Positions 1 through 64,000 of a DNA stretch of 64,000 bases are shown piece after piece. Each line of letters starts with the position of its first letter. Positions within the stretch are counted from its first letter, which is position 1. Both the position numbers and the translations under genes were made by a program. The stretch comes from Verrucomicrobiia bacterium. Its GTDB lineage: Bacteria > Verrucomicrobiota > Verrucomicrobiia > Limisphaerales > DASXHY01. The stretch is from contig DASPIL010000031.1 of assembly GCA_035629175.1 (NCBI GenBank), forward strand, positions 1-64,000. The letters are read 5' to 3'. The notes beneath the pieces are model-generated. The model saw only the letters and a program-made list of their open reading frames with translations, ran no database searches and was not told where the DNA came from.

Positions 1-111
1 TCGCCGCACGTGCTCCAGCGGCAAATCCTCCGCTTCAATCTTCTGCACAACGCCCATCTTGAACGCCTCGCTATACCGAATACCATGATTTTGCCCTGCT
101 CGTTTTGCCAT
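1..111 (-). CDS. Transposase OrfA-like protein, N-terminal fragment (cut by window edge)
   Basis: A reading frame of 37 codons starts with ATG at 111 and runs off the left edge. The peptide begins MAKRAGQNHGIRYSEAFKMG and continues with a charged helix ending in PLEHVRR. The phrase RYSEAFKMGVVQ followed by an acidic helix resembles the start of the small helix-turn-helix protein (OrfA) of IS3-type elements. Only the N-terminus is visible, so the family call is an inference; the rest of the element, its terminal repeat and any OrfB would lie to the left of the window. Confidence 0.5.
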   Translation of the reverse strand, partial: MAKRAGQNHGIRYSEAFKMGVVQKIEAEDLPLEHVRR

Positions 112-322
112 ATGAGTGACAACCTATTTCAGGACCGGACCTGAGCACCCTCTCCCCCGGCCCCTCTCCCGCTCCTCGCGTCGCAGGCGAGGGGAGAACG
201 CAATGCTTGGGACATTTGTTAAATGGCGAATGCACCTCGAATGCCCGATTGTAAAAGCAATAAAGTCATCTCCCTCTCTTCCACTCGGAGTGGAGGAGAG
301 GGCAGGGAGAGGAGGAGCTGGA
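112..322. repeat. Intergenic C/G-rich dispersed repeat
   Basis: This gap contains two blocks, at about 147-200 (ccctctcccgctcctcgcg followed by tcgcaggcgagggg) and about 268-315 (a palindromic stretch around ccactcggagtgg flanked by purine-rich gagaggg tracts). Both recur in inverted orientation in the 43.0-43.4 kb repeats, and the first recurs in part near 29.9 kb. No convincing gene is present. Confidence 0.6.
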
Positions 323-844
323 TCAGCCGCGATACACGATCAACACGGCGTAATCGCTCACAAGCTTTTGCGAGGAAATATCAATGTGGGTGTAGGTCAT
401 CGGACTGATGTTGATGATGTTATCTTCGCCCACTTTGCCTAAAAAATTCGAAACGATCTCGTCGAAGCGATCGTGGCCGACCTCCACGCAATCCGTGTGG
501 CGGATCGTCTTCACCTTGACCCTCTTGTCTGTTTCCTTGGCGCTCACCTCGAGTGGAGGCAGGGGCTTGGTGATGAGGCTTTCGCCGGGCGTCGAGCGGA
601 CCGGCACCTTCAGATGCATCTCCACCTTGGCGGCGGCGGAAGTCGCAATCGGATTGCCCGACGGCAACGGGGCGACGGGGATCCGGTCGCTCGTTGCAGC
701 ACCGCTGGTGCGCGTGCCGCGGCTGCCGGGCGCCGGGATCTGGATGGTCTCGGAACACGACGGACAATTGATTTCGCTGCCGACTCCCGAGCTGTCGACT
801 TCAAGTTCCTGATCACACTTGGGGCAGTTGAAAATAATGTCCAT
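323..844 (-). CDS. Zinc-ribbon protein of unknown function
   Basis: The 173-residue product begins MDIIFNCPKC and carries a second CPSC pair at residues 27-30, so C7, C10, C27 and C30 form a CxxC-x16-CxxC zinc ribbon. After it comes a Ser/Pro/Ala-rich linker (about residues 38-85) and a compact C-terminal domain with TDCVEVGHDRFDEIV near residue 120. N-terminal ribbons of this kind on otherwise unrelated proteins are common in Verrucomicrobia. No signal peptide or membrane segment is seen, so it is probably cytoplasmic. It points the same way as murA but is separated from it by about 150 bp. The C-terminal domain is not recognised. Confidence 0.75.
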   Translation of the reverse strand: MDIIFNCPKCDQELEVDSSGVGSEINCPSCSETIQIPAPGSRGTRTSGAATSDRIPVAPLPSGNPIATSAAAKVEMHLKVPVRSTPGESLITKPLPPLEVSAKETDKRVKVKTIRHTDCVEVGHDRFDEIVSNFLGKVGEDNIINISPMTYTHIDISSQKLVSDYAVLIVYRG

Positions 845-1000
845 AACTTGAGAGGCGCGTCAGATTGAACGCGGATTCAAACTAAGTCGCTGATTGCGCG
901 TTTGCGAGAAAAATATTCCCGGGCGTTCCTGAGGCATGTTCAAAAGTGGGTGATCAAACTTCGTTTATGCAAACTCCCTCTTCCGGTTGAAGCCGGCGGC

Positions 1001-2266
1001 CTACGTTGCTTCTTCGACACGTTCGACGCGCGCTCCGAGCTGCCGAAGTTTTTGATCCATCGTTTCGTAACCACGATCCAAATGATAGATGCGATTCACC
1101 TGTGTGGTTCCGCGCGCTGCAAGGCCTGCGATCACGAGTGCCGCGGAAGCTCGCAGGTCACTCGCCATCACGGGTGCGCCGCTCAACGGCTTCCCGCCTT
1201 TGACGATCGCGCTGGGGCCCTCAATTTCAATGTCCGCCCCGAGCCGCGTCAGCTCGCTGACGTGCATGAACCGTGATTCAAAGATGCGTTCGGTCACGAT
1301 GCTGATTCCGGGGCTCAGGGTCATGAGTGCCATGATCTGTGCCTGCACATCCGTTGGGAATCCGGAGTAGGGCAGGGTGGTCACATCCACGGCTTTCAAT
1401 TTTCCATTGCTGCTGACGGTGATTCCCTTTTCGTTGCGCACGATCTTCGCGCCGGCATCGTGCAACTTGTCGAGAACTGCGTGCAGGTGATCGGCACGCG
1501 CGCCCGCCAGAGTGACCTGGCCCTTCGTTGCAGCCGCGGCAATGGCGTAGGTGGCGGCTTCGATGCGATCCGGGATGACATCGTGTTCCGCTCCGTGCAA
1601 CTCTTTCACGCCCGTTACCGTTACTGTGGGGCTCCCCGCTCCCGAAACCTTTGCGCCCATGGCATTGAGAAACTTGGCGAGATCAACGACTTCGGGTTCA
1701 CACGCTGCACTCTCGATGATGGTGACGCCGTCTGCGAGCGTTGCCGCCATCATGACGTTGGCGGTGCCGAGAACAGTTGAACCTGCGCGGCCGCCCAGGA
1801 AAGTGGGCGCCCCAACCAGGCGCGTTGCCTTTGCCTCGACATATCCATTCTCGATGCGGATCTTTGCCCCGAGCGCCTGAAAACCTTTCAGGTGAAGGTT
1901 GATAGGACGGGCACCGATGACGCACCCGCCGGGCAATGAGACGGTTGCTTTCCGCAGCCGCCCAAGCAAGGGTCCCATGATGCAGATGGATCCGCGCATC
2001 TTGCGAACGAGATCGTAGTCGCCCAGGCCCTTGATGCGATTGGCCTGGATTCGGACGGCATCGCCGTCGAATTTCACGCTCGCGCCGAGCCATTGAAGGA
2101 TCTGGCCCATGAAGCGGACATCGCTGAGGTTGGGCACGCGGCGGATCACGCAGGGTTCGCGCGTCAGGAGCGTGGCAGCCATGATCGGCAGCACGGCGTT
2201 CTTCGCGCCGCTGATGGTCACTTCTCCGTGCAAGGGCACGCCGCCTTTGATTAACAGACTATCCAT
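1001..2266 (-). CDS. murA: UDP-N-acetylglucosamine 1-carboxyvinyltransferase
   Basis: MurA catalyses the first committed step of peptidoglycan synthesis, transferring enolpyruvate from PEP to UDP-GlcNAc in the cytoplasm. The 421-residue length is normal for the family. The N-terminus shows the substrate-binding SGAKNAVLPIMAA segment (residues 19-31), and the catalytic loop LPGGCVIGARPINLH carries the PEP-binding cysteine at position 115. That cysteine is the fosfomycin target, and its presence predicts sensitivity rather than the Cys-to-Asp resistant form. The C-terminal domain with DLRASAALVIAGLAA and HLDRGYE is intact. It lies 44 bp downstream of prmC on the same strand, and the two are probably co-transcribed. 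Confidence 0.97.
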   Translation of the reverse strand: MDSLLIKGGVPLHGEVTISGAKNAVLPIMAATLLTREPCVIRRVPNLSDVRFMGQILQWLGASVKFDGDAVRIQANRIKGLGDYDLVRKMRGSICIMGPLLGRLRKATVSLPGGCVIGARPINLHLKGFQALGAKIRIENGYVEAKATRLVGAPTFLGGRAGSTVLGTANVMMAATLADGVTIIESAACEPEVVDLAKFLNAMGAKVSGAGSPTVTVTGVKELHGAEHDVIPDRIEAATYAIAAAATKGQVTLAGARADHLHAVLDKLHDAGAKIVRNEKGITVSSNGKLKAVDVTTLPYSGFPTDVQAQIMALMTLSPGISIVTERIFESRFMHVSELTRLGADIEIEGPSAIVKGGKPLSGAPVMASDLRASAALVIAGLAARGTTQVNRIYHLDRGYETMDQKLRQLGARVERVEEAT

Positions 2267-2310
2267 GGGACGAGTTGAGACTGATCCAGCCCGCGCCGTT
2301 TAGGGGAAGG

Positions 2311-3162
2311 TTATTCACGTCGCGCGATCAGGATTCGTTGGCGCCGAGTGTAATCCTCGCGAATTTCATCCACAATCCACTTCTGTGCCGAACAGATGTT
2401 GTGGATGGCATCGCATTGGCCATCGCCGAATTCAACCATCAATTTTCCCTGCGGCTTCAGCAGGGCGCCCGCTTCGTTGGCAAGACGCCGATAAAAATCG
2501 AGTCCATCCGTTCCACCATCAAGCGCCAGGCGGGGATCGAAATCACGGACCTCGGGTTCGAGTGTTTCGATTTCCGACGAAGGAATGTAGGGAGGATTGC
2601 TGATGATGAGATCGAAAGGACCCACATCAGGCGGCAAGGCCTCCAACCCCGAGCCGGGGACGAATTGAATGCGATCCGCAACGCAATGGCGTTCGGCGTT
2701 CGCTTGAGCGACAAGCAGGGCGTCAGGCGAGACATCGAGAGCGGCGACACGTGCTGCGGGGCATTTCGAAGCGAGCGCGATGGCAATGCAACCAGTGCCT
2801 GTTCCGAAGTCGAGAGCTGAAGGCGACGACGTTTGCGCAAGGAAGGTCCATCCTGCTTCGGCGAGCAATTCTGTTTCGGGCCGCGGAACGAGCGTGTGGC
2901 GGTTTACAGAAATTTCAAAACCGCAGAACGATGTGGTTCCGACGATGTGTTGCAGCGGTTCGCGAAGGGCGCGGCGCCGGACAGATTCGCGCAGCGCATC
3001 TGTTTCGGGCGCGGTCAGCACCCGTTCGAACGCGAGGTAAAGCTTCATGCGGGGCAACCGCAGCACATGCGCGAGCAGCAGTTCAGCATGCAGGCGGGGG
3101 GAATCGATTCCCTTCTTCTGCAGGAACTCAGTGCTCTTCTGAATGCTTTCCAGAACCGTCAC
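2311..3162 (-). CDS. prmC: Peptide chain release factor N5-glutamine methyltransferase
   Basis: PrmC methylates the glutamine of the GGQ motif in release factors, using S-adenosylmethionine. The 283-residue product has an N-terminal helical substrate-binding domain, the VPRPETE signature at residues 92-98, SAM motif I (DFGTGTGCIAIAL, 118-130) and the catalytic NPPY at 189-192. Its usual partner prfA is not adjacent; instead a divergent gene of unknown function lies upstream. It reads toward murA with a 44-bp gap, the prmC-murA pairing seen in several bacteria. Confidence 0.95.
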   Translation of the reverse strand: MTVLESIQKSTEFLQKKGIDSPRLHAELLLAHVLRLPRMKLYLAFERVLTAPETDALRESVRRRALREPLQHIVGTTSFCGFEISVNRHTLVPRPETELLAEAGWTFLAQTSSPSALDFGTGTGCIAIALASKCPAARVAALDVSPDALLVAQANAERHCVADRIQFVPGSGLEALPPDVGPFDLIISNPPYIPSSEIETLEPEVRDFDPRLALDGGTDGLDFYRRLANEAGALLKPQGKLMVEFGDGQCDAIHNICSAQKWIVDEIREDYTRRQRILIARRE

Positions 3163-3336
3163 GCGGCGCAGGTTAGGTGCTCGTTGCGTGCTCTGAAACC
3201 AAAAACTTCCGAGCGTTCAGGTCCGCAGTTTCCGGATCGATTTTGGGTTGCTCTACGGATTTTCGAACGGCATCCGTGCAGTTATGGTGTCCATGCTCAG
3301 TCAGGAAATGAACCATTCCCGAGCGAGCGTTTGAAC

Positions 3337-3987
3337 ATGCCGGAAAAGCTGAACACACTGACGACTTCGCTCGAGGGAAGCATACTTCGCAACGGTGCGC
3401 GCCTGTTTGCGGTGCTCGGAAAAGCCACGCCTTCCGGCATCACCGCGTTTCGCAGGGAAGACATAGGACGCAGCTGGGCGGTCACCGCGGAGTATGGTTG
3501 CCTGCGGCTCGAGCGGCTGACGGGGCAGGAGGAGGTAACGGGGCTCGAGCTGTTCCTGACAACGCCTTTCTCTTATGAGTATGGCATATCCGGGCTGAGC
3601 GGCGCGGCGGAACTGACGCGCGCCGTGTTTGGCTTGCTGCCAACGGAACTCGAATCCATTGTCACCACGTTGCGCCGCGGCAGTTTCCCCGTGCTCGGAT
3701 ATTCGCCTGGCGAGACGCGCTGCAGCGTGAACTCCAGCATCATTCCGGCTGGCTGGCCGCACGTGGTTATTTCGAACCTTTCGCTTTACGGAAACGTGAT
3801 GTCGATCGAAGGCTTTATGCGCGTCCTGGTCGCCTCGATGCCGCAGGGCCAGATCACCGTCCGTTTCCCCACGATTCAAAAACTCGTCAAGCATCTGCTC
3901 CGCCTGATGGTCGTTCAGCGGCGCGGAGTTCCTTATTGCAAGGAACTCCTGGAACTGTCGCCAGCGGCGATGCTCGCGGAGAAATAG
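3337..3987 (+). CDS. Conserved-looking protein of unknown function
   Basis: The 216-residue product begins MPEKLNTLTTSLEGSILRNG. The frame stays open upstream over prmC, but that part is low-complexity antisense translation, and the ATG at 3337 is the first plausible start that clears prmC. The protein looks like a soluble alpha/beta domain, with alternating hydrophobic segments such as GARLFAVLG and PHVVISNLSLYGNVMSIEGFMRVLV. It has no signal peptide or membrane segment. The 243-codon frame on the opposite strand is Arg/His/Gln-rich and looks like a shadow. It is divergent from prmC and convergent with argG. The family is not recognised. Confidence 0.65.
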   Translation: MPEKLNTLTTSLEGSILRNGARLFAVLGKATPSGITAFRREDIGRSWAVTAEYGCLRLERLTGQEEVTGLELFLTTPFSYEYGISGLSGAAELTRAVFGLLPTELESIVTTLRRGSFPVLGYSPGETRCSVNSSIIPAGWPHVVISNLSLYGNVMSIEGFMRVLVASMPQGQITVRFPTIQKLVKHLLRLMVVQRRGVPYCKELLELSPAAMLAEK

Positions 3988-4028
3988 GAGGGGCCTGGCG
4001 CTGGGCCAGAGACCTGCGCGACGCAACC

Positions 4029-5267
<1,239 letters not shown>

Positions 5268-5410
5268 GCGGCGGTGATTAAAGCGCCAAGACTCGGCCGC
5301 TGCAAAGGAAAAGACGCAACCAGATGCTCCCGCCGCGCCCTTGAAGATTCTTCAAAATATCTTGAAAGAATTTCGAATCCCGCACGTATTGCCGATGACC
5401 GATAGAGCTG

Positions 5411-5614
5411 ATGAAAATTTTGCTGCGCAGCCGGGAGACAAATCTGTTTTATGCAGGTGACGAATGGAAAGCCGAACCGAACGAGGCTGTTCCATTTCCT
5501 TCGAGCGTCAATGCGTGGAAGCTGGTCCTGAAGCAATTTCATCAGCAGGAGCTCGAGGTTGTGTATTTCTTCGGGGATCGGGATGAAAATGTTTGTTGTC
5601 CCATTGAGCCCTGA
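5411..5614 (+). CDS. Small conserved-looking protein
   Basis: The 67-residue product begins MKILLRSRETNLFYAGDEW and contains KAEPNEAVPF and LEVVYFFGD. The pattern of an N-terminal beta hairpin with a Y-x-G-x-x-x-W motif, a helix near AWKLVLKQF and a final strand is that of a folded protein. I recall similar small proteins in Verrucomicrobia and Planctomycetes but cannot name a family. A hairpin lies just downstream (5623-5649). The longer frame on the opposite strand is basic and looks like a shadow. Function unknown. Confidence 0.6.
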   Translation: MKILLRSRETNLFYAGDEWKAEPNEAVPFPSSVNAWKLVLKQFHQQELEVVYFFGDRDENVCCPIEP

Positions 5615-5622
5615 TCCCGCTC

Positions 5623-5649
5623 GGGCGTGAGCTTCGAAAGCCCACGCCC
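5623..5649 (+). terminator. Hairpin after the small gene, possible terminator
   Basis: A gggcgtg / cacgccc stem of 7 bp is extended internally by gctt / aagc, starting 9 bases after the stop codon of the small gene. A clear T-tract is missing (tcttccttcgt follows), so the call is tentative. Confidence 0.35.
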
Positions 5650-5878
5650 TCTTCCTTCGTGTCGCATACAGATCTTGCACCGCTCGCAGCCTGTGCCCGG
5701 AACGGAACCGGCACCTTTCATGGCGGCGGAGCCTTTTCACTTGCGGACGCGCTCACGCGCCGGCTCTGGCAGCCGTTTCCTCCCTGCGTATGAATCAAGC
5801 CTTCTGGCGCGCCGCGCCGTGCGGAAGGGCGGGCGCTTTTGATTGCGGGTTCGCACCGCTGGGTTAACGTGATTCGCC
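5650..5878. other. Intergenic region upstream of rlmN
   Basis: About 230 bp without a supportable gene. It must hold the rlmN promoter, but no clear -35/-10 pair was found. Confidence 0.4.
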
Positions 5879-7000
5879 GTGTTGAATGACATCCGATCCG
5901 TAACGCAGGAAGAATTGCTGGCGCGCTTCAAGGAATGGGGCGAACCCGCCTATCGCGCCACCCAGGTTCTCGACTGGCTGTATCGCCGGCGCGTCGCATC
6001 GTGGGATGCCATGTCGAACTTGCCGAAAGCCCTCCGCGAACGCCTGGGCCAGGAGTTTGCGCTGCGGACCATGGAGCTGGTTCGAAAACAGGGGGCTCAC
6101 GATACCACGCAGAAGTTCCTTTGGCGGCTCAGCGACGGCGCCTTGATCGAGAGCGTCCTCATTCCCGCGAATCCGGCGCTGTATGGGGAAAGCAGTGATC
6201 GTCATACGCTTTGTGTGTCCACCCAGGTGGGCTGCGCCTACGGTTGCCGCTTTTGCGCCAGCGGCCTTGATGGATGGAAGCGCAACCTGACTGCAGACGA
6301 GATTGTGGAACAGGTCCTGGGAGTTGAACGATGGAACGAACAACAGGTTGCCGGGCAGAAGGGCGCCACCGCTCCTCCTTCCGGGCGGTTTGTCGATAAC
6401 CTCGTGATCATGGGAATGGGTGAACCGCTGGCCAACTACGAGAACCTGCTGAAGGCACTCCGGATCCTGAATGCACCGTGGGGTGGCGGGATTGGAGCGC
6501 GCAAGATCACGATTTCCACGAGTGGCCTGGCGCCGCAGATTCGAAAGCTCGCCGACGATCCCCTGCAGTTTCGACTCGCCATCTCCCTGCACGGGGCCAC
6601 CGACGACGTGCGCAACAAGATCATGCCTGTGAATCGCAAGTATCCCTTGGGTGAACTGGCTGGGGCCTGTGAATATTACCAGGAGAAGAAGGGGCGGATG
6701 CTGACGTTTGAATACATCCTGATTGCAGGGGTGAACGATGGGCTCGATCAGGTCCGTCCCCTGGCGCAACTGGCCCGCAGGTTGCACGCGAAGGTGAACC
6801 TGATTCCCTACAACACCGTGGAGGATCTCCCATGGCAGCGGCCATCCGAACAGGCGCAGGAGCAATTTCTCGCCGCGCTCGAGAAGCAGGATGTCACCGC
6901 GACGTTGCGCCGGGAAAAGGGCCACGACATTGATGCCGCCTGCGGGCAGCTCCGGTTAAAGACCGAGCGCGAGCTTCCCGCAGCTGCGCCGCCCGCGTAG
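5879..7000 (+). CDS. rlmN: Dual-specificity rRNA/tRNA (adenine-C2) methyltransferase, radical SAM
   Basis: RlmN methylates C2 of A2503 in 23S rRNA and of A37 in some tRNAs by a radical SAM mechanism. The 373-residue product has the iron-sulfur motif CAYGCRFC, with cysteines at 119, 123 and 126, preceded by LCVSTQVG. The second catalytic cysteine is C355 in HDIDAACGQLRLK. GMGEPLANYENLLKA and the substrate-binding ISTSGLAP are also present. The start is a GTG at 5879, because no in-frame ATG precedes the conserved LNDIRSVTQEEL; a TTG lies in the next codon. It stands alone, with a REP-like element just downstream. Confidence 0.96.
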   Translation: MLNDIRSVTQEELLARFKEWGEPAYRATQVLDWLYRRRVASWDAMSNLPKALRERLGQEFALRTMELVRKQGAHDTTQKFLWRLSDGALIESVLIPANPALYGESSDRHTLCVSTQVGCAYGCRFCASGLDGWKRNLTADEIVEQVLGVERWNEQQVAGQKGATAPPSGRFVDNLVIMGMGEPLANYENLLKALRILNAPWGGGIGARKITISTSGLAPQIRKLADDPLQFRLAISLHGATDDVRNKIMPVNRKYPLGELAGACEYYQEKKGRMLTFEYILIAGVNDGLDQVRPLAQLARRLHAKVNLIPYNTVEDLPWQRPSEQAQEQFLAALEKQDVTATLRREKGHDIDAACGQLRLKTERELPAAAPPA

Positions 7001-7027
7001 CGCAACGGCTGGGAAGCCGCATGAGGG

Positions 7028-7196
7028 TGGCGTCGGGCATCTTGCCTGACGTAGAGGGCGCGCATCCTTGCCGCCCGGAAAAACGTCAAGCACGTGGCGA
7101 CACTCAGATCCTCTTAATGCGCTCGGCTTCGTTTGAGATTTCTTCCACCGGGCTGGAAGCCCGGTTTCACGGCAGGCAAGGATGCCTTGCAGCCAC
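7028..7196 (+). repeat. REP-like dispersed element, copy 1
   Basis: About 169 bp bounded by two imperfect palindromes: gtcgggcatcttgcctgac at the left, and ggcaggcaaggatgcctt at the right. Between them are internal landmarks ccgcccggaaaaacgt and gggctggaagcc. A second copy in the opposite orientation lies at 31400-31570, with the same order of landmarks. No gene is present. Confidence 0.75.
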
Positions 7197-7262
7197 ACTC
7201 GCTTGGATTTGGGGGCTGGACATTGAGGGGCGCAGGCCTAAACTGTTGTGGCCTCCGATTTT

Positions 7263-8351
7263 ATGGCGTTACGGATCCTTCATCTAGAAGACAGCGCGGA
7301 GGACGCGTTTCTCATCAAACGCGCGTTGTCAGATCACAACCTTTCAGTCGAAATGCTTCTGGCTCGAACCCGGCAGGAATTCGAGGAGGCTCTGCAATCA
7401 GGCCGCCCGGATGTCATCCTGGCTGACAGCGGGGTTCCCGGCTTCGGCGGACTGGAAGCGCTTCGCATGGCCAGGGATCGCAATCCTGAAATCCCCTTCG
7501 TTTGTCTTTCCGGTTCCGACGATCGCCGCCAGATTGAGATGCTGTTCCGGGAAGGTGCCAGCGACTTCATTCAAAAAGACCAGACCCTGCGCCTCGCAAG
7601 CGTGATCCGGATGCTGGATGAACGACGGGACCTCAAGGAAAAGGTCGAAACCCGAAACGCGCAGCTGAAGGCCGCGAATGATGAGCTTGAATCCGTTGCA
7701 TACGCTGTGTCACACGATCTCGGCGCGCCGCTGCGGTGCATTCGAGGGTATTGCGAATTGCTCTCGCGCGAATACAGCAACGCGCTCGACTCCAACGGCA
7801 AAACCTACCTCAGCAAAGCCCTCGACGGCGCGAGACAGATGCGGGAGTTCATGGATGACCTGGTGCGAATGTCCCGGGTGACGCAGGGCGAGATGCGCCT
7901 CCAGCCCGTCAACCTCACGGAGTTGGCGCGTGAAATCCTGCGGCAGCTGCAGGCCAGCGCACCCGAGCGGGTGGCAGAAGTCAGCATCGCCGACAACCTG
8001 GAAACGCATGGGGATCGCGGACTTTTGCGCATTGTCATGGAGAACCTTCTTTCCAATGCCTGGAAATTCACATCGAATACCCCCGTCACGCGGATCGAGG
8101 TGGGCGTCACGGGTTCGGAATCGGAACGGCGCGAGTTTTTTGTTCGCGATAATGGGGCTGGCTTTGAGATGGAATACGTCGACAAGCTGTTCCGGCCCTT
8201 CCGGCGGCTTCACACGATCGAGGAGTTTCCGGGCTCAGGTATTGGTTTGTGCACGGCCAAGCGCATCATTAGCCGGCACGGTGGAAACATTCGAGCCGCA
8301 GGCAACGTCGGCGAAGGTGCGACGTTCTATTTCACGATCGGCGCGAAGTAA
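7263..8351 (+). CDS. Receiver domain-histidine kinase protein (REC-HisKA-HATPase)
   Basis: The 362-residue product starts with a receiver domain (residues 1-120) whose predicted phosphoacceptor is D55 in VILADSGVPG. A short coiled-coil linker (LKEKVETRNAQLKAANDEL) follows, then a HisKA domain with phosphorylatable H151 in VSHDLGAPLR. The ATPase domain has an N-box (ENLLSNAWKF), G1 (DNGAG, 296-300) and G2 (GSGIGL, 324-329). There is no membrane segment or PAS/GAF domain, so input probably comes through phosphorylation of the receiver. The ATG at 7263 gives the canonical receiver start ALRILHLEDS; a GTG at 7248 is a less likely alternative. No cognate regulator is adjacent. Confidence 0.88.
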   Translation: MALRILHLEDSAEDAFLIKRALSDHNLSVEMLLARTRQEFEEALQSGRPDVILADSGVPGFGGLEALRMARDRNPEIPFVCLSGSDDRRQIEMLFREGASDFIQKDQTLRLASVIRMLDERRDLKEKVETRNAQLKAANDELESVAYAVSHDLGAPLRCIRGYCELLSREYSNALDSNGKTYLSKALDGARQMREFMDDLVRMSRVTQGEMRLQPVNLTELAREILRQLQASAPERVAEVSIADNLETHGDRGLLRIVMENLLSNAWKFTSNTPVTRIEVGVTGSESERREFFVRDNGAGFEMEYVDKLFRPFRRLHTIEEFPGSGIGLCTAKRIISRHGGNIRAAGNVGEGATFYFTIGAK

Positions 8352-8469
8352 GAAACGGATGGATTCCCTCGGGGTTTAACTGAGTGCAGGCAAATAAAAT
8401 GGTTCATCATTGAACGTGATGACCTGGCGGCGGGTCGTTCCAATTGTTCGATAGAGGAAGGCAAACAAC
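8352..8469. promoter_or_regulatory. Leader region of the MoxR/ABC/VWA operon
   Basis: The 118-bp gap before the first gene of the operon ends with an AGGAAGG purine stretch about 8 bases ahead of the ATG at 8470, a fair ribosome-binding site. No clear promoter hexamers were identified. Confidence 0.45.
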
Positions 8470-9855
8470 ATGAAAACGCATCAGGACGTCGTCAAGCGGT
8501 TCGGTCAAAAACTGGCCACGCTGCTGATGTTGCGCTCGGCTTTGCAGTGGATCGCCGTCTGGCTCTTCCTCTGGGGCGCCATCGTGCTCGGACTGCGGTT
8601 TGCGCGCCTCGGCGACGCCCGCGACCTTGCATGGGGTTTGGCGGCTGCATTGCCGGTCGGGATTGTGGCCGCGATTCGCGCTTATCGGCGTCGCGTTTCC
8701 ACGGGCAATATCCGCGCCGCGTACGACGGCTTGAACCAGTGTGGCGGAGTCATCATGGCCTCGGAAGTTGCGGACACGTCGCCATGGGGGAACGAACTTC
8801 CCGCCGCTGCTTCACCCCGCGTTCATTGGCGCTGTGGCCGCGCTTTTGGCTTGCTGGGGCTGTCGGCCGCGTTCGCCGCGCTGGCCCTGCTCCTTCCCGA
8901 TCGCCTGACTGCGAGTGCCCGGCCGAAGTCGCTCGAGATTGGGCAGCTGGTCGGCGAACTTCAGGCGGAGGTTGAAACCTTGAAAGAAGAAAACGTCCTT
9001 GAAGAGGAAAAGGCCGAGGATCTGCAAAAGCAGCTGACGATGCTCCATGAAAAATCGTCGGCAATAGACCCGAATAAAACCTGGGAGGCATTGGATCATA
9101 TCAAGGATTCCAACGCCGACCTCGCGCAACAGGCTGCGGAGGAGATGATCTCCAAGACCAGGAGCCTGACTGAGGCTGAGACGCTGGCGAATGCATTGCA
9201 AATGGCTGACCAGGGAGGCTTGTCACCCGAAGCGGCCACGCGGTTCGCGCAGGAGCTCGCCGCGATGCTGAAATCCGCGAAGCTGGAGGAGGGATTGATC
9301 AATGGCACCATTCCGCCGGAGTTGCTGAACGCGCTGGAATCGTTCAAACGCGAGGACCTGGAGAAACTGATGGCCGCGATTCAGTTCAACAAGAGCAGTT
9401 TCGGGAAGGCGATGACGAACTTCGCAAAGTTGCGGCTGATCGATGCGAAATCACTGGCACAATGCAAGAGTGCGGGGCAATGCCTGAATCCACAGGCCCT
9501 TGCGGCATTTCTATGCGAGAACACGAATGCATCGGCGTGCAGCGCCACGCTGTCGTTCTGCTACGGCAATGGCGGCGTGACCCGCGGCCGCGGCGACGCA
9601 CCCATGACGTGGAAGGATGAATCCGGCGAGCAGGGCGCCAAGTTCAAGGAAGAGGCGCTGCCAATGTCGGACCGCTTCGCTGACTCGAAGTTTGTGGGAA
9701 TCAGCCGGACAGCGCCTGAGTTGAGCGGCGAGGAGGTTGTGGCCGGAAAGGGTGCATTGGCCGGGGCGTCAGCGGCAGGAGGAGCTGCACATTCGCAGGT
9801 GGTTCTGCCTCGACACAAACAAACCGTGCAAGAATTTTTCAAACGCAAGGAGTAA
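8470..9855 (+). CDS. Membrane protein with long coiled coil, first gene of MoxR-type operon
   Basis: The 461-residue product has three predicted membrane segments (about residues 23-42, 53-70 and 125-143), then a long Glu/Lys-rich coiled coil (about 156-195) and further helices to about 330. A small Cys-containing segment (CKSAGQCLNP, then CENTNASACSATLSFC) and a C-terminal tail ending in Lys/Glu follow. It stands 12 bp before the MoxR gene and reads the same way, so it probably belongs to the same complex at the inner membrane. The cysteine cluster could bind metal or form disulfides, depending on topology. The family is not recognised. Confidence 0.75.
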   Translation: MKTHQDVVKRFGQKLATLLMLRSALQWIAVWLFLWGAIVLGLRFARLGDARDLAWGLAAALPVGIVAAIRAYRRRVSTGNIRAAYDGLNQCGGVIMASEVADTSPWGNELPAAASPRVHWRCGRAFGLLGLSAAFAALALLLPDRLTASARPKSLEIGQLVGELQAEVETLKEENVLEEEKAEDLQKQLTMLHEKSSAIDPNKTWEALDHIKDSNADLAQQAAEEMISKTRSLTEAETLANALQMADQGGLSPEAATRFAQELAAMLKSAKLEEGLINGTIPPELLNALESFKREDLEKLMAAIQFNKSSFGKAMTNFAKLRLIDAKSLAQCKSAGQCLNPQALAAFLCENTNASACSATLSFCYGNGGVTRGRGDAPMTWKDESGEQGAKFKEEALPMSDRFADSKFVGISRTAPELSGEEVVAGKGALAGASAAGGAAHSQVVLPRHKQTVQEFFKRKE

Positions 9856-9867
9856 CCCTGAACCTGC

Positions 9868-10908
9868 ATGAGCGAACCTGCCTCGATTCTCCGCCCCGAA
9901 GAACTCAAACCCGCTTCCGACCTCACCCGCAAAACCCTCGAACAACTGGACCGCATTCTTCTCGGCCGAAAGGAACTGCATCGGCTGGTCCTGATTGGCA
10001 TTCTCAGCCGCGGCCATGTCTTGTTTGAAGGCCTGCCCGGGCTGGGCAAAACCGCTCTCGTGCGGACCGTGGGACAGATTCTCAGGCTCGATTTCAAACG
10101 CATCCAATTCACTCCGGACCTAATGCCTGGCGACATCCTGGGAACGCACATCCTGCAGCAGACCCAGTCGGGAAATCGCGAAATGCAGTTTCAGCCGGGG
10201 CCCATCTTTACGAACATCCTGCTGGCGGACGAAATCAATCGCGCTTCGCCCAAGACCCAGTCGGCATTGCTGGAGGTGATGCAGGAACATTCGGTGACGT
10301 TGCTGGGGCAGACCCGCGCCATGCCCGAGCCGTTCTTTGTTTTGGCGAGCCAAAACCCAATTGAACTGGAAGGAACCTATCCCTTGCCCGAGGCGCAGTT
10401 GGATCGCTTCCTCTTTCGCCTGCTCTTCGACAGTGTCGACGCCGGCACGCTCGACCAGATCATTTCGGAACGACGCCGTGGCGAATTACCTGCGGCGACC
10501 TGGCAGATGGAACGTGGCGAACTGGAAAGCCTGTTTCAGATCATGGGGCGGATCTACCTGCCGCGCGCTGTTTCCCGGTTCATTGCGCGGCTCGTGACCG
10601 CGACGCACCCCGGCAACAGCGATGCATCCGAGCCTGTAAAGCGGTACGTTTCCTACGGGGCATCACCCCGCGCGGCGATTGCCATAGCGGAGGCTGCGCG
10701 CGGGCACGCGTTGCTGGCGGGGCGCGCGACGGTTGGATTCGAGGATGTAAAAGCGGTTGCGGAACCTGTTTTGAATCATCGCCTGATTCTCAATTACCAG
10801 GCGCGGTTTGATCGCATGACTCCGTCGCGGCTCGTGCGTGAACTGTTGACGGGCATGGACGAGACAGACTTGAACTTGCCGGCGGACGTTCAGTTGCAGC
10901 CGGCATGA
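9868..10908 (+). CDS. MoxR-family AAA+ ATPase
   Basis: MoxR ATPases are chaperone-like AAA+ proteins that usually act with VWA-domain partners encoded nearby. The 346-residue product shows Walker A GLPGLGKT (residues 55-62), Walker B ILLADE (117-122) followed by INRASPKTQSALLEVMQE, and sensor 1 ASQNPIELEGTYPLPEAQLDRF, all characteristic of MoxR. The C-terminal lid domain includes YGASPRAAIAIAEAA. It is followed in the same operon by DUF58 and VWA genes, the classic MoxR context. Its stop overlaps the next start by 4 bases (ATGA at 10905). Confidence 0.95.
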   Translation: MSEPASILRPEELKPASDLTRKTLEQLDRILLGRKELHRLVLIGILSRGHVLFEGLPGLGKTALVRTVGQILRLDFKRIQFTPDLMPGDILGTHILQQTQSGNREMQFQPGPIFTNILLADEINRASPKTQSALLEVMQEHSVTLLGQTRAMPEPFFVLASQNPIELEGTYPLPEAQLDRFLFRLLFDSVDAGTLDQIISERRRGELPAATWQMERGELESLFQIMGRIYLPRAVSRFIARLVTATHPGNSDASEPVKRYVSYGASPRAAIAIAEAARGHALLAGRATVGFEDVKAVAEPVLNHRLILNYQARFDRMTPSRLVRELLTGMDETDLNLPADVQLQPA

Positions 10909-13118
10909 AAACTTCGACTCTGTTGCTGCTGCTGGCGGTGATGTTCGGCGCGGCGACGGACATGCGCGCTGCCGAGCATTTCGGATCCATAGGCGTGTCG
11001 TCGCAAAGCCTGGTGGGAGGCGAAACGTACCATGGTTACCGGGAATATCGCTTTCTGCTCGAGAACACATCACAGAAGGAGACGCACGAAGTCACACTTG
11101 TTTTTCCCGACCGCTCCTTCGACTACGGCCATTCCGTCAGGCGGATTTCCCGCCGGGTGCGACTCGCGCCGGGAGCACGCGTGACCGTTCCGATCTGGCA
11201 GCCCCCCTTGCGGCAGGCGGGAAACGGAATGGCGCGCATCATCGTTGACGGCCAGCCCGAGGGGGTTATCAACATGCCAGGCAACCTGCATATGAACCAC
11301 GCAAGTTCGCACGCGAGCGGCACGATCGCTCCCGGCACAGTGCTGGTCAGCCGTTCATTGAATTTCGATGATTTGTCGCGTTCCCTCGGCGGTGATCGGC
11401 AGGCTTATTCTGCGGCGGCGCTCACCGGCCCGCCGGATTCCCGCAGCGCTCGCGGGGTGACTCCGACTGCGTGGACACCCGATCCCAGCGCCCCGGGTCC
11501 GCACTGGTTTGAAGCCGACTTCAATACGAGCATCATTGCAGACCGCTTGCTAATCTTCGACACCATGGGCGGGTCGTATGACTGCACGATCACACTGAAG
11601 GCTGCGTCAGGAACCAACCTTGCGGTCATACCCGTCACTGCATCTTCGCATGGACCTCCACCTCCCGGCGCGCCTCGGACGTTTTCATTTCCACGAACAA
11701 CCGAACCCGTGTCGAGCGTTCACGTGAACTTCGGAATGGTTTACGCGGGCATGATCAACATGGATGCCGTTCAATTGGACGGCGCGGGCCGATCGGTGTG
11801 GGCCGACGTCGCGCGCGTGAGCAGCGCGTTGACAGGGCCTTTCGCGGGCCGTGCCGGGATGGTGAGCGGACATCAGGCATTGCGATCGGAGGTGCCGATC
11901 CAGGAATGGAGCGATGCCTGGCTTTCCTACACGCCGTTCGACGCGGTGGCGATCCATGGCAGGGATTGGCAGATGCTCCTGCCGGGCGCGCAGGCGGCGC
12001 TTCAACGCTACGTCGAATGTGGTGGCACCCTCATGATTTTTGGAAACGTAAACCTCGCGGGCACATGGAATCACGTTCCGAAGACCTCGAGCGAAAACGG
12101 CGCGGCGCTGTTTCCCGCATTTGGCCGTTGCGTTCTGTTTGCGTCCGAGCACATCAGTGATTTCCCGCCGGGAGCGCGGGGTCTGATCACGGAGGCGGTA
12201 CAGACAGGCGGGAGAACGTGGCGAAGCACCATGGACGAGGAAAGCGCCAACGCCACCTTTCCAGTGGTGGAGAACGTCAAGATCCCCGTCCGGGAAATCG
12301 TCGTCATCATGCTCGCCTTTGTGATCACGATCGGTCCGCTGAACATTGTTTATCTGTCGCGAAAGAAGCGGCGTGTCTGGCTGCTGTGGACAATCCCCGC
12401 GATCTCGTTTGTAACGACGCTCGGCGTGTTCGGCTACAGTGTTATTCGCGAAGGATTCACGCCGGACATTCGCATGGAATCGATCACCTGCCTCGACCAG
12501 CAGAATCATCGCGCCATCACATTGGGAATGGTCGCCTATTATTGTCCGCTCACACCCGGCGGCGGGCTGCGTTTCGATTCGGAGACTGAAGTCACCCCGC
12601 AGGTCAGCCACGACAGCAACCGCGGGAACGCGCGGGAGCTGGATTGGACCCAAGGGCAGCACCTGGAACGCGGATGGGTGACTGCGCGGGTTCCTGCACA
12701 TTTCCAGTTGCGAAAACCGGAAACCCGGCGCGAGCGGATTCAAGTCGAGGGAACGACCTTGATGAATGGCCTGGGCGTGCCGATTCGCGAACTGTGGTTC
12801 GCGGACGCCTCCGGGAAACTCTTCGCCGTTACAAACATTCCCGCAGGGGCGAAGGCCGCGCTGCAACCTGCGGAGGGCCCGGGCGTGCGCGCTGGAGGTT
12901 TTAGCACGATCTCCGTTTTGGCCGAGCGTTTCGCGTTCCGGCCTCTCGACGCAATTGATCCTGCCCTCGCGCTGCAGATTCTGCAGCCGAATACCTACAT
13001 CGCGCGCCTCAATTCCAATCCGTTTCTTGAGCCGGGTCTGTCGTCTGCGTCGAAAAACGGGCGCAAGAAGGAAAGCGCTCTCGTGTATGGCATCCTTGAA
13101 ACCTCTCCCGCGCCATGA
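10905..13118 (+). CDS. Exported membrane-anchored protein of unknown function
   Basis: The 737-residue product has a signal peptide (MKTSTLLLLLAVMFGAATDM, cleavage near RAAE), a large periplasmic region of beta-sandwich type with SYTPFDAVAIHGRDWQ and a GGTLMIFGN segment around residue 370, and two membrane helices at about 464-485 and 492-511. A second extracytoplasmic domain follows. The middle region resembles the degenerate glutamine-amidotransferase-like fold found in large BatA-type proteins, but this is an inference. It overlaps both neighbours by 4 bases, so it is very likely translationally coupled to the MoxR and ABC genes. Confidence 0.8.
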   Translation: MKTSTLLLLLAVMFGAATDMRAAEHFGSIGVSSQSLVGGETYHGYREYRFLLENTSQKETHEVTLVFPDRSFDYGHSVRRISRRVRLAPGARVTVPIWQPPLRQAGNGMARIIVDGQPEGVINMPGNLHMNHASSHASGTIAPGTVLVSRSLNFDDLSRSLGGDRQAYSAAALTGPPDSRSARGVTPTAWTPDPSAPGPHWFEADFNTSIIADRLLIFDTMGGSYDCTITLKAASGTNLAVIPVTASSHGPPPPGAPRTFSFPRTTEPVSSVHVNFGMVYAGMINMDAVQLDGAGRSVWADVARVSSALTGPFAGRAGMVSGHQALRSEVPIQEWSDAWLSYTPFDAVAIHGRDWQMLLPGAQAALQRYVECGGTLMIFGNVNLAGTWNHVPKTSSENGAALFPAFGRCVLFASEHISDFPPGARGLITEAVQTGGRTWRSTMDEESANATFPVVENVKIPVREIVVIMLAFVITIGPLNIVYLSRKKRRVWLLWTIPAISFVTTLGVFGYSVIREGFTPDIRMESITCLDQQNHRAITLGMVAYYCPLTPGGGLRFDSETEVTPQVSHDSNRGNARELDWTQGQHLERGWVTARVPAHFQLRKPETRRERIQVEGTTLMNGLGVPIRELWFADASGKLFAVTNIPAGAKAALQPAEGPGVRAGGFSTISVLAERFAFRPLDAIDPALALQILQPNTYIARLNSNPFLEPGLSSASKNGRKKESALVYGILETSPAP

Positions 13119-14050
13119 AAGTTCAGGTTAAAAACCTCCGCAAGGAATTCGGCAACACCGTGGCCGTGGACAACATTTCGTTCTCATTCGATTCCGGCCA
13201 TGTGTTTGGATTTGTGGGACCGAACGGCGCGGGCAAGACGACGACGATGCGGATTATTTCCACGATCGAGGAACCGACGGATGGCGACGTTCTTCTGAAT
13301 GGGATTTCCGTGCGGGAACAGCCCGAGCTGGCGCGCAAGGCCGTTGGCTATGTGCCTGACAGCCTGCCTGCGCATGCGGATATCACGGTGCATGAATACC
13401 TGGATTTTTATGCGCGCGCCTACGGATTGCGGGGACGCAAGCGAACCCAGGCTGTGGACGCCATTGAAGAATTCACGAACGTGGGAGGCATTCGGGACAA
13501 GCACCTCAAGGCGTTGTCGAAAGGAATGAAGCAACGCGTCAGCCTTGGCCGCGCGCTGGTTTATGACCCGGACGTGTTGATCCTGGACGAGCCTGCGGCA
13601 GGACTCGATCCTCGCGCGCGCGTGGAATTGCGTGAATTGCTCGGCCTGCTTGCGGAGCGCAAGAAGGCGATCCTGATCAGCTCACACATCCTGACTGAGC
13701 TCACGGAGATTTGTAACGGTGTCGTGATTATTGAACGCGGCAAGTTGCTGGAGACGGGAACGATCGAAGAAGTGCTGCGCAAAAGCGCGCCGCGGCGGAC
13801 GGTGGCCATTCGCACCCTGGAGTTGAATCAGACGCCAGCCCTGTTGAAGGCGCTGCTCGAGACGCCTTCGGTGGAGAATCCGCGCGCAGTGGGCAACGAA
13901 GTTCATTTCGAACTCGGCGCAGAGGAGGCAGCCGCGTGTGAAATTCTCGCCCAACTGATTGCCCGCGGAATGCGCATTGTGGAGTTCCGCCAAACGAAGG
14001 CCGATCTCGAGGATATTTTCATGAACGTCACAAAGGGAGGCGTGCAGTGA
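13115..14050 (+). CDS. ABC transporter ATP-binding protein
   Basis: The 311-residue product is an ABC-2 type ATPase: Walker A GPNGAGKTT (35-43), signature LSKGMKQR (134-141), Walker B VLILDEP (154-160) and the switch histidine in ISSHI. The C-terminal extension (about 220-311) resembles that of the NatA/CcmA/GldA group. The following gene encodes its permease, joined by a GTGA overlap at 14047. Substrate unknown; placement within a MoxR/VWA operon suggests a role in assembling or exporting the same envelope system. Confidence 0.93.
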   Translation: MKVQVKNLRKEFGNTVAVDNISFSFDSGHVFGFVGPNGAGKTTTMRIISTIEEPTDGDVLLNGISVREQPELARKAVGYVPDSLPAHADITVHEYLDFYARAYGLRGRKRTQAVDAIEEFTNVGGIRDKHLKALSKGMKQRVSLGRALVYDPDVLILDEPAAGLDPRARVELRELLGLLAERKKAILISSHILTELTEICNGVVIIERGKLLETGTIEEVLRKSAPRRTVAIRTLELNQTPALLKALLETPSVENPRAVGNEVHFELGAEEAAACEILAQLIARGMRIVEFRQTKADLEDIFMNVTKGGVQ

Positions 14051-15624
14051 CGAACGTTCCGGGAAGAATCAGGGAACATTTCTCAAACTGGCGGCAGTGG
14101 GAATTGAATCCCGTGGTCGTGAAGGAACTGCGCCAGGCGGTGCGAAGCTGGGCGGTGACGGGCATGCTGCTCCTGTTCCTTGCCGTGCTGTTCTGTACCG
14201 CGCTCGGGCTGCTGATCACTCAGACCGTGCAGTTCCATGTCGATCAACGCGTGGGAGCGAGCATATTTCAGGTGTTCACGGGAATCCTCACGGGAGCAAG
14301 CCTGCTGTTCATTCCGTTGTATGTGGGCGTCAGGCTGGCTGCGGAAAGGCAGGATGCCAACCTGGACCTGCTCTACATCACCACGCTCACACCCGCGCGC
14401 ATCATCCGTGGAAAATTCCTGTGCGGCGCCTACATGACTGTTCTGTTCTTCAGTGCGTGCATGCCCTTCATGGCTTTCACCAACCTGCTGCGCGGCGTCG
14501 ATCTGCCAACCGTGGCGTTCATCCTGGTTTGTCTTTTCGCAGTGGTCTGCATCGCCGTGCAAATCGCCATTTTCGTGGCGTGCCTGCCAATCAGCCGATT
14601 GTTCAAGGTGCTCCTCGCGCTGTTCGGCATCGGCTGGATCATGCCCGCCATCGCATGGCTCACGTTTGTTTTTTACAGCATGATGCAATCCGGCGTCGGG
14701 TCGCTGATGGGCACCTCCAATTTCTGGAATGGCTTCTTCCTCTTCTTCAGCCTCGCGCTCGCGGGAACCATCCTGCTGTACCTGTTGTCGGTGGCGCTCA
14801 TCTCCCCTCCGTCGGCCAACCGCGCCTTCGCGTTGCGAGGCTATCTGACGTGCGCCTGGTTGATCGGCTGCCTGGTTGCATTGTATTGGGTGTTCAAGAT
14901 TCGAACCGCGCAGGTGATCCTCGTGTGGGGACTGATAAGCCTCTCGCTTCTGGCGCTCGCGATGGTGGTCGTGGTCAGCAATCACGATGCCCTGAGCCTG
15001 CGGGTTCGGCGTGACATTCCCGCAAACCCATTCAAGCGCGCCACAGCGCTCCTCTTCTTCAACGGAGCCGCGGGCGGGATCATTTGGATCAGCCTGCTGT
15101 CATTCATCACCGTCGGGGTCATGCTCATCGTGCTGCACGGAGCGACGGACCGCACACCCGCGTTCCAGACAATGTCCACAGATGACCTCGACGAATTCAC
15201 TGTCTCCATCATCCCCACCGTTCTTTATGCGCTGGCCTATGCGTTGACCGGGTTATTCCTGCAACGCCGTTTCATGCCGCGGCGTTCGCCCAAGCTCGCG
15301 GGCATCTTCACGGTATTGATCCCTGCGGTCCTGGCCCTCGCACCCAACATTGCGCTGTTCTTTGCGAATCGGCTCTCGTTTCGGGCGATGGAAGCAACGC
15401 AATTTGGCAACGTGTTCAATATCTACATGGTCCATAACTGGCCCCAGCGAACCGCTCATCTGATCTGCGCCGCAATCTGGATTATTATCGCTGTGCTGCT
15501 GAACGCGCGCTGGTTTGCGAACCAAATCAAAGCGTTTCGTCCGCTCGAAAAATGGACGCCTGCGCCGCCGCCGCTTCCTGGCAACATTCCGCCGGTGATG
15601 CAAACGGGCGAGGGCGTTTCCTGA
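14047..15624 (+). CDS. ABC-2 type transporter permease
   Basis: The 525-residue product starts with GTG in a GTGA overlap with the ATPase gene. After a short cytoplasmic N-terminus with WELNPVVVKELRQAVRSW (the NPVxxKELRQ motif of ABC-2 permeases) it has about twelve hydrophobic helices, for example MLLLFLAVLFCTALGLLI and TVAFILVCLFAVVCIAVQIA. The motif RPLEKW and a Pro-rich end close the protein. It is the membrane partner of the preceding ATPase; the double-length permease probably represents two fused six-helix units, though this is inferred from length alone. Confidence 0.9.
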   Translation: MTNVPGRIREHFSNWRQWELNPVVVKELRQAVRSWAVTGMLLLFLAVLFCTALGLLITQTVQFHVDQRVGASIFQVFTGILTGASLLFIPLYVGVRLAAERQDANLDLLYITTLTPARIIRGKFLCGAYMTVLFFSACMPFMAFTNLLRGVDLPTVAFILVCLFAVVCIAVQIAIFVACLPISRLFKVLLALFGIGWIMPAIAWLTFVFYSMMQSGVGSLMGTSNFWNGFFLFFSLALAGTILLYLLSVALISPPSANRAFALRGYLTCAWLIGCLVALYWVFKIRTAQVILVWGLISLSLLALAMVVVVSNHDALSLRVRRDIPANPFKRATALLFFNGAAGGIIWISLLSFITVGVMLIVLHGATDRTPAFQTMSTDDLDEFTVSIIPTVLYALAYALTGLFLQRRFMPRRSPKLAGIFTVLIPAVLALAPNIALFFANRLSFRAMEATQFGNVFNIYMVHNWPQRTAHLICAAIWIIIAVLLNARWFANQIKAFRPLEKWTPAPPPLPGNIPPVMQTGEGVS

Positions 15625-15638
15625 CGCGACTTTCCCGA

Positions 15639-16505
15639 ATGGAACCCGCGCTTTCAGATGCCCTGCAACAAGGCGAGCAACTCGGCTCGCGTTACGCGCT
15701 GCAGATCCCACAGGTCGCTGCCTCGGGCCATATCGGATCGCGGCTCGGGCGCCGCGCGGGGAGTTCCATCGATTTCCAGGACTACCGTGAATACCAGCCC
15801 GGCGATGACCTGAGGTTCATTGATTGGGGCATGTACGCGCGGACGGACCGCGTGAGCGTGAAATTGTATCGCGAGGAAGTGACACCGCATCTCGACCTGA
15901 TCGTTGACGGCTCGCGCTCTATGAACCTTGAAGAGTCGGCCAAGGCGGGAGCGACCGCGAAACTTGCCGCATTGCTCGCGACCGCGGCGGCGAATGCCCA
16001 CTGCTCGCGTGCGGTGTGGCTTTCGGCCGAGGGATTCCAGCGCATCGCCAATGATGTTCATCCGCCCTCGGCGTGGAGCGGGTTTGATCTGGCGAGCTCG
16101 CGAACACCTGACGAGGCATTCGAGATTTTAGCGCCCAAGCTGCGACGCGTGGGAATTCGCGTGCTGCTAAGCGACCTCCTTTGGCCCGGCAATCCCGTGA
16201 GCACCATCCGCCGCTTTCGGGAAGGAGCCGCGGCGCTGTTCGTTGTTCAGTTGCTGGCAGCCGAGGATTTGAACCCGCCGGAAAATGGCAGCATCCGCCT
16301 CGTCGACAGCGAAACGGGTGAGGTGGCGGAATTGTTCGTCGACGCCAGCGTGAAGAAGCAATACCGCGAGAACCTCGCGACGCTGCAGCAGTCGTGGGCC
16401 GATGCCTGCCGCCAGTCCGGCGCCCAACTCACGACCTTGATCGCCGAAAAAGTGGATGATTCGCTCGGCGAGCTTGAAGCAATGGAACTGCTGATGCCTG
16501 GATGA
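15639..16505 (+). CDS. DUF58 domain protein (VWA-like partner of MoxR)
   Basis: The 288-residue product contains the DUF58 signature YREYQPGDDLRFIDW at about residues 48-62 and a VWA-like strand DLIVDGSRSM around residue 90. DUF58 proteins are habitual neighbours of MoxR ATPases and are thought to be their clients. The ATG at 15639 follows the permease stop by 14 bases; the frame is open further upstream, but that part is antisense to nothing real and overlaps the permease. No membrane segments are seen. It overlaps the next gene by 4 bases (ATGA at 16502). Confidence 0.92.
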   Translation: MEPALSDALQQGEQLGSRYALQIPQVAASGHIGSRLGRRAGSSIDFQDYREYQPGDDLRFIDWGMYARTDRVSVKLYREEVTPHLDLIVDGSRSMNLEESAKAGATAKLAALLATAAANAHCSRAVWLSAEGFQRIANDVHPPSAWSGFDLASSRTPDEAFEILAPKLRRVGIRVLLSDLLWPGNPVSTIRRFREGAAALFVVQLLAAEDLNPPENGSIRLVDSETGEVAELFVDASVKKQYRENLATLQQSWADACRQSGAQLTTLIAEKVDDSLGELEAMELLMPG

Positions 16506-18244
16506 TCACGTATCCCCTTGCATTGCTCGCACTCGCGTCGCTTCCCGCGCTGGCGGCGATTTACTTCCTGCGGAATCGTTTTCGCCGCCGCCAGGTCTCT
16601 TCGCTGATGCTCTGGCGTTTTCGGGTTCAGTCGAAGGAGGGCGGGGCGCGGGTTCAGAAGCTTCAGCTTCCCCTGATATTTTTCCTGGAGCTTCTCGCGT
16701 TGCTAATGCTTGTGACTGCGGCGGCTGGACCGCATTGGAAGCTCGCGAAGGCCACGCGGCCTTTGATTGTCGTTCTCGACGATTCATTTTCGATGCGTGC
16801 GAAATCCGATGGCGCAACCAGTGCCGATCGCGCCCGTGCTGCGCTGCTGCGGTTGTATCGATTCCAGGCGCCGCCGTCCACGCGCGTCATCCTGGCGGGA
16901 GCCCAGCCGCAGTTGCTGGGCGGCAGCGCACGCACTGCTGCCGAAGTGGAAGCCTTGCTCGCGGGCTGGAGGTGCCTTGCGCCGCATGCCGCGCTCGATT
17001 CTGCGGTGACGCTCGCTGGAGAGGTTGGGCGTGGCGAAGCAAACATTCTGGTCCTTAGCGACCACGCTCCTGCTGACGAGAAGATTGTGAACCCGCGGTT
17101 GCAGTGGCGCAGCTTTGGGCGGCCGATCAACAACGTCGCGATCGTTAATGCGTCACGCACCGCCCATGGTGACGAGGATCGCTGCCTCCTTGAAGTTGCG
17201 AACTTCTCCAGCCAGCCGCACTCCAGCCGGATTTCCGTCCAATCCAGTTCCAACGCTGTCCAGCAAACAGTGCTTGAACTCGGGGCAGGGGAGCAGCAGC
17301 GGTTCGTGTTTAACCTGCCGAAATCCGGAGAAGTGCTGCAGGTGCGTCTTCCCGCCGATTCGGTCGAACTGGATGATCTGGTGGAATTGGTGCCGCCGCA
17401 ACGCAAGCGCGTTCGTGTCCGCGTTGCGCTCACCAACGAACCGCTGAATGAACTTGTGGAGCGAACTCTCGAGGCCACGGGCTTGCGCGCGGCGCTTGTT
17501 CAAAATCCCGAGCTCGTGATCCATCATTCCGATCATTCCCCGGGTTCAAACACGTGGAGCGTGCGCTGGAATATTCCCGCTGATGCGAAGGCGTTCACGG
17601 GCCCTTTTGTGATCGACAGCGCACATCCTCTTTCCGAGGGCGTCGCGCTGGCGGGCGTCGTATGGGCGGCCGGGGCCATCACGAACGCGGCGGATGAGGT
17701 TCCAGTCGTGATGGCGGGGAACGTGCCGTTGCTTTCGGCGCGCGAGGACCTGAGCGGACGCCGCTTCCTGACGCTCAACTTCCAGCCCGAGCTTTCGACG
17801 TTGCAACGTTCGCCCGATTGGCCGGTGTTGTGGTGGAACCTCCTCGACTGGCGAATCCGCCAAATGCCTGGCCTGGTGGAAAACAACGTCCGGCTCGGCT
17901 CCGATGTCGTGGTGCGAACGAGCGCTGATGCAGTCCTCGTTCGGAGTCCCGACGGAAGCGAGAAAACGTATCCGCACTTTCAGCAGCAACTCGCGGTGGA
18001 CGCGCCCATTCCCGGCGTTTACTCGGTCGTGTTCGGCAGCTCGACCAATTTGTTCGCCGTGAACACGCTGGCGCCCGAGGAATCGAATTTGCAAAAGGCG
18101 GCGGAGGGTGAGTGGGGCGCATGGAACGAGGACGTGACGCGGCGCCAGGAGCAGTCGCCGCTCGCGTGGATCTTTGCACTTTGCGCGCTCGCGGTTTTGT
18201 CGGTTCACCTGTGCATGCTGGCACTCGGGAAAGGCGCCGCGTGA
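16502..18244 (+). CDS. BatA-type membrane protein with VWA domain
   Basis: The 580-residue product has the double N-terminal membrane segment of BatA-like proteins (about residues 4-22 and 57-76), then a VWA domain with the metal-site motif DDSFSM at 93-98. A beta-rich region and a glutamine-amidotransferase-like region follow, and a last membrane helix (PLAWIFALCALAVLSVHLCM) ends the protein. The VWA part therefore faces the periplasm. In Bacteroidetes the Bat proteins were linked to aerotolerance, but the substrate here is not known. Joined to both neighbours by 4-base overlaps. Confidence 0.88.
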   Translation: MITYPLALLALASLPALAAIYFLRNRFRRRQVSSLMLWRFRVQSKEGGARVQKLQLPLIFFLELLALLMLVTAAAGPHWKLAKATRPLIVVLDDSFSMRAKSDGATSADRARAALLRLYRFQAPPSTRVILAGAQPQLLGGSARTAAEVEALLAGWRCLAPHAALDSAVTLAGEVGRGEANILVLSDHAPADEKIVNPRLQWRSFGRPINNVAIVNASRTAHGDEDRCLLEVANFSSQPHSSRISVQSSSNAVQQTVLELGAGEQQRFVFNLPKSGEVLQVRLPADSVELDDLVELVPPQRKRVRVRVALTNEPLNELVERTLEATGLRAALVQNPELVIHHSDHSPGSNTWSVRWNIPADAKAFTGPFVIDSAHPLSEGVALAGVVWAAGAITNAADEVPVVMAGNVPLLSAREDLSGRRFLTLNFQPELSTLQRSPDWPVLWWNLLDWRIRQMPGLVENNVRLGSDVVVRTSADAVLVRSPDGSEKTYPHFQQQLAVDAPIPGVYSVVFGSSTNLFAVNTLAPEESNLQKAAEGEWGAWNEDVTRRQEQSPLAWIFALCALAVLSVHLCMLALGKGAA

Positions 18245-21039
18245 TCGCCATGTTCCAATTCTTCCAGCCTGCATGGCTTCTGTTGTTGATCCCCCTTGCG
18301 GTCGCTCTGTTCGTCTGGCCGCTCGCCAGCCGGGGCTTGCGCGTGCTGCGCGCCGTCATCTTCATTTTGATTACGCTAGCGCTCGCGCAATTCACCATTC
18401 GCCTCCCCGATCGCGCGGGAACCGTGGTGGTTGTTGCGGATCGCAGTGAGTCGATGCCCAAACAGGCGGATAACGCGCAAAAGGAAATCATTGATCTGCT
18501 TCACAAAGCGATGCGACCGCGGGATCAACTCGGTGTGGTGGCCTTCGGCAGGCAGGCGGTTGTGGAACATCATCCGCAGCACGGCGAGTTCAGCGGCTTC
18601 ACTGCGCAGGTGGGAAGCGAACATTCCGACCTGAACAGCGCGATCGAATCCGCTTTGGCTCTCATTCCGCCTGATGCTGGTGGCCGCATTCTGGTTCTCT
18701 CTGACGGAAAATGGACGGGCGGTGATCCGATGAACGCGGCAGCGCGCGCGGCGGGACGCGGCGTGGGGTTGGATTACAGGCTCCTCTCGCGGCCCCAGGT
18801 GAGCGACGTGGCGATCCAATCGTTGCTCGCGCCGGATTCCGTGATGCCCGCCCAGGCCTTTGTGGTCAGCGGATGGGTGCGTTCGCCTGCGGACGTGGAG
18901 GTGCAGTATCGACTTCGCCGTGGCAACACCGTCATTGCCTCAGGCACGCGCCAACTCACTGCAGGATTGAACCGATTGATGTTTCGCGATCGCGCAGGCG
19001 GGGCGGGCGTGCAGGAGTATGCGTTGTCGATCGATGGACTTGAGCAGGATCCAATTCCCGAGAACAACGAGGCGCGCGCGCTGGTTTCGGTCGAAGGCAC
19101 GCGTCCGCTGCTCATCGTGTCGGCCGCGGGCGAAAGTTCCGGTCTGGCGCAATTGCTCAAGCGCAGCGGCGTTGATCTGATCGTTCAGCGGCCCACTGAA
19201 TGCGAGTGGTCGCTCGAAGGGCTCGCACAATTCGCGGGCGTGCTGATTGAAAATGTTCCTGCAAACCAGGTTGGCAGCAGCGGAATGGAATCCATTGCGG
19301 CCTGGGTCGAGGAAACTGGCAGCGGCCTGATGCTCACCGGCGGACAGAAAGCCTATGGCCCCGGCGGATATTTCAAGTCGCCGCTGGATCGCGTTTTGCC
19401 TATCTCCATGGAAATGCGACGCGAGCATCGCAAGATGTCGCTCGCGATTGTCGTTGCCCTCGATCGTTCGGGCAGCATGGCCGCTCCCGCGGGCGCGGGA
19501 CGCACCAAAATGGATCTTGCAGACCTCGGAACTGTTCAAGTGCTCGATCTGCTTTCGCCGCTCGACGAGATCGGTGTCATCGCTGTCGACAGCTCGCCCC
19601 ATGTCATCGTCCCATTGAACTCCGTGGAGGTGAACCAATCGCAGCGCGGACGCATCCTCAGCATCGGTTCGATGGGCGGCGGCATTTTTGTATTCGAAGC
19701 CTTGTCGGCGGCATCGAGCATGGTGCTGGCCGCAAAGGCAGAAACAAAGCACATCATTCTGTTCGCGGACGCGGCGGATTCGGAGGAACCCGGACGGTAT
19801 GTTGCGCTTCTCGAAAAATGCCGCGAGGCAGGAGTGACGGTCAGCGTGATCGGATTGGGAACTGAGCACGATGTCGATGCTGCCTTGCTCAAGGACATCG
19901 CGGCGCGGGGTGGGGGAACCTGCTACTTCACGGCATCGCCCGACGAAATCCCGCGGCTGTTCGCCCAGGACACATTCACGGTCGCGCGCAGCACGTTCGT
20001 CGACACACCCACGCCCTTCCAATTGACGGCCGGTTTTACCGCGCTCGGCGCCACGTTGCCGCAGAATCCCCCGGCACTGGGCGGCTACAATCTCTGTTAC
20101 ATACGCCCCGAGGCCAACCTCGCCGCCGTGACGCAGGATGAATATGCGGCGCCCGTGGTGGCGTCATGGAACGCGGGAAACGGACGCGTGTTGTGTTACC
20201 TGGGTGAAGCCGACGGAAAATTTAGCGGCGATTTTGCGGGTTGGGTTCAGGTTGGGGAATTCTACGCAACACTGGCTGGCTGGACGGCGGGGAAACGCCA
20301 GCCGCTTCCCGATGATCAGTTGCTCGTGCAGCGGGTGCGCGATGGGTTCTGTGTGGTGCAACTGCATCTCGATCCCGCCCGCAAAGGCGATCCCTTCCAG
20401 GCACTGCCCCGGGTGAAGGTGCTGCACGGGAGCCAGGGGTCTGCGCCCGCGCGGCGGACGATTCCATTGCAATGGAAGAGCGCGGATCTGCTTGAGGCAA
20501 CGATTCCCATTTCCGGGCGTGAAACTGTATTGAACACGGTGGAGATTCCGGGGCACGGGCCGATCACGCTTGCTCCTGTGTGTTTGCCGTATTCACCCGA
20601 GTTCGCGCCCGATCAACCCGGGCGCGGTGCGCCGACGCTGGTGCAACTTGCGGCGGCGACTGGCGGGAAGGAACGGATTGAACTGCCGCAGATCTGGGCT
20701 GACCTCGTCGCCAAGCCGCGATGGATCGATCTGAGCCCGTGGCTGTTTGTCATGGCTGCTCTGCTGTTCCTGGTGGAAATCTTCGAACGCCGCACGGGAT
20801 GGTTTGGGCGAATTCGAAAATCCGCTTCCGCGGCTGGGGCTAAGGCCGAGCCGGTCCCGGCGGAGGGGCGCCCGGCCGTGAAATCCCCGCGCGCGCCCGC
20901 CGCCCCCACAGCCGAGCTGAAAAAGCCATCCGCAGCCCGACATCCCGCCCCCGTCCCCGCCGATGACGCCGGTGCTTCGGCGGTGGACGCCCTGCGAAAA
21001 GCGCGGGAGCGGGCGGGTCGCCGCACGAAGCGCGACTGA
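18241..21039 (+). CDS. Large membrane protein with two VWA domains and GATase-like domain
   Basis: The GTG at 18241 is preferred because it forms the same 4-base GTGA overlap seen throughout the operon; an ATG three codons later is the alternative. The 932-residue product has two N-terminal membrane helices (about 10-27 and 36-50), a first VWA motif DRSESM at 67-72, a GATase-like segment with TGGQKAYGPGGYFKSPL near residue 370, a second VWA motif DRSGSM starting at D408, and a C-terminal membrane helix near 832-850. The tail is rich in Ala, Pro and Lys, likely cytoplasmic. It is the last gene of the operon and is typical of large VWA proteins encoded with MoxR. Confidence 0.9.
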   Translation: MIAMFQFFQPAWLLLLIPLAVALFVWPLASRGLRVLRAVIFILITLALAQFTIRLPDRAGTVVVVADRSESMPKQADNAQKEIIDLLHKAMRPRDQLGVVAFGRQAVVEHHPQHGEFSGFTAQVGSEHSDLNSAIESALALIPPDAGGRILVLSDGKWTGGDPMNAAARAAGRGVGLDYRLLSRPQVSDVAIQSLLAPDSVMPAQAFVVSGWVRSPADVEVQYRLRRGNTVIASGTRQLTAGLNRLMFRDRAGGAGVQEYALSIDGLEQDPIPENNEARALVSVEGTRPLLIVSAAGESSGLAQLLKRSGVDLIVQRPTECEWSLEGLAQFAGVLIENVPANQVGSSGMESIAAWVEETGSGLMLTGGQKAYGPGGYFKSPLDRVLPISMEMRREHRKMSLAIVVALDRSGSMAAPAGAGRTKMDLADLGTVQVLDLLSPLDEIGVIAVDSSPHVIVPLNSVEVNQSQRGRILSIGSMGGGIFVFEALSAASSMVLAAKAETKHIILFADAADSEEPGRYVALLEKCREAGVTVSVIGLGTEHDVDAALLKDIAARGGGTCYFTASPDEIPRLFAQDTFTVARSTFVDTPTPFQLTAGFTALGATLPQNPPALGGYNLCYIRPEANLAAVTQDEYAAPVVASWNAGNGRVLCYLGEADGKFSGDFAGWVQVGEFYATLAGWTAGKRQPLPDDQLLVQRVRDGFCVVQLHLDPARKGDPFQALPRVKVLHGSQGSAPARRTIPLQWKSADLLEATIPISGRETVLNTVEIPGHGPITLAPVCLPYSPEFAPDQPGRGAPTLVQLAAATGGKERIELPQIWADLVAKPRWIDLSPWLFVMAALLFLVEIFERRTGWFGRIRKSASAAGAKAEPVPAEGRPAVKSPRAPAAPTAELKKPSAARHPAPVPADDAGASAVDALRKARERAGRRTKRD

Positions 21040-21288
21040 CCGGGCGGACGGTTTTCTCCGTCGTGACCTTTCGAACCCCCCATTTGGGTTTCAGCTGCTG
21101 AACGGCTTCAAATACGTTTCCGTCGCGGACACTTCCAGCCAAGCCAGTGCAGCCAGGGGTTCGGAAAACGTGTCAGACAAACCACGACAGGCCTTTCAGA
21201 CCGGTGCCGATTTATGGGGACCTGCAGTTGCGGAATTCTTTTTCACGAAGCGTGCGGCCTGGCCGCGAGCGTTTCAGAAAATAAATAA
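21040..21288. other. Intergenic region after the MoxR operon
   Basis: No supportable gene was found in about 250 bp. A weak gacgg / ccgtc hairpin at 21047-21062 could end transcription of the operon. Any start signals for the following GH43-like gene should lie here, but none is obvious. Confidence 0.35.
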
Positions 21289-21345
21289 CGCAACACAAGC
21301 ACAGCTATAAACCCGATTCTGCCACCTCATTCGGCCGACCCGTGG

Positions 21346-22245
21346 ATGATTTATCACGGCGGATTCTATTACTACTGCGAGACGCGGAACAAACGTCACA
21401 TCTATATCCGCCGTTCCCGGACCATCGCGCAGATCGGGGCTGATCCTGGCGTGTGCGTCTGGAGCGCGCCTTCCCGCGGAGGCAACAGCAACAATGTCTG
21501 GGCTCCGGAACTTCACCTGGTCGACGGACGCTGGTACATCTATTACGCCGCAGACGACGGCCGGAATGAAAACCATCGCATGTGGGTTCTCGAAGGCGAC
21601 GGCTTTGATCCCATCGGACGCTATCGCTGCCGCGGGCGCCTGGAAACGGGCGGATGGGCGATTGATGGAACCATCCTGACTCTCGACGACAGCCGCAAGT
21701 TTTTCATCTGGTCGGGCTGGCCCGGCAAGCGCGACGGGCTTCAGAATATCTACATCGCTCCCATGCGCGACCCCGTGACGATTTCGGGTCCGCGTGTGAT
21801 GATCGCCGCGCCGACACAGCGATGGGAACGCGCGACGATGCCCATCTGCGAAGGCCCGCAGGTGCTGAAGCGCAACGGCGACATTTTCATCGTCTATTCT
21901 GCGAGCGCAAGCTGGACCCCTGATTACTGTCTTGGATTGTTGCACAACAACACAGGCGATGTGTTGAATCCCGCCAAGTGGATCAAGCACGGCCCCGTGT
22001 TTCAAAAGACCGATCAGGTCTGGGGCGTCGGCCATTGCTCGTTCGTGAAGTCCATGTGCCAGACGGAGGACTGGATCGTTTATCACTCGAAGACCAGCCT
22101 CGAGCATGGCTGGGAAGATCGCGACGTCCATGCCAAGCAATTTGCCTGGAGCAGCGATGGCTTTCCTGATTTCGGCGAACCCCTTCCGCGCCGCGCTGCC
22201 GTTGTTCCTTCGCGCAAAGGAAAGTCGGTTCCGATCGCGGCATGA
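21346..22245 (+). CDS. Glycoside hydrolase family 43-like protein, N-terminus uncertain
   Basis: The product from the first ATG is 299 residues and has the five-bladed beta-propeller pattern of GH43: MIYHGGFYYYCET, NVWAPELHLVDGRWYIYYAA, GWAIDGTILTLDD and TMPICEGPQVLKRNGDIFIV. The last holds a plausible acid (E in ICEGP), and the AIDGT aspartate fits the third catalytic carboxylate. The in-frame sequence just before the ATG reads NPILPPHSADPW, the usual GH43 start containing the catalytic base in ADP. No ATG, GTG or TTG codon lies between it and the stop at 21286. Either a rare start codon is used, or the gene is 5'-truncated or frameshifted. The stop overlaps the next start by 4 bases. Confidence 0.75.
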   Translation: MIYHGGFYYYCETRNKRHIYIRRSRTIAQIGADPGVCVWSAPSRGGNSNNVWAPELHLVDGRWYIYYAADDGRNENHRMWVLEGDGFDPIGRYRCRGRLETGGWAIDGTILTLDDSRKFFIWSGWPGKRDGLQNIYIAPMRDPVTISGPRVMIAAPTQRWERATMPICEGPQVLKRNGDIFIVYSASASWTPDYCLGLLHNNTGDVLNPAKWIKHGPVFQKTDQVWGVGHCSFVKSMCQTEDWIVYHSKTSLEHGWEDRDVHAKQFAWSSDGFPDFGEPLPRRAAVVPSRKGKSVPIAA

Positions 22246-23213
22246 AAGGAGCTTTCCATCGTTCCAAGACGAAAATGATGAAGAAACTGTTCTCCACCCG
22301 AACTTTTTTGCTGGCTGTCCAGGTCACCGTGGCAATTTCTGCCGGTATGTTTGCGGGCGCGATGTGGCGTCTGAAGCACACGGAAGGGAAGGGCGCCATC
22401 ACCACGGATTCGACCAATGTCCGCGTCACCACCCGGCGCGAAGGCGATCAAACCCGCGTTTACGTTCACAACCTCGAGCGTTCCGAGGTCACGATGACGT
22501 TCGATTTCAAGGTCGTGAACCTGAAATCCGATGTGACGTTTCCCTACACCGCGACGTTCGCTCCCGGAGAAACCGAAGCCTTCGTGCTCGCCCCGAACTC
22601 GCCTGACAAGCCTTGGGAGTACGCCTACACGAATTATTTCAAGCTCGGAAGCGCGCTTGCCGTGCCGGACGGATATCTCTACACGCTCCCGTATGAGCCC
22701 GGCGCGACATTCAAGGTGACCCAGGCATTTGGAGGAAGCTTCAGCCACACGGGTTCGAACAAATACGCCATCGATTGGAAAATGCCCGAAGGGACGCCCA
22801 TCTATGCGGCGCGCGGCGGGTTGGTCATCAAGTCCAAGGATGATTCAGACCTGGGCGGCGGGAGCATCCGGTACGATCGCTACAACAATTACGTTTTAAT
22901 CCGTCACGATGACGGAACGCTGGGACACTACTGCCATTTGCTGAAGGACGGTGTCCGCGTGTTTCCGGGACAATTGGTAGAGGCAGGTGAGGTCATCGCT
23001 TTGTCTGGCAACACTGGATTCTCGAGCGGGCCGCATCTGCACTTCTGCGTGTTCAAAACCGTGAGCGGCCGCGAACGCGTCAGTATTCCAATTCAATTCC
23101 GCGGCGACAATGGCGCAGCACTGACGCTTGTCGAAGGCCGCCGCTATACCGCGCCCGTAGTGCAACAGCAGGCGAGCTCCCAGTCGACGCTTGCAAGTAG
23201 TGTGTTACAGTAG
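22242..23213 (+). CDS. M23 family metallopeptidase, membrane-anchored
   Basis: The 323-residue product has an N-terminal membrane anchor (about residues 20-42), a beta-rich domain and a C-terminal LytM/M23 domain. The zinc ligands are H169 and D178 in the HTGSNKYAIDW segment and the second histidine of GPHLHF (265-267); H232 in GHYCH is the likely catalytic histidine. M23 enzymes cut peptidoglycan cross-bridges or glycine-containing peptides in the periplasm. The ATG at 22242 overlaps the GH43-like stop (ATGA); a second start at 22275 (MMKKLF) would give a more usual anchor. A strong hairpin terminator follows. Confidence 0.88.
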   Translation: MKGAFHRSKTKMMKKLFSTRTFLLAVQVTVAISAGMFAGAMWRLKHTEGKGAITTDSTNVRVTTRREGDQTRVYVHNLERSEVTMTFDFKVVNLKSDVTFPYTATFAPGETEAFVLAPNSPDKPWEYAYTNYFKLGSALAVPDGYLYTLPYEPGATFKVTQAFGGSFSHTGSNKYAIDWKMPEGTPIYAARGGLVIKSKDDSDLGGGSIRYDRYNNYVLIRHDDGTLGHYCHLLKDGVRVFPGQLVEAGEVIALSGNTGFSSGPHLHFCVFKTVSGRERVSIPIQFRGDNGAALTLVEGRRYTAPVVQQQASSQSTLASSVLQ

Positions 23214-23241
23214 ATCAGCCGTTTGCCACTCTCGAAAAAGA

Positions 23242-23269
23242 AACAGCCCGCTGGAATCAGCGGGCTGTT
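23242..23269. terminator. Strong bidirectional hairpin terminator
   Basis: A perfect 12-bp stem, aacagcccgctg / cagcgggctgtt, with a GAAT loop lies between the converging M23 peptidase gene and the lipoprotein gene. An A-run (gaaaaagaaa) precedes it and T-rich sequence follows, so it can serve both strands. Confidence 0.85.
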
Positions 23270-23285
23270 GCGTTTGATGCGACCA

Positions 23286-23603
23286 TTACGGAGTTGTTGT
23301 GCCGCCGCCAGTGGTATCGCTGTTTCCGCCCTGCGTAGTCGAACCCGCCCCGGCTCCTGCCGAACCGCCTGCTCCGGAGCTGGTGCCGGTGTCACTGGAG
23401 CTGCCTCCCATGTTGCCGCTCGATCCGGAGCTCGTTCCACCCGGGCTCGTCGCTGAACCCTGATCTGCGGACGGCTGGGTCCCATAGTTGGTGCTGGAGC
23501 TGGTGTCGGTGCCGACGCCGCTGTTGTAGTCATCGCCCGTTCCACCCTGGTTACAACCGGCAAGCAACAACGCTGCACCGGCAATCGCCATGAACTTTTT
23601 CAT
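23286..23603 (-). CDS. Low-complexity Ser/Thr/Gly lipoprotein
   Basis: The 105-residue product has a lipoprotein signal (MKKFMAIAGAALLLAGCNQ) with the lipobox LAGC and a mature part made almost wholly of Ser, Gly, Thr, Asp and Asn. Such a composition suggests an unstructured surface spacer. The start is supported by a GAGGT ribosome-binding site just ahead of it. It shares a terminator with the M23 gene. Function unknown. Confidence 0.75.
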   Translation of the reverse strand: MKKFMAIAGAALLLAGCNQGGTGDDYNSGVGTDTSSSTNYGTQPSADQGSATSPGGTSSGSSGNMGGSSSDTGTSSGAGGSAGAGAGSTTQGGNSDTTGGGTTTP

Positions 23604-23725
23604 ACCTCAATCCTTTTGTTTTGGTTACTGCACTAACAAGTTGCGTCAACGTGTGTCTTCCCCAATTCCGCCTCAACGCGGAGAACACCCTCCTTCCCGT
23701 TCGGAAACGCCCCACGGGAAACCCC

Positions 23726-24094
23726 TCACTGCAAATCGAGATCCTTCAGCCAGTCAGCCTTGAGCGTCGGGTGGAATGTCAGGATGGTTACGCCGTCCTC
23801 CGCTTCCACGATGACAGATTGATACGCCGTTCCGTTTTCGGATTCCATCAGCTTGATCCGGATTGGCTCCACGATTTCAAGGTCACGGCCCGCCTCCCCG
23901 CTCGTGCGCAACGCAATGCGATCATTGCAGTCATCGCGACGGCCAAACTCGACAGTGTCGAAGGCCACGTTGCTGGCGACCTGAATCTTGGCGCCGTTTG
24001 GCTCGACCTTGTGGATGTTGAGAGTTCCGCCGCGTTCATTCTGGTTCACCCGCTCCCAGAAACCGGCCCAGTCCTGTGTTTTAACTTCGCGCAT
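23726..24094 (-). CDS. Small soluble protein, DUF5335-like (tentative)
   Basis: The 122-residue product begins MREVKTQDWAGFWERVNQNE and continues as a beta-rich domain with conserved-looking stretches DTVEFGRRDDCND and EIVEPIRIKLMESENG. The start REVxxxxWxxFxxxxN and the EPxxI..E segment recall DUF5335-type proteins, but this is a recollection of pattern, not a search result. No signal peptide is seen. It is followed closely by the glycine-zipper lipoprotein upstream on the same strand, with a gap of about 20 bp, so the two may be co-transcribed. Confidence 0.65.
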   Translation of the reverse strand: MREVKTQDWAGFWERVNQNERGGTLNIHKVEPNGAKIQVASNVAFDTVEFGRRDDCNDRIALRTSGEAGRDLEIVEPIRIKLMESENGTAYQSVIVEAEDGVTILTFHPTLKADWLKDLDLQ

Positions 24095-24112
24095 GCTGTT
24101 AGTTGTGAAGTG

Positions 24113-24679
24113 TTATTGAGGGCGTGAGATGATGCGGTCACGGGCTTCGCGATTGAGTGAATTCATCTGGTTCACGACCGACGGGCTCACGCCCTGGTTT
24201 GTGAGATAGGTCTGCTGCTCGCTGGTGAGTTCAAAGACCTGGCCCGTGGCTTGAAGGCGGCTGACGACCTCCTGGTCCGTGTAGCCTGCCTTGTCGAGCG
24301 CAACGACTTCATCCAGGGTTACAAATCCGTCACTGTTCAAATCGGCTGTCGCTGCGCTGCGGGCTTCCTCGGGCGTGGCTGGACGGGACTGCGCGGCTTC
24401 CGTCGCAGTTTCTGCACCGCCCTTATCCTTGTTGAGAATGCGATCGCTGTTGGCCCCCACGACATAACCGCCCCCGGCACCGAGTGCGCCGCCGAGGATC
24501 GCTCCGAGCAGTCGATTGTCTTCGCCTCCCACTGCAGCCCCTGCAGCCGCACCGCCAAGGCCGCCGATCACGGCGCCCTGCTGGCCTTTATCGCCAGGAA
24601 GGTTGGAGCAGCCGGTCTGCAGCATGACAGCGGTTAAACCGGTCAGGACGAGTGACGAAAGGGTCGTTGGTTTTTTCAT
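24113..24679 (-). CDS. Lipoprotein with glycine zipper and EF-hand-like loop
   Basis: The true start is the ATG at 24679, preceded by GGAGAATCCT as ribosome-binding site; the frame is open further upstream but that part lacks coding character. The 188-residue product has a lipoprotein signal with lipobox LQTGC, then a glycine-zipper region (GAVIGGLGGAAAGAAVGG and AILGGALGAGGGYVVG) of the kind that packs in the outer membrane. A single EF-hand-like loop DLNSDGFVTLDE with Ca-ligand spacing D-N-D-T-E comes next, followed by a C-terminal helical domain ending near ISRPQ. Likely an outer-membrane stress or structural lipoprotein; function not known. Confidence 0.78.
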   Translation of the reverse strand: MKKPTTLSSLVLTGLTAVMLQTGCSNLPGDKGQQGAVIGGLGGAAAGAAVGGEDNRLLGAILGGALGAGGGYVVGANSDRILNKDKGGAETATEAAQSRPATPEEARSAATADLNSDGFVTLDEVVALDKAGYTDQEVVSRLQATGQVFELTSEQQTYLTNQGVSPSVVNQMNSLNREARDRIISRPQ

Positions 24680-24941
24680 AGGATTCTCCGTATTCGCGGC
24701 GGTGAACACGTCTTGCGAGCCGCCAAGGTTTCCGCAACGTCGCCGCCGGAGAGGGCATTTCAACTGGGGTAAAAGCCGAACGGCAGGCGCATCGCGCTGA
24801 AAGGTCTGCGCGACATGGGACGCCAGGCTGCGCAGGATTGCGCGAGGAATGAAAGAATACGCTGCCGGATTGGGATTCGTTTTATGCCGCGCTGATGGGC
24901 TGGGATGGCGCAGCGCAGCCATCCCTGCCGTGACTGGGCTG
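24680..24941. other. Intergenic region with a palindrome
   Basis: About 260 bp without a gene. A near-perfect palindrome, gggatggc / gccatccc around gcagcgca, lies at 24902-24925 just beyond the stop of the next leftward gene and may be its terminator, although there is no T-tract. Confidence 0.4.
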
Positions 24942-25403
24942 CTAAGACTTGACCGGTTGAGCGCTGGCTTCGGTGCGCTTTTGTTCCCGCACCCGATGCA
25001 GCGCTGCCTTCTGCTGTTGCAGGCATTCCTCGCAAATCCCATGCGAAGTCGGTGTGTCGAAACTTTCCTGCAGAAAACCTTCGAGCGGCATCCATCGGCC
25101 TTTGTGATCGATGCGACGGCACCAGGCACAGACTTTCAGGAATCCTTCCAGGTATTTGACGCGGTCCAGCATGCGTCGAGTGGAACGCGTGACGAGCAGC
25201 CATACCGCGAGGATGAACAGCATGGCGAGGGTTGAGGCATGAAACTCGGGAATGAAGTGGGTTTCTCCAAAGATCAGAGACGAAAGGTTGAGCCAGTCAT
25301 CGAGCCACGACAGAAAGATAATCGCGAGGAAGCCGACGCTTTGATACAGCAACACGCGCGGGCCGGTATTTTGTTCCGTGGAACACCAAACGTTTGATTT
25401 CAT
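24942..25403 (-). CDS. Two-helix membrane protein with CAWC...CEEC motif
   Basis: The 153-residue product (ATG at 25403; a TTG four codons upstream is possible) has two membrane helices, around VLLYQSVGFLAIIFLSWL and ASTLAMLFILAVWLLVT. A cytoplasmic tail follows with CAWCRRIDHKGRWMPLEGFL and then SHGICEECL. This paired-cysteine module usually forms the end of PAS-domain kinases and response regulators (CAWCK...W...THGICPxC), where it probably binds a metal. Here it stands alone on a membrane anchor, with a basic Gln-rich tail. Function unknown. Confidence 0.7.
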   Translation of the reverse strand: MKSNVWCSTEQNTGPRVLLYQSVGFLAIIFLSWLDDWLNLSSLIFGETHFIPEFHASTLAMLFILAVWLLVTRSTRRMLDRVKYLEGFLKVCAWCRRIDHKGRWMPLEGFLQESFDTPTSHGICEECLQQQKAALHRVREQKRTEASAQPVKS

Positions 25404-25680
25404 TGTGTACGGCAATCCAGAATTTTCTATTTGGCAGTTCGTCAGGGTTGTTTTTTCTCACGCATGAAATGTGCCGCTTCAATCCGCACGGACGATGAAT
25501 ACGCTGGCAGCAGTGGTTCCTTTGCGAGCGTCACTCATTGCAGGCAATTTTCCCGGGAAAGATTCCGCGTTTCAGAACACCCGCCGTCTTCAAACGAGAC
25601 AGCCCGGGAAAAAGGCTTGCCGCCTCCGGGCCTTTGGCGACAATTCGCCATCTACACGTCAACCAAACACTGAATGCTTT
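25404..25680. other. Intergenic region upstream of cysK
   Basis: About 277 bp. The cysK frame is open to 25471, but the extra residues look non-coding. No riboswitch or clear promoter was recognised. Confidence 0.35.
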
Positions 25681-26664
25681 ATGGGACGCATCTATAACAA
25701 TATTGTTGAAACCGTCGGTCGCACTCCACTAGTTCGCTTGAACCGAGTCACCGAAGGCCTGCCCGCAACGATTCTCCTCAAATGCGAATTCTTTAATCCT
25801 CTTGGCAGCGTCAAGGATCGTATCGGCATGGCGATGATCGAGGATGCGGAACGGAGCGGCGTGTTGAAGAAGGAAACCGTTATCATCGAGCCGACCAGCG
25901 GCAATACGGGCATCGCACTCGCATTTGTGGCTGCAGCCAAGGGCTACAAGCTCATCCTGACCATGCCGGAGACGATGTCGCTCGAACGACGCACGCTGCT
26001 GGCGATGCTGGGCGCGCGGCTCGTGCTGACACCTGGAACGGAAGGCATGAAGGGCGCCATTGCAAAGGCCGAACAGATCGCGCGCGAAACGCCGAACTCC
26101 TGGATTCCGCAACAATTTGAGAATCCTTCCAACCCCGCGATTCACATGAAGACCACGGCTACGGAACTTTGGGAGGATACAGACGGCAAGATCGATATCC
26201 TTGTGTCGGCTGTGGGAACGGGCGGAACGATCACGGGTTGTGTTGAATACATCAAGCCGCGGAAGGCTTCGTTTCAGGCGATCGCGGTCGAGCCGAAGGA
26301 TTCGCCTGTGATTTCGCAGACGCTCGCGGGCCAGCCGCTCAAGCCAGGGCCGCACAAAATTCAGGGCACGGGCGCGGGATTCATTCCGAAGAACCTGCGT
26401 CTCCAGGACTCGAAAGGCACTCCGCAGATTGTCGAGTGCGTGCAGGTTTCAAACGACGATGCGTTTGCGATGGCACGACGGCTTGCCCGGGAAGAAGGCG
26501 TGCTGGCAGGGATTTCGACGGGTGCGAACGTTTGGGCGGCTATGGAAATCGCGAAGCGTCCGGAGAACAAGGGCAAGACGATTGTTACGGTCGCGTGCTC
26601 GACTGGAGAACGTTACCTGAGCACCCCGCTCGCAGCCGAAGCCCGCGCCGAAGTGGGCGGCTGA
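25681..26664 (+). CDS. cysK: Cysteine synthase A (O-acetylserine sulfhydrylase)
   Basis: CysK makes cysteine from O-acetylserine and sulfide using pyridoxal phosphate. The 327-residue product begins [20 protein letters not shown]. The cofactor lysine is K45 in NPLGSVKDR. The substrate-binding [11 protein letters not shown], the phosphate-cradle VGTGGTITG and the C-terminal serine loop [11 protein letters not shown] are all present. The ATG at 25681 matches the usual family start; the longer frame does not. It appears to be a single-gene unit, with a dispersed palindromic element just after it. Confidence 0.96.
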
Positions 26665-26675
26665 GCCCTGCCTCG

Positions 26676-26780
26676 GCGCGCAGCCTTCAAGGCTGCTTCA
26701 GCGTGGAAACGTGCGTCAACCGTGGACCTTGCCTGCGCTTTGTTTAGTCCGCGAGTTGAAGCGGCGTGCACGCCGCGATC
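26676..26780 (+). repeat. Dispersed palindrome-containing element, copy 1
   Basis: About 105 bp framed by the palindromes gcagccttcaaggctgc and gcggcgtgcacgccgc. A similar copy in the same orientation is at 30422-30530. It directly follows cysK and may act as its terminator. Confidence 0.6.
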
Positions 26781-26850
26781 TTTGCTACATCATTTGATGG
26801 ATGGACGCGGACTTGTGGTGCGCCTCCCGTTCGGATGAAATAGCGGCTCC

Positions 26851-28977
26851 ATGAGATTCGCATTCGTCGCCGCCATTCTGATTTGCATCACTTCGCACGT
26901 GCCGGCTGCCGAGCGAAAGATCAATCGCGAAGCACTCGTCACACGGCACAATCCCGTCCTGCGCCAGTTTGATGCCGAGAATCCGCTGTCGGTGGGCAAT
27001 GGAAAGTTTGCGTTCACTGCCGATGTCACGGGCCTGCAAACCTTCTCGGATGCGTTCACGAACACAACGCCTCTCGGCACACTCTCCCAATGGGGCTGGC
27101 ATTCGTTTCCGAATCCCCAGGGGTGGAGCCAGCAGAAGTTCCAGCATCGCGAGTACGATGTGTTCGGACGCAAGGTTCCTTACAACGACGTTCCCCGAAA
27201 TATTCAAACGCCGGAAATTCGCTGGCTGCGTGGCAATCCGCATCGCCTCCATCTGGGTCGGTTGGGATTTGTCCTGACCCGCACGGATGGAAGCGCCGCA
27301 ACTGCTGCCGACCTGGCAGCCGTCGAACAGAAACTCAACCTGTGGACAGGAATTCTGCACAGCCGGTTTCAATGGGATGGTCAGATCGTGGAGGTGGAAA
27401 CCGTTTGTCATCCCGAACGAGATGTCCTCGCCGTGCGGGTGCGGTCCCCGTTGCTGCGCACGGGCCGGGTCAAGTTGCGGCTCGATTTCCCGTACGGCAC
27501 GGGTTCAACCATCACAGCCGACTGGACCAAACCCGACGCTCACTCCACGACATTCAAGGCGGCGGGCACGCGCGGCGGTGTTTTCGAACGTCAGTTGGAC
27601 AGCGATGCTTACGTCGCATCCGCAGTTTGGACTTCGGGCGCGACGATGAGCGAGGAAAGCAAACATCGCTTTGTGCTGACTCCCCGCAATTCCGGGAACA
27701 CGCTTGAGTTTGCGGTGGAATTTACGCCCGAACGCAATCAGGCCGGAATTCCGGATTTCGGTGACGTGCGGCGCGCCTCAGTGAAGCATTGGGACAAGTT
27801 CTGGAGCACAGGCGGCGCGGTGGATCTTTCGGAGAGCTCCGATCCGCGCTGGCGCGAACTGGAGCGGCGGATTGTGTTGTCGCAGTATTTGACTGCCATT
27901 CAATGTTCGGGAATTTATCCGCCGCAGGAAACGGGTCTTACCTACAACAGTTGGGAAGGCAAGTTTCATCTGGAAATGCATTACTGGCACGCAGCGCATT
28001 TCGCTGTGTGGGATCGGCTGCCGCTGCTCGACCGCAGCCTGGACTATTATCGCAACACTTTGCCAGTCGCGTTGAGCAACGCTCAGCGGCAGGGATACAC
28101 GGGCGCACGCTGGTCGAAGATGACAGATCCATCGGGAGTCGATTCGCCATCTCCGATCGGTCCGTTCCTGATCTGGCAACAACCGCATCCGATCCTGTAC
28201 GCGGAGCTTGTGTATCGTCAGAAGCCGGATCGCAAGACGTTGGAACGTTTTGGCAACGTGATTCACCAGACAGCGGAATTCATGGCGTCTTACGCTGCGT
28301 GGGATGCGGCCAGCAATCGTTACGTGCTCGGACCCGTGCTGCAATGCGCGCAGGAAATTTTCCCAAAAGACAAAACGCTGAACCCCACCTTTGAACTGAC
28401 CTACTGGCGCTGGGGATTGGAAATGGCGCAGACATGGCGTCAGCGTCTCGGGCAGTTGCGCGAGCCAAAATGGGATCGCGTGCTGAAGGATCTGGCGCCG
28501 CTTCCGCTTGAGCAAGAGAAGTATCTGTTTGCAGAGACTGCGACGGGCACCTACACGGACAAGAAGTGGACCGACGATCATCCCAGTGTGACTGCGGCCT
28601 ACGGCATGTTGCCTGGGCCGGGTGTCGATCCTGAGACGATGAGGCGAACGCTGCATTGGATTTGGGACAACTGGAACTGGCCTGACACGTGGGGCTGGGA
28701 TTACGGCATGCTCGCGATGTGTGCCGCGCGGCTTGGCGAACCGGAACGCGCGATTGATGCGTTGCTTCTCGATACACCCAAGAATCACATGGGTTTGAAC
28801 GGCCACAATTATCAACGGCCGGGGCTGACCATTTATCTCCCGGGAAACGGATCGTTGTTGTATGCGGTCGGAATGATGGCGGGCGGATGGGACGGAGGGC
28901 CGCAGAAACCTGCGCCGGGGTTCCCTGACAACGGGAAATGGAAAGTGAAAGTGGAAGGGTTTCGCCGGGCTTTGTAG
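26851..28977 (+). CDS. Secreted glycoside hydrolase-like protein, six-hairpin (GH65/GH95-type) fold
   Basis: The 708-residue product has a signal peptide (first ~20 residues, cleaved near VPAAE). An N-terminal beta-sandwich domain begins with NPLSVGNGKFAFTADVTGLQTF, a pattern shared by GH65 and GH95 enzymes. An (alpha/alpha)6 catalytic region carries FHLEMHYWHAAHFAVWDR around residue 370, ETGLTYNSWEGK before it, and DPSGVDSPSPIGPFLIWQQPHP after it. The C-terminal part includes NWPDTWGWDYGMLAM. The acidic residue in HLEMHYWH is a candidate catalytic or binding group. Substrate unknown. No carbohydrate-utilisation cluster surrounds it apart from the more distant GH43-like gene. Confidence 0.72.
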   Translation: MRFAFVAAILICITSHVPAAERKINREALVTRHNPVLRQFDAENPLSVGNGKFAFTADVTGLQTFSDAFTNTTPLGTLSQWGWHSFPNPQGWSQQKFQHREYDVFGRKVPYNDVPRNIQTPEIRWLRGNPHRLHLGRLGFVLTRTDGSAATAADLAAVEQKLNLWTGILHSRFQWDGQIVEVETVCHPERDVLAVRVRSPLLRTGRVKLRLDFPYGTGSTITADWTKPDAHSTTFKAAGTRGGVFERQLDSDAYVASAVWTSGATMSEESKHRFVLTPRNSGNTLEFAVEFTPERNQAGIPDFGDVRRASVKHWDKFWSTGGAVDLSESSDPRWRELERRIVLSQYLTAIQCSGIYPPQETGLTYNSWEGKFHLEMHYWHAAHFAVWDRLPLLDRSLDYYRNTLPVALSNAQRQGYTGARWSKMTDPSGVDSPSPIGPFLIWQQPHPILYAELVYRQKPDRKTLERFGNVIHQTAEFMASYAAWDAASNRYVLGPVLQCAQEIFPKDKTLNPTFELTYWRWGLEMAQTWRQRLGQLREPKWDRVLKDLAPLPLEQEKYLFAETATGTYTDKKWTDDHPSVTAAYGMLPGPGVDPETMRRTLHWIWDNWNWPDTWGWDYGMLAMCAARLGEPERAIDALLLDTPKNHMGLNGHNYQRPGLTIYLPGNGSLLYAVGMMAGGWDGGPQKPAPGFPDNGKWKVKVEGFRRAL

Positions 28978-30147
28978 AACCGACCATTCGCTCGTGCCTC
29001 ACGGGCGAGAGGGTAAAGCGGTTTCCAGGTATTCGTATTGGTCAGTGTCCATGCGAGGCTAACACGTTGCCCTGAATTCGCGACAATTCGCGACAATTTG
29101 CGCAAACCCGTTTTGTCTTTCCCGATCTGCCTCCAGAATTCAAAGAAGTTGCCTCACGGGAAGAGCACAAGATGCGCGAAGAGGAGACGTTTAACAGGAG
29201 CAAGCAGAGGCAGCAGAGAAAGGGCAGAGGAAGATGTTTCCGAATCCGCGTTCATCCGTCTCCATCCGTGATTAGATTTTCATTTTCACTGCTATCTTTT
29301 CGTGTGGTTCGTGTGGTTCGTGTGGTTCGTGTGGTTCGTGTGGTTCGTGGTTGAACTTCCTCCCTTCAATTCGCGCAATTCGTGTCAACCCGTTTTGTCT
29401 TTCCCGATCTGCCTCAGAATTCAAAGAAGTTGCCTCACGGGAAGGGCACAAGACGCGCGAAGAGAAGACGTTTAACAGGAGGACGCAGAGGCAGCAGAGA
29501 AAGGGCAAAGGAAGCTGTTTCCGAATCCGCGTTCATCCGTCTCCATCCGTGATTAGATTTTCATCTCCACTGCTGTCTTTCGTGTGGTTCGTGTGATTCG
29601 TGGTTGAACTTCCTCTCTTCAATTCGCGCAATCCGCGTAGACCCGTTTTGTCTTTCCCGATCTGCCTCCAGAATTCAAAGAAGTTGCCTCACGGGAAGGG
29701 CACAAGACGCGCGAAGAGAAAACGTTTAACAGGAGCAAGCAGAGGCAGCAGAGAAAGGGCAAAGGAAGCTGTTTGCGAATCCGTGTTCATCCGTCTCCAT
29801 CCGTGATTAGATTTTCATTTTCACTGCTATCTTTTCGTGTGGTTCGTGTGGTTCGTGGTTGAACTTCCTCTCTTCCAATCCGCATACCCCTCTCTCCAAC
29901 TCTCTCCCCGCTCGCGCCTTACGGGGCGAGAGGGTCAAGCGGTTTACAGATCGCAGTGATCTCACCCACACTTGATTACGCCTATCCGGTGCCAATCCGT
30001 GTCTCAACTGGTTTTCAGCTTGTCAGGCATTCCTCTGCTACCTCCATTTGCTCCTGTTAAACCGGAGTTGCGTCCTCGAACGGCCGATTCATTCGGAGTG
30101 AAGGACCCCATAGTAAGGATGCTTGTGCTTCTGCACGCTATCTGGTC
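28978..30147. other. Gene-free block of tandem and dispersed repeats
   Basis: More than 1.1 kb without a believable gene. It is dominated by the tandem ~255-bp units, flanked on each side by a short dispersed motif (gggcgagagggt-aagcggttt near 28.99-29.02 kb and 29.92-29.95 kb). Frames here translate to simple HEPHEP-type or QRQQRKG-type strings and are rejected as genes. Confidence 0.8.
29080..29880 (+). repeat. Three tandem copies of a ~255-bp unit
   Basis: Units begin at about 29080, 29366 and 29619. Each contains, in order, cccgttttgtctttcccgat, gttgcctcacgggaag, acgtttaacaggag, gcagcagagaaagggca and ttcatccgtctccatccgtg. Each ends in a short array of the 9-bp unit gtgtggttc: about five copies in the first unit and two in each of the others. 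The units differ by scattered substitutions and the copy number of the 9-bp array, so they are not recent identical duplicates. Confidence 0.9.
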
Positions 30148-30390
30148 ATGAATATGACCGTTCCCGGCGGAGAGTTCAGCTTTCGCGAATTGTGTGTCGC
30201 CAACCCATCCATTTCCCCGATGGAACTCCTCAAATTTGTGACCACACAAATTTCTGAAGGGCGGCTCAAGAAAACCCGGTGCGACAAAGGGGTGACGTTT
30301 ACTGAAGCAAACCCTGCTCGGACTGGAACTGGAGAAACCAATTCCGACCCTCATTTCACGATGACGCAGGTGCCCGTTGCCGGCGGATAG
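30148..30390 (+). CDS. Possible small protein of unknown function
   Basis: An 80-residue frame starts MNMTVPGGEFSFRELCVANP and continues ISPMELLKFVTTQISEGRLK, which has the look of a helix-turn-helix-like module (helix, turn around NPSISP, helix, strand). The remainder is polar and less convincing. No good ribosome-binding site precedes it. It may equally be a decayed or chance frame. Confidence 0.4.
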   Translation: MNMTVPGGEFSFRELCVANPSISPMELLKFVTTQISEGRLKKTRCDKGVTFTEANPARTGTGETNSDPHFTMTQVPVAGG

Positions 30391-30645
30391 GACGCGCAAG
30401 GAGCGCAAGCGCGAACGCCGCGCCACCGAGCGCAGCCTTCAGGCTGCTTTGCCGCGACAGTTGCGTGCGTCGTGACCCATGCTAATGGGCCCTTCGTCCA
30501 CGAGTGAAAGCCGCGTGAACGCCGCGGTCCACAGTCGGCGACATTTACAAATTGTCGGTAGAATTACGTCCGAACTCCTCCCACTGAAGAAAATTTTTGT
30601 GCGGTTTTCCGAGGAGGATCGGGCATTCGTCCGTAATCCTTCCGA
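30391..30645. repeat. Dispersed palindrome-containing element, copy 2, and leader DNA
   Basis: The element occupies about 30422-30530 (gcagccttcaggctgc, then ccgcgtgaacgccgcgg) and is in the same orientation as the copy after cysK. The rest of the gap leads into the promoter of the first VPDSG-CTERM gene. Confidence 0.55.
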
Positions 30646-30648
30646 CAC

Positions 30649-30664
30649 TGGCCCGCATTCTGCA
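30649..30664 (+). promoter_or_regulatory. Sigma-54 (-24/-12) promoter candidate for VPDSG-CTERM gene 1
   Basis: The sequence TGGCCCGcattCTGCA has GG at 30650-30651 and GC at 30662-30663, the exact 10-base spacing required for RpoN, and matches most of the consensus TGGCACG-N4-TTGCA. The predicted transcript start, about 30675, is one base before the annotated ATG, so the mRNA would be nearly leaderless unless the ATG at 30688 is used. Confidence 0.6.
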
Positions 30665-30675
30665 CGACGTCAGAA

Positions 30676-31401
30676 ATGACCCAAAGAATGATCATTGGTA
30701 CGGCGTGTTTTTTCATTGCCGGTTCGGCTTTTGGAGCGGCGATCGTCCCTTCATACGATGAGTTCGAGGATTTGCCGGACGCGACCTGGGGAGGGACGGG
30801 AATTCCGACCGGACCGGCCGCGGTGCGCGGCGCCCCCAATGGTGCGATACTCGGATTGATCGCCCATCAACGCTACAACAACCCGCCGCTTCAAAATGAC
30901 GGCGCGGGAACCTACTTCGCGCAACCGGGTGCCAACGACGGTACGCCCGGGAATCCCGGAACGGCAGCAACGTGGAACATTGGATTTTATGTGAATCTGC
31001 CGACGTCGCTGGTGGCCGGAGATGAATACTTCCGCCTCTACTATGATCTAGATCCCAGTGTTGGAACGGACATCTCACAACTGGGGCAGCTCGATTTCAT
31101 GGTTTCCTCGGGAAACAAGATCGAAGGCTCTGAGAACATGTCCTTCGGATTCTGGCTGATCCCCTTCCCGGGGAACACGCCCGCGAGCTATGCGCCGTTT
31201 GATCCTTTCGCGACCGGTGAATACAGCTTTGCGCTGGTGGCCCTTGACGACACCGGCACGGAACTTCCCGACGGCCGCGCAGCAATCATCGTTCGCGTTG
31301 GAAACGTCGGAACGGTTCCTGACGCGGGTTCTACTTTCGCGCTTCTTGGCGGCGGCCTCGTTCTATTGACTGGGTTGCGTCGGCTATTGCGTGTGTCGTA
31401 G
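30676..31401 (+). CDS. VPDSG-CTERM sorting-domain protein 1
   Basis: The 241-residue product has an N-terminal signal peptide (MTQRMIIGTACFFIAGSAFG, cleavage near GAA), a beta-rich extracellular domain with few charges, and a C-terminal sorting signal: VPDAGSTFALLGGG, hydrophobic helix, then basic LRRLLR. This is the exosortase recognition layout of the VPDSG-CTERM class, and the exosortase at 43.7-44.7 kb is the likely processing enzyme. The mature domain is not recognised. The gene has its own sigma-54-type promoter and is followed by an inverted REP-like element. Confidence 0.88.
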   Translation: MTQRMIIGTACFFIAGSAFGAAIVPSYDEFEDLPDATWGGTGIPTGPAAVRGAPNGAILGLIAHQRYNNPPLQNDGAGTYFAQPGANDGTPGNPGTAATWNIGFYVNLPTSLVAGDEYFRLYYDLDPSVGTDISQLGQLDFMVSSGNKIEGSENMSFGFWLIPFPGNTPASYAPFDPFATGEYSFALVALDDTGTELPDGRAAIIVRVGNVGTVPDAGSTFALLGGGLVLLTGLRRLLRVS

Positions 31402-31570
31402 CGGCAAGGCATCCTTGCCTGCCGTGGAGCCGCGGCTTCCAGCCCGGCGGAGGGAGGGCCAAATAAGCTGGAGCACGTTGACAGGACTTGAGCCTCGCTC
31501 TTGCTTCACGCTTTTTCCGGGCAGCAAGGATGCCGCCCTCCACGTCAGGCAGAGATGCCTGACGCCACTG
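31400..31570 (-). repeat. REP-like dispersed element, copy 2 (inverted)
   Basis: About 171 bp, directly after the VPDSG-CTERM gene 1 stop codon. Read on the minus strand it repeats the landmarks of the copy at 7028-7196: the palindrome cgtcaggca-tctc-tgcctgacg, then gcccggaaaaagcgt, gggctggaagcc and ggcaggcaaggatgcctt. The terminal palindromes could fold and act as a terminator for the gene before it. Confidence 0.75.
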
Positions 31571-31636
31571 CGCATTGACGCGTTCCAGTTGCCCCAATTG
31601 CTGTATTGCCGTCTCTGTGTGGGCTACGCAGCGTTG

Positions 31637-34600
31637 TCAGCGCTGCTTGGCGAGATCTTCCTGAATCAGAAGGTCGGTCGCGGCACTGGCTAGTGGAGCA
31701 GGCAGTCCGAGGTTCGCTGCTTTTCTCACATCCTCAACCCCACGAGCACGATCACCGCTCTTGTATCGGATCATGCCTAGATAATACAACGCCTCCGCAT
31801 TCTCGTTGGTGCCGCTCGTCGCATCGGTTAGCGGAAGCCGCGCTGAGTTGAAATCGTTTCGCTGGAAGAACGATTTGCCCGCCACAAACGCCACCTGCGG
31901 ATCCCGCGGATACGCCTTCCGCGCCCGCAATGCGAGATCGTGGCCGGTGGGATCATCGGTTTTGAATCCCGGCAACAGCACCAGCGCTCTCAAGGCAGGG
32001 GAGAACTTTGGGTAATCCTGCATGATCTGCTCGTACGTCTTCCGCGCCGCCGCGATGTCGCCGCTGGTCGTTTGGCCTGATGCCACAACCATCAGCGCAG
32101 GCAGGAATTGCGGTTCCGTTTTCAAGCGCGCCTGGGCGTCAGCGACAAGCTCAGCATTCGGCGCATTTGTGGCCGTCGCAAAGACGAGAAATTGCTGCGC
32201 TGACTTTTGAACCGCTGCAGAGGGTGCTGCCTCAAGGGAGCGCCGCACATGATCGATTGCTTCCGGGGTGCGCCCGATCGAGTGCAAAGCGACCGCACAA
32301 TCGTAGAGAAGTTCAGCAGACGGCGGCCGCTGGTTTTGAACTTGTTCCTGAAGCACGGACGCCGCCCATTCCTGTTCTCCGGATCGCATTGCGAGCCGGG
32401 CAAACGTTTGCGCGATGGCGGGATTTGCTGCATCGGCTGTCCGCGCTTGCTTCGCCAGCTCAAACGCCTTTTTCGGATCGGCAAAGCGATCGGCGAGAAG
32501 TTCCGCAAGCTCGATCAACACGGGCGCTGATTTCGGAGTGGTTTCGAGCACCTTCTCCAGCGCTGACCGGGCTGCCGCCCAATTTCCCGCTCGTCGATGC
32601 ACCTCGGCCATGCGGCGGCCCGCAATCGGATCGTCAGGCTGAATTCGAAGTTGTTCCTGAAGGCGCACAATGGAGGCTTCGTTGGTGGAGGACGCGGGTT
32701 CCTGCAGAATCGCGAGGCAACGCCGCGCCTGTTCTGCGCCGGCTACGTTCTGATCCATCGCAAGAGCCTGCTTCAGGAAGACGGGCGAGTTCTTTTCGTC
32801 ACCCTGCATGTAGCTGGCCATGCCGGCGTGAAATTGTGCGTGCGGATTGTTCGTCAGTTTGGCCGCGCTTTCAAGCAACGGAGTAAGCGCCTGCGCATAA
32901 TCGCGCCGCCTGAATTGAACCCATCCGTAAGTGTCCGCAACGACCGGGTCTTCGGGTGCCAGCTGGCGAGCGCGGCGTGCAAGTTCCAATGCCCGCTCGA
33001 GATTGCCCAGATCTTCCGCGTAAAGGTAAGCGAGGTTATTGAGCGCCAGCGTTGAGTCGGGTTCGACTGCAATCGCTTTTTCGTACGCAGCAGCGGCCTG
33101 GGCGTGATTCGTTCCCTGGTCGAGCAGCAGGGCGGTTTGCAGGAGCACCTTGAAATTCCGCGGAAACGCAGCCGCGGATTGTTCGAGGAAAGCGAGTGCT
33201 TCAGCGTTGCGGCCGGTTGTGAGGTAAAGCGCGGTGAGCATGTCGCGTGAGGGAAAGAAACTCGGATCTGCTGCGATGGCTTGCTTCAAATCGTTTTCAG
33301 CTGCGGACGAATTCTCCTGGGCCAGTCGCAAGCGGGCGCGAGAGAAGAGGACGAGGGCGTCGCCTGGCTTCAGTGTTTCCAGTCGCTTCAGGATTTCTTC
33401 AGCTTCGGCGAATTGTTTCTCCTGCACCTTGAGATCCAGCAGTTCGTGGAGCGCAGGCAGATGGTTGCGATCCAGTCGCAGCGCTTCGTTCAGCGCCTTT
33501 TCTGCTTCCGCGGTTTTGCCCTGACGGCGGTAGACCGTTCCGGTCAGGAATCGCGGCTGGGCATTGGACGGGTAAAGCGATGCGAGATTGTTGTAAACCT
33601 CGATTGCCTGTTCCGGCTGGCCTCGCGCGAGATGCACCTCCGCCAGGCCAAGCTGCGGCGGAACCAGGCGCGGGTTCAGCTTCGTGAGATCCGAAAACGC
33701 GGATTGCGCCGACACAAAGTCTCCCTGCCGATACGTGACCTGCGCCTTGAGAAACAGCGCATCGGCGAAATTGGGGTTTGCAGCGAGGGCTTCATTGAGA
33801 GCCGTGACCGCTGCGCCCATGTCGTTGGTTGCGAGAAGTGCCCGCGCCAATTCCATGTTGACTTGCGGCACGCGGGGATAGGCGGCCTTCAGTTGCCGAA
33901 TTTGCGCGATCGCCTGGCTGATGTTGGTTTGTGCAAGGCTCAGTCGTGCGCGGACAAGAAGGGCGCGGAAGTCGGTGGGCTCGAGGCTGAGGGTCTTCCC
34001 CACGAGCTGCGCACAATCCTCGAGCCGCGAATCCTCCAGCGCCATTGCGGACAGGACGCTCCAGGCAGGAACGAACTCGGGCGCTTTTTTCGTCAGGGCT
34101 TCAAGATCCCTGCGGGCCTGCGCCTTTTCACCCATGAGCACCCGGAACTCAGCGAAGTGGATTTGCGAGAACAGGTCGTCGGGAGCGGCCTTCAAACGTT
34201 TCTCGTAATGTTCACGGGCGAGCTCCCGATTGCCACGCATCAGGTAATAGTTGCCCATGGCGGCGTGGATGTGAGGTGACGACGGATTCAAAGCTTCGGC
34301 CGCCTTGAAAGCAGTTTCCGCCTTCTCGAATTCACGGCGGCGAACGCTGATGATTCCGCTGGCGAGTTCGAAGGCCGCTTTGTTTTCAGAACTGCGCAAC
34401 CGTTCGAGAAGCGCGTTCAGCTCTGACTCCTGTTCGGTCGAAGTCATCGCAACCAGCGTGAGAACGGCTTCTTCGTTCGCGGGTTGCAATGCGAGGATTT
34501 CGGTGGCGATGGCAGTTGCGTTTGTGGCGTCATTGCCGTCCCTGTAGATCCGAAGAAGCGGCAGGAGAATATCGAGGTTCTTCCTGTCCTTTTCATATGC

Positions 34601-34912
34601 CTTGCGCAGGAATGCGTGGGCGCGGCGGGACTGGCCTTGCTTGAAATAGATCTGGCCGAGCCGCTGAATCGCGGTGTTGTGCTCTGGATCGAGTTTTGCC
34701 GCGTTTTGATATTCGATGGAAGCTTTGGGAAAGTCGCCAGCCTGGAAGTATTCATTGGCCTTTTCCAACGCGCGATCCCGCCGCGATTCCTTGGAGCACC
34801 CGGTGCTGAAAAGAGAAACCATCGTGATGCAGACAAAGAATCGGAAGAGCAGGGGACGACGCGCCAACAAGGTCAGACCAATCATGCTGGGAGCAAAGCG
34901 GAATCCGCGCAT
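31637..34912 (-). CDS. Giant TPR-repeat lipoprotein (PrsT-like), paralogue 1
   Basis: The 1,091-residue product has a lipoprotein signal with lipobox FSTGC (C39, or C30 from the second ATG) and then TPR repeats to the end, for example ANEYFQAGDFPKASIEYQNA and LAYLYAEDLGNLERALELA. It matches in layout the PEP-CTERM system TPR lipoprotein family (PrsT), which accompanies exosortase/EPS loci and is thought to act at the periplasmic side in polymer export or assembly. A paralogue of almost equal length lies at 39561-42800. It runs toward the VPDSG-CTERM gene 1. Start uncertain between codons 1 and 10. Confidence 0.88.
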   Translation of the reverse strand: MRGFRFAPSMIGLTLLARRPLLFRFFVCITMVSLFSTGCSKESRRDRALEKANEYFQAGDFPKASIEYQNAAKLDPEHNTAIQRLGQIYFKQGQSRRAHAFLRKAYEKDRKNLDILLPLLRIYRDGNDATNATAIATEILALQPANEEAVLTLVAMTSTEQESELNALLERLRSSENKAAFELASGIISVRRREFEKAETAFKAAEALNPSSPHIHAAMGNYYLMRGNRELAREHYEKRLKAAPDDLFSQIHFAEFRVLMGEKAQARRDLEALTKKAPEFVPAWSVLSAMALEDSRLEDCAQLVGKTLSLEPTDFRALLVRARLSLAQTNISQAIAQIRQLKAAYPRVPQVNMELARALLATNDMGAAVTALNEALAANPNFADALFLKAQVTYRQGDFVSAQSAFSDLTKLNPRLVPPQLGLAEVHLARGQPEQAIEVYNNLASLYPSNAQPRFLTGTVYRRQGKTAEAEKALNEALRLDRNHLPALHELLDLKVQEKQFAEAEEILKRLETLKPGDALVLFSRARLRLAQENSSAAENDLKQAIAADPSFFPSRDMLTALYLTTGRNAEALAFLEQSAAAFPRNFKVLLQTALLLDQGTNHAQAAAAYEKAIAVEPDSTLALNNLAYLYAEDLGNLERALELARRARQLAPEDPVVADTYGWVQFRRRDYAQALTPLLESAAKLTNNPHAQFHAGMASYMQGDEKNSPVFLKQALAMDQNVAGAEQARRCLAILQEPASSTNEASIVRLQEQLRIQPDDPIAGRRMAEVHRRAGNWAAARSALEKVLETTPKSAPVLIELAELLADRFADPKKAFELAKQARTADAANPAIAQTFARLAMRSGEQEWAASVLQEQVQNQRPPSAELLYDCAVALHSIGRTPEAIDHVRRSLEAAPSAAVQKSAQQFLVFATATNAPNAELVADAQARLKTEPQFLPALMVVASGQTTSGDIAAARKTYEQIMQDYPKFSPALRALVLLPGFKTDDPTGHDLALRARKAYPRDPQVAFVAGKSFFQRNDFNSARLPLTDATSGTNENAEALYYLGMIRYKSGDRARGVEDVRKAANLGLPAPLASAATDLLIQEDLAKQR

Positions 34913-35277
34913 GAGGTCAATTCAGCGCTTTGGGGGAACGAGACCACGAGACGACAGGACGACGGGACGTCCGCCTTGCGCGCTTTCGCCCAAATCTCCC
35001 CACTTCCGAGCGCAGCCGGAGGAGGGGCCGGGGGAGGAGGCACTCGCGCCATTTTCAGCGAAGCAAAAGAACGCTGTTTCCCCACTCGTCGTTTTCTCTC
35101 CCTCCGTGGGCCGCCGAAATCGGCATCTTCCAGCTTTTCCACCTCGCGATATCGACGGTAGAGCTGTCGGTCAGCTTTACAAACACCTCATCTGGCTTTC
35201 CACGCTTTCGGTTTTCAACCTTTTGTAAACACCTGTGGATGTGGCGCTTAAGACATCGTTTACAATTGTTCAAACAA
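34913..35277. other. Intergenic repeats and leader between TPR gene and VPDSG-CTERM gene 2
   Basis: Divergent promoter region. It contains a short gacgacgggacg-type repeat near 34940-34970 and a dispersed G-rich element near 34995-35040. No gene is supported here; the frame open from 34930 is only the upstream extension of the following gene. Confidence 0.5.
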
Positions 35278-35293
35278 AGGCACCCATGCTGCT
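35278..35293 (+). promoter_or_regulatory. Sigma-54 (-24/-12) promoter candidate for VPDSG-CTERM gene 2
   Basis: The sequence AGGCACCcatgCTGCT has GG at 35279-35280 and GC at 35291-35292 with 10 bases between, matching GGCAC and TGC of the RpoN consensus. The predicted start near 35304 gives a 37-base leader before the ATG at 35341. Confidence 0.65.
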
Positions 35294-35340
35294 TAGGAGT
35301 AGGTGCGCTGTCGAACCAACAGCGGCAGAAGACTCACAAT

Positions 35341-35991
35341 ATGATTAAAACATCTTTAAAAGTGCTGGGCGCGGCATCGCTCTGCGTGATTGCCACCCAA
35401 TCCGCCTCAGCCTTCACCGCCGTTTCAGCTCCTGCGACGGTCAATAACATCAATAACAATCCCGCACCCGGCGCCCAGGTTGGAGATCAATTCTCCATCG
35501 TGGGTGGCTCCTTTGCCGCCTACGTCCCTGGCCCTGGAGATCCGACCATCACTGGTGGCGACCTGAACCGGTATCGCTACAACATGGATGGAACCGTAGC
35601 CTCCGTGGCTGGTGCTGTAGTCGACTATACAGGCAGCTATCGGATTTTCTACGATTCAAACATTGACGGCCTCTTCAACGCTGGCGATTTCAGCTATTCG
35701 TTCGGAACGCTCGCAATGACAATCGATTTCAGTGGCGTTGGCCCGGCGTTCATTGCGAACGGCACGCTGCATCAGACTGCAGGTCCCGACGCAGGTTTCC
35801 CCAGTTCTGGTTTCCCTAACGCCGACGCAGAGTTTACCGGGACCTACACCGTGAATTCACTTGATGGTTCGACAGGAATCGTTCAAGGAACCATCACGAG
35901 CACGAGTGTCCCGGACGCTGGCAGCTCCCTCGTCCTGACGGGCATTGCCGCCTTGGGCATCGTTGCAGCTCGTCGCCGCATGGCCGCCTAA
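35341..35991 (+). CDS. VPDSG-CTERM sorting-domain protein 2
   Basis: The 216-residue product has a signal peptide (MIKTSLKVLGAASLCVIATQ, cleavage near SASA), a beta-rich domain with a pattern of GSYRIFYDSNIDGLFNAGDF around residue 105, and a C-terminal VPDAGSSLVLTGIAALG helix with basic ARRRMAA tail. Likely exported, cut by the exosortase and fixed at the cell surface. The mature domain family is not recognised. The ATG at 35341 is chosen because it begins the signal peptide and fits the sigma-54 promoter; the frame's upstream extension is not coding. Confidence 0.88.
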   Translation: MIKTSLKVLGAASLCVIATQSASAFTAVSAPATVNNINNNPAPGAQVGDQFSIVGGSFAAYVPGPGDPTITGGDLNRYRYNMDGTVASVAGAVVDYTGSYRIFYDSNIDGLFNAGDFSYSFGTLAMTIDFSGVGPAFIANGTLHQTAGPDAGFPSSGFPNADAEFTGTYTVNSLDGSTGIVQGTITSTSVPDAGSSLVLTGIAALGIVAARRRMAA

Positions 35992-36024
35992 GCGGTCCAT
36001 TCTCCTTCGAGACAAAAATTACAG

Positions 36025-36056
36025 CCGGCCGGGATGCCAATTCCGGCCGGTTTTTT
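36025..36056 (+). terminator. Rho-independent terminator after VPDSG-CTERM gene 2
   Basis: An 8-bp GC stem, ccggccgg / ccggccgg, with a 10-base loop is followed by TTTTTTC, starting 34 bases past the stop. Confidence 0.85.
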
Positions 36057-36198
36057 CTTGGAACCGACCGTAAAACTTCTGAATCCCGGGTAGGTTCTTT
36101 TACATTCGGTCTCGAGGGCGATAACAGGCCTCGGCGTCTGGTCGACGCAAACAGCTGCACCGCAAAGGTTTCCAGACATTCTGACGTTAAACATAAGC

Positions 36199-36215
36199 TT
36201 GGCTCGCTACTTGCA
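36199..36215 (+). promoter_or_regulatory. Sigma-54 (-24/-12) promoter candidate for VPDSG-CTERM gene 3
   Basis: The sequence TTGGCTCGCTACTTGCA has GG at 36201-36202 and GC at 36213-36214, the exact RpoN spacing, with a perfect TTGCA downstream half. The predicted start near 36226 gives a 25-base leader before the ATG at 36251. Confidence 0.7.
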
Positions 36216-36250
36216 TAGGGCATTGAGCAACTAAACCCAGAAACAAATCC

Positions 36251-36961
36251 ATGAACAAGAAACTACTTCTTCTCGCACTCGTCGGAACAATTTCGTCGGC
36301 GTCCGCCGATTCTTACAACCAGAATGTTACCGCAATCTTCGGAAGCGGAAATCCCAACACTGGCTGGACGACTGACACTGGCAGTGGCCTGACGCTCGCT
36401 CTCCGTGGCAAGAACCGCCATCCGGCAACGTCGACTGCCAATGTGAACGGCGTTTATTCGTTTGCGACAGGCACAATTCCGCCGGCCAACAATCGTGCGG
36501 TTTGGAATTGGGAATTTTCTGCCAGTTCCGGAACTGCTCCCCTTACCGCATATGACTACTACATTGGCATCGACATTGATGCGAGCCAGGGCGTGAACTA
36601 TCAATACGTGAATGCGCTGACATTCTGGACTGATAACGAATTTGGAACCGCTGCAACGGCTAACGGAGCCGGTTTGACGCCTGCCCAAGGTGCTTTGGCT
36701 CCAAGCAATTACACCGTGTTCCAGAACTCCCAAAACATCGTCTTTGGGCCCGCCAACGGGAACCCGCTGATTGATGGAACCTACGAATACGAACTCTTCG
36801 CTGTCCAGGCAGGCGCCGGACTTGGCGGAGCACGTTTGGCTGAAGTTGACATTACTGTCGTGGTCGGTGCTGGTGGCGCGCGAGTTCCTGACGCTGGATC
36901 GACAGCGATGCTTTTGGGAACCGGCCTGCTCGGTCTCGCTGGCCTCCGCCGCAAGCTGTAA
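36251..36961 (+). CDS. VPDSG-CTERM sorting-domain protein 3
   Basis: The 236-residue product has a signal peptide (MNKKLLLLALVGTISSASAD, cleavage after SASA), a low-charge beta-rich domain containing YYIGIDIDASQGVNYQYVNA and a C-terminal VPDAGSTAMLLGTGLLGL helix followed by RRKL. These are the marks of an exosortase substrate. It sits in its own transcription unit between a sigma-54-type promoter and a strong terminator. No shield Shine-Dalgarno sequence is seen, as for the other genes of this set. Mature domain not recognised. Confidence 0.9.
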   Translation: MNKKLLLLALVGTISSASADSYNQNVTAIFGSGNPNTGWTTDTGSGLTLALRGKNRHPATSTANVNGVYSFATGTIPPANNRAVWNWEFSASSGTAPLTAYDYYIGIDIDASQGVNYQYVNALTFWTDNEFGTAATANGAGLTPAQGALAPSNYTVFQNSQNIVFGPANGNPLIDGTYEYELFAVQAGAGLGGARLAEVDITVVVGAGGARVPDAGSTAMLLGTGLLGLAGLRRKL

Positions 36962-36996
36962 GGACGCATCGGGCAACGCTAAACATTTCAATATCA

Positions 36997-37025
36997 AAGG
37001 GCCGGAGCAATCCGGCCCTTTTTTT
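36997..37025. terminator. Rho-independent terminator after VPDSG-CTERM gene 3
   Basis: A perfect 10-bp stem, aagggccgga / tccggccctt, with loop GCAA is followed by seven Ts in all. It lies 35 bases after the stop and may also serve the leftward gene pair ending at 37112. Confidence 0.9.
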
Positions 37026-37111
37026 ATGTACGACTCTTTAGGCGGGTTGATCCCCGGGGGAGATTGGTTGCGCCTGCCATCCTTCGCCGACAACAAACGG
37101 TCAACGGCGCT

Positions 37112-37435
37112 TCAACCTTTGATACTACTGAGTCTGTGATCCAACGCCTGCTCGAAGCTGACCAATTCGCGAATGAGCGAGTTGTAGCGAGAATAGGCAT
37201 CACCGTCCTCCCGCTTGAGTTGTGCGTAAAGGGCATGTTCCGGGTCGGCAATAAACGCGAGCCCCTCGCAATCAAATATTCCGGTGCTGCAAAGGCGGGT
37301 CCTCGCGATGCTCACGAGACAGGCCGGAATCGAGAATTGATCCTGCTTCAAGTCCTCAAATCCTTTCCGGACAAGATGTTCCCCAGGAAGACCGCCGCAA
37401 ATGTCGTCTGTGGTGTTCACGTTCGGAGAATGCAA
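37112..37435 (-). CDS. Small protein coupled to nucleotidyltransferase gene
   Basis: The 107-residue product starts with a TTG one base after the stop of the upstream nucleotidyltransferase gene, so translation is probably coupled. It contains DPEHALYAQLKREDGDAYSRYNSLIRELVSFEQALD, a helical, charged region, and a Cys-rich middle (ACLVSIARTRLCSTGIFDC). No signal peptide is seen. Small partners next to DUF6036-type nucleotidyltransferases suggest a toxin-antitoxin-like pair, but this protein is not recognised. An internal GTG is an alternative start. Confidence 0.6.
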   Translation of the reverse strand: MHSPNVNTTDDICGGLPGEHLVRKGFEDLKQDQFSIPACLVSIARTRLCSTGIFDCEGLAFIADPEHALYAQLKREDGDAYSRYNSLIRELVSFEQALDHRLSSIKG

Positions 37436-37436
37436 G

Positions 37437-37964
37437 CTAAGGATTGGATTCGCAAAAGCGGCGCACTCGAGTCCGATACATATCGGCGTCGATGCCAGGA
37501 TAACGAATCAATGACGATTCGATTTCCCGGAACAACTCCAGCAACCGTCGCTTTTCCACCAGAGCGTGTTTGATGAAGTTGGCCACATCTGCGAGGTCTC
37601 TGTCATGGCCGCGTTGCAGTTTGGCGAGAGCTTGTCCGTAGGGATCGTAGTGGTAGAACTCGACGTCGCGATGTCGGGCGATGAAGAGACTTCGGTCGCG
37701 CCATTTGGGCAGGGCCGGAATGAAGTCATCCGGGCTGGCCAGTTCAACGTTAACGTCGAGTTTGTTTTTGAGATAAGCGATGGCCTCGAAGAACCGTAAC
37801 GGTTCCGGATCGGACTTGAGGTCAATGTCGATCGTTGACGACCTCCACCCGTGCAGCAGCGCGGTGGCGCCGCCAGTAAAGTAGATCCGTCCAGGGCTCT
37901 GGACTTCCGCTGAGAGGGCGGCCATAAACTGTTCCAGCTTTGGCTTGGTCGTTTCAGAGCGCAT
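37437..37964 (-). CDS. DUF6036-like nucleotidyltransferase
   Basis: The 175-residue product (ATG at 37964; a TTG four codons upstream is possible) has the nucleotidyltransferase-fold signature GGATALLHGWR at about residues 31-41, followed by STIDIDL (44-49). This is the GG-x-A...R-x-T-x-D-x-D pattern of AbiEii/DUF6036 and related proteins, and the two aspartates would bind metal. The second half is helical with RGHDRDLADV, also typical. Such proteins can be toxins or antitoxins in type IV-like or MNT systems. The gene is followed at 1-bp distance by a small gene and stands isolated among repeats and VPDSG-CTERM genes. Confidence 0.78.
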   Translation of the reverse strand: MRSETTKPKLEQFMAALSAEVQSPGRIYFTGGATALLHGWRSSTIDIDLKSDPEPLRFFEAIAYLKNKLDVNVELASPDDFIPALPKWRDRSLFIARHRDVEFYHYDPYGQALAKLQRGHDRDLADVANFIKHALVEKRRLLELFREIESSLIRYPGIDADMYRTRVRRFCESNP

Positions 37965-38393
37965 GTGCCGGTTCAAAAATGCGCGGATAAAACGGAGTTG
38001 GCAACACTATCCGGGCACCAACTGGGACCACGGGACCGCGGGACCGCGGGACCGCGGGACCACGGGACTACGGGACTGCGGGACTGCGGGACTGCGGGAC
38101 TGCGGGACTGCGAGACTGCGAGACTGATGGTGGACGGATGGGCGGAGCGCGGCCCAATGCTGAAATGCTAAAAGCTGAAATGCCGGAAACCGAGCACCGA
38201 AGATCGAATTGGGATCGGGCCACACAATTTCAGACCTCTCAACCCTCAACCGCTCAACCAACGGCCAATAAAGGACTACTGGACTACAGGTCCACGGGAC
38301 TACGGGACAACTAAGGACGGTAGACTGTGGATGGCTCTCCCAACATGCAACGACGGACAACTGACTGACAGCGGACACCCGGATAAAACCGAA
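37965..38393. other. Gene-free region with minisatellites
   Basis: About 430 bp with no supportable gene. It holds the 13-unit 8-bp minisatellite, an agctgaaa-type tract at 38157-38185, and a region of gactac/gacaac-like degenerate repeats near 38275-38320. Confidence 0.7.
38024..38127 (+). repeat. 8-bp minisatellite, 13 tandem units (gggactgc type)
   Basis: Thirteen contiguous 8-bp units: gggaccac, three gggaccgc, gggaccac, gggactac, five gggactgc, gagactgc and gagactga. The gradual change of variant along the array is what unit-by-unit slippage or unequal exchange would leave. Confidence 0.95.
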
Positions 38394-38419
38394 GAAGGCC
38401 GGGATTTCTCCCGGCCTTC
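38394..38419 (-). terminator. Rho-independent terminator after VPDSG-CTERM gene 4
   Basis: An 11-bp stem, gaaggccggga / tcccggccttc, with a 4-base loop; on the minus strand it is followed by TTCGGTTTTATCC. It lies about 37 bases beyond the stop of the leftward gene. Confidence 0.75.
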
Positions 38420-38455
38420 GACTAAAACACCGAAATGAGTTTGGTCGGTTTCTGA

Positions 38456-39022
38456 TTAGGCCGCCATTTTGCGACGGATCAGGCCGAGGCCTGACAGCGC
38501 AGCACCGAGCAGCATCACCGTCGTTCCACCATCCGGAACGCCAGCGGCTGTTCCAGATTGAAACGAGAAGGTAACAGAGTCAGGGCTCGTAACGCCGATG
38601 GTCCATGTTCCGCTCGTAAGATCGTATCCAGGAGCGGAGATTGTGCCGGTTCCAAACAACGTCAAGCCGGTTCCGGTTTGAGAAGTAATGGAGACGGAGC
38701 TCAGCGTGAATGTGATGCCGTTAGCAACCCACAGTGGGCTCACGGGACTCGGCGACAGGACAGGGCTAAACTGGAAGTCGGTGAACAGGACCGTTGAGAA
38801 CGACGGAATCAGGGCTCCGAGAGTGCCTGAACCAGTCACTGCAAACCCGCTGACGCCAGCATTGAAGTCCAAGCCGGTCGCGACGCTCACGGGAACGGTA
38901 GCATTCGCTGCATTAACGGTTCGCACAGGTCCGGCGAAATCAACGGTTCCGTCGATTTGTGCCGCATGGGCGCTCAAGCTGACCAACGCTGCGGTTGCTG
39001 CAATTAAAAGTGCTTTTTTCAT
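38456..39022 (-). CDS. VPDSG-CTERM sorting-domain protein 4
   Basis: The 188-residue product has a signal peptide (MKKALLIAATAALVSLSAHA, cleavage after AHA), a short beta-rich domain poor in charge, and a C-terminal VPDGGTTVMLLGAALSGLGL helix with basic IRRKMAA. It is the smallest of the four and the one with a VPDGG instead of VPDAG core. The MKKA start is preceded by no clear Shine-Dalgarno sequence within the predicted leader. It is a likely substrate of the exosortase at 43.7 kb. Confidence 0.9.
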   Translation of the reverse strand: MKKALLIAATAALVSLSAHAAQIDGTVDFAGPVRTVNAANATVPVSVATGLDFNAGVSGFAVTGSGTLGALIPSFSTVLFTDFQFSPVLSPSPVSPLWVANGITFTLSSVSITSQTGTGLTLFGTGTISAPGYDLTSGTWTIGVTSPDSVTFSFQSGTAAGVPDGGTTVMLLGAALSGLGLIRRKMAA

Positions 39023-39560
39023 AATATTTTGTTCTTAGTGTTTCGGTGTTCTCCTCCCATCTAGCGTCTGCCGTGCCAAGGTTTTAGACAGAGGATCCTG
39101 GCGGCGTAAGTTGCTGCATTGCAATGAGATCGAGTTGCGCTATGGAGAATCGCTCAGACAATGGAAATCGGGGTTTGTAAAGGCAGCCGACAAACGGACG
39201 GAGGGACTTGCGGATAAAAGCTGAAACGCTAAAAAGCTGAAATGCTGAAATCGGGAACCATCAACACTCGAACTACGGGGAAACGGAGGGTAGCCGAGGA
39301 CCGACGACTGAGGACGGAGGACTGAGGACGGAGGACTGAGGACTGAGGACGGGACGACGGGACGAGGGGACTACGGGACTACAGGACGAGGGGATGTCGA
39401 GGGGGGAATGAAGGATCGGAGGATCACGAGGGAAGGGTGGAAAGTGGCGAGGGAGGGCGAACTGCGGAAGATGGAGGATAGAGCGTGGAGGGCGGGCAGG
39501 GGTCAAAAGCCAAAAAGCTGAAAAGCTGAAAAGCTGAAAGGCTGAGCGACGGGGCCCACG
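39023..39560. other. Gene-free region with promoter and short repeats
   Basis: The first 60 bases carry the promoter of VPDSG-CTERM gene 4. The rest is simple repeats: agctgaaa-type tracts at 39217-39262 and 39508-39545, and ggactgaggac-type tracts at 39301-39395. No gene is supported. Confidence 0.75.
39062..39079 (-). promoter_or_regulatory. Sigma-54 (-24/-12) promoter candidate for VPDSG-CTERM gene 4
   Basis: On the minus strand TTGGCACGgcagACGCTA has GG at 39077-39076 and GC at 39065-39064 with 10 bases between, and a perfect TGGCACG upstream half. The predicted start near 39052 gives a leader of about 30 bases before the ATG at 39022. Confidence 0.7.
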
Positions 39561-42500
39561 CTACTTTTTTTCGGCGACGGATGTTTCCAAAGTCCGCTTT
39601 GCCTCTTCAGCGAGGTTCGGAGACAAGTTCAGCGCTAATGCCTTGCGCAATGAATCCTGACACTCGGTGCGCTGCTTCAGGCTGTGTTGCGCCATTCCCA
39701 AGTAAAAGAAGACTTCACCGTCCTGGGGGCGTTTTAGCGACGATTCCTTCAGCAAAGAGGCGGCCCGGGAATAATCCTTCCGCGCGTAGCTCACGATACC
39801 CAGGGTCTTCGCGGCTTCAGGATCGCTCGGAAATGCGGTCCGTGCCTTCGCAGCAAATTCATTGGCCTTTGCAGAGCCAGGATTCTCGGCCGTATAGAGT
39901 TGCGCCAATTCTTTCGTCGCCGGCAGGAATCCAGGATATTGCTTCAGGATCTGCTCGAAGGTTTGAATTGCCGGAACAGATTCCCCGCGTTCCCGTTGCG
40001 CCATTCCCTTCAACGCCATCGCTGCAAGGTGATCGGGCTGATCTTTCAAAACTTCGTTAACCCGAGGCAAGGACTGCGTCACGCCGCCTTTTCCGTTCAA
40101 TGACGCGGTGAGTTCAGCAAATAGCTTCGCTTCGTCCGCGCCGCTGAATCCCGGATTGGCCTCGAGCGCCTGGCGCATGGTGGTCTCTGCATTCGCAACG
40201 CGGCCGACGCTGAGTTGTGCCCATGCGAGGTCATACAGGACCTGCGAGTCACGCGGGAGTCGCTGCGATGCCTGTTGCAACAGGCTCAAGGCCCACGGAT
40301 GGTCGCCGGAACGAAAGACTTCGCGTCCCAACGCGGCCGCCACTTGTGCATCGCCCGGCGACACTTTGTAGGTCTCCTTCAGGAGGTTCACCGCCTTGTC
40401 ACGGGAGTCTGGATTCGCGGCATACAGCAACGCGAGCGGCTTCATGAGGGACGGGTTCCGCGGATTTTTCTGCAAGGCGTCCTCATAAAGAGCCACTGCT
40501 TTCGTGGTCGCTCCAGCGTGTTGATACAACTCGCCCAGCTTGATCAGCGTGACCAGATCTGACGGTTGTTGGCGAACTCGTTCCTCAAAGGCTGCTATGG
40601 TGCTCGCATCGGATTTGCTCGTGTCGAGGTTCAATGCCGCAAGTCGCTCTTGTGCGTCTTGCCTCCCAGCAAAGTCCTTGTCGAGGGCCAGGGCCCGTTG
40701 AAGTACCGTTTTCGCTTGGGTCGGTTGGTTCAGCATGTAATAGGTCAAACCAAGGTGGTACTGGATTTCCGGATCCTGAACGAGGGCGTCGGCGCTCTGC
40801 TGCAGAAATGAAAGTGCACCCGAGAAGTCACCTCGCAGGAACAAAACCCACCCGAGCGTATCGGCGACGAAAGGATCTGCCGGAGCGAGGTCGCGCGCAC
40901 GGCGGGCTGCGGCAATGGCTTTGTCCAACTGTGGCAGTTTCGAAGAATACAAATGCGCGATATTGTTCAAAGCGGGGCTGAACTTGGGGTTGATTTCGAG
41001 CACGCGCTCGTAGGTGGCCACCGCTGCCTGGTAATCACCGGTATCCGACTGAATCACGCCCATTTGAAACAAAGCAGCGGCGTCGTTCGGATTTTGCTCA
41101 ATGCTATTCTGCAGTTGTTTCAGTGCCTTGGCCGATTCCCCGGAATCGACGTAGAGTTTCGCCAGCAGCAGGTAGGGCGCGGAATATTCGGGCTGAATGG
41201 CAATCGCCTGTTGCAAGGCGGCTTCAACTTTGTTGGTTTCATTGAGCGCCCAGTGAACGCGTGCTAATAACACGGGGAGGACCGGCGATTTTGGCCACCG
41301 CTGCATCTTCTCTTGAATACGCGTGAGCGCCCGGCTGGGTGCATTATCGGAAAGATCCAGGTTGACCAATTGTTCGAAGGGTTGAAGGGCTTCCGGAGCC
41401 AGTTGAACTGCACGCTCGAATTCGCGGCGGGCGTCGGCAGATTTTTTCTGGCTGAGGTAAATGCTCCCGATCAGCATCGGGACCTGGGCATTGTCCGGGA
41501 ACAGCCGTCGCAGTTGCTCGCCGCGTCGCAGCGCCTGTTCGGGTTCTCCATTGCGCATGTAGGCGTTGATCAACAGCAAGTGAGCCTCGACAAGCCCGGG
41601 CTTCCGTTCCAGCAACCGCGTCAGCGATGTAATGGCCACCGTGGGATTCTCGCGCCGAATGTCCAGCTGTGCCTGCAGCAAGAGTGCCTCTTCGTTTTCT
41701 GGGTCAAGCACCAGGGACTGCGCCAAAGCTTTCGCTGCGGCAACATCGTTTCCTTTGAGAAGATAGGCGGCCGCAAGGTAAAAGTGCACCTTCGGCGCCT
41801 TGGGAAAGTCTACCGCCATTTTATCGAATGCGGCGATCGCCATCTCGGGTTCCTGCTGTGCGAGCTTCAATCGCCCGTCCAGCAGCGCCGCGTTAAAATC
41901 CTCCGGAGCGACCGTGCGCGCGCGGGACACGGCACGCGCACAGTTTGTGAGTTGATTCTGGGAGAGTTCCAGTTCGCCCAATGCGACCCAGGCGGGCAGA
42001 TAGTCAGGAGTCGCTTCAGTGATCGATGTGAGAATTTGTCGTCCCTGCTCCACCTGCCCCGCCTTGGCGAGAAGATCGGCATAGCGCACGGGGAAGTTGG
42101 CACGCGGCGGAGCTGATTCCGAAGCCCGTTTGAACGCGCTGAGTGCGTTGGTGACATCCTGATGGGCGAGATGCCAGGATCCCAGGGCCATTTGCGCAGG
42201 TCCGAATCTGGGATCCGCCGCCGCCGCGCGGGTCAACGTATGAGAAACGGATTGTGTGTTTCCCGCCCGGGCCTGAATAACCGCGAGAGCCGTCAGGAGT
42301 GGCGCGGTATCACCAGCGGTTTTTCGCGCTTGTTCCAGTGCCTCCGTGGCTGCTGCCAGGTGATTTGTGGTTCGGACCGCCTCGGCCATCACAATAGCGG
42401 CTCCGGCGTTGGTGGGATTCGAACGAAGAAGATTTAACGATCCGTCGAAAGCAGCATTAGCGTTGCCGACGGCGAGTTGTACCTCCGCTGCCTTCAACTG

Positions 42501-42800
42501 AATTTCCGGGTCGGCCGGGTGGGTTTCGGCTGCACGTGTGAGAAGGGGGTAGGCGCGTGCAATGCGGCCGCTCGAATGATAGATCAAGGCGAGTTGCTTG
42601 ATGGCATGCGTGTTTTTCCCGTCCAGGCGCAATGCATTGATATACTCAATCTCCGCCTCGCTATATTTGCCTGCGCCGAAGTACTGATCCGCCCTTTGCA
42701 GATGCCGGTCTCCACGCGCGGCCTTGGAGCACCCGGTGGAAACTCCCATGAGCCCGACGATGAGCGGCAACAGCAGGAACCGATGCATGAAGTCAAACAT
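39561..42800 (-). CDS. Giant TPR-repeat lipoprotein (PrsT-like), paralogue 2
   Basis: From the ATG at 42800 the product has 1,079 residues; a start 16 codons upstream is possible but precedes the lipoprotein signal. The signal ends with lipobox GVSTGC, and the rest is TPR repeats, for example YFGAGKYSEAEIEYINALRL and LGWVLFLRGDFSGALSFLQQ. It shares with paralogue 1 the STGCSK anchor and the order of repeats, so the two arose by duplication. PrsT-type proteins accompany exosortase/EPS loci. A sigma-70-like promoter is seen just upstream, unlike the sigma-54-type promoters of the sorting substrates. Confidence 0.88.
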   Translation of the reverse strand: MFDFMHRFLLLPLIVGLMGVSTGCSKAARGDRHLQRADQYFGAGKYSEAEIEYINALRLDGKNTHAIKQLALIYHSSGRIARAYPLLTRAAETHPADPEIQLKAAEVQLAVGNANAAFDGSLNLLRSNPTNAGAAIVMAEAVRTTNHLAAATEALEQARKTAGDTAPLLTALAVIQARAGNTQSVSHTLTRAAAADPRFGPAQMALGSWHLAHQDVTNALSAFKRASESAPPRANFPVRYADLLAKAGQVEQGRQILTSITEATPDYLPAWVALGELELSQNQLTNCARAVSRARTVAPEDFNAALLDGRLKLAQQEPEMAIAAFDKMAVDFPKAPKVHFYLAAAYLLKGNDVAAAKALAQSLVLDPENEEALLLQAQLDIRRENPTVAITSLTRLLERKPGLVEAHLLLINAYMRNGEPEQALRRGEQLRRLFPDNAQVPMLIGSIYLSQKKSADARREFERAVQLAPEALQPFEQLVNLDLSDNAPSRALTRIQEKMQRWPKSPVLPVLLARVHWALNETNKVEAALQQAIAIQPEYSAPYLLLAKLYVDSGESAKALKQLQNSIEQNPNDAAALFQMGVIQSDTGDYQAAVATYERVLEINPKFSPALNNIAHLYSSKLPQLDKAIAAARRARDLAPADPFVADTLGWVLFLRGDFSGALSFLQQSADALVQDPEIQYHLGLTYYMLNQPTQAKTVLQRALALDKDFAGRQDAQERLAALNLDTSKSDASTIAAFEERVRQQPSDLVTLIKLGELYQHAGATTKAVALYEDALQKNPRNPSLMKPLALLYAANPDSRDKAVNLLKETYKVSPGDAQVAAALGREVFRSGDHPWALSLLQQASQRLPRDSQVLYDLAWAQLSVGRVANAETTMRQALEANPGFSGADEAKLFAELTASLNGKGGVTQSLPRVNEVLKDQPDHLAAMALKGMAQRERGESVPAIQTFEQILKQYPGFLPATKELAQLYTAENPGSAKANEFAAKARTAFPSDPEAAKTLGIVSYARKDYSRAASLLKESSLKRPQDGEVFFYLGMAQHSLKQRTECQDSLRKALALNLSPNLAEEAKRTLETSVAEKK

Positions 42801-42822
42801 AGGTGGTTGATGAGTTGTCGCG

Positions 42823-42850
42823 AGTATAAGGTGCCGCGAGGCGTCCACAA
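42823..42850 (-). promoter_or_regulatory. Sigma-70-like promoter candidate for TPR paralogue 2
   Basis: On the minus strand TTGTGG (42850-42845) and TATACT (42828-42823) are separated by 16 bases. The predicted start near 42816 fits translation from the ATG at 42800. Confidence 0.4.
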
Positions 42851-43696
42851 GCGCCTTTCTTTGGGCATCAGTCGTCGCGGAGGAAAGGACTGAAGGACGA
42901 AAGGACCAAGGGACTAAAGGACTAAGGGACTAAAGGACTAAGGGACTAAAGACTGGGGACAGAGGGGGCCAAAAGCTGAAACGCTCAAATGCTAAAAGCT
43001 GAAACTCCAAAGGATCAACATTCAACATCCCCTTGCCTGCGACGTGAGGAGCGGGAGGGGGGCTGGGGGAGCGGGTGGTTTGGTCTGGTCCCTCCTTCGA
43101 CCTTTGAAACTGAGAAAGAGTGCCTCCTCTCCTCGGCCCTCTCGTCCACTCCGAGTGGATCCGAGTGGAAGAGAGGGGGGTGACGGGAAACTGCACGGAC
43201 AGGGCCAAAAGCTAAAATGCTAAAAGCTGAAACTCCGAAGGATCAACATTCAACCTCCCCTCGCCTGCGACGTGAGGAGCGGGAGAGGGGCTGGGGAAGA
43301 GGGTGTTTTGATCCGTTCCCTCCTTCGACCTTTGAAGCTGAGAAAGGGCGCCTCCTCTCCCCGGCCCTCTCCTCCACTCCCGAGTGGAAGAGAGGGGGTG
43401 TGACGGGAAACCGCACGGACAGGGGCCGAAAGCTGAAGAGCTGAAAGAGCAGGGACTAAAGGACGACGGACTACGGGACGACGGAGGACTGAGGACTGAC
43501 GACGGAGGACTGAGGACTGAGGACTGAGGACGGCCAAATGCTGAAAAGCTAAAAGGCTAAAAAGCTGAAATCTCCGACTCAACAGGGCCACGACGGATCT
43601 TTCCACCTTCTATCCTCTGTTCTCTAATCTCTAATCTCTATCGTCCGGCTCCGATTCCTCCATCATCTGACATCCATTATCGACAGGCAGTCCCCT
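42851..43696. repeat. Gene-free repeat block between TPR paralogue 2 and xrtC
   Basis: The block holds an 8-bp ggactaag/a array (about 42909-42952), two tandem ~230-bp units, a ggactgaggac-type array (about 43451-43533), and agctgaaa-type tracts. A T/C-rich stretch (ctctgttctctaatctctaa) lies at about 43613-43650. No frame here resembles a protein. Confidence 0.85.
42962..43426 (+). repeat. Tandem duplication of a ~230-bp unit
   Basis: Unit 1 (about 42962-43199) and unit 2 (about 43200-43426) share ccaaaagct, aaaagctgaaactcc, ggatcaacattcaac, tgcgacgtgaggagcgggag, tccctccttcgacctttgaa and gacgggaaac-gcacggac in the same order. Differences are point changes and small indels. The inner G/C-rich part belongs to the dispersed family also seen in inverted form at 147-315. 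Confidence 0.9.
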
Positions 43697-43705
43697 TTCA
43701 GCGTT

Positions 43706-44671
43706 TCAGCTTTTTAGCGTTTCAGCGTTTGGCCTGAGCCCGCGCCTCTCCCAGCGCCGGAGGAGCCAGAGGATCAGAAAGAACGGAATGAGCGACAGCG
43801 CGAAGAAAACGGGTCCGCCTCGCCTGTGCAGCGCCGAGTGTATGAAGTTGGGATCTACATGCACGCAGAGCATCGCCAGTACAAAGATGCGGAATGCGTT
43901 CCTGACAATGCCCAACCCGAGGACCAGGGCTCCGAAGAACAACTTGCTCGACGTCCGCCGGAGGAAGAAATATCCGGCAAGCAAACCTGTCATGAACAGC
44001 ACCAGGCTCGATCGGATGCCACTGCATTCGGGCGCCACCTGAAGGCTAATGTTCGGAAGCGTGAACAGAGTTCCATCGCGCAGGATGGGCGTTCCGGAGA
44101 GTTGAATGAACCAGTGTGACACGTCCGCGGAACCGTGCTGGAGTGCTGCTTCCAACCAATGTTCCACCGCCTGAGGAAAGGGAACCATGAAAATCATGAA
44201 CACAAGCGGGAACATCATTTTTTGGCAGAATCCCCGCCCCAGGCTGTATAAGCATGCACTCCAAACCAGGCAAACGAAGCTCAACGTCAGCCACGCAATT
44301 CGATCCTGCGTCGGTGCGTTCCAACCGGTTTTCAGCCGGACAAAATAAGCGATGAGCACAGTGACCGCGGCCACGCATGGAATCAAAAACATCCGATCGC
44401 CGCTATGCAGCGCGGGCCAACAATCCCGGCTGGTGCGAATCAGATACACCGTGATCGCAGGCACCAGAAGCACGTGGGAAAAGAGGTCTTTTCCGAACGA
44501 GAACCTAGCCAGCTCATAAAGAGGCAGAATATACGCAACGACGAGAACACAGATTATACCTGCCAGGAGTTTCCAAGGGTCGGAACCCCAAGTTGAGACT
44601 GGCAGTGGAACTGCGCGAGGGGTGGCGTCGTTTCCAGAACGTCGCGTTAAATTGGCCATAAATGGACGCAT
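43706..44671 (-). CDS. xrtC: Exosortase, VPDSG-CTERM-specific type (XrtC-like)
   Basis: Exosortases are polytopic membrane cysteine proteases/transpeptidases that cut C-terminal sorting signals on exported proteins. The 321-residue product has about eight membrane helices and the family's catalytic triad: C216 in APECSGIRSS, R261 in RNAFRIF, H282 in LHRRGG. The symbol is given because the four nearby substrates carry VPDAG/VPDGG signals, the class served by XrtC; sequence alone does not prove the subtype. It is the last gene of the leftward EPS cluster, 15 bp after the beta-barrel gene. Its last codons (NAETLKS, stop) consist of the agctgaaa-type minisatellite. An ATG four codons in is an alternative start. 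Confidence 0.9.
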   Translation of the reverse strand: MRPFMANLTRRSGNDATPRAVPLPVSTWGSDPWKLLAGIICVLVVAYILPLYELARFSFGKDLFSHVLLVPAITVYLIRTSRDCWPALHSGDRMFLIPCVAAVTVLIAYFVRLKTGWNAPTQDRIAWLTLSFVCLVWSACLYSLGRGFCQKMMFPLVFMIFMVPFPQAVEHWLEAALQHGSADVSHWFIQLSGTPILRDGTLFTLPNISLQVAPECSGIRSSLVLFMTGLLAGYFFLRRTSSKLFFGALVLGLGIVRNAFRIFVLAMLCVHVDPNFIHSALHRRGGPVFFALSLIPFFLILWLLRRWERRGLRPNAETLKS

Positions 44672-44686
44672 TGCTTCACAGGTGAG

Positions 44687-46054
44687 TCAGTAACCAAAGG
44701 AGAACGAAAACCCTGTCTGGTTGCTGGCGTAATCGAAACCCGAGGAGTTGGAAAGGTTTTCGCTGCGAGCGTAGAAAACTGAAAAACTTCCCCGGCGATA
44801 GACCGCGGTGCTCAACGAGGCACGATACGCGAGATTCTCGTCTTTTCGCGACGTTGACACGGCCGACGTGGTCGCCTCGTAGTCCGTGGTTGTGTAGCTG
44901 GCGCTCATGTTCAAAGCCAGGCGATTGAAGATTTGTTGCGTAAACGTCGCCGTGACCGACGTGTTTTCTGTCACTTGATTCCGAAAAAACGAAGTGCTGA
45001 TATTCCGACTTGCCGCCAGGCCCAATGTCGTTCGTTCTGTCGCAGCATACGACACCGACAAACCAAACAAGGGGTTGATCAGACTTCCTTTGTCGGTATC
45101 GAGGAACTGCCGGATTTCAACTCCGGCGTTCAGCGAAGCGGATAGTTTCTGCGAAAGTCCAAAAGTGATTCTTCCTTGCAGTTGTTCATGAGTCATGTCA
45201 GTGCCGGAACTTACGTCGACGTACCCGGCGCCCACGCCTCCGGCCAGCGAAATTCGAGGAGCGAGATGGTAATTCAACCAATTCATCGTCGACCAGGAGC
45301 GGCTCCCTCCCTGCGCATCCTCGTAGCCGCTTTGATCGGCGATGCTTTGAGAAACCTGAAGCTGCAGCGACCAGTCGCGACCTATGGCACGCGCCGCTGA
45401 GAGCGAAGTGGAGATATGTTTTTGATCGGTCTGTGTGGCTGTTTCACTGCGAGACTCGGAACTCATGGAAAAGTTCTGGCCCAAAGAAAAACTCCAGATG
45501 TCAAATTGAGCATTGCCGGACAATGACGCTGTATGTTGCAGCCGATCATCCAGTTCCTCGTTCGAGTAAAAGACCAATGAAGGGGTATAGCTTGCAACCC
45601 ATCGTCTTCCGATGTTGATGCTGATGCTCGGGGTGACAGACTGAACAATGGAATCCTCTTGTCGCCCTCCGCGGATCGGCATTCCCGTGCTGTGCGTGAA
45701 AGTGTAGGAAACAGACGGGTGCAAGGTGAACGGGCCCCAGACCAGCGGATTAAAATTGCGCGGTGTACTCGCCGAAGATTCCATCGCGTCGTCAGGGTCA
45801 GCGCCCGGTTCGCGGTCTTCTTCGGGTGCGGGGTCGAAGTTGACTGAAATTGGCGCGTTGACCACGGGTGGCGGAGCCACGAGCACTGGTTGAGCGAGAG
45901 CCCGGGGTAAAGCGAGGATGGTGTAAACCAGGGCTAGCCAGGCGGGATAGCGCGGACCTGGCGCCGATCGTCGAACCTTTCGTCGCAAATTCTGAGAAAC
46001 CGAAACGCGGATCCGCTGATGGGAGGGAAACGTGCGCGAGTGGGGAAGGTTCAT
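44687..46054 (-). CDS. Outer-membrane beta-barrel protein associated with exosortase/EPS locus
   Basis: The 455-residue product has a signal-like hydrophobic segment (residues 39-53, then ALAQ) after an unusually long basic N-terminus, a Pro/Asp/Glu-rich linker, and then alternating amphipathic strands from about residue 100 to the end (LHPSVSYTFTHS, RWVASYTPSLVFYSN, FGLSVSYAATERTTLGLAAS). It ends in an aromatic-rich FSFSFGY, as outer-membrane porins do. It resembles the PEP-CTERM-system beta-barrel family and PF10082-type porins, so it may be the outer-membrane conduit or anchor of the sorting/EPS system. No Shine-Dalgarno sequence precedes the ATG; the N-terminus could be shorter. Confidence 0.82.
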   Translation of the reverse strand: MNLPHSRTFPSHQRIRVSVSQNLRRKVRRSAPGPRYPAWLALVYTILALPRALAQPVLVAPPPVVNAPISVNFDPAPEEDREPGADPDDAMESSASTPRNFNPLVWGPFTLHPSVSYTFTHSTGMPIRGGRQEDSIVQSVTPSISINIGRRWVASYTPSLVFYSNEELDDRLQHTASLSGNAQFDIWSFSLGQNFSMSSESRSETATQTDQKHISTSLSAARAIGRDWSLQLQVSQSIADQSGYEDAQGGSRSWSTMNWLNYHLAPRISLAGGVGAGYVDVSSGTDMTHEQLQGRITFGLSQKLSASLNAGVEIRQFLDTDKGSLINPLFGLSVSYAATERTTLGLAASRNISTSFFRNQVTENTSVTATFTQQIFNRLALNMSASYTTTDYEATTSAVSTSRKDENLAYRASLSTAVYRRGSFSVFYARSENLSNSSGFDYASNQTGFSFSFGY

Positions 46055-46184
46055 GAGGAGGAAAATGGTGAAACGCGGAAACGCTGAAAAGCTAAAACTC
46101 TGGACTGCAGGTTATGGTGCCTCGAGTTCTCCCTCGCGTGCAGCTCTCAGCATTTTAGATTTTAGCGTTTAGATTTTTTCACCG
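46055..46184. repeat. Intergenic agctgaaa-type tracts
   Basis: Between the beta-barrel and dehydrogenase genes lie two short tracts: cgctgaaaagctaaaact at about 46081-46098, and one of the opposite orientation (cattttagattttagcgttt) at about 46151-46170. Confidence 0.7.
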
Positions 46185-47468
46185 TTACGCCTTCCAGACG
46201 CGCGCCTTGCCCGTGATCCCCGCCATGGCGTTGCGTGTATCGACAATGCACGTCGACCAGTCCGACAGTTCCTGGTAGTTCACGTTGGTGTGCTTGGTGG
46301 AGATCAGGACGAGGTCATAGTTTTCAATCGTTTTCTGATCCCAGCCAATGGACTTGGTTCCAGTCCAATGTGCATGCTCGCGCGTTGGACGGATGACGGG
46401 AACATACGGATCGTAATAGTCGATCGTAGCGCCGCGCTGTTTGAGCATTTCCATGAGCACATAACTGGGCGACTCGCGTTCATCATCGACATCGGCCTTG
46501 TAGGCGAGCCCGATTACCAGGATTCGGCTGCCGTTAACTGGTTTCCTGGCTTCGTTCAACGCCTCGGCAACACGATGGACAACGTATTCCGGCATCGCCG
46601 AATTGATCTCCCCCGCGAGCTCGATGAAACGTGTGTTTTGCCCGTATTCGCGCGCTTTCCAGGCCAGGTAGAACGGATCGATTGGAATGCAATGTCCGCC
46701 GAGACCGGGACCGGGATAAAACGGCATGAAGCCGAAGGGCTTGGTTTTCGCTGCGTTGATGACGTCCCAGATATCGATGCCCATCGCGGTGTAGACAACC
46801 TTCAATTCATTCACCAGCGCGATGTTTACCCCTCGAAAAATATTCTCCAGCAACTTGGTCGCTTCGGCCACCCGGCAGGAAGAAACCGGAACGAGAGTCT
46901 TGATCGCCTTGGAATAGAGTTCCCTGGTTTTTTCAAGACAGGCGGGTGTGTAGCCGCCGATCACTTTGGGAATGTCCGCCACTTTGCTTTCGAAATTACC
47001 GGGGTCCTCGCGTTCCGGAGAAAATGCCAGATGGAAATCCACGCCAGCCTTAAGCTTCGAGGTCTTCTCAAGGACATTCCGAAGGTCTTCGTCGGTAGTG
47101 CCCGGGTAGGTTGTGGATTCGAGCACCACTAGACTGCCTTGCCTCAAATGCGGGGCGATCGTCCGTCCTGTCTCAAGGACATATGAAATGTCGGGCTCGC
47201 GATTCTTGTTCAGCGGGGTCGGAACGCAGATGATCACAGCATCCACTTCGCGGACGCGGTGGAAATCAGTCGTCGCAGAGAAACGGTTCGCCCGGATGCA
47301 CTCGTCAATGTGAGACGTGGCAATGTGCTGGATGTAGCTTTCCGCACGGTTCAGGGAATCGACTTTGGCGCGGTCGATATCGAAGCCAAGCACGGAAACC
47401 CCGGATCGCGCAAATTGCAACGATAGGGGCAAGCCAACAAAACCCAGTCCGACGACTCCAACATTCAT
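46185..47468 (-). CDS. Nucleotide-sugar 6-dehydrogenase (WbpA/WecC/TviB type)
   Basis: The 427-residue product oxidises a UDP-HexNAc (or UDP-hexose) to the uronic acid with two NAD. It shows the NAD-binding GLGFVGLP at 7-14, the catalytic ESTTYPGTT and AEATKLLENIFRGVN segments, and the nucleophile C260 in GLGGHCIPIDP. YKADVDDERESPS marks the C-terminal domain. The SPEREDPGN form and overall length fit UDP-GlcNAc/ManNAc/GalNAc dehydrogenases rather than UDP-glucose dehydrogenase, but the substrate is not certain. It makes an acidic sugar for the surface glycan. Confidence 0.93.
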   Translation of the reverse strand: MNVGVVGLGFVGLPLSLQFARSGVSVLGFDIDRAKVDSLNRAESYIQHIATSHIDECIRANRFSATTDFHRVREVDAVIICVPTPLNKNREPDISYVLETGRTIAPHLRQGSLVVLESTTYPGTTDEDLRNVLEKTSKLKAGVDFHLAFSPEREDPGNFESKVADIPKVIGGYTPACLEKTRELYSKAIKTLVPVSSCRVAEATKLLENIFRGVNIALVNELKVVYTAMGIDIWDVINAAKTKPFGFMPFYPGPGLGGHCIPIDPFYLAWKAREYGQNTRFIELAGEINSAMPEYVVHRVAEALNEARKPVNGSRILVIGLAYKADVDDERESPSYVLMEMLKQRGATIDYYDPYVPVIRPTREHAHWTGTKSIGWDQKTIENYDLVLISTKHTNVNYQELSDWSTCIVDTRNAMAGITGKARVWKA

Positions 47469-47483
47469 GCGTTGCGAAAACGA

Positions 47484-48845
47484 TCAGCCCCCGGAAGCGG
47501 CCGATGCAGAACGGAGTTGAGGCTCCGCTAATTCCGAACTCGGCAGGCGACCACTTGCAAGATCCGCAAACAAGGTGTTCAGACGCTGGCGCGCTTGATC
47601 GGAATTGAGCGCAAGTTTTGGGCGAACACCCTCGCGCGAGCGATAAAGTTCCAGCACGCGCGCCAATGCCTCGTCCGTGGTCAGGCTCCGCGCATCCGCC
47701 ACCCATTCAGCCATCCCAACGCTTTCGAAAACGCCGCGGAACTTCATGCTGTACGCAACGCCCACGCAAGGGATCCCCTGCGAGAGTGCGGCGATGCACG
47801 AATGCATTCGCGAGCCGACGAAGAAATCACACAAACCGATGACGCCCTTGATATGATGCGCGTCGTATTCCGCAGTGACGATCCGCACGCGGTTTCTGAC
47901 CCCTTCCGGCAGGGCATCGCGCACCTGGAAGCACGCATCGTTGTCGCTCTCCACGTTTCCTTTGGGTGCATACGTGTGCGGCACCAGCCAGATTTCCCCG
48001 GGCTGTTCCTTAGCCAGAGCCAACAACAGTTCCTTGAGAAACCGGGGATAGTTCATCTTCAGGCCAAACATGTTTTGGCGGTTGTATCCACCGTTGAACA
48101 TCAAACCGTTCACGTTCACGCCGACAATGGGACTTGAACGCGCAACGGACGATGGTGGAGAAGGGGGATCCAGTTGAATGTTCTCAGGCACCACGGGTTC
48201 CAGAGAAAACGCAACATCAGGCGAGAGGAGAACCGTTTTGCAATTGCCGACAAGCCCTTGCGCGACGCGTTTGCTTTCCAAGTCCCGCGCAATGATCACG
48301 GAAGAGCGAAGAAGAAGAAACCGCGCGAGAACGCGGGCGACGCGACTTTTGTACGGGCCGTAGGTTTGCGGAAATTGGATGATTTCCCCACGGACCAGGA
48401 TGACCACCCACTGCATGACGAATCCCCACAGGAACCGTTGCAAACCGTAGATATCACTGAAGCTATCGCCACCGCGAATGTCACCGACCAATCTCGCGGT
48501 CACAGCAATGTGGATCCATGGATTGGCGTCCTGCAGACGCTTTCGTAATCGTTGGATTGGAACAAACCGGTAAATGAGCGCCATCACGAGAATCCACAGC
48601 AGGTGCTCCTTTCGTGCCCTTGGCGACAGGCGGCAATTGGCGACCGCTACTTGTTGTGTCTCGCCGTCGACCCGGAAAGTCGCTGGCAGGTTATCCTTAT
48701 GGCCCAGCAGCAGCACCAGATTGCGGGATTGGAATGCCCGGGCACATAAACTCATTGTCGACGCTCCGAGCGCCAGCACCCCGCAGTTGCGCGAGCTGAT
48801 TGGAGTGCCCATCACCGCGATGAATGGGTCCGATTTGGTTCTCAC
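47484..48845 (-). CDS. Polysaccharide pyruvyl transferase family protein 1
   Basis: The 453-residue product has the family pattern: N-terminal GVLALGASTMSL, then GDSFSDIYGLQRFLWG, IQFPQTYGPY with SPDVAFSL, and near the C-terminus DFFVGSRMHSCIAALSQGIPCVGVAYSMKF, the conserved R-x-H-x-x-x-x-A-x-x-x-G-x-P region. It would add a pyruvate ketal (from PEP) to a sugar. The start is the GTG at 48845, which gives a GTGA overlap with the FrhB-like gene; an ATG 11 codons in is an alternative. The frame's upstream extension is antisense to that gene and is not coding. Confidence 0.88.
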   Translation of the reverse strand: MRTKSDPFIAVMGTPISSRNCGVLALGASTMSLCARAFQSRNLVLLLGHKDNLPATFRVDGETQQVAVANCRLSPRARKEHLLWILVMALIYRFVPIQRLRKRLQDANPWIHIAVTARLVGDIRGGDSFSDIYGLQRFLWGFVMQWVVILVRGEIIQFPQTYGPYKSRVARVLARFLLLRSSVIIARDLESKRVAQGLVGNCKTVLLSPDVAFSLEPVVPENIQLDPPSPPSSVARSSPIVGVNVNGLMFNGGYNRQNMFGLKMNYPRFLKELLLALAKEQPGEIWLVPHTYAPKGNVESDNDACFQVRDALPEGVRNRVRIVTAEYDAHHIKGVIGLCDFFVGSRMHSCIAALSQGIPCVGVAYSMKFRGVFESVGMAEWVADARSLTTDEALARVLELYRSREGVRPKLALNSDQARQRLNTLFADLASGRLPSSELAEPQLRSASAASGG

Positions 48846-50170
48846 AGATTGGCCGTCACAGAGGGTTGTCGGGCAGACCGCGTGCGAACCCGTATTGCCG
48901 TTGAATGATCCAGTTTCAGCGGGCGATACAGTTTGCGCTGCACGATGCGGCGGATTGTCCCGGCCACCGACCGGACCTTCTCGCCAAATGACAATCGGAG
49001 CCAGCAGCGAAAGAGATGCGCATTCTTGAATTGCGGCGTGGGAGCGCCGAAACATCGCAGACTCAGCAGTCTACCCCACGTAGACGCCTTCTTCCTTGCC
49101 AGGTAACCCTGGGACTTGACCAACTTCCATGCTTCAGCGCGCGAGACTTTCAAATAACCCGCTTCGATCGCGCGTTGGAGGAGCTGTCGGCCGCGATTCG
49201 TCCGGACCACGAGTAGTGAGAACCCTGGATTCTCCCCGTCGGGTTGCTCGTACCACGGATCGCCGCAACTGATGTCGGCGAGTTCGCCCGTTCCATCCGG
49301 CCACATATGCACGGACCAGGGGCGAAACGATTGCAGGCGACGCCAGCTATCACGATAAGGGATCTTTTGAAACGGCTCGGTCTCGCCATGGCGTATCGGT
49401 GCAAAATGTCCCGGCCAGCCATAACCGCGGTAGCGGAGGTCTTTGATGCCAGAAGGGCTCAGACCCATGCCCTCCAGCAGCGCCACGGTTCCCGCGGTTG
49501 AGGGACTCTCGGCGCAGAAGAAGGACAACGTGAGTCCAACGTTTCTCGCAAGTTGCGGTTTCAGCGCCTCGGCTCGCCGCAGGGCTGCAATCTCCGAAGG
49601 CTTTCCGATGACAACACATGGGGCGGGCGCGTCCTCAACCCACTCCAGATGGTCGCAAACAGAAGCGGGTGAATAACGCGATCCGGTGGCAGAAATTAGT
49701 TCTTCCCGGCTCCGGCTGAGGCGCGTCCAATTTCGCACGGGATCGTCGGGATCCTGGCCGATGTGAAGAACGCCGTGCATTCCCTTCTGCTCCAGGCAAA
49801 ACGCTGCAAGCGCAGTGAGCACGCCACCGGAAGAACCCTTGAAGCGGATTTCGGGATCCGTGGCGTGTCCCTCCCACACCTCCAGAACTTCCCCCCAATC
49901 ATGTCGATATTCTGGCGCAGCCAGTGCCGGGTCGCTCACGACACGTTCGGAGTCCTCAGGGGGAAGAGTGAAGTTCGTATGCACTGCGGGACATACGTCC
50001 AGGCATAGACGGCATGAGGCGCAGTCGGTTTCCTTCACGACAGGACGGATTCCCTCGTTTAGGAAATCCCAAAGCTCCACCTTTTCCTCAGGGCAAATGT
50101 AAGCGCAGGCGCCGCAACCTATGCACAGGCGCCAATCGACCACATCGCGCAGCTTGGTAATTTTCGTCAT
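48842..50170 (-). CDS. FrhB-like iron-sulfur flavoprotein of polysaccharide locus
   Basis: The 442-residue product has an N-terminal di-cluster ferredoxin domain, with C16, C19, C22, C26 and C50, C53, C56, C60 in two CxxCxxCxxxC motifs. Then comes the coenzyme F420 hydrogenase/dehydrogenase beta-subunit-like domain, including FKGSSGGVLTALAAFCLE around residue 110 and YRGYGWPGHF. Proteins of this kind are often found next to polysaccharide pyruvyl transferases in surface-glycan clusters, where they are thought to reduce or otherwise act on a sugar precursor; the reaction is not established. The gene overlaps the pyruvyl transferase by 4 bases. Confidence 0.9.
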   Translation of the reverse strand: MTKITKLRDVVDWRLCIGCGACAYICPEEKVELWDFLNEGIRPVVKETDCASCRLCLDVCPAVHTNFTLPPEDSERVVSDPALAAPEYRHDWGEVLEVWEGHATDPEIRFKGSSGGVLTALAAFCLEQKGMHGVLHIGQDPDDPVRNWTRLSRSREELISATGSRYSPASVCDHLEWVEDAPAPCVVIGKPSEIAALRRAEALKPQLARNVGLTLSFFCAESPSTAGTVALLEGMGLSPSGIKDLRYRGYGWPGHFAPIRHGETEPFQKIPYRDSWRRLQSFRPWSVHMWPDGTGELADISCGDPWYEQPDGENPGFSLLVVRTNRGRQLLQRAIEAGYLKVSRAEAWKLVKSQGYLARKKASTWGRLLSLRCFGAPTPQFKNAHLFRCWLRLSFGEKVRSVAGTIRRIVQRKLYRPLKLDHSTAIRVRTRSARQPSVTANL

Positions 50171-50240
50171 GTAGTTTCAAAAACGAGCGGAACCACGGTA
50201 TGTCGTTGGATTACTTTGGTCCATCCCAGGAGCCGGAAAG

Positions 50241-51356
50241 TCATGACTGAGAGAGATTGGCGATGCGCCCTTGCCCGGACGGAACTCGCGCGAGCGCGCT
50301 CTCCATTTTATCCGCAGCCCGGCTCCACGTGAACGACTGCGCCGTTTCCAGTGCGCCCGCAGCCAACCGTTGGGCAAGCGAATCGTTCTTCAAAACGCTG
50401 TCGATCTGCTCGAGGAACGCCGGGAGATCGCCCCGCTGAACGACAAGCCCATTTTCATTGTGCCGAAGGATTTCAAGGCTGCCATCGTTGTCGGTGCTGA
50501 TCACGATGCAACCGCATGCCATGGCTTCCAGCACGACTCCCGGAAGGCCTTCCGTTCGGCTCGTGAGCAGCCAAATGCGGCAGCGATTGTAAATGTTTCT
50601 CGCCGCTGCAACCGATGGGAGCCGTGTGTAGTTTACATGCCGCAGGCGCCGGGGCTGGCGTTCAGTACTGAACACGATTTGCGGGATTTCAGGCCACCGC
50701 TGTCGCACCATTTCGAGCAACGCCAGCATGTCTTCCGGGGCCTTGTTGGGATGGCTGTTGAAAACGGCTCCGATTCCCGTCCGGGAGACTCCCGCTTCTG
50801 GAAAATATTGCTGCGTATCTATTCCATTCGGCACGACGGCGATTACCGGTTCACCGCTCATTTCTTCGAGCCTTGCCACCAGGGTGTTCGACACCGTGAT
50901 CGTCGGCATGGACCCTCGCCACGCCTGGTCCTGAAGCGGATTCGGCTTCGCGGGGAAGCCGTGGTTGAATCGCAGTTTTGTCACAGGCTTGGCGAGCGCG
51001 CGAACGTCCGGAACGCTGTAAGTTCCAACCGCGATTACGATTTCGTCCTCCCGGAAATCCAGTTCGTCAAGAGTGTCGTAGAACGCAACGGTGCCTGTGA
51101 ACTCATGCAGGAAACCCGCTGTCGTTGCTTGTCCCTGCCAGAATGCCGCCAGACGGCCGATCTTGCTGCGCATCGTCTCCCGCTTGTTCGGGCAGGCAAT
51201 CCGAACGGAATAGCCGCGCTGGAGCAACAGGTTGGCCATGATGACGGTGACGCGAACGCCCCCCGACCGGCCGTCGCCCGGCAGCACAAATGTCAAAGCG
51301 CGCTGTGCCCGGTCTTCACCATCAGAGTTCACGAGAGAATGCATGCGCGCGCTCAA
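50241..51356 (-). CDS. Glycosyltransferase family 4 (1)
   Basis: The 371-residue product has the GT-B fold pattern of GT4: an N-terminal GDGRSGGVRVTVIMAN loop, the domain junction VPNGIDTQQYFPE, and the C-terminal donor site EGLPGVVLEAMACGCIVIST with the paired glutamates. A retaining transferase that takes a nucleotide-sugar donor is expected. The annotated start is a TTG in a TTGA overlap with the upstream glycosyltransferase stop (51353-51356); an ATG four codons in is the alternative. Confidence 0.9.
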   Translation of the reverse strand: MSARMHSLVNSDGEDRAQRALTFVLPGDGRSGGVRVTVIMANLLLQRGYSVRIACPNKRETMRSKIGRLAAFWQGQATTAGFLHEFTGTVAFYDTLDELDFREDEIVIAVGTYSVPDVRALAKPVTKLRFNHGFPAKPNPLQDQAWRGSMPTITVSNTLVARLEEMSGEPVIAVVPNGIDTQQYFPEAGVSRTGIGAVFNSHPNKAPEDMLALLEMVRQRWPEIPQIVFSTERQPRRLRHVNYTRLPSVAAARNIYNRCRIWLLTSRTEGLPGVVLEAMACGCIVISTDNDGSLEILRHNENGLVVQRGDLPAFLEQIDSVLKNDSLAQRLAAGALETAQSFTWSRAADKMESALARVPSGQGRIANLSQS

Positions 51357-52315
51357 CGAATGAGACCCCGCCGTCGCTGCGCGATCTTCTGAAGGAGCTT
51401 CAATACCGGTTTCCCTCCAATCCCCGCCGCTGTTGCTTTAATCCGGCTATGGCGGGCGGGGAACGTTCGCGCCGCTTCAGAAAAGTGAATCCGTGCCGTG
51501 CTGGCGTTTCCACTGAAGGTCAACGCGGTCCCAAGATCGAAGAGGTGCGTTGCCAGTCCCGTTCGCACTACCTGAAGTTCGGCGGGCGTGATGTTTGGAT
51601 GATTGAGGGCTTCGCGATGAATTCGAATCAGGGCCTCACATCGCGTCACCGGCTTGGAACGCCAGTCGTCGGACATGGCGCTCGTGTTTTGTCGTCGGAT
51701 CAAGCGCAGGGCAGGGCGTTCATCGACGATCCATTGTGCCTGCCGCGCGAGGCGCACAAACAAGTCCATGTCTTCATAAAACGTTTTCCGAAACAGCCCG
51801 ATCTCCTGCAGAGTTTTGCGGCGGGCAACCAATGACTGCGCGAAAAAGCAGCCGCGCAGCACCCAGGTCAGCGGCCGTTCCAGTTTCATTAGCTGACCCG
51901 ACTCCACCCCGCGAATTTTGAACAGGTTTAGTTCGGGCCCGTCCTGCGCGACAATCGCGGTGTTTGTGAGGTGAGCATCCGCCGTGGGATGTTTCTCGAT
52001 GCTCGCCGACGCAATTGCTAGCCGATCAGGAGCGTATTCGTCGTCGTCATCAAGAAATGAAACCCATTCTGACCGAGCTGCCTGGATTCCCGTGTTTCGC
52101 GCCGCACTCAACCCGCCGTTTTCCTGCCGGATCACCCGGATTCGATCCGCGAATTTTGCAAGCACTGCGGATGTATCGTCAGTGGAACCGTCGTCGACGA
52201 CGATGATTTCAGAAGGGGGATGCGTTTGCGAGAGGACGCTGCGGATGGCAAGCGCGACAAGTTGCGAACGATTGAACGTCGGAATGACAACGCAGATGGA
52301 TCGATCAGTGGACAC
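51353..52315 (-). CDS. Glycosyltransferase family 2 (1)
   Basis: The 320-residue product begins with a GTG and MSTDRSICVVIPTFNRSQ, then IIVVDDGSTDDT and the donor/metal motif SFLDDDDEYAPDR. It continues RRKTLQEIGLFRKTFYEDMDLFVRLA, the ED-containing acceptor region of GT-A enzymes. An inverting transferase for the cluster's glycan is expected. A 39-bp gap separates it from the upstream pyruvyl transferase, and it overlaps the GT4 gene by 4 bases. Confidence 0.92.
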   Translation of the reverse strand: MSTDRSICVVIPTFNRSQLVALAIRSVLSQTHPPSEIIVVDDGSTDDTSAVLAKFADRIRVIRQENGGLSAARNTGIQAARSEWVSFLDDDDEYAPDRLAIASASIEKHPTADAHLTNTAIVAQDGPELNLFKIRGVESGQLMKLERPLTWVLRGCFFAQSLVARRKTLQEIGLFRKTFYEDMDLFVRLARQAQWIVDERPALRLIRRQNTSAMSDDWRSKPVTRCEALIRIHREALNHPNITPAELQVVRTGLATHLFDLGTALTFSGNASTARIHFSEAARTFPARHSRIKATAAGIGGKPVLKLLQKIAQRRRGLIR

Positions 52316-52354
52316 GGCGAAAGCGGAATTAGCGTCGAAACGAGTGGACCAGCT

Positions 52355-53404
52355 CTATTTCAAAGCAGTTTCAATGAACTGCTGCGAAACCTTTATTTGC
52401 TCCTGCAGAGCGGCACGGGATCGGTTCCAATCAATAGGCTGGATGGCCAGGGCGGCTGCCGCTTCAGGTGAAGGGGAGTCCAACAGGCAACGCGAAGACA
52501 AATGCATCCAATCCAGCATAGTGGCTACTTTGATTCGCCGTCCCGGGGTTGGGATGGAAATGAAGGGCCGTTCGAATTTGGCGGCGATCGCCGTTCCATG
52601 GAAATAGCTGGTAACGACGAAAGACGCGTGGCGAAACCATGACAGCCACTCGGCGGGTCCGGGGGAAGGAATCCGCTTTGTTGCCTGGTGACAGGGATAT
52701 TGCAAAGAGACGACCGTCTTCAGCCCGGTTGCCTCGATGATCTTCTGGAGAGCCGGACCAAGCCCGCGCGTGAAGTCGCCGAACACCAGAAGATAGGGTT
52801 CGCTCAGCGGCGGCTTGGGATCGATCAAATCCCCAAAGTCGCAAAGGAAGACGGGATCGACCACCTGAACGGGGACACTGGGAGAGAGTGGCGCCACGAG
52901 GTTCGCCGTGTGCGAATCGCGCACACCCACATGATCGAAGTCCGCCAATGCGTTCTTAACCTGCGATTCGAACTCACCGAAGGCTGTGGTTCCGCCCGAA
53001 CTTGCGGCATAACTGATCTTCCGTTGTCCGTTCACCGGAAAGTTCAGGAAGAACATGGGATCGAAATATTGGACCGGCCCCGTGAACCAAACCTGATCGC
53101 TGCCTGCGATAAAGGCGTCGTAATTGCCAACGTCCGGGATGAATTCATCAACCGAACGATATCTTCGCGGGCTGAGCGGCAACTGGCTTTCCACGAACCG
53201 CGTGTTTCGGCGCAGGCGGATCCAATGGTTGACGGGCGGCGGCAACTTCCAGCGCAAGCGATACATCTCTTCAAGTTGCGGCTGTCGATAATCAATCGTA
53301 TGAACCGTCCGCCCGGTTTTCTGAAGGTAGGTTGCCAGGGCGTAGGCTTGGAGAACCGCCCCGTAATTGGGAACGGAATGAACAGTAATGATGCCGACTT
53401 TCAT
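52355..53404 (-). CDS. Polysaccharide pyruvyl transferase family protein 2
   Basis: The 349-residue product begins MKVGIITVHSVPNYGAVLQA, a typical start of this family (NYGAxLQxYAL). It has FIAGSDQVWFTGP, KISYAASSGG and the C-terminal FRHASFVVTSYFHGTAIAA, with the conserved H and GT-x-x-A. The family adds pyruvate to sugars, or is otherwise found beside FrhB-like proteins. It is only distantly similar to pyruvyl transferase 1, so it probably acts at a different residue. It overlaps the next gene upstream by 4 bases (53401-53404). Confidence 0.9.
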   Translation of the reverse strand: MKVGIITVHSVPNYGAVLQAYALATYLQKTGRTVHTIDYRQPQLEEMYRLRWKLPPPVNHWIRLRRNTRFVESQLPLSPRRYRSVDEFIPDVGNYDAFIAGSDQVWFTGPVQYFDPMFFLNFPVNGQRKISYAASSGGTTAFGEFESQVKNALADFDHVGVRDSHTANLVAPLSPSVPVQVVDPVFLCDFGDLIDPKPPLSEPYLLVFGDFTRGLGPALQKIIEATGLKTVVSLQYPCHQATKRIPSPGPAEWLSWFRHASFVVTSYFHGTAIAAKFERPFISIPTPGRRIKVATMLDWMHLSSRCLLDSPSPEAAAALAIQPIDWNRSRAALQEQIKVSQQFIETALK

Positions 53405-54615
53405 GAAAGAGCGGCATCAGCCAACTTCGGATTCAATGCTAGGCAATGATCGACTGTCGCAGCGATCGTAGGGGCAATGGATTCCCACGAATAGCGTGTG
53501 TTGAACAACCTCCATCCAGCCTCCGCGAGGCGATTTCCCAGGGCCGGATCCAGCAGGATACGCTGGCAGGCGATCGCAAACTCCGAACTACTTTCTGCAA
53601 TCAGCGCTTCGCACCCGTGAGAGACATCGTATCCTCGGGCGCCGTGAGGAGTCATCACGATTGGCACTCGCCGCGCCAGCCCTTCAGCGACTTTCAGGTG
53701 CGTACCTCCGCCAAGACGGGTGGGGACAATCATTCCCGACCAGGTCGCCATCTCCTGTGCCACATCGTGGACAAAGCCCAGCCCCTTGATCTGCGGGACG
53801 TTCAACTTTTGCGAGAGGGAGTCGCTGCCTTTTCCAACCAAACGGAGCTCGGCCGATGGAACCTTGCTGCGAACGTGCGGCCAGACCTCGCTCGCGAACC
53901 ATTTCAAGCCGTCCAGATTCGGAAGGTGCTCAAAATGTCCAATCATTCCAAGCCGCGGCTGCCCTGGGACGATACTTCTGGGCGCGACCGATTCCGGCGT
54001 GGCGAACCCATTCGGCACGACGTGAACGCGCGGGTCATTGTCGAAGTGCTCGCGATCGCTTTCCTTGCACACGGTGAGGACATCGAAGCGATCCAGACAC
54101 AACCTCTCGCGACGCTTTTCGGCAAAAGCGTTCCGCCAGCGTTTGAGCTTCGCACCGACAGTGGCAGCCTGCGCCGCGGCGAGGGTGTGGTATCGGCTCG
54201 GTATGTCATCCACATCCATCACTGACCTGTTCCAATGAAGCCGCTGAAACGAATTGGCGATTTTGAGCGTATGAATCCACGTGACATCGCGCTGGCGAAT
54301 CAGGTCATCGACAAACTCCCGGTCCGACGGGGCAACCTGGACCGCGTTGGAGTTTAAATATTGGGGATCCAGAACCTGGCGAACGCGCCCGGAAAAGCCC
54401 ACGTGCGGCCAGGGTTGATACGTGATGGTTCGCGCAACGTCGAATTCCGCCTTTGCTTGTGCGATCTGTTCCTTGGACCACGGACGATTCGAAATTCCAA
54501 CTATCGTCACCTGTCCAAGGCTGTGAAGCGTCTTCGCGATTTGCCGGGTTCTGACGCCGGCTCCGCTGTTTCCCAGCGGAGGTGCTGTGCAAAGAAAAAG
54601 AATCGATGGCCTCAT
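53401..54615 (-). CDS. Glycosyltransferase family 4 (2)
   Basis: The 404-residue product starts at the ATG at 54615 (MRPSILFLCTAPPLGNSG), which gives an ATGA overlap with the upstream gene; the 13 codons before it are not needed. Features are GVRTRQIAKTLHSLG, the domain junction VVPNGFATPE, and a C-terminal LGGGTHLKVAEGLARRVPIV, the G-G-G-T-x-L-K-x-x-E variant of the GT4 donor site. It acts on the surface glycan; donor not known. Confidence 0.9.
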   Translation of the reverse strand: MRPSILFLCTAPPLGNSGAGVRTRQIAKTLHSLGQVTIVGISNRPWSKEQIAQAKAEFDVARTITYQPWPHVGFSGRVRQVLDPQYLNSNAVQVAPSDREFVDDLIRQRDVTWIHTLKIANSFQRLHWNRSVMDVDDIPSRYHTLAAAQAATVGAKLKRWRNAFAEKRRERLCLDRFDVLTVCKESDREHFDNDPRVHVVPNGFATPESVAPRSIVPGQPRLGMIGHFEHLPNLDGLKWFASEVWPHVRSKVPSAELRLVGKGSDSLSQKLNVPQIKGLGFVHDVAQEMATWSGMIVPTRLGGGTHLKVAEGLARRVPIVMTPHGARGYDVSHGCEALIAESSSEFAIACQRILLDPALGNRLAEAGWRLFNTRYSWESIAPTIAATVDHCLALNPKLADAALS

Positions 54616-55616
54616 CGGCTGCCTCTCCCATTGGCCATCGCCGGTGACGGACAAACGGTCGAAGCCGGTTCTGCCTGGACCTCAGCCGTTCCGGAAACGG
54701 CGTAACGAGCGGGACCTTTTCGCTGGACCAGATATTCGCGGCAAAACGCCCTCATTTCCTCCTGACGGATGACTTCGATCGACGGCAAGCGGCCCGCCAA
54801 TCGGCCGTTCCGATCCAGGATTCGCGCCCAGGCGAGTTGGAGCTCAGCCCAGGTCAACCGGGGCACGATCATGCGCGAACGTTGCTGCTTCCAATGATGA
54901 AAGATATAGGCGCGGGATCTTCCCATTTTGCGCGCCAGTGTGAGCAGCGAATCCCGCGTCAGTCGTGTTGTGTCAAAATGATGTTCCACGGCAACGTCCA
55001 ACGATCCCTTCAAACGAAAACCCGCCGCCGTCATTTGCCAGGAGAACAGGGCTTCATCAAAGAACCCGAGTGCACCGGGTCCGAGTTGCGTATCGAAGGC
55101 CCGGACTTTACTCAATACGCGACGATGAAACGCCATGTTCGCCCCGATCATGTTCACTGGTTTTTCGGGATCGAGATAGTCGCTCGAAGCGAACCAGGCG
55201 CGCAACAGGACGAGGGGCGGGCGCGACATGCGATGGGCGATGTGCGGAGGAAAGACAATTCCGCCGGCAACGGCATCACAGCGTCCGTCTGCGATCGGCC
55301 GGCACATGCCCTCGATCCAATTGGACGGAACCCGGACGTCATCGTCGGTGAACACGATAACGTCGCCTGTGGCTTCCTTAAGGCCGCGATTTCGGGCGAA
55401 GCATTGCCCGGGCGTCGGCTCCATCACGTGGCGGAGGCGGAGATTGTTGCAGACGGCATTTTGCAAGACCTGCGAGGTGTGATCGGTGGAGCCATTGTCC
55501 ACGACCAACAATTCGGCGGACCAACCGGCAGGAATTTCCGCAGATGCGATCGATTGCAGTGTCATGCGCAAGCTGTCCGCCCGGTCGCGCGTGCAAATGA
55601 TGATGGAAATGGTCAC
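54612..55616 (-). CDS. Glycosyltransferase family 2 (2)
   Basis: The 334-residue product begins MTISIIICTRDRADSLRMTL, with VVDNGSTDHT and the donor motif VFTDDDVRVPSNW. It has the GANMAFHRRVLSKVRAFDT and GPGALGFFDEALFSWQM segments, and an H-H pair (VEHHFD) typical of this GT2 subfamily. It is clearly paralogous to the GT2 at 57977-58978. It overlaps the GT4 gene downstream by 4 bases and follows another GT2 by 36 bp. Confidence 0.92.
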   Translation of the reverse strand: MTISIIICTRDRADSLRMTLQSIASAEIPAGWSAELLVVDNGSTDHTSQVLQNAVCNNLRLRHVMEPTPGQCFARNRGLKEATGDVIVFTDDDVRVPSNWIEGMCRPIADGRCDAVAGGIVFPPHIAHRMSRPPLVLLRAWFASSDYLDPEKPVNMIGANMAFHRRVLSKVRAFDTQLGPGALGFFDEALFSWQMTAAGFRLKGSLDVAVEHHFDTTRLTRDSLLTLARKMGRSRAYIFHHWKQQRSRMIVPRLTWAELQLAWARILDRNGRLAGRLPSIEVIRQEEMRAFCREYLVQRKGPARYAVSGTAEVQAEPASTVCPSPAMANGRGSR

Positions 55617-55652
55617 GATGGAATAACGGAAATCCAGTGGAGCATACTACGG

Positions 55653-56597
55653 TCAACGAACCAGTCTTTTGAGCCGGGCGGGGAGGGACCGCGCGGATTT
55701 GCGCAGCCGCATGGAAGCGGGTGCAAACAAGTTCCAGAATTCAAAATTCGCATTGGCGGCTTCGATGTCGCCCCTGCTGTTGTAGAACTGGAAGCGCTTC
55801 CACGCGATCTCACAGATTTCGCGTGCCCCCTTTTTTGGGTCGAACCTCTGATGCCGTTCCGAAAAGATTCGATGGAGGCGTTGCAGGTCGCGCAAACCCT
55901 CCGCAGTGCGACTCAACCGGCTCGATTGGTTAACGTCCGTCATGCGGTAAGCCGCAAGAATTTCCGGCAGAACCACGCCGCCTCCCTTGCTGATGACCCG
56001 CGTCCACATCTCACAGTCGAGCGAGAAGGTCAGGTCGTTTCGAAATCCACCGTGTGCCTCATAAAATGAACGCCTGACGACGATTGCCGGGCATTGAATC
56101 GGAGTGGTGTAAAAGAAGTCTTCAACAGCAGTCCCGCCTGTTTCCAGGTCCGGAATTCTCGGCGTTGTCGTTTTCGACACACCCGCGGAATCGACCAGAT
56201 GCGCGCGTGTGGCCATCAGGTTTACGGAAGGGTGCGCTTCCGCCGCCCGCCCCAACGCTGCATAGAATCCGGGCAGGATGTAATCGTCCTGATGCAGCAG
56301 GTGAACCCAGGTGCCGCGTGCGCGTTCGATGCAGTAGTTCCAACAACCCGCGAGCCCAAGATTCTTCGGGGTGCGGCTGTAGCCGATGCGATCTCCTGCA
56401 ATTCGTCGCACCCATTCCTGGACGGATACTGTTGGTGAACAATCGTCCACCACTTCAATCTGCATTTCGGCCGGCGAAAGCGATTGTTGCAGAACGCTGT
56501 CCAAGGCCTGCTTGAACCACTCTGCGGGCGGATTGTACGCGGGGATCATCACCGACCAAACCGGCCGCGTAAGCTCATTTGTTGAATGCGCAACCAT
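55653..56597 (-). CDS. Glycosyltransferase family 2 (3)
   Basis: The 314-residue product has the GT-A start WSVMIPAYNPP, an ENLG-like NLGLAGCWNYCIERARG, the donor motif LLHQDDYILPGFYA and the acceptor region FSLDCEMWTRVISKGG. It follows the GT4 gene upstream by 5 bp and must belong to the same transcript. The HQDD form of the metal motif suggests a rhamnosyl- or GalNAc-like donor in some homologues, but this cannot be settled here. Confidence 0.9.
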   Translation of the reverse strand: MVAHSTNELTRPVWSVMIPAYNPPAEWFKQALDSVLQQSLSPAEMQIEVVDDCSPTVSVQEWVRRIAGDRIGYSRTPKNLGLAGCWNYCIERARGTWVHLLHQDDYILPGFYAALGRAAEAHPSVNLMATRAHLVDSAGVSKTTTPRIPDLETGGTAVEDFFYTTPIQCPAIVVRRSFYEAHGGFRNDLTFSLDCEMWTRVISKGGGVVLPEILAAYRMTDVNQSSRLSRTAEGLRDLQRLHRIFSERHQRFDPKKGAREICEIAWKRFQFYNSRGDIEAANANFEFWNLFAPASMRLRKSARSLPARLKRLVR

Positions 56598-56602
56598 TCT
56601 TA

Positions 56603-57934
56603 TTACGGCATTGCCAGCGTCGCCTTGTGAGTTGCCGGGCCGTTCTGCACCGTGATATCCGCACGGTTGCTTTTCATGCCGGGGATTCTCCGGAAATCTT
56701 CCAGAGTCCGGGATAATTCATTCGTTAATCGCGCCATTCCGGATGCCGCGGCCCAATGGTTTTCCACGTGGCGCCGGGCATTCGCTCCCTCCTCCCGCGC
56801 AAGTTCCCTTGACCCTGTGAGCTCAGCCACAAGCCGCCCGAGTTCGTCGGGGTCGAAGTGATTCACGAGTCGGCCATTGGCTCCGTGGTGGATGGACTCG
56901 CGCAACCCGCCTTCTGCGATACCGACGACACTCGTCCCGCAGGCGTTGGCTTCGAGCGGTGCCAAACCAAATGGCTCCAAGCGCGGCGTGTAAAGCAGGA
57001 CGCTGGCGCGGCTCAGGATCGACACCAATTCCGCATCGGGAACGCGGATCCTGGTCTCCCAACGCACCTGAAGCGAGCGCGCAAGGTCCGCGAGGGATTT
57101 CGCATACCCTGAACTGGGAGACATGTTGCCGATCCACAGAAATGGCGGACGCGCGGCGTCGGGAATCGTCGCCAGCGCACGCAACGCCCGGTCGGGACCC
57201 TTGGCCGCATACAGACCTCCGAGCCCGACAACAAAGCCTTCCTTCGGTTCTCCCGTAGGCTTGAAGCCTTTCACATCGACGCCCAGATAACAGACGCGGC
57301 TTTCCAGTCCATACGTTCGCAACACGGTTTCCCGGCTGAAAAGAGAATTCACCAGGATTGTGGAAAATGCTTTCGCATTTCTGATTTCCTCCCTCACCTG
57401 GAGCCGCAGCGCGCGTTTGCCGAGCAGGTCAGCGAGTTGCGACTTGAAGTAACGACTGCGTGATTGACCTGCGCGCTCGGGAAGCGCCGCCCATGGAAAA
57501 CCGGCTCCGTGCTGCGAGCCCGGCATGCATTCGTACAAATGCCGAAAAGGTTCCCCGAGATAAATGACGGAAGGAATCTGAACATGCCGCGCGATGGGCG
57601 ATACTGCGAAGGCGGCACACGAATTCGCGAATAATAGATCGAAGCCTTTTGATTGGATGTCAGCGGCGCACAAAAGGCAATGTTCATCCATCGCTCCCAA
57701 ACGCGCGGTCATCGCGCTGACGGGCCGCCATCGCACCTTCCTGCCCCCCGCCCGCGACGCCAATGGAACGACATTCTCGCGGCACAATTGTGAGAGCGGG
57801 AGGTATGTCTGGTCGGCGGTCGGCGGACACCACGCTTCCACCTTGTGCCCCTGGGCGAGCAAACCCTCGACGTGGTGGAACAACGCCCGTTTTCCGCCGC
57901 CGCTGGGTAGGTTGTGCCAAACTGCAATCTTCAT
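56603..57934 (-). CDS. Glycosyltransferase family 4 (3)
   Basis: The 443-residue product starts at the ATG at 57934 (MKIAVWHNLPSGGGKRALFH), the usual GT4 start; four extra codons upstream are possible. It contains VGLGGLYAAKGPDRALRAL at the domain junction, and the donor-site EPFGLAPLEANACGTSVVG with both glutamates. Length and motifs are normal for a retaining GT-B enzyme. Confidence 0.92.
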   Translation of the reverse strand: MKIAVWHNLPSGGGKRALFHHVEGLLAQGHKVEAWCPPTADQTYLPLSQLCRENVVPLASRAGGRKVRWRPVSAMTARLGAMDEHCLLCAADIQSKGFDLLFANSCAAFAVSPIARHVQIPSVIYLGEPFRHLYECMPGSQHGAGFPWAALPERAGQSRSRYFKSQLADLLGKRALRLQVREEIRNAKAFSTILVNSLFSRETVLRTYGLESRVCYLGVDVKGFKPTGEPKEGFVVGLGGLYAAKGPDRALRALATIPDAARPPFLWIGNMSPSSGYAKSLADLARSLQVRWETRIRVPDAELVSILSRASVLLYTPRLEPFGLAPLEANACGTSVVGIAEGGLRESIHHGANGRLVNHFDPDELGRLVAELTGSRELAREEGANARRHVENHWAAASGMARLTNELSRTLEDFRRIPGMKSNRADITVQNGPATHKATLAMP

Positions 57935-57976
57935 CGGACCTGGCAAATCGAATTCAAAACGGCCGGCCGCACGATT

Positions 57977-58978
57977 CTAATTGGTCGTGGAAGCGGCGGC
58001 GCTCAAGGCATCTTGCGATGAGATCCTCCCGCCTTGCGGGGGCGCGGAGATCTTGACCAGGCCGTAGGGCTGGTAATTAGGAGTTCGTCTGCGTTCGTGG
58101 TTGAGATGCCGGAGATATGCGATTCTTCGAATGAGGTTCAATTCCCAGAGTTCCAATCCTTCCGATTGGATGTTCTTTCCGGCGGCGAGTACCCGCTTCA
58201 TAAAGAGCCTTAAAGCCGCACGACCGGCGTGATACGTGGGCGACTCGATGGATTGATGCTTCCAGTGCCACGCCACATAGGCTTCCGACTCCCCTTCGCC
58301 CTTGGCTCGATCCAACAGCGCCGCTCGCGAAAGCCGATCGGGTAAAAAATGATGCTCCATCTCGGCTTCAACGGCCATCCGCAGACGAAACCCTGCGCGT
58401 TTCACCTGAAACGAAAACAGCGAGTCATCCCAGAATCCAAGCCTTCCCGGTCCAAGCTCGGGATCGAATCCTGGTACTCGCGTCAAAACGTTGCGGGAAA
58501 ACGCCATGTTCGCGCCCACCATGGCTTCAGGTTCTTGCCGATTGAGGTTTTCTGTGGAGGTCAGCATGCCCCGATGAGTCGACGTCATCCAACTACGCAA
58601 CAGATGCGGCGCAATGCGAACCGTACCCACCGTGGCGTCGGCACGATCCGCGGCAATCGGCTCGACGAGCGACCGCAGCCAGCCCGGGCTCGGTCGAACG
58701 TCGTCGTCGGTAAAGACGATGATCTGACCGCTGGCGACGGCCATTCCTGCGTGCCGGGCATTAACCTGGCCGCGGTTAGGTTCGAACACGTACCTCACCT
58801 CGAAGCCTGGAATCTCGGCCCGCTGAGCGACTTCCTGTGTTCCATCCGTGGAACCATTGTCGGCGATAATCACCTCGGCCGTCCCGTGTTCCAACGGGAG
58901 GACAACCCGGAAGTTCTGCAGCGTTTGGCGCAGAGAATCCGCGCGGTTGCGAGTGCAGATGATGATCGAAACATTCAT
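57977..58978 (-). CDS. Glycosyltransferase family 2 (4)
   Basis: The 333-residue product begins MNVSIIICTRNRADSLRQTL, with IIADNGSTDGT, the donor motif VFTDDDVRPSPGW, GANMAFSRNVLTRVPGFDP and GPGRLGFWDDSLFSFQV. These mirror the GT2 at 54612-55616 along most of the length, so the two are paralogues by duplication. It comes 15 bp after the next GT2 gene. Confidence 0.92.
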   Translation of the reverse strand: MNVSIIICTRNRADSLRQTLQNFRVVLPLEHGTAEVIIADNGSTDGTQEVAQRAEIPGFEVRYVFEPNRGQVNARHAGMAVASGQIIVFTDDDVRPSPGWLRSLVEPIAADRADATVGTVRIAPHLLRSWMTSTHRGMLTSTENLNRQEPEAMVGANMAFSRNVLTRVPGFDPELGPGRLGFWDDSLFSFQVKRAGFRLRMAVEAEMEHHFLPDRLSRAALLDRAKGEGESEAYVAWHWKHQSIESPTYHAGRAALRLFMKRVLAAGKNIQSEGLELWELNLIRRIAYLRHLNHERRRTPNYQPYGLVKISAPPQGGRISSQDALSAAASTTN

Positions 58979-58993
58979 GCGGCAAAAAGCGCT

Positions 58994-59959
58994 TCAGTGA
59001 TTCACTCGGGCAGCCAGGGCGGGGGCGAAAGCCTGCTTGGTCATCCCCTTGACGCAGGTTTTCACCAGGCGCATCTGAGCCCAAAATCCTTCGCCAGCTG
59101 CGGTCGAAAGAACGGCGTGGCGCAGGCCGGCCACATAGTAGCGATTGGCCGTCGCCTGCCGCGCGTAAGTGAGCCGGCGCAACGGCTCCTTCGTTGGGAT
59201 GATCTGTTTGGAAACGATTGCGTCGACGTTTAGAACGACATTTCGGCGTTGTGCCGCAGCCGTCAGCGCCATTCGCTTCATTTCAGACCACGTCGTGAAT
59301 TTTCGGTGATTGATGCTTTCCGGATGCTGGCGCCACAGGAGAAGAATCTCTGGCAGATTGACTGCTTTGCCGATTTCTGCCAGGCGAAGGAACAGATCAA
59401 GGTCCTGCGTTGTGGTAAAACGCTCGTCGTAACCGCCAACATCCCGGACGGCTTGCGTGCGCATCATCACGACGGGATGGGTCATAGCCCCGCCATCCCC
59501 ATTCAGCAGCCGCCGATCGATGTCTTCGTGCTGAAATGCCACACCGCGTTTTCCAATCGGCCAGCCGCGGGAATCCACGAGCAACACTTCGCTTCCGACA
59601 ATAACGAGTTCAGGATTCTGATCGAAGGCGCGCAGCTGAATTTCGAAGCGCTGGGGCAGGGAGATGTCATCAGCGTCCATGCGCGCGATGAATTTCCCTC
59701 TAGCGCGCCGAATGGCGAGATTCAGGGACTTGGTCAGTCCCTGGTTCGGCGTGTCGATGACGATCACCCGGCGGTCGGCGCGAGCCAGTTTGGAAAGCAA
59801 TCTGGCGCTGCCGTCAACAGAACCGTCGTTGACGATCAAGAATTCGAAGTCGGCAAAAGTTTGGTCAAGAATGCTTCGAACGGCAGAGCGCAGGTACTTT
59901 TGTCCGTTGTGGACGGACATGATAACCGATACCCGAGGCTCCGCAGCGTCTGCGATCAT
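58994..59959 (-). CDS. Glycosyltransferase family 2 (5)
   Basis: The 321-residue product has RVSVIMSVHNGQKYLRSAV, LIVNDGSVDGS and the metal motif ARMDADDISLPQRFE (the DADD form). The acceptor region FTTTQDLDLFLRLA follows. It is a typical inverting GT2 of O-antigen or EPS clusters. It overlaps the methyltransferase gene by 4 bases (59956-59959). Confidence 0.92.
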   Translation of the reverse strand: MIADAAEPRVSVIMSVHNGQKYLRSAVRSILDQTFADFEFLIVNDGSVDGSARLLSKLARADRRVIVIDTPNQGLTKSLNLAIRRARGKFIARMDADDISLPQRFEIQLRAFDQNPELVIVGSEVLLVDSRGWPIGKRGVAFQHEDIDRRLLNGDGGAMTHPVVMMRTQAVRDVGGYDERFTTTQDLDLFLRLAEIGKAVNLPEILLLWRQHPESINHRKFTTWSEMKRMALTAAAQRRNVVLNVDAIVSKQIIPTKEPLRRLTYARQATANRYYVAGLRHAVLSTAAGEGFWAQMRLVKTCVKGMTKQAFAPALAARVNH

Positions 59960-60843
59960 ACCTTTTTTCGCAACGTGACCGTAACGCCGGAGGTGATCAA
60001 ATCATTAAAGGTCAAGTGCCGGCCTTGGAAACATGTCGGAAACTCCGAAACCAAATTCAGGTGATCAGCGTCAACGTGCCATTGAAGGTTCAGAATTTCG
60101 ACATCGGGGCGATTCCAGAGGGCGTCAAATTGATGTGCTCTCCAGCGGTTCAAAGCTTGGAGTTCGGACCGCTTTTTGCCCAAGTCCCAGATTCCGATTT
60201 CCTCAAGTTTCCTTTGTATGAAACTGTCAGAGAAAAGGAACTGCGGATATGGCATTCTCAGCATTCGGTACGCGTGCAACCCCCAAGGCGAACAATAAAG
60301 GGGGTTGAAACTAAAATGCAGGATCCCATCGGGCCGAGTAATTCGCAGAACCTCGTTGAAGGCCTTCGCTGGATCTGGAAAATGTTCAAACGAGTTGTAG
60401 CTAAGCGAGAAATCGAAACGTGCATCCTCGAATGGCAAGCGCTGGCAGCAATCCGCCTTCACGAAGTCGAGCGATTTTGCTGCGTCCGTTCGCCAGTCTT
60501 CCAGATCGGACAACATCATTCTATGACCGAAAGTTTGAAGGAGAGTCGGAAGCATTCCATCCCCAGTTCCCAGATCGAATCCTTTTAAGCCTGGTTTTTC
60601 GAGGCCTGGCAATTTCAACACGTCTAGTGCTCGTTCGCTTGCACGTCGAAAAATGCTGAATGGATCATAGCCGTACTCCGGGCGAGGTTGGTAACGCCCT
60701 TGCAGCTCCGCGAACCTTTCTTCCGCAGGCCGGCAGTCTTCCTTACCCGGCTGAACCAGCGCCTGTTTTGCCGAGTTCCGTAATTCCGCCCGGCGTTTGG
60801 ATTGGCTCAACCGCGCAATCCTTGACGTGACTTGCTTGATCAA
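59956..60843 (-). CDS. SAM-dependent class I methyltransferase
   Basis: The 295-residue product has an Arg-rich N-terminal helix, SAM-binding motif [13 protein letters not shown] around residue 90, the acidic DLEDW, and [19 protein letters not shown] (a typical post-II motif), then a long C-terminal region rich in aromatic residues. Its place in the cluster suggests methylation of a sugar or of the end of the glycan chain, which would be relevant to ABC export. The acceptor is unknown. It overlaps both neighbours by 4 bases. Confidence 0.9.
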
Positions 60844-61442
60844 GATCGTTCCTTAATGAGTTTTGCGGGTACTCCGCCAAAAATTCCGTTGGATGAAAGG
60901 TCTTTGTTGATAACGGAGCCAGCTGCTGCGACAACTCCGTCGCCTATAGTTACGCCATCCAATATCCTCACCCCGCCCCCTATCCAAACATCGTTCCCGA
61001 TTTGGATGCCTCTCTTCGAGAGAGGCTGGAGGTTCATGGGTGTGCCGTTGAGTTCGATTCCATGGTTAGCAGGAATCACCAAGCAATGTGCAGCGAATCT
61101 CACGTAGTTTCCCCCTGTCAGCCCTCCATGTCCATAGAGCACGGAATAGTGTTGCACGCCGCAGTCGCTGCCAAAGGTGATGTGTCCGCCATACGGCGAC
61201 AAAATTGCTCCGCGTCGGAGGGAAGCTCGTTCGCCAAATACCACTTCACCTCCTGTGCGGAGGTCGAATATTACTCCACCGTCAACTTGGCTCCCTTTTC
61301 CGAGCTTAACGCGCCGTGGATCGCCCAAGATGATAACGTCATCTGCGAACTGAACTTCAGGATTGTTCCGACGCAACGCGGCCATAGCCCGTTTGCGCGT
61401 TGAAAGATCGCGAAGTAGGTCGATCAATTCGAACAGAATCAC
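60840..61442 (-). CDS. Hexapeptide-repeat acyltransferase (CatB/MaT-like)
   Basis: The start is the GTG at 61442, which gives the GTGA overlap with the Wzt-like gene; the longer frame would reach 88 bases into that gene and is not needed. The 200-residue product has left-handed beta-helix hexapeptide repeats, such as [31 protein letters not shown] and [15 protein letters not shown]. The active histidine is probable in VIPANHGIE, and the typical [11 protein letters not shown] ends the protein. It likely acetylates a sugar of the glycan. Confidence 0.88.
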
Positions 61443-62707
61443 AGGGCGCTCCACCGGGTTTGAAGCTGGAGTTTCCCATGCGATGCACCGGTCCTCCGGA
61501 TGTTCAGTCGAACGTGCCGTTTCCAATCAAGAATCTCGGAGCTCTGCTTATCTAAAGCGCAGAAGAAAAACTCAACGTAGTCCGCATTAATTGGTAGTGC
61601 TGGAAATTGAACCTGAAAATGGCCGTTCACATTCAAAAAACCAAAAGGGTGGCCCTCTGAAATATTCGTGCCTTGGAAAAGAATCCCCTCACGATCTCTC
61701 ATGATCAGATCCAAAACTGGTGGATGGGGAAGATCACCCCGACGTTCGTAGTCGATTTCGAGCGTGACGGAATCGCCAACACTAATTTCGTTGACCTCTC
61801 TGCCTTCGGAATCCCGAAAACGTGCCGCAGTAAACGCCACCTTGCCTGACCCGTAAACACGCGACCAGTCGGTCCGTTCGGCGCTGCCATTCGCATCAGC
61901 TTGATGCATGTCGCGCAGGAAAGTATCGATCCCCGTTTCCCGGTCGCCGCTGTGCGCAATTTGTCCGCGTTTCAGATACAGGACCTTGTCACAGTAGCGG
62001 GATATCTGATGCATGTTGTGCGAAACCAGGATGAAGGCAGTGCCTCGTTCGCGGAACTCTGCAAGCGTGTTGAAGCATTTCGCCTGGAACGCAACGTCGC
62101 CGACCGCCAGGACCTCATCGAGCAACAGGACGTCCGGATCGGTTTTCGCTGCAATGGCGAACCCCAGGCGAACCGCCATCCCCGAGGAATAGCTCTGCAC
62201 AGGAGCGTCGATGAACTCCCGGATTTCGGCAAAATCAATGATCTCCTCAATTTTCGCGTCAATCTGAGACTTGGTGAGGCCAAGAACCGCACCGTTGACG
62301 TAGATGTTCTCACGACCGCTGAGTATGGGATTGAATCCCGCACCGAGGGCAATCAAGGCCCCGATCCGTCCGCGCATCTCGATCCTGCCGGAATCGGGCG
62401 TGATGAGCCCATTGAGCATTTTCAGGAGCGTGGTTTTGCCCGCGCCATTATGGCCGATCAGACCGATGCATTCACTCCGGCGCAGTTCAAACGAGACGTT
62501 GTTTACAGCCCAGAATTCGGAGGAGCGCAAAGGGCTTTGAGCAGTTCCGTTGGAGGTTCGTTTGGAAAAGGGGAGCAAGTCGGCGACGATGTCGTTGACG
62601 CCGTACCACAAACTCTTCTTCAGACTACGGCAGAACTTTTTGCTTACCTTGTCGACCCGGACCAATACTTCGTTGCTCTTCATCGGAGATCTCAAAGAAC
62701 GCGGCAT
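61439..62707 (-). CDS. ABC transporter ATP-binding protein with carbohydrate-binding C-terminus (Wzt-like)
   Basis: From the ATG at 62707 the product has 422 residues; an alternative start is 8 codons in. The ATPase half has Walker [10 protein letters not shown] (85-93), signature YSSGM (173-177) and Walker B VLLLDE (193-198). The C-terminal ~170 residues form a beta-sandwich (for example [21 protein letters not shown] and [15 protein letters not shown]) like the glycan-binding domain of E. coli O9a-type Wzt. This domain recognises chain-end modifications in that system. Adjacent Wzm-like permease gene (gap of 2 bases). Confidence 0.93.
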
Positions 62708-62709
62708 AA

Positions 62710-63561
62710 TCAGTTGCCAGACCGCGAAATGATATGCGGCAACGCGAGGCGATAGAACACCCAGCCCACGAAGGACAGGAGGATTGCCACGCCCAAGATG
62801 CAAGCGAGTTGGGAAACGTTTCCATTTGAGCCCGTGGTCAACCAATCCCTGGAAGCCGTTATCAGAGGCGCGACGGGGTTCCATTCCATGATTCGTCCAG
62901 CGAAGCCGCCGCTTGGCTTGGGATAAACCACGGGCGTGAGGAACATCAGGAACATCGTGACCATCGGAATCATTTGTTGAATGTCGTTGTAGAGCAAACC
63001 CAGCGGCGTCAACAGGACGCCAATCGTGAAACCCAGGCAAATGAGCGCGAGGATCCCCAACGGAAACAGCACGATCGTGGAAGGCGGAGTGATCTTGAAC
63101 CAGATCATCACTGCTACGAGCAGCACGAGACGGATCAGAAAGTTGAAGAGCACGGTCGCCAAGCCTGAGAGCAAAAGCGCTTCCCGGGGGAAGTTGATGC
63201 GGGTGAGCATCGGTTTTGCGGCCGCAACGGTCTTCAGAGGGGTATTCAATGCGTCCACGAAAACCTGCCAAATGAGCGTGCCGATGATTGCGAAGGCAGG
63301 GTAGGGGATCGGAGTCTCCTTGATGGAGACGACGCCGTTGGCGTTCAGGAACACAAAAGGGAGGCTGGCGATCAACGGCGGAACAAACGCCCAAATATAA
63401 CCAAACACGCTTTGGCGAAACTGTGCGCTGCGATCCCGCACAAATAACCGCCATGCAAGCCCGCGCGAGGCGATAAGGTCGCGGAACATCCGCTTAAGCA
63501 GCAATCCCGGATTTTTTAGCGGGGATTCGGGGCTGTAAACTGTGACAGGAAGGTCAAGCAT
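62710..63561 (-). CDS. ABC transporter permease for polysaccharide export (Wzm-like)
   Basis: The ATG at 63561 gives MLDLPVTVYSPESPLKNPGL, the usual start of Wzm-like permeases; an upstream TTG at 63588 would overlap the previous stop. The 283-residue product has about six membrane helices and the WRLFVRDRSAQFRQSVFGYIW segment of ABC-2 permeases for LPS O-antigen or teichoic acid. It pairs with the Wzt-like ATPase directly downstream. Confidence 0.93.
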   Translation of the reverse strand: MLDLPVTVYSPESPLKNPGLLLKRMFRDLIASRGLAWRLFVRDRSAQFRQSVFGYIWAFVPPLIASLPFVFLNANGVVSIKETPIPYPAFAIIGTLIWQVFVDALNTPLKTVAAAKPMLTRINFPREALLLSGLATVLFNFLIRLVLLVAVMIWFKITPPSTIVLFPLGILALICLGFTIGVLLTPLGLLYNDIQQMIPMVTMFLMFLTPVVYPKPSGGFAGRIMEWNPVAPLITASRDWLTTGSNGNVSQLACILGVAILLSFVGWVFYRLALPHIISRSGN

Positions 63562-63584
63562 GGCTGGGGCGTTGCAGGGATGGG

Positions 63585-64000
63585 TCAATGAGACCAGACC
63601 GGCGTTTGGGTTCGTTCTGAATCGTCAATCGAGTCGGAGACAATTTCCGGTTCGGTGACAACTTTTTGACCCACGGCCACCAGGCCAGGGATGGCTCCAA
63701 GGAGCGAATAGAAGAACACGTACATCTGGTCGAAATAGGAAATGGAAATGAATGAGACCGCGTGTGCGGCCAACGCAGCGGCGGCGCACCAAAGGGTGAT
63801 CTCCCGTGGATCCCCGTCACTTCGCATCTCGCGCATCCGCCGCAACAACATCCGAAAGCTGACTACGATGAAGGCAATCAAACACAGGCTCAATCCGAGG
63901 CCTCCCGTCACGCCCAAGTGCAGGTAGTAATTGGTCAGGTCGACCATGTTTGGATTCCAGCGCACGCCTGACGACATCCAATGCCGCGTGTAATCGGTGC
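63585..64000 (-). CDS. O-antigen ligase/polymerase family protein, C-terminal part (cut by window edge)
   Basis: The frame is open to the right edge, and the 138 visible residues end at 63585. They show TDYTRHWMSSGVRWNP followed by DLTNYYLHLGVTGGLGL, which is the conserved late segment of O-antigen ligase (WaaL)/Wzy-like proteins, then hydrophobic helices (LSLCLIAFIVVSFRML and VSFISISYFDQMYVFF) and a polar tail. In an ABC-exported pathway, a ligase joining chain to lipid A core is the likelier role, but polymerase cannot be excluded. Its stop is followed by the Wzm-like gene. Confidence 0.8.
   Translation of the reverse strand, partial: TDYTRHWMSSGVRWNPNMVDLTNYYLHLGVTGGLGLSLCLIAFIVVSFRMLLRRMREMRSDGDPREITLWCAAAALAAHAVSFISISYFDQMYVFFYSLLGAIPGLVAVGQKVVTEPEIVSDSIDDSERTQTPVWSH

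Follow-up and report, generated by a model that had tools for sequence, protein, structure and literature searches.

In Coxiella burnetii, the 23S rRNA intervening sequence (IVS) carries GACAGAT heptamers before the S23 gene, has a 28-bp stem and has been called a selfish element; S23 proteins and ribosomal IVSs are described in the same account as having no known function (PMC4990558). Genes of the family PF05635 (23S_rRNA_IVP) have also been reported in cas loci and read as CRISPR-associated (PMC3936711), while Avd-like proteins of PF05635 were read as associated with DGRs (PMC10053308). The heptamers GGGAATC and GGGGA(C/T)T occur in Xanthomonas and Nostoc, and two Xanthomonas genomes contain 70 and 75 inverted pairs of convergent orientation; these intergenic repeats were discussed in terms of G-quadruplexes, described as not generally associated with mobile elements and as having no known role, and no link to S23 was seen in the available part of that account (PMC4692102). 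The TAACTGA direct repeats of the Beggiatoaceae, with one indirect repeat only, were interpreted as possible sites for a post-transcriptional regulator (PMC4679880), and REPs are palindromes of 20-40 bp (PMC3733652). No paper connecting S23 genes with heptamer or octamer repeats between genes was found in a literature search whose scope lay outside most subscription journals and all bioRxiv preprints, and the exact repeat strings gave 0 matches.

The locus considered here lies in a 64,000-nucleotide stretch of DNA (the window) from a bacterium of the Verrucomicrobiia, where (NGCTRAAA)n tracts, designated A-type, recur across an exosortase locus. The original prediction placed ten tracts, in both orientations, in nearly all of the gaps; all ten were found where claimed, eight merged tracts on the + strand and two on the - strand, and at least one tract was present in each gap of more than 16 bp in the interval 37976-46185. 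Arrays of (GGGACTAC)n / (GGACTGA)n, which had gone unmentioned, accompany the tracts in all of these gaps but the one at 46055-46184. The B-type unit, GGGACTAC, has a run of three G. The features are listed below, polarity being called outward when an array points away from the gene.

38031-38126, + strand: B-type (CGGGACTG)n array, 12 copies
38157-38188, + strand: A-type tract in the gap between the DUF6036 gene and the VPDSG-CTERM gene
38273-38308, + strand: degenerate B-type array (GGACTACG)
39216-39250, + strand: A-type tract in the gap between the VPDSG-CTERM gene and the PrsT-like TPR gene
39296-39394, + strand: purine-rich 7-/8-bp arrays (GAGGACT / GACGGGAC)
39505-39547, + strand: A-type tract, polarity against the outward rule
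42884-42951, + strand: B-type array (AAAGGACT), 8.5 copies
42969-43010, + strand: A-type tract in the gap between the PrsT-like and exosortase genes
43204-43240, + strand: A-type tract at an imperfect 250-bp duplication
43425-43450, + strand: A-type tract
43453-43533, + strand: purine-rich 7-/8-bp arrays (GGACTAAAGGACGAC / GGAGGACTGAGGAC)
43530-43735: potential hairpin of two arms with a long, imperfectly paired stem; z = -5.6 (+ strand) and -4.6 (- strand) against dinucleotide shuffles
43534-43575, + strand: A-type tract that forms the purine-rich left arm of a convergent pair
43696-43730, - strand: A-type tract, right arm of that pair, running into the exosortase ORF at its 3' end
43706-44671, - strand: exosortase ORF
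46067-46100, + strand: A-type tract, left arm, with the BBP2 gene start 12 bp away
46141-46177, - strand: degenerate A-type tract, right arm, adjoining the UDP-sugar dehydrogenase gene at its 3' end
46185-47468, - strand: UDP-sugar dehydrogenase gene

The number of (NGCTRAAA)n arrays in the window (ten) was far above chance. At up to two mismatches, GCTRAAANGCTRAAA matched the window 24 times, 23 of these at 38159-46159, compared with 1.50 +/- 1.17 matches (maximum 4) in 100 dinucleotide shuffles. Single AGCTGAAA octamers numbered 18 against 2.1 expected and six of them fell outside the tract region, so that the claimed absence of the motif from the rest of the window is true of arrays but not of single units. 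The predicted location at gene ends was likewise borne out in part. With gene calls made by a script using mechanical longest-ORF starts, four of the ten tracts (merged limits 39509-39547, 43696-43726, 46067-46097 and 46145-46159) were within 25 bp of a gene boundary or overlapped one, whereas the other six lay at least 126 bp from the nearest boundary. A search of positions 37000-47000 for known RNA families returned four matches, with E values up to 1, all far below the gathering scores.

Elsewhere in the same genome, a three-unit pattern with at most one mismatch had 22 matches and its reversed control 0; of the matches, 16 were on the 96-kb contig that contains the window and makes up 1.8% of the genome, an uneven distribution and not the uniform spread that would have spoken against the original prediction. 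Three-unit arrays occurred in 23 of the 196 genomes of the order, and the reversed control gave one match across all 196. An association with EPS genes could be recovered as a modest enrichment near exosortases, although not as a rule: in a hand-typed list with one entry per array cluster, 6 of the 106 array places listed (window excluded) were within 10 kb of an exosortase, where 1.48 were expected (p = 0.004).

The orientation of the arrays was analyzed in an unselected set that consisted of the array places of one genome (G096) and the remaining listed places in other genomes. Among these 60 loci, the array pairs sharing a gap were convergent in 15 cases and divergent in none. When 21 contig-edge arrays and 18 arrays within predicted ORFs were omitted, 23 of the 28 arrays less than 50 bp from a gene boundary pointed away from the gene (p = 9e-4), as did 14 of the 15 located no more than 50 bp from a 3' end; at all distances the outward fraction was 33/53 (p = 0.098). 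An earlier set of relatives had given 33/35 outward within 30 bp, but was not used as a test because its loci were chosen after the inverted pairs had been noticed. Outward polarity was found for 15 of 22 A arrays in the window's own genome, where tract 39505-39547 has the wrong polarity, and for 23 of 36 B arrays. With taxon labels assigned by hand and among the contig matches listed, the GTDB-named Verrucomicrobia/PVC subset had 12 convergent and 7 divergent pairs, and named matches outside that group had no polarity (9/19). Convergent arms amount to terminal inverted repeats, as in a MITE, and the 22 convergent pairs that were folded had a median z of -5.15; three of four folded window stretches were without a strong effect on the + strand. 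Convergent pairs also occur inside the flagellar operon, between FliF, FliG, FliH and FliI, and three are located between divergent genes.

Comparison of conserved gene joints indicated that the arrays are part of inserted segments. In the best 30 of 78 genomes with a FliG match, with gap lengths estimated from tblastn starts, the FliF|FliG gap was no more than 32 bp in 28/30 and FliG and FliH overlapped by 14 bp in 24/30. One of the exceptions, G091, had 92 bp at FliF|FliG and 120 bp at FliG|FliH, both with convergent A arrays, and another, G084, had a FliF|FliG gap of 301 bp that contains a convergent array of another heptamer; A arrays were absent from the FliF|FliG|FliH joints of the other 29 genomes examined. 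The 120-bp insert in G091 stands between two copies of the 14-bp overlap present in its best match, G083, a clear duplication at this one joint. No such duplication was seen at FliF|FliG of G091; by eye, three other joints in that genome shared no more than 5-6 bp, a match that could arise from start and stop codons alone. A joint of 206 bp with arrays in G165 measures 4, 4, 7, about 9 and 37 bp in five of six relatives; the sixth, G187, has 253 bp at this joint and no A arrays there, which shows that joints lengthen by other routes as well. In Nostoc edaphicum, the RNR alpha|beta joint is 497 bp with S23 and arms, compared with 16 bp in Calothrix. The exosortase joints of the window had no close relative supplying an empty site for comparison.

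Some of the gaps bounded by arrays contain an S23/23S-rRNA-intervening-sequence-protein gene (PF05635), with AGCTGAAA (A) arms accompanying one S23 subfamily and GGGACTAC (B) arms another. The A subfamily comprises seven ORFs with 72-84% amino acid identity from genomes of seven families, and all seven have a + strand A arm on the left and a - strand A arm on the right within 200 bp; a truncated eighth ORF has the same two arms in the same orientations. B arms flank two B-subfamily ORFs on both sides and a third on one side. The contig of the window, C31, carries S23 genes of both kinds, located 30-40 kb past the exosortase (about 76.1-76.5 and 82.5-82.9 kb), and no S23 remnant was found in the window itself (best tblastn E 0.20). 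Among the order's loci, 5 of 16 S23 segments (L144, L138, L318, one of L125 and one of L130) had no matching arms or no type, and one of these five, in G013, was A-like over 57 amino acids with no A arms. In a sample of plasmids of other phyla, hand-chosen for spread as 18 of 39 hits that resembled the two S23 types and thus non-random, all 18 S23 loci had period-7/8 arrays in at least one 200-bp flank, 15 of them on both sides, compared with 70 of 2140 control windows (3.3%); in the Gemmatirosa record, which is unannotated, the S23 gene was delimited by eye.

Together, these observations support well an element in which a purine-rich 7-8-bp tandem array, an S23 gene and an inverted array would stand at the joint of two protein genes. 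The tracts of the window are interpreted, with a probability of roughly 0.7, as arms of such small S23/IVP-type selfish elements, mostly solo copies from which the gene was lost or in which it was never present, an origin that is inferred for the window's own tracts, which hold no S23 remnant. The element would be transcribed inside the host mRNA and its arms may pair as a hairpin in the manner of the ribosomal IVSs from which S23 is known, so that the element could be cut out, RNase III being the likely enzyme, or tolerated, with the flanking ORFs unharmed. The S23 protein, a four-helix bundle of PF05635, may recognize its own arm type and aid the copying of the element or its arms to other sites, each new insertion presumably bringing a short target duplication. 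Since the inserts examined stand between protein-coding genes and not inside 16S or 23S rRNA genes, the elements can be said to work like an IVS but not to be an rRNA IVS.

Four other explanations were weighed. If the arrays were simple sequence repeats, 7-8-bp microsatellites that replication slippage had produced on the spot, in gaps that S23 genes merely tolerate, their degeneracy, their variable unit and length and the mixing of subtypes would be expected, and most arrays indeed have no S23 gene beside them; moreover, the copy number of the Coxiella heptamer differs between strains (PMC4990558) and the Xanthomonas and Nostoc heptamers were described as SSRs (PMC4692102). Slippage is nevertheless unlikely, because it leaves unexplained the 15:0 convergent pairing, the 92-497 bp inserts where relatives have tight or overlapping joints, the duplicated 14-bp overlap and the pairing of one repeat unit with each of the two main S23 subtypes. 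It is more improbable that the tracts are REP/BIME- or MITE-like elements moved in trans by a conventional transposase, with S23 as cargo or bystander. REPs are linked to Y1 transposases, and the inverted ends, intergenic insertion, hairpins and single target duplication speak for such elements. Y1 transposase (Y1_Tnp) genes were present in 164 of the 196 genomes, with and without arrays, and are so much commoner than the arrays (23 genomes) that their presence says little; a search limited to Y1_Tnp revealed no transposase or reverse transcriptase linked to the arrays. The unit, moreover, is a direct tandem octamer and not a palindrome, only opposite arms pair, the inserts of one genome have, by eye, no internal sequence in common beyond the arm theme, and the S23 subtype pairs with the arm unit. 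Of the three guesses offered at the outset, a REP-like family was the nearest in that the elements are dispersed, intergenic and able to form hairpins, but the unit is non-palindromic and the protein family present between the arms is S23/IVP (PF05635).

Terminators or mRNA-stabilizing hairpins maintained by selection at gene ends, with an A-rich 5' arm and a U-rich 3' arm, would account for the strong hairpins, for the outward polarity near 3' ends and for the window hairpin at the 3' end of the exosortase ORF. This reading is very improbable in view of the pairs located between genes of one flagellar operon, the three between divergent genes, where terminators are unneeded, and the 29 other genomes examined that have no A array at the same FliF|FliG|FliH joints. 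The first two of these observations also weaken the transcript-end structure originally suggested. Staggered breaks at the joints, followed by telomere-like extension of the 3' ends with repeats and then by joining, would give outward polarity on both sides, a target duplication and non-homologous middles, with S23 not the cause. We know of no enzyme that carries out such extension in these bacteria, 18 of the 23 array genomes lack Ku and the S23 genes within matched arms would need a separate explanation, which makes break repair scarcely credible. Filler DNA dependent on NHEJ/Ku was rejected, Ku being present in 5/23 array genomes versus 23/173 others.

Beyond the window, the S23 elements may be one case of a wider phenomenon. 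We consider it about an even chance that mRNA intervening sequences constitute a large selfish class at protein-gene joints across phyla, with S23 matched to the arm unit in each lineage, that the repeats of Xanthomonas, Nostoc, the Beggiatoaceae and other heptamer and octamer repeats are their arms or solo remnants, and that many "CRISPR-associated" S23 genes are such elements. The tracts appear to tie together two old puzzles, the unexplained 7-8-letter repeats of bacteria and the little-understood S23 family. If arms and S23 make up one element, the function of S23 and the role of the heptamers both become testable, and an S23 gene found in a cas or other operon should be taken as a functional partner only with caution.

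The proposed element resembles the ribosomal IVSs with S23p in having an S23 ORF within the insert and complementary ends that give a long stem, and the Coxiella IVS in the tandem heptamers ahead of the S23 start and in an S23 gene prone to decay (PMC4990558). It differs in being inserted between protein genes, in arms that are long tandem arrays and in the numerous solo arm pairs. Like the Xanthomonas and Nostoc heptamers, the repeats are intergenic and near gene boundaries, where the G-rich strand of those heptamers points away from the nearer gene (PMC4692102); the corresponding traits here, convergent pairing and outward polarity, were strong in the unselected set (15:0 and 23/28) and weaker in the named Verrucomicrobia and the window's own genome. 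Unlike those heptamers, AGCTGAAA has no G run, so that quadruplexes cannot be the common cause, and a G-quadruplex origin was rejected for the A-type arrays, NGCTRAAA having no run of three G. The abundant intergenic heptamer arrays near start codons and the patchy occurrence across phyla are shared with the TAACTGA repeats of the Beggiatoaceae (PMC4679880). The elements are, like REP/BIME/REPIN sequences, dispersed, non-autonomous intergenic hairpins, but in contrast to REPs their arms are tandem octamers linked to S23. As regards MITEs, the solo copies have arms in common with the S23-bearing copies, and S23 is not known as a transposase. The PF05635 genes of cas loci belong to the same family and occupy the same kind of joint, for example adjoining cas4 and cas6; unlike the cas and DGR readings, however, PF05635 genes are taken here as elements at gene joints with repeat arms of their own.

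All ten tandem (NGCTRAAA)n tracts, here called A-type arrays, that the original prediction had placed in the exosortase locus were found where it had put them. Across the window, the two-unit pattern GCTRAAANGCTRAAA matched 24 times where 1.5 matches were expected, and 23 of these matches lay within 38159-46159. The tracts had also been said to occupy nearly every gap of the locus, and they were indeed present in all gaps longer than 16 bp from the DUF6036 gene to the UDP-sugar dehydrogenase gene, surrounding the genes for a VPDSG-CTERM protein, a PrsT-like TPR protein, the exosortase and a beta-barrel protein. The top NCBIfam profile for the exosortase was XrtC, with a score under the XrtC cut-off; the general exosortase cut-off was passed. 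The proposed location at gene ends held for four of the ten tracts, which were at gene boundaries, while six were away from them. A second, purine-rich kind of array (B-type), GGGACTAC and its 7-bp relatives, occurred in three of the four tract-bearing gaps. The PrsT|exosortase gap also contained an imperfect direct duplication of ~250 bp (42979-43226 and 43207-43447, 86% identical), in each copy of which an A tract and a G/C-rich stretch resembling a hairpin were recognized by eye.

In the 5.4-Mb genome to which the window belongs, a three-unit A pattern gave 22 matches and its reversed control none. Sixteen of the 22 were on the window's 96-kb contig, so that the uniform genome-wide spread named as the counter-case to the prediction was not seen. 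Association with exosortase genes was a modest enrichment with the window excluded, 6 of 106 places being within 10 kb of an exosortase versus 1.48 expected (p = 0.004). A-type arrays were present in 23 and B-type arrays in 12 of 196 genomes of the order, and a scan of genome contigs gave at least 80 array loci; among the matches listed, 49 were Verrucomicrobia or PVC, labels that we assigned from the record titles. HepT-like, PIN and PemK/MazF toxin-type genes were seen within array-rich loci (L130 6836-7291 and 9815-10252; L125 2700-3029; L denotes a fetched locus), and the arrays may gather in variable islands.

Other repeats were noted in the same genome. A 254-bp unit at 29299-29883 of the window, present in 2.2 copies, contained TTCGTGTGG 9-mers, and CACGAAT/CACGGAT 9-10-mers were present in many of the gaps inspected. 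A dispersed composite module, partial or whole, ran from CACGGAT-type repeats through a short A array to a TTCGCGACCTTCGCG-type stretch, and may represent a second element family.

Approximate sites of the composite module
L086, 6410-6490
L087, 6190-6340
L089, 5170-5300
L090, 5310-5380
L091, 4920-5080 and 10480-10570
L092, 5120-5220

A Pfam search of ten ORFs lying among arrays assigned three to PF05635 (23S_rRNA_IVP), the S23 family encoded by ribosomal intervening sequences (IVS). The loci then searched with a five-seed S23 profile totaled 1.31 Mb, were mostly selected for their arrays, and gave 16 matching segments; L338-L383, 276 kb of partly overlapping sequence surrounding FliG or a G165 gene described below and including a few known array loci, gave none. 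Seven proteins from genomes of seven families formed an A subfamily (72-84% protein identity, DNA identity mostly lower), and each of the seven genes was flanked within 200 bp by a plus-oriented A arm to its left and a minus-oriented one to its right, with an additional arm in between at four; a truncated eighth member (genome G150) was flanked likewise. The three B-subfamily proteins were 69-79% identical; B arms lay on both sides in the window's genome (L086) and in G096 (L148), and the third, from G010, lay between a B arm and a GACTACT array. The remaining five segments were distant, partial or without matching arms, and one (G013), A-like over 57 residues, lacked A arms, an argument against strict pairing. 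With these exceptions, S23 subtype and arm unit correspond, as judged from sequence. Four more S23 loci adjoined A arrays in named Akkermansiaceae, Akkermansia and Spartobacteria contigs. S23 genes of the A type (about 76.1-76.5 kb) and of the B type (about 82.5-82.9 kb) are present on the window's own contig. The nearest solved structure was 2rld for the A type (E 8e-15) and 2gsc, XCC0516 of Xanthomonas campestris, for the B type (E 9e-25).

Comparison with relatives shows that the arrays are insertions at gene joints. An array-bearing 206-bp gap in G165 separated two intact ORFs; in five congeners the same joint was shorter, at 4 bp (G109, with a downstream protein of about 80% identity, and G083), 7 bp (G042), about 9 bp (G131) and 37 bp (G176), and in a sixth, G187, it measured 253 bp, without A arrays and with another short repeat at its end. 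Similarly, FliF|FliG was at most 32 bp in 28 of 30 genomes, and FliG|FliH overlapped by 14 bp in 24 and ranged from -1 to 16 bp in five others. The clear outliers were array carriers: G091, with convergent A arrays at both joints (92 and 120 bp), and G084, with a 301-bp FliF|FliG gap holding a convergent heptamer array of another unit. The G084 insert (L355/L383) combined AAAGCCG/AAATCCG heptamers and convergent CGGATTT arms in the same architecture, with a third unit. At FliG|FliH of G091, the 14-bp overlap of the best match, G083, flanked the insert on both sides with small differences; three other G091 joints had, by eye, 5-6 bp common to both sides, explicable by start and stop codons, and at G091 FliF|FliG a clear duplication was looked for and none was seen. 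Since both ORFs must survive, selection favors insertion events with target duplications; the duplication demonstrates a capability of the process rather than a constant outcome.

The purine strand of an array tended to run 5' to 3' off the nearer gene, and arrays sharing a gap converged. In 60 loci selected irrespective of polarity, 15 same-gap pairs were convergent and none divergent, and 23 of 28 arrays less than 50 bp from a gene pointed outward (p = 9e-4), as did 33 of 53 at all distances. An earlier set (21 to 1 convergent), fetched after the pairs had been noticed, was not taken as a test. Pairing was weaker in named Verrucomicrobia (12 to 7), and the polarity effect was absent in named contigs outside Verrucomicrobia. 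Folding of 22 convergent pairs was strong (median z -5.15). Within the window, z values for the two strands were -5.6 and -4.6 for the pair at 43534-43730, -0.5 and -3.2 for 46060-46180, and between -0.5 and -2.1 for the remaining two stretches folded.

The same anatomy recurs in other phyla. Searches of plasmids by tblastn with the two S23 types gave 20 and 19 records, and 18 loci were fetched from cyanobacteria, Chloroflexota, Gemmatimonadota, Bacteroidota and Spirochaetota. Period-7/8 arrays were present at every one of the 18, in both 200-bp flanks at 15 and in one flank at the other three, compared with 70 of 2140 control windows from five of the plasmids. At least three inverted 9-mers were common to both flanks at 11 of 18 loci versus 3.6% of 2115 control positions, and at least three direct 9-mers at 6 of 18 versus 5.0%. 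Examples of the joints occupied are cas6|cas4 and RNR beta|alpha. The 497-bp RNR joint of Nostoc edaphicum held S23 and (GGGAGTA)n and (TACTCCC)n arms near the flanking stop and start codons. Calothrix, whose beta subunit is 91% identical, has 16 bp there when measured to the start codon that matches and 40 when measured to the annotated start. At cas6|cas4, Anabaena sp. 90 had 776 bp including S23. Three others had gaps of 5, 23 and 36 bp, the longest itself consisting of ATTACGA repeats, and Dolichospermum had 245 bp that lacked S23 and contained a different inverted repeat. This last insert (UHCC 0315A, L407 1938-2182), from a close relative of Anabaena sp. 90, had the inverted repeat GTTGGGTT...AACCCAAC, and the same joint was apparently a target on two occasions. 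Solo heptamer arrays, apparently convergent pairs, were also seen on the N. edaphicum plasmid (L403 13334-13557, 15607-15770 and 16871-16984), inside the control region and without an annotated S23 gene.

The anatomy of the element, an S23 gene between inverted arrays, its recurrence and its insertion at gene joints are established at sequence level. Its hairpin would be processed out of the mRNA in the manner of an rRNA IVS, S23 may act upon its own arms, copying would produce short target duplications, and solo pairs could arise through loss of S23 or its action in trans. The window contains neither an S23 remnant nor an empty site, so that a similar origin for its tracts is suggested by family likeness and by the S23-bearing copies on the same contig.

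In the literature searched, which included a minority of subscription-journal papers and no bioRxiv preprints, no paper was found that links S23 genes with intergenic repeats. PF05635 genes in cas loci are remarked on as an interesting associated function (PMC3936711) and described as Avd-like (PMC10053308). The Coxiella 23S rRNA IVS (PMC4990558) has GACAGAT heptamers of strain-variable copy number ahead of the S23 ORF and a 28-bp stem, and is excised by RNase III. Convergent heptamer pairs have been reported in Xanthomonas, and the Xanthomonas and Nostoc heptamers were treated in terms of G-quadruplexes (PMC4692102), structures that A-type arrays are unable to form and that are ruled out for them. 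The polarity of those heptamers, as given there, is the same as that of the arrays described here.
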